From contig CM049418.1 in assembly GCA_026929865.2 (NCBI GenBank), forward strand, positions 14,475,001 through 14,539,000: a stretch of 64,000 bases of DNA, read 5' to 3'. Made by a program: the position numbers and the translations under genes. Positions 1-64,000 of this stretch are shown in pieces (the first letter of the stretch is position 1; each line of letters starts with the position of its first letter). Source of the DNA: Hyperoplus lanceolatus. Its lineage: Eukaryota > Chordata > Actinopteri > Uranoscopiformes > Ammodytidae. The notes beneath the pieces were generated by a model. That model saw only the letters and a program-made list of their open reading frames with translations. It was not told the origin of the DNA and made no database searches.

Positions 1-602
1 AGAACCTATTGCGATATTTCAACTCTTACCCCAAACCATATTTTCAATGTTATAATATTTAGTTTTCTTCATCGCTTTTCAATGATGTGTAAAGTTTAAA
101 TCAGTTATAATGTACAGGTGTTGCAGTCAGAATTTGCGTCTCAGTGTACTTTAAACCGTATTCTATATTTTTTCCCCCTAAAACAACTGGAGTTGGTCTG
201 TGATTTGAGGTTGAGCATGTGCAGATCTGACTGCTTTTTGAAATGGGCCCAGTTGGTTGTCTTACAACTCTGTGATGCTGCAGGACCAAGGTGATGTGCA
301 ATCCAAGGTTTAGCCATAAAAAAGATCTACAGTTTTGTCTATATAATGTCTACCCTAACCTTTTTTTTTTGTGAAGGACCTACTTTAAACTCAGCCTTTA
401 ATTGTACTGATAAGATTGCAAACTTATTATAAAATATATAGATGTTTGTCCTCCATTGGATGATGGATGAACACACATAGTTGTTGACCAAAAGCCAACG
501 TTAACTTCGATTAGTTCAAGTAGAAGTTCCTTTACATGGGTGCCGGTCACATTGAGCTGTTCCACCAAATGCCAAACCAATGCTCCGTTGTCTTGCGCGT
601 AG

Positions 603-1364
603 ATGGCTATAACCAGGCCTCTCCGGGGCCCAGCGCTAACCAGGGTCCAATGGGCATGAGTGGAAGGGCCGGAGCCATTGGCCCAGAGGGAACGGCAAAT
701 ATGGGGACACCTTTGATGTCAGAAAATGGAGCCATGGTAATGTATCAGGACAAAAGAATTAAGCAGTTTTCTATATGGAACATACTACCAAAAACACTGC
801 CTTCAACTGTAAAAATAAATAAATAGACTTAGTTTAGACTTCAAATAGTTTGAAGAAATTCTCGGTTATTTAAATGGCAGTGCTTGAATTTGACCATAAA
901 TCCTAGAAGCTTTGTTTTATAGCAGAAGTGCAAAATATATATTTACTCTACATCGAGGACATGAAAATTGACCTGCAACCTGTAGCCTCCACTAAAAGTC
1001 TTATTCCTCTCTCTTTTCCTTTGTCTGCTTGGTTCACCAACCTTTTACTCTTGGATGGCGACACTTGGATCAAACCAAACTCTGACCGATGAACTTTGAA
1101 AACCTGGATATCCTTTTCCTCCTGTGCCTACCCCCACAAACTTGCTCCCATTTTGTAACACCGATACCACAGCGAAACAATAGATACCCACAGCAGGGTG
1201 CAGCAATAGGGGGCCGACCTGAAGTTGAGTCCCCAAAGCCGCCGCAGCAGCAGCAACATTCGCCATTGGGCCCTCAAGGTGGACCGGCCCCAGGATTTGG
1301 CAGGGGGAATCCATTAGGGGAAGGAGTGTTTGATGGACCAAATAACAAGCGCAGCAGATTTTGA
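603..1364 (+). CDS. pspc1: Paraspeckle component 1, last two coding exons (partial)
   Basis: Two exons are visible: 603-736 and 1173-1364, with the stop TGA at 1362-1364. The first opens after a ...cgtag acceptor in phase 1 and ends ATG|gtaatg. The second starts after a ccacag acceptor, and the frame is continuous across the join. The peptide is Gly/Pro/Met rich, contains GPEGTANMGTPLM, then a Gln run, then FGRG, and ends DGPNNKRSRF. This matches my knowledge of the C-terminal tail of PSPC1, a DBHS protein (relatives NONO and SFPQ) that binds RNA in nuclear paraspeckles; DBHS proteins typically end in a basic-aromatic tail. The RRM, NOPS and coiled-coil exons lie left of the window. NONO or SFPQ is less likely because the EGTANMGTP block is PSPC1-like. 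Bases 1-602 look like intron and I see no further exon there. Confidence 0.85.
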
Positions 1365-1849
1365 TTCTGCCTTGATAGTGGACACACAGTTTACATGGAT
1401 TTGTTACCGTCCCACCCTTTACCCCCTGTGACTCCAATATGTTCCCTGTGACAGATTTCTCCCCAGTTTTTTTTTTTTCCTTCTCTCTCGCTGTCACGCA
1501 AGATGTCATGTGATTTGATGAAACAGGATCATGCTTTGTATCTACACGGATATGCAATGTTTATATACAACATTTTTCACAGCATATGTTTCTCCTCTGT
1601 TTGCGAAATGAAATGATTTGTGCATTTGTTTTTGGGGTGTAAATAGACTGTGCAAACAATTTTCAAATCATGTCAACATAGGCCTTTAGTGGTTAAATGA
1701 ATTTACAGGTACCATTGGCTGCTTAGCCCTGTGCACACCTCTTTTTTTATACTGCACCAGACGAGTGATACAGTTGGAAAACAATGAATTATACAGACTG
1801 GACATTGATAAGAATCAAAACAAGATTGCTGACCTCTCGAGCAAGTTAA

Positions 1850-2148
1850 AGACCTACTTCACCGGTTGGAATATGAAGGTGGTGTATTGAACTCGGAGAT
1901 CCTATTTAGTATAAATGTGCAAAAAATAAATAAGTCGGATCATCTTAGCCTGAGAAAAGGCAGAAAGACTGCTTTAGGGTCTCACTGTCTAACCCTACAT
2001 TTTCCTTACTGTGACATCACAGTAAGGGCTAGGATTAACAGGACAGCTGGGCCAAGGGAAGACTGAGGGAAGAAAAACCTCATTCATTATATTATAATAG
2101 TTATTTTATAATGATAGAACGCTGGTTCCGTATGGGTGAACTATTCCT
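1850..2148. mobile_element. MITE with TTAA target duplication, family 1 copy 1
   Basis: A 299-bp element flanked by TTAA on both sides (1846-1849 and 2149-2152). Imperfect terminal inverted repeats carry TAGTTCACC-like ends. A near-identical copy lies at 23133-23436, also between TTAA sites, which defines both element borders. No coding capacity. TTAA duplication suggests mobilisation by a piggyBac- or Kolobok-type transposase (inference). Confidence 0.85.
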
Positions 2149-2256
2149 TTAAAACCTTGTGGGAGTAAACCATCTTATTAACATCTACATCAATTAACAC
2201 ATGCAATAGTACATAGATGTTTCTCCTCCCTCCAAACACTCTGTTACTCTTAATCT

Positions 2257-2262
2257 AATAAA
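2257..2262 (+). promoter_or_regulatory. Candidate poly(A) signal for pspc1
   Basis: AATAAA lies about 890 bases after the pspc1 stop, and another AATAAA is at 2330-2335. Both are in AT-rich DNA with no competing exon. Which one is used, if either, cannot be told from sequence. Confidence 0.4.
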
Positions 2263-3156
2263 ATGTTAAGTTAAAAGTGAGTGAATGTTGACGTGGCTTC
2301 AGTGCATCCTGTATTTGACGGTCAAATGAAATAAACATTTTTTTAGGAAGTTGTCTCTATGATTGAATGTAAATGAACCAAATCCTACTAGCTCACTGCT
2401 TCAAACAACCATTGCATGACTCCCATATATGTTTGCAAGTTCGGTACATCTTCCCATTTAGAATGACTAAAATGGCTTGCGGCAAATTGTATACTTCTTA
2501 TACATCTTACTGTAACCCCACTTATCTTAATCTACAAAGAAAATCAGCATTACACACAGTTCAACCAGCTTTGCTACCAGCTTCTGAACCTATGTGTTTC
2601 TGTTGATGTGTATTTGCTACAAGAAGCCAGAACATGATTTTGGTCTAATTGCTGAAAAAAAACTAACAGTTGAGGCTATGTTTTTTTTTTTTTTTTTTTT
2701 TTTCTTCAAGCTGTCTCTGTGTATTCATGTGGGAAGACAACATAGTGACTCCATAGTGTTTGTGTGAGTGTTCAGATATAGTGTGTGTGTGTGCTAATAG
2801 TATAAGTGCGTGCTTCAAACATCTGCATGTTGCTTCGGTTTAAAAAAAAAAAAAAAAACGCTGGTCTTCGCTGTGTTTGTTTCACTGGATGTGGGAAAAG
2901 TGATAAACCTCGACTAGCTTTCCGAGGTCAGTAGTTTTATAACAGGTAAATACACTTCAATGTTTTCTTCTTGTGTCATTGACTTGTAATACACTCAATT
3001 TACTTCATATTTCCCTACATACTGTCTCTTTTTGATGTGTATCATGCTTATGTGACAGATATTGTGCTGGGATTCAGTAATCTAGTTAATTAATTGCTTA
3101 TCCACCAATGTCAAAACCTAATGATTTGGGGGTTATTCAGCTGTTCAAATAATTAA

Positions 3157-3511
3157 AGGTGCAGTGTGTAATATGACATCATCAAGAAAGTTCTAGAAAG
3201 TTCTAGAATGCAACACTCCCTGGGTAACCCCACCCCTTTTGAATAATAACAGAAGCTACAGTGGCCTTCAAGGACAAGAACAATTCTAAATTTTAAACAA
3301 TTCACCTGATGACATTCCAACTATGACACTAGGCCTTGGTCCAAAATATGCAGAAATATGGACACGTATGAGACCCTTTCTAAGGGAAAAAAAATTATTC
3401 AAAACTTTTTTTCAGCTATTATGCACTAAATTAAACGTACTTATGGATAGTATAATTACTTTCTACAAAATCTGCTAGGAAATAAAACCCAAAATTCTAC
3501 ACACTGCAGGT
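3157..3511. mobile_element. MITE with TTAA target duplication, family 2
   Basis: A 355-bp element between TTAA sites (3153-3156 and 3512-3515). The terminal inverted repeats share the core TGCAGTGTGTA. There is no meaningful ORF. The ends resemble those of the element at 52660-52968, suggesting related families. Confidence 0.75.
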
Positions 3512-3736
3512 TTAAGTGAGAGAAAACCGCAGTGTGATAAGTGTATGTACGTGAGATGTCAAATCAATCGTAGTTGTTAATAGTGGATTGTTGCACTGCC
3601 ATGGGTGAGTTCATTCAGATAGTTATGACTTATCAATGCTGGCTCTCTTATTATTTGTATTTTAAAGGTTCATTTTTCCATTAGCATGTTTTTCCTTTTC
3701 CTATTGAGGATTTTTTTTTTTTTTTTTGTAACCTTT

Positions 3737-3991
3737 ATTTATACAGGTATATCCCATTGAGTCCGAAGACTCTTTTGCAAGGGAGACCTGTTGCCATTTA
3801 CACGTTACCATTCACACACACATTCTTACACCGATAGCAGGCTAACTATCGACATCCACACGAGGCAAGGTGGGTGAAGTGTCTTGCCCAAGGACACAAC
3901 AACTATGACACAGGTGTCAGGGCGGGGATTGAACCTCCAACCCTTTGATCATCAGCCGACCCGCTCTACCAACTGAGCCACAGTCGCCCCA
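3737..3991 (-). mobile_element. tRNA-derived SINE, minus orientation
   Basis: Read on the minus strand this begins with a tRNA-like head: an A-box region (reverse of ctctaccaactgagccac) and a B-box (reverse of gggattgaacc). A SINE body follows, containing the reverse of cttgcccaaggacac. It has diverged from a functional tRNA and has a long non-tRNA tail, so it is a retroposon rather than a tRNA gene. Confidence 0.7.
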
Positions 3992-6900
3992 TTTAAGGGG
4001 TTCATGAATTTCTCCAAACAGTCATAGTGCTTCCTATTGCTAAAGCACTTCACATGTGAGATGGCTGGGATTTGTGACATTGGAGAGAATTGTCGTCTTT
4101 ATGTTTTTTTTGGGGGGGGGGGGGGGGACATACCTTTGCTTACATCAGGCAAGCGTTCAATAATGTTCAAGCTAGTTGCATAATGTGGAGACTTATGAGA
4201 TCTAACTTATCACATTATTAAATAAAAGCTTGTCTTTTATCAGTTATTGCTTTCACAAATCATTGTTGGAAAGGGTTTGCCTTAACAGATTGTAAACTTT
4301 GATTTATTAATATTACTTCATTGAAAATCCATGGAGAAAAGACTGAACATACAGATGGGTGTTCTGCTGGTTCAAATGTGTTTGGAATACATTATTTAAT
4401 TTTTTAATTTTATTGAATAACCGCCATATGCACTGAATGTGTCAATAAATATGAGCTAGTTTGGAGTCTAGTTGTTACTGCATATTTTATGACGAGCGGG
4501 GGGGGGGGGGGGGGGAATCTACCTTACCTGTCATGTTGTTCATCTGTGTTTTTTGCATTAAATTGTCAAATGTGACCTTTTTCTGTCAGCTCAGTGTTGT
4601 AGAATATGTGTTAAATATTCTTCTTTCTCATCTCTCATATAGGTCCCGTTTGTGTTCTGCCTCCAGTTAAGGAATAGGTGTCAATCTCCACACCCACGGG
4701 TAAGCTGACAGAATCAAATCCTCATATCATATAATGCCAGCTAAAAGAGACACCTTCACATTGTTTCCACAATTTTTGGGGTTTTTTAGACCAATTACAT
4801 GATAAACGAGTAAACCATTTGTATCCTTCTGAAGTCCCCAAAAAGGTTATGTCATCAATTAAAGACAGGGATTTATGCCGCTTCGACAGTTGGTGTTTAA
4901 AGCTAAAAGAAATAAAGAATAATGATAGTTAAGTGAATATTGACCAATGTCCGCTTTCTAAGCAAAAGATAAAACAAGTCAATAGAGACAGAGTGAGTGA
5001 GTCTCCGATTGCCGTCTTGGGAAAGTCAAGGACGACCCTGGCTTTCCGTACTGTTTTGTCGCATTTCTGATACAAGACATCTCCACAATATCGTCATATT
5101 TCTGTCTTGAGCTCATAAAGTCTAGCTGTGAAGTTTAATTTACAAATATCAGGTTTTCCCCTGTTGCAACCGCAATTGTTAAAAAAAAAATACAATTTTC
5201 GAAGACGGGCTCATGGTTAAGTTGAATTTATTAAATTTGACCAATGTAAGATTCCACAGGTAAAATTCCCAAAATTGTGTTGTTTCTCCATCAAATAAAG
5301 ATGATTTAAAACTTCACTGCTGACTATTTTTCTGATCATCTAAGTAAGTTTCTTTTTTTTTTTAAAGCTTTTTACACTAGGGATTTCTGTCAAGTCTTGT
5401 TTGTAGATAACTTCGTAATGACCTATTATCATAATTAAAGTATAAATTAGATAAGATGCTTCTAATTCAAGCCTCAAACGTTTTAATTTGGGTTACAAAG
5501 ATAACATATCATAACATTGTTTTTGTTTCAGTCTTTTTGGTCCATTTGTCATGAAACGGAACAAGAAGGAGAAGAACTTTAGTGTGTTATATTTGTGAGC
5601 AAACAAGGTGTACAGCTAATATTGAAAGTTATTGATTGCCCATCCATCTTATGTGTGTTTCATTTTATTATGCATGTGAGTGAGTTTGATGTGAAGGGTG
5701 CAATGAACTGATGGTTGCTCCCCGGGTGGAAATAGTGCGTTGGGAGCCAGTGAGGGAATGGGTGCGTTGCTTTTCTTCGCCTTGCCCCCGGGCTGCTCAT
5801 TATCAACACGAGGGACGGTAATCATCGAAGTGATCCACTTTAAATGGGGCTGATTGTGGCCAATTTGGAGAAGGAATATACTGAATCTTTGTTCTTTACT
5901 TTCTTCCCTGGTTCTGCTTTAGCCCAGTTTGTGGCCCACTTCTGTTTTGGGGGCAACAGTCATTGTTCCTTTTCATAATGAGCCAAAGTTCTTGCTCCAA
6001 CTTGTGAAAAATCATACCTACCTCCTATATAATCAAATGAGCCCATTATGTATTAATGTCTAATATCTACTCAGTGTTTATATTGGAACATTATTATCTG
6101 CAAATCTTTGTGGAGTGAATTGAAGAAGAATTGCCTAATTATAGATTTGAATACGCCCTAGCTAAATGATAACCTTAAGGCCTGGATTGCATTCAGTACT
6201 ATTGAAGAATGTTTCCAAGAGACGAAGGAATCCAATAATGTGGCTTCAGATAGATGGAGAGCCTGGAGCTGCCTCTGCTGCTGAACCATAATCTGATAAC
6301 GTTGGTCTAATGGATCTAAGTAACTAATGTACCCAGTGAATCCTACAGTCGTAACCCTTCCCTCTTTAACCCCAAGGCTAGTTAAATTTAAGGCAAAGAA
6401 AGAAAGAACAGTTCTGCTATACATAATGTGTATTTTTCTGTATCTTCTCAAATATTTGATTTGTTTCATATGAAAGAGTCCACAATTATTATTTTTCAGG
6501 CCTCTAAAAGTGAACTGAAAGATCTGATAATACGTGATTGTTAAATTGTTATGTGACGTCAGATTACATTTGCTTTTGTATTTCACTGGTGGAAAAACAC
6601 GTGTAGGCCTATATTCTTGTAAAATATACAGATTTTAAATTGTTTTATAACTAGAGGCATTTGTTTTTAATAACAATTAATTAAATTAATTATTTTGGTA
6701 TTTCCATGTTTGAAGAAATGTTGCATTAGGCTAATAAAAGTATTTTACGATGTAGCCTATCATTCACGTTGACGTTGTATCATCAAGTGGTTTAACCGGC
6801 TTATGAGACATGTTTGTGTAAATCCAATCCACTACAAAGTAGATCTCATTGCTGCTAATAGCCGACAGTGGTAAGGGAATTTGACTGACTGCGTTTTCTG

Positions 6901-7197
6901 ATACAGTGCCAGTGATCAAAGTCTCCGCGCGGATTTCTTTCAAACGAGCTGATCCCCAAAGCTAACAGCTTTTTCACCTGATAATCTCACTTTAGCCATT
7001 GCTTTTCCTAAGGTTACATCCAATTATCCGCTTAATGAACGGAGAAATGTGGTTAAAAATAGGTAGACCTATTTTTGCGCTGCTTGTTGGCGCCGCCCCC
7101 GATCTGTGGGCAAAGACGCATTAAGAAAGTGGCACGGCGGTTAATACTCCAGAAAGGAGTTGCCTTTGGTTACAGCACAGTCTTTCATTGATAGTGA
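3992..7197. other. Intergenic stretch, no gene seen
   Basis: AT-rich DNA with homopolymer G runs near 4111-4128 and 4500-4515. The ORFs here are short, lack splice context and do not resemble known families. GC content rises from about 6900, ahead of arhgap20. Confidence 0.6.
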
Positions 7198-7232
7198 AGA
7201 GAGAGAGGAGAGAGAGAGAGAGAGAGAGAGAG
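7198..7232. repeat. (GA)n repeat upstream of arhgap20
   Basis: A purine run of GA dinucleotides about 190 bases before the predicted arhgap20 start codon, in the likely 5' UTR or promoter. GAGA-type tracts can affect promoters, but no function is shown here. No clear TATA box was recognised. Confidence 0.6.
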
Positions 7233-7418
7233 ACGGAGAGTTGTGTGCATCATCTTATCCTGCTCTCCATTTTTACTGATATTATAGGCTACTAAAAGTT
7301 TTTCTTGACTCCCTAGCAAGCTCGTGCTGAGATGGTGTCTCTGTTCCTGAAGCGGAGGTTGTTAACGGACTTTCTCTCTCTCCTGCACCACCTGTGGACA
7401 GTCTGACAGTGAGCCTGG

Positions 7419-25991
<18,573 letters not shown>

Positions 25992-26075
25992 TTCTGACTG
26001 TAACCGGGGAGCAAATCACTTTACCAAAGTGGACACGAGAACAAAACATGACTTCACTGCCGTTTTCAACCCGAG

Positions 26076-26081
26076 AATAAA
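26076..26081 (+). promoter_or_regulatory. Candidate poly(A) signal for arhgap20
   Basis: AATAAA lies 85 bases after the stop codon. Further AATAAA-like hexamers occur near 26930, so a longer 3' UTR containing the hAT MITE is also possible. Confidence 0.4.
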
Positions 26082-26500
26082 ATGAATAGTTATTATACCC
26101 GCAACCTTAAAACATTCTGCTTTTTGGTGTTTACTTACAGCCTGCATTGTGATAGATTTAGTCTAACGGGTACGATTAAACTGAGAAATCTAGTTTCACT
26201 TCGCTAGACTAGGTCTTTTTTTAAACGTTGCCTACAGCATGTAACTGGTAAAAGAGTTTGCTTTAATGTCAAGGCTGAATTAACAAATGCAGGAGGAATG
26301 CTATTTTCTTTCATTTTTAAATCATGTTGCTCAAAATATAACCAGATTATCAAGAGAAATTAAAAAGCTGCCAATCAAAACTACCTAGTGTTGCCTTCTA
26401 CAATTGCAAACAATTTGAATTTGTCTTATTGCATGGCTAAAGAACTGGGATAGTTTAGGATTCATTTCATTTATGAGCTGGATCGTGTTTGGATTTTAGT

Positions 26501-26852
26501 TAGAGCTGCAACGATTAATCAACAAATCGATTATTGAAATAATCGCCAACTATTTTGATAATTGATTAATCATTTCAAGTCATTTTTTAATAAAAAAATT
26601 CCAAATTCTCTGATTTCAGCTTCTCAAATGTGAATATTTTCTGGTTTCTTTAATCCTATTTTGACAGTAAACTGAAATATCTGTGTGTTTTGGACATAAA
26701 AATACATTTGAGGAAGTCAACATGGGCTTTGGAAAATGTATCAACATTTTCACCATTTTCTGACATTTTACGGGCCAAAACACAAATCGATTAATCGAGA
26801 AAATAAATCGACAGATAATCGCTTATCAAAATAATTGTTAGTTGCAGCCCTA
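26501..26852. mobile_element. hAT-type MITE with perfect 8-bp target duplication
   Basis: ATTTTAGT at 26493-26500 and 26853-26860 flanks a 352-bp element. Its ends are TAGAGCTGCAAC and, inverted, GTTGCAGCCCTA, with subterminal cgattaat repeats. An 8-bp duplication and these ends fit the hAT superfamily and a familiar teleost MITE. It lies downstream of the arhgap20 stop, possibly in its 3' UTR. Confidence 0.88.
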
Positions 26853-27462
26853 ATTTTAGTCTAAATATGCCAAGACAGATTACTTCTATTAATTTACACG
26901 CTTAATACAGCACAACTTTTAAATAAATAAACAGAAGATTTGCTGGGCCTGTAGTGTAAATGCATAACAAACACTTTAATTCAGTTGCACAAGTTGACTT
27001 TTGTAGATTAAAGCCATGTGATTATTCATTATCTAGACTTCATGGAAATTCTTCAGAATGCCTGTGCTGTTTTGGTTTGTACTGCTTTTTGCCAAATGTA
27101 ATGTCTATGAAATACTGGAATATCTCTTACTGAATTTGATTTTGTTGCTGCCAATCTTGGCTGTTTCAATATTATATAAACTGTTCTTTCGTCAACAGCT
27201 TCTTAGAATCAGCACTTAAATCTGTCTGTTCCACACATAAATCCTGTTGCTAAATGTGTAGGTTTAATCTTATTTATTTGTTGCAAATAATGTGGGTTTT
27301 ACACAAGCCTGTATTGTTTTGAATTAATCACATGCGTCTTGTCCAAGTTTCTATTATGTCAACATGAACCTTAAAGTATTTCTATGCCTCCTTTTTATTC
27401 ACACTCCGCCGCAAACTGTTTACAGTGGGCCTAACACTAACACCGCCCCAATAACACACTAG

Positions 27463-27570
27463 CCTCGTTTGAGTAGGAGCCATCTTGCTAAGACCTGCGC
27501 AATTGTGACGCGCGTCTTGCTGAGCGCACAGCAAAAATGCTGTGCGCTCAGCAAGACGCTCAAACGAGGC
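27463..27570. repeat. Two-tier perfect inverted repeat
   Basis: The inner arms 27512-27533 and 27538-27559 are exact 22-bp reverse complements around AAAA. An outer pair gcctcgtttgag/ctcaaacgaggc lies at 27463-27474 and 27559-27570. It sits about 250 bases upstream of the THAP fragment and may be a terminal or subterminal part of that transposon. Confidence 0.9.
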
Positions 27571-27822
27571 TACTCACAACCGGCCGCAAAAAGTCTATTT
27601 GGGTGGTGCCGCCGCTTAGAGAGGTTCAGGGACCTCCAACAGGGTCGGGAGAATTGCACCTGTGTCCCGGATAAAACTGACAATTCACGATACACTCAAA
27701 AACTGAAGAAAAAAAAATCTAATCAAAACGTTTTCTCGGCTGCCCCATGACAGAACCCAACCGGTGTGTGTGCGTGCGTGCGTGCGTGCGATAAGTGAAG
27801 GGAGAGGCAGAGATGCGACAAC

Positions 27823-27981
27823 AATGGCAGCCTCCGTCCGCAGTTGTAGTGTACCTTGTTGCTCTACATCGGGACGTAGACAGCCATACCTCAGCTTCGA
27901 CTCTTTCCCGAAGGATGAAATACTCCGCAAGGCTTGGGTGAGGTTAATGAAGAGAGATGAGGATGGAGGATGCTGCTGCCC

Positions 27982-28013
<32 letters not shown>

Positions 28014-28430
28014 GGCTACTTGAAGCTAAAGTGCAAGACCTGGAAGTCCAACTGAGGGACCTGACCTGTACACTGACCATCAACAGGTACTGGACGACGA
28101 ATTCCAATTCTACACCCGCTTTCCATCTGAGAGTGTTTTGGTCCTTTTGGAAATCCGTAGCCCCCCTCAGCTTCCAGTTTAGTCTACTGGAGTAGAGCCC
28201 AGAGGTCAACTGATATGGGACTGGAGAAACCCTAACAGGAGACTACAACTGGTTGAGGAACTCTCTCTCTTCTGTCGCGTTGCTGTTGGGATGAAAGAAA
28301 AGGTGATAGACATATTTGGCATCAGCACCACCACTGAGCAGAGTCATCATCACATGGACAAACTACCATCACATAGCCATCCTGACTCACCTCACGGGGT
28401 ATTCCTTCACGGTGACAGCCCTAGCACACA
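27823..28430 (+). pseudogene. THAP-domain transposase fragment (DDE-type), broken
   Basis: The ATG at 27823 opens MAASVRSCSVPCCSTS, followed by FDSFPKDE and LRKAWVRLMKRDE. This is the start of a THAP zinc-finger (C-x-V-P-x-C, then a conserved FPKD-type block). After about 51 codons the domain is cut and replaced by a run of 30 A. A coiled-coil-like stretch VQDLEVQLRDLTCTLTINRY follows. Beyond it, in shifting frames, are pieces such as FQFYTRFPSES and VEELSLFCRVAVGMKEKV, which are N-terminal parts of transposases in the Harbinger/DDE_4 group (family knowledge). The THAP C-terminal AVPTIF region and the catalytic domain are absent. It is a dead element. Confidence 0.7.
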
Positions 28431-28682
28431 TTGATAAACATGAGTAACAGCGTTAGCCAGTCAGCTTGGAGAATGACCTGACGTCACGGATATCGGCCCG
28501 GTCAGAGGAGAGTGTACACAGAGGCTGAGAAGCACGGGGTTTAACAAGACGAGGGGAAAGTGAGCCAGGAGAATGGGCTTCCTGGTTAATTCATTGAATA
28601 TGTGAGGCTGTGCTTTATAAACCAATTTAGCGTCAGATAACATTAGTTAACTCACCCGGTTGTGTGCGGCTAACTCCATATT

Positions 28683-28785
28683 ATGAACCCAAACATGACG
28701 GCTATGTCCGGGGAACTTTCACGACAAGTACAGCGACGCACCGGTGTTTATATCAACGCCAGCCACAGTCCCCTGTCACAGCCAG
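28683..28785 (+). CDS. Unrecognised exon-like ORF with donor site
   Basis: The ATG at 28683 (MNPNMTAMSGELSRQV...) reads 34 codons without a stop to CCAG|gtaggg. I do not recognise the peptide. It could be a first coding exon of an unknown gene, the tail of the degraded THAP element, or chance. No partner exon was found downstream on this strand. Confidence 0.2.
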
Positions 28786-29209
28786 GTAGGGTAATGAAGC
28801 CTTTATTTTGTGCCGCCGTGCACACAATGCTAAATGTGTTTGGTATGTTGCTGCCTTAATGCTAGGCTATTGGTGCTGTTCAGTTGCTGTTTATTTGTCT
28901 TTCGGCACAATTCTTGGCCGTGTTGTTTTTGTGTGGACTGTTATGTCGGGTCTGATGGCAGCCATGGTTGATTAGGGGAATAAATATATTGGGAGGGAGA
29001 TTTGGCGCGTAAGGTGCGTTAAGCTCGTAGAATCATTTGACACTTTTTTTTTTACTGGCTCAATATAGGCCCCTGATCTTTGAAGGCCCCAAAATGTTTT
29101 ATTTAAGATAAATATCTATAAATTATTCCAGAAAATATGACTAAATAGGAAAGTTGATTTAGCCTTAGTTTTCCTCTCAGAGTGCACCAGATTTATGAAT
29201 TACTTTAAC

Positions 29210-29212
<3 letters not shown>

Positions 29213-29252
<40 letters not shown>
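29213..29252. repeat. Poly(A) tract
   Basis: A homopolymer A run of about 40 bases in otherwise featureless DNA between the THAP fragment and the astacin gene. No SINE head is recognisable before it. Confidence 0.9.
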
Positions 29253-29256
<4 letters not shown>

Positions 29257-29706
29257 CTGGGGGAGCATTGCCAGCAATATTTTTGTTCGCACGTACATCC
29301 TACATTTCTTCCGTACGCCAGCTTCCACGTGAATCCGACGCAAAGCTTGAGTCCCCAGATGAATAGAAACAAACACAAAGACAAGATTGGAACATATTTC
29401 ATAACACCAGAAATGTTGTTCTAAAAATTCCAAGACATCCATGTAGCATATGCTATTCTGCTCAAAGAGTAAGTGCATATCCACTCTTGGTTAACTTTTC
29501 AGCTATGAGGTTTATTTGAGGCTGGTGTGTAGTCTATGCTTCAAGAAATACACAAATAAAACATGAATAGGATTTTTAAATGTTTATTATTTCACCAATG
29601 CAGCCCACTCAGCCAGTACATATTTGGATCTGAAAAAAATAAAAAAATAAAATTTAGTATTGCACTGGAGTTTAAGGCATATTTAAAAAAGTTATGTTTT
29701 TTTTAA

Positions 29707-29926
29707 AAAAGTTACTGAGGAACTTTCAGTTTGATCATTATTGCACCCCCATGTGGACAAAATCAGCAGTGTTTTTTACTATGCCAGCTGTTCCTGGGTG
29801 GTACCCATAGCAAAGGCATTAAGAAAAACTATATACAAAAAAAAAAAAAAAAAGCATTCTTTGCACTGATGGTCTCATTTGCTGTTAACAATTACAAACA
29901 TTTTACAAAAGTTCCTAGTAGCACCT
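29707..29926. mobile_element. TTAA-flanked MITE, family 3 copy 1
   Basis: TTAA borders (29703-29706 and 29927-29930) enclose a 220-bp element with internal blocks ggcattaagaaaaactata and gcattctttgcactgatgg. Related copies: 32663-32869, 38452-38602 (left end missing) and 58324-58555. Confidence 0.8.
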
Positions 29927-30155
29927 TTAAGCTATTTATTTGTTGTGTGAAAGCTGCATACAGTATGTATACCAATTTTATTTTCAGCCACTATACACCT
30001 ATCTAAAATGTTTCTCTTTACCAGCTTGGTGTATTTGAATTGTATATTATGTATTGTTGTTTGTGTCGACATCATTGCAAATGAGGGTCACAACTCAATG
30101 ATATCCTGAGTATAAATAAAGGTTAAATAAAATAAATATGCACCTGAAATGGACT

Positions 30156-33100
30156 CTACCACATGTTGTCACAGCGGTAGAGAGTGTTGATTCTCTGGAT
30201 GTCCAGGTGACTGAGGTACTTCCTCTGACCAATGTTCACGCCGCTTTGCTTAGTCAACACCGTCGGACTGCCGTCTACACTGAAGAAATACCTGAGGGGG
30301 AAAAAAAAAAAGACATTTCTGAATTCAACCTATGTTAGCTGGATAAAATGGATTTCTAATGTGTAATCTTGATGTATTTTATGCCCCTGTAAAGCTCTTT
30401 GAATGGCCTTTACAATGAAGAAATAGCATACAGTTCTGGAAAAAAATTAAGAGACCACTCAAAATGTTTAGTGTATCTTGTTTTACTATTTATAAGCATA
30501 TGTTTGAGTAAACTACTGAAAATAGTTCTACCAAATTCTACCCCAAAATTGTCGTTAAAGAGCATTTTTCATTAAGTAATGAAGAGATGAAGAAAAATCC
30601 AGACTGGTCTCTTAATTGATTCCAGAGCTCTATGTTAGCTAGATACATTGGATTTCTAATATCTAATCTTGATGTATTTCATGCCCCTGTAAAGCACTTT
30701 AAATGGCCTTGTGTGGGGGAATTGTGCTACACTAATTACACTTGCCTTGCCTAAAAGAAATAATGCCCAATAACATTAGGACTTACTTTCCGTAGTGCAT
30801 TATGGAATCCAGGTCGTACGGCAGGTTTAGCGTGTTCCCGTGTTTCACCATGAAGTTCTTTGATTTCCCTTTAAATCAGAAATGTAAAATGACGGCATCT
30901 TTAGAAGCAATGCAGACATGTTGAAAATACAACAGCTGCACCAGTGTGTGTATTTCGAGCATGTTGAAAGCGTGTCTGTTTTTTTATTTATTCATCCACT
31001 ACTATTTTAACTTTGTTTTTTACTGCTTACATGTTCAAAATAAAAGATAAAGATATTATACCTTGGATAATATTTCTAAAAGTACCGGGGTATAATGGAG
31101 AATTAATATACGTAGGCATTCTCTTTACTTATTGCCACTATCTTTTAGTAGAATCCAGTTTTACATTCATTTTGAGGTGGCTGTGGTCGCATTAACTGTA
31201 CGGATATAAATGATGTTTTTGTAGGTATGAGTGTTAATGTATATATATTGCCGTTAACGTTTACATCTTTTAAAAAAATGGACCCGATTGATACAAAAAT
31301 GACAAACAAAATGGTAGCCGAGTTGTTACCGTGTTTGATGTGTTCCCACGCCACGGAGACGTATTGGTCTCGGTCGACCCGTGTGTGTTCGTGGTGAATG
31401 CCCAGCGCGTGGATCACCTCGTGGCAGATGTTCCCCACGCCACAGGACGGGCTGCAGTACAGCTTCTGGGCGCCGCCCTGAGCGCCAACGAACGACGCAC
31501 AGCTGGACAGAGAGAGAGAGAGAGATTTGATTAAAACACTGCATTTTACATGATTAAAAATGAAGTGCAGTTTTTATGTGCGAGAGTGAGTTCAAAGGGA
31601 AATGTCACAATAAAAATAAAACGTTTATTGGCCAGGTTTGGGTAAACAAACAAGGACTTTGACTTGGGTAACCATTTGCTCTCAAGGTACAACATTCACT
31701 ATGCATCAATGGTGATAAGCTCAGAATGTATAAAATTAAATAAAAAAAGTTGCAAGTGATTCTGTATGCACTGGGGAAAGAAATCCACGGACTATGTGAA
31801 CTGGTATGTTGCTACATCATGCATCAAAAATACTGACCCCACTAAAATTACACTTTTAAAAGCAATTTTGTAAGAGAAAGTAAATATATCTCACCCTCTG
31901 CCGTTGACAAACTGGAGGTAGTTGTACTGTGTGGTGTGTGGGATGAAGAGGACGCACGTGACGGCAGAAATCATCTGTAAGGCAGCGTAGATTTTGTCTT
32001 TTTGTTGAGCTGTTTAGGAGGGAAAACAGAAAGGAAAAACCTGCTTCTTCACCTGTACCAATGTAAAGGGAGCGTGTCCATGTTCCCACAGCCTGTTTAT
32101 GGCAAACTTTTATATAGTCGAACAATATAATAGAGAATAGTATAATAGAGGTATTTCTGTGTGTGAGATTGGGAGTGTGTCACTCCTATGCCAACCCACC
32201 AAGCTCGTCACTTATGGTGAAAGGTACAACACCGTGTGCCCAAATGGACTCCACAGCATTCCTGTCCTCCTGTTAGTTAAGACATTAAGAAAATCAATAA
32301 CCTTTATTTTCACTCGAAAGAAACCCTCATTTACAGTGACAATAAGCACACACACACACAATTATAAGGATAACATGTAAAATTAGAGATAAAATAGGAT
32401 AAAAATTATACATTAATTTAAATAAAATAAGAGCAAGAATATAAGATGAAATGCTAGTCAAGATGATTTTGAATTGGTCAATACTAAAACTGTTAATATC
32501 TTTAAAATTATTATTCTTTATAAGAAATGTAAACTGCAGGTTTACCAGACATATACACAGTAAATATTAGGGAAGAATGTTTCATAATAGCTATCTTAAT
32601 GTTGAAGGTATGCTTAATAAATACTAGTAAAATTCAATAAAATAAAAAGTGCCAGCCATTAAAAGAGGTGCTCAGAGGAACTTTCCATACGTGTTAACTC
32701 TTGCGACCCCTTTGGTCAAAAGCGGTAGTCTTTTTACTATGCCATGATAAAGGCATTAAGAAAAAAATATAAAAATAGCATTCTTTGCACCGATGATCTC
32801 ATATGCTTTTACATGTTGTTTATGATCAGAGGAAAAATTAGACTGTTTCAGAAATATTTTAAAGCTCCTTTAACGTTGAAACGATGCATCTTAAAAATAC
32901 TAGTGAAATTCCATGGTAAAAGCAGAAATAACAATAGTTCAGTCTCACCGATATCAAAATGTCTCCCTCTTCAACCATCATGTCGTCAAGCTCTGGGACC
33001 GTGAAAGTTTAAGATAAAAACCGTTACTGGATATTGAGTGAAAATGCATTTTTTATATATCTACATATTTGATCAGATAAGTTTACCTTCTAAGGTTTCT

Positions 33101-36100
33101 GCGCTGTCCTTCTGCTGCTCAGGATCTACGAAAATGTAAGAAATTTGAATAACATAAGATTATTATTATTATTTTTTTTAAATAGCTTGCACATCATGCA
33201 TCACACACAACCCAAAGACATGTAAGGAATTTGAAATTACAAAAAAAAAAAAAAAAAAAAAAAATCCAGTGAGCACCAGTTACCTGCTGCTTTACTAGTC
33301 GCATTACCCTTGTCATTTAAAGGGACGCCGCCATCTGAAAGAGAGAAATCTAGTTAATACTGGGGCCACTTTATACATTTAATAACCAGGATTTATGCTT
33401 TCATCAACTGAAAATCCCACTTCAACTGAATGTCCTTGCAAAACATCTTTCATGTAACATATTCATCTGCATCTTAAAGACCCACTTCAACGTTGCAAAT
33501 GACCAAAAAAAAATCCACAACCAAAAAGCTTAGTGAGCACCAGTTAAATCCCACTTCAACTGCAGGGCCATCCACAACCAAAGACTCTTCAACTGCATCA
33601 ACTGAAAATCCCACTTCAACTGCAGGGCCATCCACAACCAAAGACTCTTCAACTGCATCAACTGAAAATCCCACTTCAACTGCAGGGCCATCCACAACCA
33701 AAGACTCTTCAACTGCATCAACTGAAAATCCCACTTCAACTGCAGGGCCATCCACAACCAAAGACTCTTCAACTGCATCAACTGAAAATCCCACTTCAAC
33801 TGCAGGGCCATCCACAACCAAAGACTCTTCAACTGCATCAACTGAAAATCCCACTTCAACTGCAGGGCCATCCACAACCAAAGACTCTTCAACTGCATCA
33901 ACTGAAAATCCCACTTCAACTGCAGGGCCATCCACAACCAAAGACTCTTCAACTGCATCAACTGAAAATCCCACTTCAACTGCAGGGCCATCCACAACCA
34001 AAGACTCTTCAACTGCATCAACTGAAAATCCCACTTCAACTGCAGGGCCATCCACAACCAAAGACTCTTCAACTGCATCAACTGAAAATCCCACTTCAAC
34101 TGCAGGGCCATCCACAACCAAAGACTCTTCAACTGCATCAACTGAAAATCCCACTTCAACTGCAGGGCCCAACAAAGACTATGCAGGGCCATCCACAACC
34201 AAAGACTCTTCAACTGCATCAACTGAAAATCCCACTTCAACTGCAGGGCCATCCACAACCAAAGAAAATCCCACTTCAACTGCAGGGCCATCCACAACCA
34301 AAGACTCTTCAACTGCATCAACTGAAAATCCCACTTCAACTGCAGGGCCATCCACAACCAAAGACTCTTCAACTGCATCAACTGAAAATCCCACTTCAAC
34401 TGCAGGGCCATCCACAACCAAAGACTCTTCAACTGCATCAACTGAAAATCCCACTTCAACTGCAGGGCCATCCACAACCAAAGACTCTTCAACTGCATCA
34501 ACTGAAAATCCCACACGCCAAACCAAAAACCCCACTTCAACTGCAGGGCCATCCACAACCAAAGACTCTTCAACTGCATCAACTGAAAATCCCACTTCAA
34601 CTGCAGGGCCATCCACAACCAAAGACTCTTCAACTGCATCAACTGAAAATCCCACTTCAACTGCAGGGCCATCCACAACCAAAGACTCTTCAACTGCATC
34701 AACTGAAAATCCCACTTCAACTGCAGGGCCATCCACAACCAAAGACTCTTCAACTGCATCAACTGAAAATCCCACTTCAACTGCAGGGCCATCCACAACC
34801 AAAGACTCTTCAACTGCATCAACTGAAAATCCCACTTCAACTGCAGGGCCATCCACAACCAAAGACTCTTCAACTGCATCAACTGAAAATCCCACTTCAA
34901 CTGCAGGGCCATCCACAACCAAAGACTCTTCAACTGCATCAACTAAAATCCACTTCAACTGGCATCAACTGAAAATCCCACTTCAACTGCAGGGCCATCC
35001 ACAACCAAAGACTCTTCAACTGCATCAACTGAAAATCCCACTTCAACTGCAGGGCCATCCACAACCAAAGACTCTTCAACTGCATCAACTGAAAATCCCA
35101 CTTCAACTGCAGGGCCATCCACAACCAAAGACTCTTCAACTGCATCAACTGAAAATCCCACTTCAACTGCAGGGCCATCCACAACCAAAGACTCTTCAAC
35201 ACTGCATCAACTGAAAATCCCACTTCAACTGCAGGGCCATCCACCAACTCAAATGAAAATCCCACTTCAACTGCAGGGCCATCCACAACCAAAGACTCTT
35301 CAACTGCATCAACTGAAAATCCCACTTCAACTGCAGGGCCATCCACAACCAAAGACTCTTCAACTGCATCAACTGAAAATCCCACTTCAACTGCAGGGCC
35401 ATCCACAACCAAAGACTCTTCAACTGCATCAACTGAAAATCCCACTTCAACTGCAGGGCCATCCACAACCAAAGACTCTTCAACTGCATCAACTGAAAAT
35501 CCCACTTCAACTGCAGGGCCATCTTCATCAACTGAAAATCCCACTTCAACTGCAGGGCCATCCACAACCAAAGACTCTTCAACTGCATCAACTGAAAATC
35601 CCACTTCAACTGCAGGGCCATCCACAACCAAAGACTCTTCAACTGCATCAACTGAAAATCCCACTTCAACTGCAGGGCCATCCACAACCAAAGACTCTTC
35701 AACTGCATCAACTGAAAATCCCACTTCAACTGCAGGGCCATCCACAACCAAAGACTCTTCAACTGCATCAACTGAAAATCCCACTTCAACTGCAGGGCCA
35801 TCCACAACCAAAGACTCTTCAACTGCATCAACTGAAAATCCCACTTCAACTGCAGGGCCATCCACAACCAAAGACTCTTCAACTGCATCAACTGAAAATC
35901 CCACTTCAACTGCAGGGCCATCCACAACCAAAGACTCTTCAACTGCATCAACTGAAAATCCCACTTCAACTGCAGGGCCATCCACAACCAAAGACTCTTC
36001 AACTGCATCAACTGAAAATCCCACTTCAACTGCAGGGCCATCCACAACCAAAGCACTTCTACTGCAGGGCCATCCACAACCAAAGACTCTTCAACTGCAT

Positions 36101-38687
36101 CAACTGAAAATCCCACTTCAACTGCAGGGCCATCCACAACCAAAGACTCTTCAACTGCATCAACTGAAAATCCCACTTCAACTGCAGGGCCATCCACAAC
36201 CAAAGACTCTTCAACTGCATCAACTGAAAATCCCACTTCAACTGCAGGGCCATCCACAACCAAAGACTCTTCAACTGCATCAACTGAAAATCCCACTTCA
36301 ACTGCAGGGCCATCCACAACCAAAGACTCTTCAACTGCATCAACTGAAAATCCCACTTCAACTGCAGGGCCATCCACAACCAAAGACTCTTCAACTGCAT
36401 CAACTGAAAATCCCACTTCAACTGCAGGGCCATCCACAACCAAAGACTCTTCAACTGCATCAACTGAAAATCCCACTTCAACTGCAGGGCCATCCACAAC
36501 CAAAGACTCTTCAACTGCATCAACTGAAAATCCCACTTCAACTGCAGGGCCATCCACAACCAAAGAAAATCCCACTTCAACTGCACATCCAAAACTCTTC
36601 AACTGCATCAACTGAAAATCCCACTTCAACTGCAGGGCCATCCACAACCAAAGAAAATCCCACTTCAACTGCAGGGCCATCCACAACCAAAGACTCTTCA
36701 ACTGCATCAACTGAAAATCCCACTTCAACTGCAGGGCCATCCACAACCAAAGACTCTTCAACTGCATCAACTGAAAATCCCACTTCAACTGCAGGGCCAT
36801 CCACAACCAAAGACTCTTCAACTGCATCAACTGAAAATCCCACTTCAACTGCAGGGCCATCCACAACCAAAGACTCTTCAACTGCATCAACTGAAAATCC
36901 CACTTCAACTGCAGGGCCATCCACAACCAAAGACTCTTCAACTGCATCAACTGAAAATCCCACTTCAACTGCAGGGCCATCCAAACCAAAGACTCTTCAA
37001 CTGCATCAACTGAAAATCCCACTTCAACTGCAGGGCCATCCACAACCAAAGACTCTTCAACTGCATCAACTGAAAATCCCACTTCAACTGCAGGGCCCCC
37101 ACCAAAGACTCTTCAACTGCAACGATCCCACTTCAACTGCAGGGCCATCCACAACCAAAGACTCTTCAACTGCATCAACTGAAAATCCCACTTCAACTGC
37201 AGGGCCATCCACAACCAAAGACTCTTCAACTGCATCAACTGAAAATCCCACTTCAACTGCAGGGCCATCCACAACCAAAGAAAATCCCACTTCAACTGCA
37301 GGGCCATCCACAACCAAAGAAAATCCCACTTCAACTGCAGGGCCATCCACAACCAAAGACTCTTCAACTGCATCAACTGAAAATCCCACTTCAACTGCAG
37401 GGCCATCCACAACCAAAGACTCTTCAACTGCATCAACTGAAAATCCCACTTCAACTGCAGGGCCATCCACAACAAAGACTCTTCAACTGCAGGGCCATCC
37501 ACAACCAAAGACTCTTCAACTGCATCAACTGAAAATCCCACTTCAACTGCAGGGCCATCCACAACCAAAGACTCTTCAACTGCATCAAACACAATCAACC
37601 CTTTAGAGTTGCTGGCTGCATTAACAGAACTCAAAAAAAATATAGAGAATAATTTAAGAGTTATTCTGAGGGCAAGTTCTAGGGGTGGGGAAGGGAAAAA
37701 TGTGTGAAAACGGTCACCTGTATATTGAACTCTCACCAATAAATTAAAAAAAAAAAATGTTAATCTCTATATTGTTGCATTATGGGTGTCTAACGTCTAA
37801 TGATCATTACATCACCTATTGCTGTGTCATCTAAAGTGACTCCTCCATCTAGAAAAAAAATAAATCTTGGTAATAGTAGTAAAGCCACTTTAATAAAAAC
37901 AACCTTAAGAAATGTAAAGTATTTGAACCACATGGTTTTGAACAAGTCAATACATCCCTAGTGGTAATATGCATTGATCACAGACCTGAGGAAGGAGTAG
38001 TCACATTATGGGTGGCATTCAAAATGGCTGCACTAACTGAAAAAAGAAAAATTAGTGAGTTTTATCATTTTTGGGAAGGATTTCAAGTAAGGCAGTGTCA
38101 AGGTTTTTTATTGTCAGTTCTGATATATGCAAGACCTACATCAGAATCAAAATGGCGATAGACAGATTATTTTGAAATGTGCAATGTGATGAATTCATAT
38201 TTACAATATGTGCATATGCAGTCAACTGGATTTGTAGTCCAACCATGTACACTACATCTCCCAGTCTACCTTAAGAGTCTCTGGCTTCTAGTGGCGCACC
38301 ATTGAATTGACGCTTAGATTACATTAATGTTAAAATAAAACACAAACCTTGCGCTTGATCCGTAGTGTTCTGAGTCATATTTAAGGGGACACAACCAACT
38401 AGAACGAGGAAAAAAATAATTAAACAAGTTAATTTCTATAGCACAATTCAGACACAATACCCATGACAAAAGGCATTAACAAAACTATAGAAAAATAGCA
38501 TTCTTTGCACTGATGGTCTCGTTTGCTGTTACATGTAATTTATCTTCGTCTGAGGGAAAATTTGACCGTTTCAGAAATATTTCAAAGTTCCTCGTAGCAC
38601 CTTTAAACAGTATTTTAGCAGAATATGTCTTCAGTTTGAACGTGTCACTTTACCTGTGGAAATGCAGAGGACGACAAGGAGCCACAT
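30156..38687 (-). CDS. Secreted astacin-family zinc metalloprotease (six-cysteine type), complete
   Basis: Minus-strand coding exons: 38654-38687, 38348-38398, 37816-37848, 33284-33334, 33087-33125, 32949-32992, 32200-32269, 31895-32009, 31330-31502, 30787-30868, 30156-30291. They total 828 nt (275 aa), with every phase consistent. A signal peptide opens MWLLVVLCIST. The propeptide is low-complexity and acidic and ends ELDDMMVEEGDILI, where D80 fits the aspartate switch of astacins. The catalytic motif HEVIHALGIHHEHTRVDR carries zinc ligands H173, H177 and H183 and base E174. The Met-turn SIMHYG supplies M227 and Y229. Extra cysteines just before the zinc motif (CSPSCGVGNIC) fit teleost six-cysteine astacins, relatives of hatching enzymes and nephrosin. 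It should cleave extracellular proteins after secretion. The domain ends at YRCDNMW, without CUB or EGF. A minisatellite array interrupts intron 3. A TATATTAA at 38809-38816 is a possible TATA box. Exact paralogue not assigned. Confidence 0.9.
30431..30630. mobile_element. Mariner-type MITE copy 1
   Basis: TA duplications (30429-30430 and 30631-30632) flank ends CAGTTCTGGAA and, inverted, TTCCAGAGCTC, with subterminal attaagagacca. A second copy is at 63377-63610. It is 200 bp, non-coding, and lies in the last intron of the astacin gene. Confidence 0.8.
32663..32869. mobile_element. TTAA-flanked MITE, family 3 copy 2
   Basis: TTAA at 32659-32662 and 32870-32873. The ends AGAGGTGCTCAGAGGAAC and the block ggcattaag match the copy at 58324. 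It lies in an astacin intron. Confidence 0.8.
33541..37588. repeat. 60-bp-period tandem array, about 4.05 kb
   Basis: Roughly 65-70 head-to-tail copies of a 60-bp unit. The + strand unit contains cccacttcaactgcagggcc and then atccacaaccaaagactctt. Most copies are identical; variants include 39-bp units lacking an internal 21 bp (for example 34262, 36566, 36650, 37281 and 37319), one longer unit at 34168-34190, and small frame-shifting edits. Because the period is divisible by three, long open frames appear on both strands. On the + strand the unit reads as a Thr/Ser-rich mucin-like 20-mer (STAGPSTTKDSSTASTENPT); on the - strand as an acidic-hydrophobic one (VDAVEESLVVDGPAVEVGFS). The array lies within intron 3 of the minus-strand astacin gene, between two propeptide mini-exons. 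Degenerate units border it (33405-33430 and 33480-33530). Confidence 0.95.
38452..38602. mobile_element. TTAA-type MITE, family 3 copy 3, 5'-truncated
   Basis: It matches the right two-thirds of the family (acccatgacaaaaggcatta, gcattctttgcactgatgg, gttcctcgtagcacct) and ends at TTAA 38603-38606. The left end is not seen. It sits 51 bases from the astacin signal-peptide exon. Confidence 0.75.
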
Positions 38688-38873
38688 GGTGCCAGGCAGG
38701 TGAATATCTGACAAGCAGAAAAAGCTGTGAACAAAACGCTCCTCCTGTCTTTTAACATGACCCAGCTACTATCAGGTGGGACCACTTTACACTGATTAGG
38801 CCACAACCTTAATATAAAGCTTAAGACTGAGCTGTAGGGGTCACTGTGGGGGAAATAACTTAGTAGATTCATT

Positions 38874-39034
38874 GGCTGTGTTGTACAAGCCCTACTAACG
38901 TCCTCCCTCCCACATACTCAACATGTATAAACTACATACTGCCTACTTAACCATCCATTGTGTATGCGAGGTTGGTCGGGACTCGGGACTGTTTACACTG
39001 AAGTATACAGAAGCAATAAAGAATTTAAAAAAAA
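38874..39034. mobile_element. MITE, GGCTGTGTT family, truncated copy
   Basis: It carries the left end and the cctactaacgtcctccctcc and gtatgcgaggtt blocks shared with 43402-43775 and 56623-56982, but stops at cagaagcaataaag. It lies just upstream of the astacin gene, in its probable promoter region. Confidence 0.75.
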
Positions 39035-39140
39035 ATTAATGGAAGTTTCTCATATCTGTGTCTCAGCTGAAAGAAGCAACAGCGCCCTCTGCTGGTTGTG
39101 AATGGAAGTATAAAAGCTTACAGCATCTGGTATTCCCAGG

Positions 39141-39241
<101 letters not shown>

Positions 39242-39328
39242 ACAATGAAAGAATTATATGTTAAGATATCACCAATATTATCCAACAAATGACAAATTGA
39301 TCAGATACCTTTGGGATGGGATATCATA

Positions 39329-39709
39329 TGTCATGGTCTGTCTTTGTCCTGTCTTGTTTCGGTGGTTTCCTGTTTTACTCTTCGTGTTCCTCCCCATGTC
39401 CTGTCAAGTTTCCCTCCTGTGTGATTGCTGCTCCCTTCCCTAATGTGTTGCACCTGTTCCTCGTTGCCTACCCTGTCTTGTGTGTGTATATGTACTCCTT
39501 GTTGCTTTGTTCCTTGTCTGTGCATTATGGTTTTTCGTGTCAGTGAGTCCTTGTCTTGTGTGTTCCCTGCTTTACTTTTGTTTCCTTGACTTTTTGCATT
39601 TTTGCCTGTTGGCCTTTTGTATTGTATTTTTGAGCTTAATAAATTATTCTTTTGCTACAACGTCTTGCGTTTGGGTCCTGCTTGCCTGCCTGTCTGCCAC
39701 ACCGTAACA
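39329..39709 (+). mobile_element. Possible solo LTR
   Basis: A 381-bp segment starts TGTCATGGTC and ends CGTAACA (TG...CA ends). It contains a TATA-like gtgtatatgta and an AATAAA near its 3' part, in the order expected of an LTR (U3-R-U5). The flanks tcata/ttata give only an imperfect 5-bp duplication. Similar sequences are common in teleosts. No internal gag/pol is present. Confidence 0.5.
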
Positions 39710-39714
39710 TTATA

Positions 39715-40985
39715 TACAGTACTTAAAGGGTGATCATGGATACTTAACATTTCACATTTCTTCATATTTAATTTCAAGCCAGATGCTTTGGAAAATAAGG
39801 ATATTTCTTTTAATGCTGCTGGAATTTGTGCCGTATTTTTCAAAAATAAAGTGGTGTCATCTGCCAGTTGACTTATAACCAATGAATTTCCCATTACCTT
39901 TAATGGTTGGATATTTTGACAAATTTTTTACGTGAATTGCCAATAACTCAACAAGGATAAACAATAAAGGCGAGGTTGGACAACCTTGACGAGCACCTCT
40001 TTTTATGTCAAAACGCCCTGTTGTTCCAACTGGTAGGGAAACTGAACTATTAATGCCATTATATAGTAGGTTAACTATATTAATGAACTGTTCTCCAAAA
40101 CCAAAATACTCCAGTGTTTTTATAATAAAAGAATGTTCAACTGAATTAAAAGCTTTGTAAAAGTCCAAAAAAAAAGAATCACTCCATCATCTTCAATGAA
40201 ATGTCTATAGTCCAATAAAAACCAATCTTATATTATTATGCATGGATCTATCCCTGAGAAAACCAGATTGGGTGTCAGATATAATATGCGTCAACCATCC
40301 TTTCACATGTGTAAACAGTTTATAGTCAGTATTCAATAAGGTGATAGGGCGAAGATTGTCAATGTATCTCTTATCTTTACCTGGTTTGGGGATGAGAGTT
40401 ATAAGTCCCTGTTTCATCGTAGGTGTAGTAAGTGTCCCATTTCTCAAAATGTCAATTATGGCATCAAATAAAAAGCTTTTAATTTCCTCACAATTTTTTT
40501 TAATAAAAATTAGAAGTCAACCCGTCTTGACCTGGTGCCTTTCCTCCTGCTATTCTCTTGACTGCTTCATCTAATTCTGACATTCTGATCTCGGACTCAC
40601 ACATTTCTTTAAAAGCTAAATCTATCTGGGGGACACGTGACTTTATACTTTCTAGAAAAATATCTTAGTCAAAGGTGGAAAACTCCGAAGAATAAAGTTT
40701 GGAGTAGAATTTATAAATGTCTTCAGATATCTTTCTTTGATCTGTACATTCAGTATCATTGACCGTTAATGTATTTATCACCTTTCTCTCCTGTCTGCTT
40801 TTCTCTAATCCACTAAAATAAGAAGGATTTTTTCCCCCTTCCTCTACCCATTTAGCCCGAGATCTAACATAAGCACCTTGGGCCTTTTTGATATATAAAT
40901 CATCTAACTTGTTTTGTAGGCTTATGCAGTTACTTTTATCAGCATCAGATATTACAGTATTGCTACAACAATCACGTATGTCCAA
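39715..40985 (-). pseudogene. LINE reverse transcriptase remnant (L1-like)
   Basis: Minus-strand pieces in order include WVEEGGKNPSYFSGLEKSRQ, LITLIPKPGKDKRYIDNLRP, DFYKAFNSVEH, GARQGCPTSPLLFIL and LADDTTLFL. These are successive reverse-transcriptase motifs, with the ADD box in place of the usual FADD start. Frameshifts between pieces and a missing endonuclease and 5' end make it inactive. The spacing and GxRQGCPxSPLLF form fit L1-clade fish LINEs. Confidence 0.85.
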
Positions 40986-41024
40986 TTGAACTTCATATTG
41001 TTCTTGTTGTCTATTTACCCTGCC

Positions 41025-41159
41025 TCCCCTGCGTGGTAGCTGCTGCTATCGGTGTATGAATGTGTGTGTGACTGGGTGAATGTGTACAAAAAACAATGTA
41101 AAGCGCTTTGAGTCTGTGATAAATGGAGATATAGCGCTATACAAGCCCATTTACCATAT
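41025..41159 (+). mobile_element. SINE 3' tail fragment
   Basis: It matches the tail of the SINE at 12236-12506: gtgactgggtgaatgtg, gtaaagcgctttga and gcccatttaccat. The tRNA-like head is missing. It directly adjoins the 5' end of the LINE remnant. Confidence 0.75.
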
Positions 41160-41241
41160 TTTTTGCTTATCGAGAACTCTCTTACCTTAAATTTAAAATA
41201 TTCCCATCTGCTGCTACAACTTTGTATAGGCTACTCATGTC

Positions 41242-41355
41242 ATGGTCAGGCAAGGCGTTATGAGGAACACGCTCAGGGAGGTGGACCGGCGCGTCTATTT
41301 CACGCCCCGGCGTGATACCGGGTTGGCCTACTACCCCACTGTGCTATACAACTGA
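41242..41355 (+). CDS. Unrecognised 37-codon GC-rich ORF
   Basis: ATG to TGA encodes a basic peptide beginning MVRQGVMRNTLREVDRR and ending GLAYYPTVLYN. It is distinctly GC- and CpG-richer than its AT-rich surroundings, and an AG acceptor-like site precedes it. No family was recognised. It may be a terminal exon, an inserted fragment, or chance. Confidence 0.2.
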   Translation: MVRQGVMRNTLREVDRRVYFTPRRDTGLAYYPTVLYN

Positions 41356-41555
41356 TAATAATAGGCTAGATTGGATTTATAGGCCTAGCGCTTTTCCTAG
41401 TAGCCTACTCAGAGCGCTTATAGATGAGTCGAATAGACTATAGTCAATTAAAATGTATAGGCATTAAAAAGTGCATCCACAACATATCGGATTGTTCTCC
41501 TGTGAACTCATCTTGTGCAACATGAATTAAAACTGTACCACAAATGTCAAGTTAC

Positions 41556-41866
41556 CTTGAAAATAACTTTTTTTCCCCTTTCCTGGGTAGGTCCGGTCCA
41601 CGTCTTGATGTCCTCTTGTGTACAGAGAGCCATCCTTATGGCCTTATAATTGACATGATCGGGGGTCTGGTTTGATTCGCTATATTTACAAATATGATAT
41701 TCATATGCATCTGACAGTCCTATGAAACACAACATAATCACATCATGCTATTTAAATCACACTATTTTTTTTAAAAACAAAATACATTTGTTTTTATCAT
41801 TAATGTTAATAGACCTTCAAAGCAGGGAAGTCGGATATGTTGGATTTTGGGTTGATGCAGGCAAAT
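41556..41866 (-). CDS. Two exon-like blocks of unknown identity
   Basis: On the minus strand, 41815-41866 (acceptor tctcctcag, donor GAAG|gtctat) and 41556-41719 (acceptor tttcatag, donor CAAG|gtaact) join in frame. They give 72 open codons, including ICLHQPKIQHIRLPCFEG and ALCTQEDIKTWTGP. I do not recognise the product. An ATG in good context at about 42221 on the same strand (MASSASRISSPHP) could be an upstream exon, but its link is unclear. No continuing downstream exon was found, so this may be a small unknown gene, a relic, or coincidence. Confidence 0.3.
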
Positions 41867-42407
41867 CTGAGGAGAAAGATGATTAAATAAGAAGCCTACA
41901 AAAAAGTAGGCTAACAACTGAGGATAACGATTCTGGTCTATATATTTTAGAAATATTATTCCAAAGAGGCTATCTCTATGGGGAAAGGGAAAGTTAAAAG
42001 TAGGCCTATAAATAAAATGAGGCTATATGATGAACATTAACAGCTCCAATGACAGAAACTGAGCTAACAGTTAGGCCAGTTATAGCCGTTAGCTCACATT
42101 AACTGATGGCTTTCTTAAGAGGGTTAAGGTTAAGAGACAGGATAAGATATGCTTAGTTTAGAAATGGGAGGATGCTGATGATTGACGGGATGCGGAGAAG
42201 AGATTCGGGATGCTGATGATGCCATGCTGCTAAACAGCAGCGTAAAAAAAAAAACATTTCCCCACAGCCATCCACTTTTCAAACAACCACAATATTTAGT
42301 TAGACTCTGCTGCCATCCTGTGTCCGATATGTGAAGTGCAGCTACAAAATATTCCTCGTGAGAAGAAAAATTAATTAATACACACTTCTACATTTTTCAT
42401 TTCTGGC

Positions 42408-42413
42408 TTTATT
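42408..42413 (-). promoter_or_regulatory. Candidate poly(A) signal for atp11a
   Basis: AATAAA on the minus strand, about 4.2 kb after the most distal atp11a stop codon. No other gene on this strand intervenes, so it could end a long 3' UTR. Nearer hexamers also exist. Confidence 0.35.
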
Positions 42414-43401
42414 ATTTCTCAAGCACAATGTACAAGCTTTTACACTTTTTCTTTTGCCATTTGATAGCTACAGAAAGGTTGGCAAAAAAAACATCATTTC
42501 ACAAGTAAATCTCGATATGACTGTTAAAAACTGTATATAAAAAGACCCCGAAAACTGTACATCGATTAACATAACTACATGTATATATTATATATACTGC
42601 ATCCGAGTGTACAGCCATGTCTATACTGTTGGTAAATTAAGAACGATATACAATGATAACATTCAATCCACCTGTAATGGCTTTAAACGTTTCTACAGCA
42701 ACGTGTCAATCATCAGACAGGACAGTAGTTCAGTGCAGGGGGGGGGGGGGGGAGCTGACAACAATACACCAATCTCTCTCATTTTAGCTTTCATCTTTAA
42801 TGCTACTCATACATACATATTGTCCAGTGTTGATTTGTGCCAATACTTTTCTTCTACATAATTAAGACACACCATCACATCCAGAAAAGTAAAAAAAAAA
42901 CTCTAGCTTACTTACAAAAAGTAAACAGTAAAATTAAACAGAACGAAAATAAGCCGTAGTAAGTGTAACTCTGGCTATTAGTTTTTGTCATAATGATAAT
43001 GGTCCTAAAGAAAGATGCCTTTAAGTACCAACATTCAATCATAAACACAACAAAAGCTATGTGTGTTTGTGTTCATCGCAATATTTTTGTTCAGATGTGG
43101 TCTATTAGTTATTCGATAGAATGGGTTTATATGAACACTGAAATGTATTGATTTCTTCTATCTCTAATTTGTACATTCAGTAGTAGGAACAGGTCTTTTT
43201 GTACTATCCGCCCATAGAGACAGTTTTGCTTTGATTTTGCAGAGGTTGTGACATTGTATAAAACCCTTATTTTCGAGACATTGAAATAAAATGGAAATAT
43301 ACACATAAATATTCAAGAAAAAGTTCCAGTTTGTAACATTGACGGGAGTGCAGTTGATCGAAGATTAAAGAACAACCTAGCTCAAGACAGATATATTTTT
43401 C

Positions 43402-43775
43402 CTGTGTTCGAAAAGCCCTACTAACGTCCTCCCTCCTACATACTCAACATATATATATATATATACTACATACTGTCTACTGTACTTAATGATCGATTGT
43501 GTATGCGAGGTTCGCCGGACCGTTTACAGTTAAACTGAAGTTTACTGAGGCAATAAAGAATAAAATATATATATATATATGTGTCGTTTGAAAAGGCGCA
43601 ATGGGGCAGCAGAGTAGGAAAAGTAACTTAGCGATCCATACACAAAATCTTCCCGGAATCAAGTACTCATCCGGGCATTTCCCGCCTACACAAACTCGCA
43701 TACACAACCACAACATACTCAAATTGACGTCAAAATTAGTATGAGTAGCACGTTAGTAGGTCTTTTCAAACACAG
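43402..43775. mobile_element. MITE, GGCTGTGTT family, full copy
   Basis: The ends CTGTGTTCGAAAAG and, inverted, CTTTTCAAACACAG, with the internal blocks cctactaacgtcctccctcc and gtatgcgaggttcg. An AT microsatellite has expanded inside (43450-43465 and 43567-43581). Confidence 0.8.
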
Positions 43776-44435
43776 GGGAATTTTACATAATATACTAAAA
43801 AAACAAAAGAGTAAAAACATGATATTTTCAGAGACATAAGCCCTCCTGGACATACAGTGTATAAAACATTTGGAATAGAAACAATAAAAAAACATATTAA
43901 ACATAAATCATATTTATCTGTTTTGGTTCAGTAGTGGATTTGTTCATTGATAATTGTATGCTGTTTGTTCTAGAATAGCTCTTATTGGACAGTATGACTT
44001 GAGTACATTCATCTTATCACTCACTCTCTCCTAAGCCATGCGTCCATCATTTTGTTTTTGTACAATCGGAAAAAATGCCTTGAGATGTACCATGAAGCAG
44101 AAGCAGAGAGAGAGAAACTAGCACAAGGCACCTAATGTGGTTTACAGCAGCTACGAGCTATGTCTAGCAGCAACAAGGCTTTGGTTTTGTAGAAGAAGTG
44201 CTATTCAAAATCAAATCAAACTCTCTACTGTCACAATGGTGGATGGATGGAGTGCAGGACCAGAGTGGGGATGGATAGATGGCCCATCGGATGGGGGGAT
44301 GGAGGACGCTAGAAAGAAAGAGGGGAAGCATTGGAAGAAAAAGAAAGTGTAAAAGCAGAGTTCAAGACTGCGCAGCCAAGGGGAGAATCTCAGGCGAGCA
44401 TTAGCACTGGACCTGCTAACTACACGCCTTTTTAA

Positions 44436-44525
44436 AGCTACAGTGTGTAACTTCTGTCCCCCCCATTAAGAATTCTGAGTAATAACAACAACACTGTCGG
44501 CGCATCTACATGAGGTGAAGCCATG
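44436..44525. mobile_element. TTAA-type MITE end, related to 52660-52968
   Basis: TTAA at 44432-44435 is followed by AGCTACAGTGTGTAAC, then an inverted match to the right part of the element at 52660 (complement of tgtagatgcacccacagtgtt). The other end was not located. Confidence 0.55.
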
Positions 44526-44715
44526 GGTGGTTAAATGTATCATAATGATTTTCTCTATATAAGGCATCACGTCTGGGGCACTTGTGCTAAAATAGTATGA
44601 AATCAAAAATCCTATTTCAACAGTAAGGATTTAAATTTCCCTGTCTATTTAGCCTATTCTTTCTGATGGGCACTTTCATTTAAAGTCAACTATGGGTATG
44701 TGCATTAACCCCACC

Positions 44716-44755
<40 letters not shown>

Positions 44756-45129
44756 ACGGTATATCTATCGATGTTAAAAGCAAGATATTTCGCAAGTTTT
44801 CTTTGGTAGATTCTCTCTGTGGAAGATGATGTATTTACACGGTGACATTAAGGCATTAATAAAAAACCAGCTAGACAGCCTTTACAAAAAAAAACTATGT
44901 CATCACTAAAATACTAGTCTTTGTCTATAGCATTCTAGATGGATAGACATATGAAGGTCTACTGTTTAAAGTGCTGGACAGACAAGAAGACAGACGGATA
45001 TGCAGCGATAGGTTGAAACAGCTACACACACTTCAAAACGCTGCTCTACCTACGTGTGAGTTGGAAAGGCTTCAGTGTTGGTTGTGGAGCTAGAGTTGGT
45101 ATTTTTTTTCTTTTTAAAAGGACTGTTAA

Positions 45130-45394
45130 AGCTGGGGTATATGATTTGGGAAGAAAATAGCAGTTGGGATAGAGATTCAAATCCAAATACCTCAACCGCT
45201 CCACTTGTTCTCTTTGGTCCCTCCCTGACATGCTCTACACCAACAACGTCGTGTGAATGGACAGTCCCAGCAGCCAATAAGAACAGAGAATCGGATTTTT
45301 TTTTTTTTTTTTTAAGAATCGGAGCCTCGCTCTGATTGGTCAAAGTGTACTGCTCATGTTCACTTTGACCAATCAGAAATCATATACCCCAGCT
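45130..45394. mobile_element. TTAA-flanked MITE with internal palindrome
   Basis: TTAA at 45126-45129 and 45395-45398. The 18-bp terminal inverted repeats are perfect (AGCTGGGGTATATGATTT). Inside, CTGATTGGTCAAAGTG and its exact complement flank a 13-base loop around 45331-45375. Confidence 0.85.
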
Positions 45395-45837
45395 TTAACC
45401 AGGACCAACTTTAGATGGACTAACCCAACACTTCAAGCCTTACCGCGTCACTCCACTACGCCTGCTTACAGTGTGGTAAGAACCAGAGTCCTACGGAGTG
45501 TTGCGGAAAAAGATGTTGGCAAACAAGCAACACCAGTTATGCCTAAAGAGAAGACAGACAGACAGACACACAGACAGACAGAGAGAGAGACAGAGTGAGA
45601 GAAAGGGGATGGTAGGAATGTAGATACAATAGAAATGCTCAAGCTGGCGTAAACACTGTCTTCAGCAGCAGCAGCAGCGGCACCATGCCACTCACAACAC
45701 ATTATGATTAGCGCCATAATTGTAAAAAAAAAACCGAATTAAATAAAAAAAGTACACTTCAGCTGCAGGCAGACGTAAGGGGCCATTGCACATATTACAG
45801 TGTGGAACAATTAGTTTTTTTTAAGAACTCAAAGCTC

Positions 45838-45839
<2 letters not shown>

Positions 45840-45934
<95 letters not shown>
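45840..45934. repeat. (GT)n microsatellite
   Basis: A pure GT run in the presumed atp11a 3' UTR. A shorter GT run follows at 46001-46025. Confidence 0.95.
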
Positions 45935-45936
<2 letters not shown>

Positions 45937-45999
45937 TGACATCAATAAACTGAGCCCTTTGCATGTGGTGGTGGCGGCGGCGGGGAGCCCGGCCTTGTC

Positions 46000-46031
<32 letters not shown>

Positions 46032-46593
46032 GAGTTGTTTCTTAGAGCCGTCCCCCTGTGCTTGTGAAGGTCACTTGCATACTAATCCTTTACAAATGGA
46101 TTACAGTTGCTATCGGAGACAGTGTCGGCCATTTGTCTCCCAGCAAAGTAACATAGATAAGTCACTTTTAGCTGCTTTCCCAGCTGGGCGAGCAGTGACT
46201 TGGTCGCCTTAGCAGCAGCCTAATATGACATCATTTCTCAGTTTTTGTGTAATAAACGCCGATGATGTAGTAACTTATCAATGACGTAATAACATTTCTG
46301 AACAAAGAAGGTGATAACTTGTTGCCCATTACGTAATATTAGCTATTACAATATTGGCTGGTTGCAATAGTAAAGGTTACTGTCATGGAAGTGTGATACT
46401 TTGTAGCCATTACTACAAATGAAATGTTTCAATCTAAAGTGATTGAAGTGTGTTATCACATTATCGGCTGTAGGATTTCTTAAAAACCCTGGTTGCTACA
46501 CTCCTGTCATTCAGTTCAACTCCTAGTTGATGATGCCATTGTATCAAGTTATAAGATAGAACAGAAACCCGCTGAGGCAGAAAAAAAATAAAA

Positions 46594-63344
<16,751 letters not shown>

Positions 63345-63376
63345 CTGCATAGCAAGAGGAAGACATGCTTATATAC

Positions 63377-63610
63377 AGCTGCGGAACAAAATTAAGAGAC
63401 CAGACTGGATTTTTATTCAATCTTCATCTCTACATAACTTATTGAAAATGCTCTTAAATGACAGAAAATTTATTGGAATTTGGTAGCAATGTTGTCAGTA
63501 GTATATAGAATGAAACCAACATGTTCATTATACTCAAACATACGCCTATAAATAGTACAACGAGAGACACTGAACATTCGGAGTGGTCTCTTATTTTTTT
63601 TCCAGAGCTG
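63377..63610. mobile_element. Mariner-type MITE copy 2
   Basis: TA at 63375-63376 and 63611-63612. The ends CAGCTGCGGAAC and, inverted, TCCAGAGCTG, with subterminal attaagagaccag. Same family as 30431-30630. Confidence 0.8.
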
Positions 63611-64000
63611 TATTTGATTTGTTTTCTTAAATCAATGTAGGCGGTTCCTTTGAGCAAACCCCCCTAACCTCCAAGTCCGCCCCCCCCCCCAAAAAAAAAA
63701 AAAAAAACACACACACCACACACCAATAAGAATATGTTTTGGCTACTCCCTATCAACAATAAAACTATTTTCTGTGTGTTTTGGTTTCTTATAAGAATAT
63801 AAAAAATCCCATATGAGCCGTTCTATGATAGGCAGATTTAACCCACTGTCAGTGGCTGGTTGCTAAATGAAAAACACTATCAGCATGGTTGTAATCCTTG
63901 AGTCCCCCCCAGACATGTACCAACATGCCCTTAAGAGGGCTTGTTGTTGTTGTTGTCTCATCTAACGGGCTGAAGGGCCGCCGCGGGTGGCACACGCGCG
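63611..64000. other. atp11a intron, right edge
   Basis: A C-run/A-run junction at 63678-63706 and AT-rich sequence. No exon was seen before the window ends. Confidence 0.5.

Follow-up and report, generated by a model that had tools for sequence, protein, structure and literature searches.

The window analysed here, a 64,000-nucleotide stretch of contig C24 of Hyperoplus lanceolatus (C24:14475001–14539000), contains a tandem array of 60-bp units at positions 33546–37588 (plus strand; 4,043 bp), inside a predicted intron of a minus-strand astacin gene. The explanation we favor, and consider probable, is that PTS-coding DNA of the mucin type was captured in the antisense orientation and recently amplified, giving rise to an intronic minisatellite. 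The unit is homologous, in the same reading frame, to two PTS exons found elsewhere in the genome.

Tandem Repeats Finder reported a period of 60 at 33546–36066 and 36054–37281, with overlapping rows reaching 37584. The units were delimited by cutting at a 17-base anchor, ACTTCAACTGCAGGGCC, and the right-edge piece (50 bp) was cut by hand at 37590. This gave 67 pieces: 51 identical 60-mers, four copies of one 39-mer, and 12 others. The 60-bp pieces are identical throughout, and none carries a substitution alone. The 39-bp variant is an in-frame 21-bp deletion of the unit. The first-pass annotation had estimated roughly 65–70 nearly identical units, which the 67 anchors confirm. At 60 bp, the unit falls within the range of minisatellites (tandem units of approximately 10–100 bp). 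Read in the PTS sense on the plus strand, each unit comprises 20 codons and encodes TENPTSTAGPSTTKDSSTAS, with 30 % T, 25 % S, and 10 % P.

A single unit has two open frames on the plus strand (ENPTSTAGPSTTKDSSTAST and KIPLQLQGHPQPKTLQLHQL) and two on the minus strand (VDAVEESLVVDGPAVEVGFS and LMQLKSLWLWMALQLKWDFQ). The earlier claim of two open frames per strand is therefore correct for the unit; it does not extend to the whole array. Because irregular units change the phase, every frame of the real array is interrupted: the plus frames contain 33, 25, and 4 stops, and the minus frames 80, 104, and 14. That a 60-bp unit has four or more open frames is not remarkable; when the bases of the 60-mer were shuffled 5000 times, at least four of the six frames were open in 10.3 % of cases.

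We judge the expansion to be recent because 51 pieces are identical, and this near-identity fits the earlier proposal of recent expansion or homogenization. The mutation rate is taken as 1e-8 per base and generation. At this rate, the absence of any change in 3,060 bp gives, as a rough guide, a 95 % upper bound on the spread of approximately 98,000 generations. Assembly polishing could also make the units look alike.

The host gene was modelled with 12 exons on the minus strand. With the array left out, the model encodes 292 amino acids with no internal stop, and all 11 introns are GT–AG. The product matches the Pfam Astacin domain (1.7e-52) and contains the zinc site HEVIHALGIHHE; the zinc-site motif of astacins (M12A) is HExxHxxGxxHE. 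The best solved relative is 3lqb (1.6e-37), which we take to be the zebrafish hatching enzyme ZHE1. The gene begins with a signal peptide exon (exon 1, 38654–38687, MWLLVVLCIST), followed by five mini-exons of 51, 51, 33, 51, and 39 nt, a 44-nt exon, and five catalytic exons. The mini-exons all run from phase 1 to phase 1, and the 44-nt exon ends in phase 0. Mini-exons 2 (38348–38398), 3 (37986–38036), and 4 (37816–37848, DGGVTLDDTAI) lie on one side of the array. On the other side are mini-exon 5 (33284–33334, DGGVPLNDKGNATSKAA), the block of which resembles that of exon 4, and exons 6–12 (within 30156–33125), which encode the remaining propeptide and the catalytic domain HEVIHALGIHHEHTR according to the gene model, Pfam, and PDB matches. 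All of these exons are on the minus strand.

Intron 4 spans 33335–37815 (minus strand; 4,481 bp) by the predicted exon joins, and the array would occupy most of it. The GT–AG splice sites and the complete reading frame of the predicted gene model place the array in an intron. The array had been described as flanked on both sides by propeptide mini-exons of an astacin gene, and the exon ends proposed for them, 37816 and 33334, agree with our model. The propeptide (33087–38398, minus strand) is spread across five tiny phase 1–1 exons. By eye, it has several N-x-S/T sites, some of which look like duplicates. The host gene shares the astacin domain with teleost C6astacins and hatching enzymes (PMC2939575, PMC8812170). 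PMC2939575 gives the ancestral teleost hatching enzyme gene nine exons, with the pre-pro region extending from exon 1 to the middle of exon 4; the host gene differs in having 12 exons, with the pre-pro region distributed over seven. A search of 20 stretches of 10 kb, covering 100 kb on either side (tblastn to E 0.1), found no second astacin gene that could serve as an empty-site comparison, and no further copy of the array unit was found over the same distance. Immediately upstream of the host gene, at 39860–40516 (minus strand), are RVT_1 reverse transcriptase fragments of a LINE-like element (6.9e-10; the second fragment, at 0.0084, is below the cut-off). To the left of the astacin gene, exons with RhoGAP domains at 17996–21481 (plus strand) belong to a plus-strand gene (5.5e-13; the other match, 6.9e-05, falls just below the cut-off).

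The first-pass annotation had suggested that the array may change propeptide length or splicing. Exonization of all or part of the array in the astacin mRNA, with a lengthened propeptide as the result, is in our estimate highly improbable. The array is flanked by two phase-1 exons, and a minus-strand frame is open from 37766 into the first part of the array. The acceptor strength does not speak against exonization either: the best minus-strand acceptor-like site in the unit scores 2.5, and two of the 11 acceptors of the gene (range 0.8 to 9.2) are weaker, at 2.1 and 0.8. The donors, however, do. The sense (minus) strand of the unit contains seven GTs, the best of which scores 0.1 as a donor. 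The 11 modelled donors range from 0.9 to 5.5, and the weakest of these is not far above the value for the unit. The splice-site weights were simple ones, and donor scoring covered the regular unit. Splicing from the best donor of the unit would leave the open frames in phase 0 or 2, while exon 5 requires phase 1. Because the donor is weak and in the wrong phase, use of the array as an astacin exon is unlikely; in addition, the frames through the array are broken, and the full astacin protein is obtained without it. The suggested effect on the propeptide is thus unsupported.

The genome (806.7 Mb) was searched with two array units as the query, and 13 candidates were scored, which is a lower bound. 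At E values up to 0.001, the matches among these 13 were the array itself, a set of clustered sites on contig C6 (best E 2.8e-17, 73–81 % identity), and C24:424954–425037 (5.3e-14), which is on the same contig as the array. When the array peptide was used as a protein query, the array was the sole hit at E up to 0.001, which gives no independent support. The C6 cluster sits in an open reading frame of 2385 amino acids (L010:62–7219, minus strand), which contains three Mucin2_WxxW stretches (9.5e-69); a VWD match (1.8e-6) lies at a distance of 1.2 kb. Judged by these domains, the cluster belongs to a gel-forming mucin, of which the reading frame is the central exon. The C24 relative lies inside a PTS frame of 681 amino acids (C24:423296–425341; L012:3296–5341, plus strand), and after this frame comes a match to GPR128 GAIN subdomain A that passes its cut-off (9.9e-07). 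The matches to the GPR128 N-terminal domain and to GAIN subdomain B fell below threshold at this gene, with 23.8 bits against a required 27.2 and 14.5 against a required 21.7, respectively. We call it ADGRG7 (GPR128)-like, an assignment that is probable but not proven. A consensus of the C6 mucin exon (TEPPTTTAGPTTTTKSTTTP) was built from 51 twenty-codon units; compared with the ADGRG7-like exon it scores 129, with at most 45 in 200 codon shuffles.

The array unit matches the C6 consensus at 48 of 60 bases, ungapped and in the same frame. The 12 differences are distributed 7, 2, and 3 over codon positions 1, 2, and 3. The closest single unit found is in the ADGRG7-like exon at C24:424640–424705 (PTATAGPTTIKDSTNPPTASTE against PTSTAGPSTTKDSSTASTE), where 50 of 57 bases match with one 9-nt in-frame gap. 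One array unit scores 69 against the ADGRG7-like exon and 59 against C6; the best of 300 codon-order shuffles reached 41.5 and 48, respectively. For three array units the scores are 103 (ADGRG7-like) and 146 (C6); the highest values in 200 shuffles for each comparison were 42 and 43. The reverse-complement controls gave 12 and 16. From these alignments, the array, the C6 mucin exon, and the ADGRG7-like PTS exon appear to belong to a single repeat family. Of the two relatives identified, the ADGRG7-like exon is the nearer one, and it lies on the contig that carries the array. A T/S/P-rich unit of whole codons with same-frame homology to PTS exons makes the array a PTS repeat by sequence descent. 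A mucin-like plus-strand 20-mer had already been recognized in the array; the homology supports that description and goes further in linking it in frame to PTS exons.

PTS sequence is biased in composition, and codon shuffles control for composition, not for parallel evolution of codon order. The array could be an ordinary intronic minisatellite unrelated to mucins by descent, its PTS likeness being a case of convergent low complexity. PTS exons are indeed low in complexity, and a whole-codon period with four open frames is not rare, as the base shuffles above indicate. We nevertheless consider convergence unlikely, since in the comparisons with two unrelated genes, both aligned in the same frame, no codon-order shuffle scores as high as the array, the C6 exon has the same 20-codon period, and the reverse complements score so low.

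The mucin frame is not kept in the array. Seven of the 11 unique irregular events shift it, and the four that remain in frame are at chance level, which we count in favor of a mucin-derived minisatellite. The 11 events exclude the right-edge piece and the repeated 39-bp variant, which is in frame (with it included, 5 of 12 are in frame); for this count, an 88-bp piece was divided by hand into a 39-bp variant and a 49-bp unit. The irregular units differ nearly all by indels, with two substitutions, and the aligner scoring favors gaps. Residual long-read errors fit these units as well as mutation does, in which case the true frame may be intact. Provided that the assembly is right, the array lacks the long unbroken PTS frame of a mucin gene and shows no sign of coding constraint. 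The C6 mucin exon, by contrast, keeps one frame over 7.1 kb.

These data also bear on whether the array could instead serve as the PTS exon of a mucin-like gene on the plus strand, nested antisense within the astacin gene and ending in VILRASSRGGEGKNV before a stop. The array frame is homologous to coding PTS exons, and at the right edge it continues into a tail (37573–37707, plus strand) with 39 codons past the array before the stop (NTINPLELL...GEGKNV). This open reading speaks against the minisatellite reading. The plus strand contains no GT over the 4,043 bp of the array, where 85 are expected from base composition, so the array has no internal donor, and the plus-strand acceptor-like site in each unit scores 2.6, above two of the 11 modelled acceptors of the astacin gene. 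The missing GTs, however, are explained by the copying of one GT-free unit, and the coding C6 exon has 215 GTs with 135 expected. Against a nested gene stand the frame shifts described above, and the edge-unit frame, which stops at 33455–33457. Moreover, only two plus-strand acceptors score above 0 in 33300–33620 (1.7, and 2.6 inside the array). The tail has no significant relative in Pfam, the PDB, or the loci searched. In the window and four loci, the tail peptide found only itself and a chance match (E 1.4), and none of the 20 neighboring 10-kb stretches, which reach 100 kb to each side, yielded a relative. The only Pfam match was New_glue at 0.014, below the cut-off, and the PDB gave nothing better than 0.28. 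VWD, CysD, SEA, and CK domains were not detected by Pfam in two plus-strand reading frames of the array and its flanks. On balance, we regard a nested mucin gene as very unlikely.

The left flank contains two further features. Comparison of this flank by blastn revealed a degenerate edge unit at 33402–33444 (plus strand), outside the array and 86 % identical to the array units over 43 bp; it is the mucin frame of this unit that ends at the stop given above. Directly abutting the array, at 33504–33545 (minus strand; 76 %), is an incomplete copy of the donor of exon 5 together with the start of intron 5 (TAACTGGTGCTCACT...), with a score of 44 against 32 for the best of 300 shuffles. Ten pairs of mini-exon blocks were compared, and exon 3/4 and exon 5/6 were dropped for overlap. 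Among the other eight, exon 4/5 (47; best of 100 shuffles 32) and exon 3/5 (33; shuffles up to 27) are above their shuffles, and the remaining six are not. Some of the astacin mini-exon blocks, for example those of exons 4 and 5, look duplicated from these scores. Between mini-exon 4 and the array, at 37590–37660 (minus strand), there are a pyrimidine tract and what by eye may be the relic of another mini-exon; from this region a minus-strand frame stays open into the array. An origin of the array itself from an astacin mini-exon is not supported, as the unit matches PTS exons instead.

For the captured minisatellite that we favor, the following course may be envisaged. A small piece of DNA, akin to the PTS exons of both the ADGRG7-like gene and the gel-forming mucin, would have come as such and in the antisense orientation into the astacin propeptide intron. 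We infer that its entry took place during or beside a mini-exon duplication. The captured unit, next to a partly duplicated mini-exon, would then have expanded and been homogenized to approximately 67 units, by unequal exchange or slippage. The array would be spliced out with the astacin intron, and its plus strand would now be without coding constraint.

According to PMC6269512, human MUC2 exon 30 has 98 units of 69 nt, of which 32 are unique. Like such mucin PTS exons, the array is a VNTR-like repeat of whole codons rich in Thr, Ser, and Pro. It differs in lying antisense in the intron of another gene, with a broken frame and no mucin domain found beside it. It is also more uniform, as 51 of its 67 pieces are identical DNA, whereas 32 of the 98 MUC2 repeats are unique according to that paper. 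The ADGRG7-like exon, for its part, is one diverse PTS frame in which no long homogeneous array was seen. With intronic minisatellites and VNTRs the array shares its tandem arrangement, its intronic position by the gene model, a degenerate edge, and a homogeneous core; it differs from others in that its unit is related to coding mucin repeats and is antisense to the host gene. Among the literature matches listed, no title concerned a PTS-derived antisense intronic array, which is a weak negative.

The array is probably of no consequence for the astacin gene. It would be of more interest for its ancestry than for its function, as mucin-repeat DNA in a silent antisense position. It would bear on the origin of mucin domains and of the PTS likeness between unrelated genes. 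The presence of one PTS family in a gel-forming mucin, an ADGRG7-like GPCR, and, antisense, a protease intron of a single genome could point to movement as DNA. More generally, and as a tentative proposal that we hold to be less likely than not, PTS units may move between loci as DNA and amplify on landing, with most remaining silent minisatellites and a few, where strand and frame are right, becoming new mucin domains. A young, homogeneous, non-coding antisense PTS array would serve as a natural control, one in which expansion without protein selection can be set against that of coding arrays. If PTS units do travel as DNA, the birth of mucin domains would be testable by synteny across related fish.
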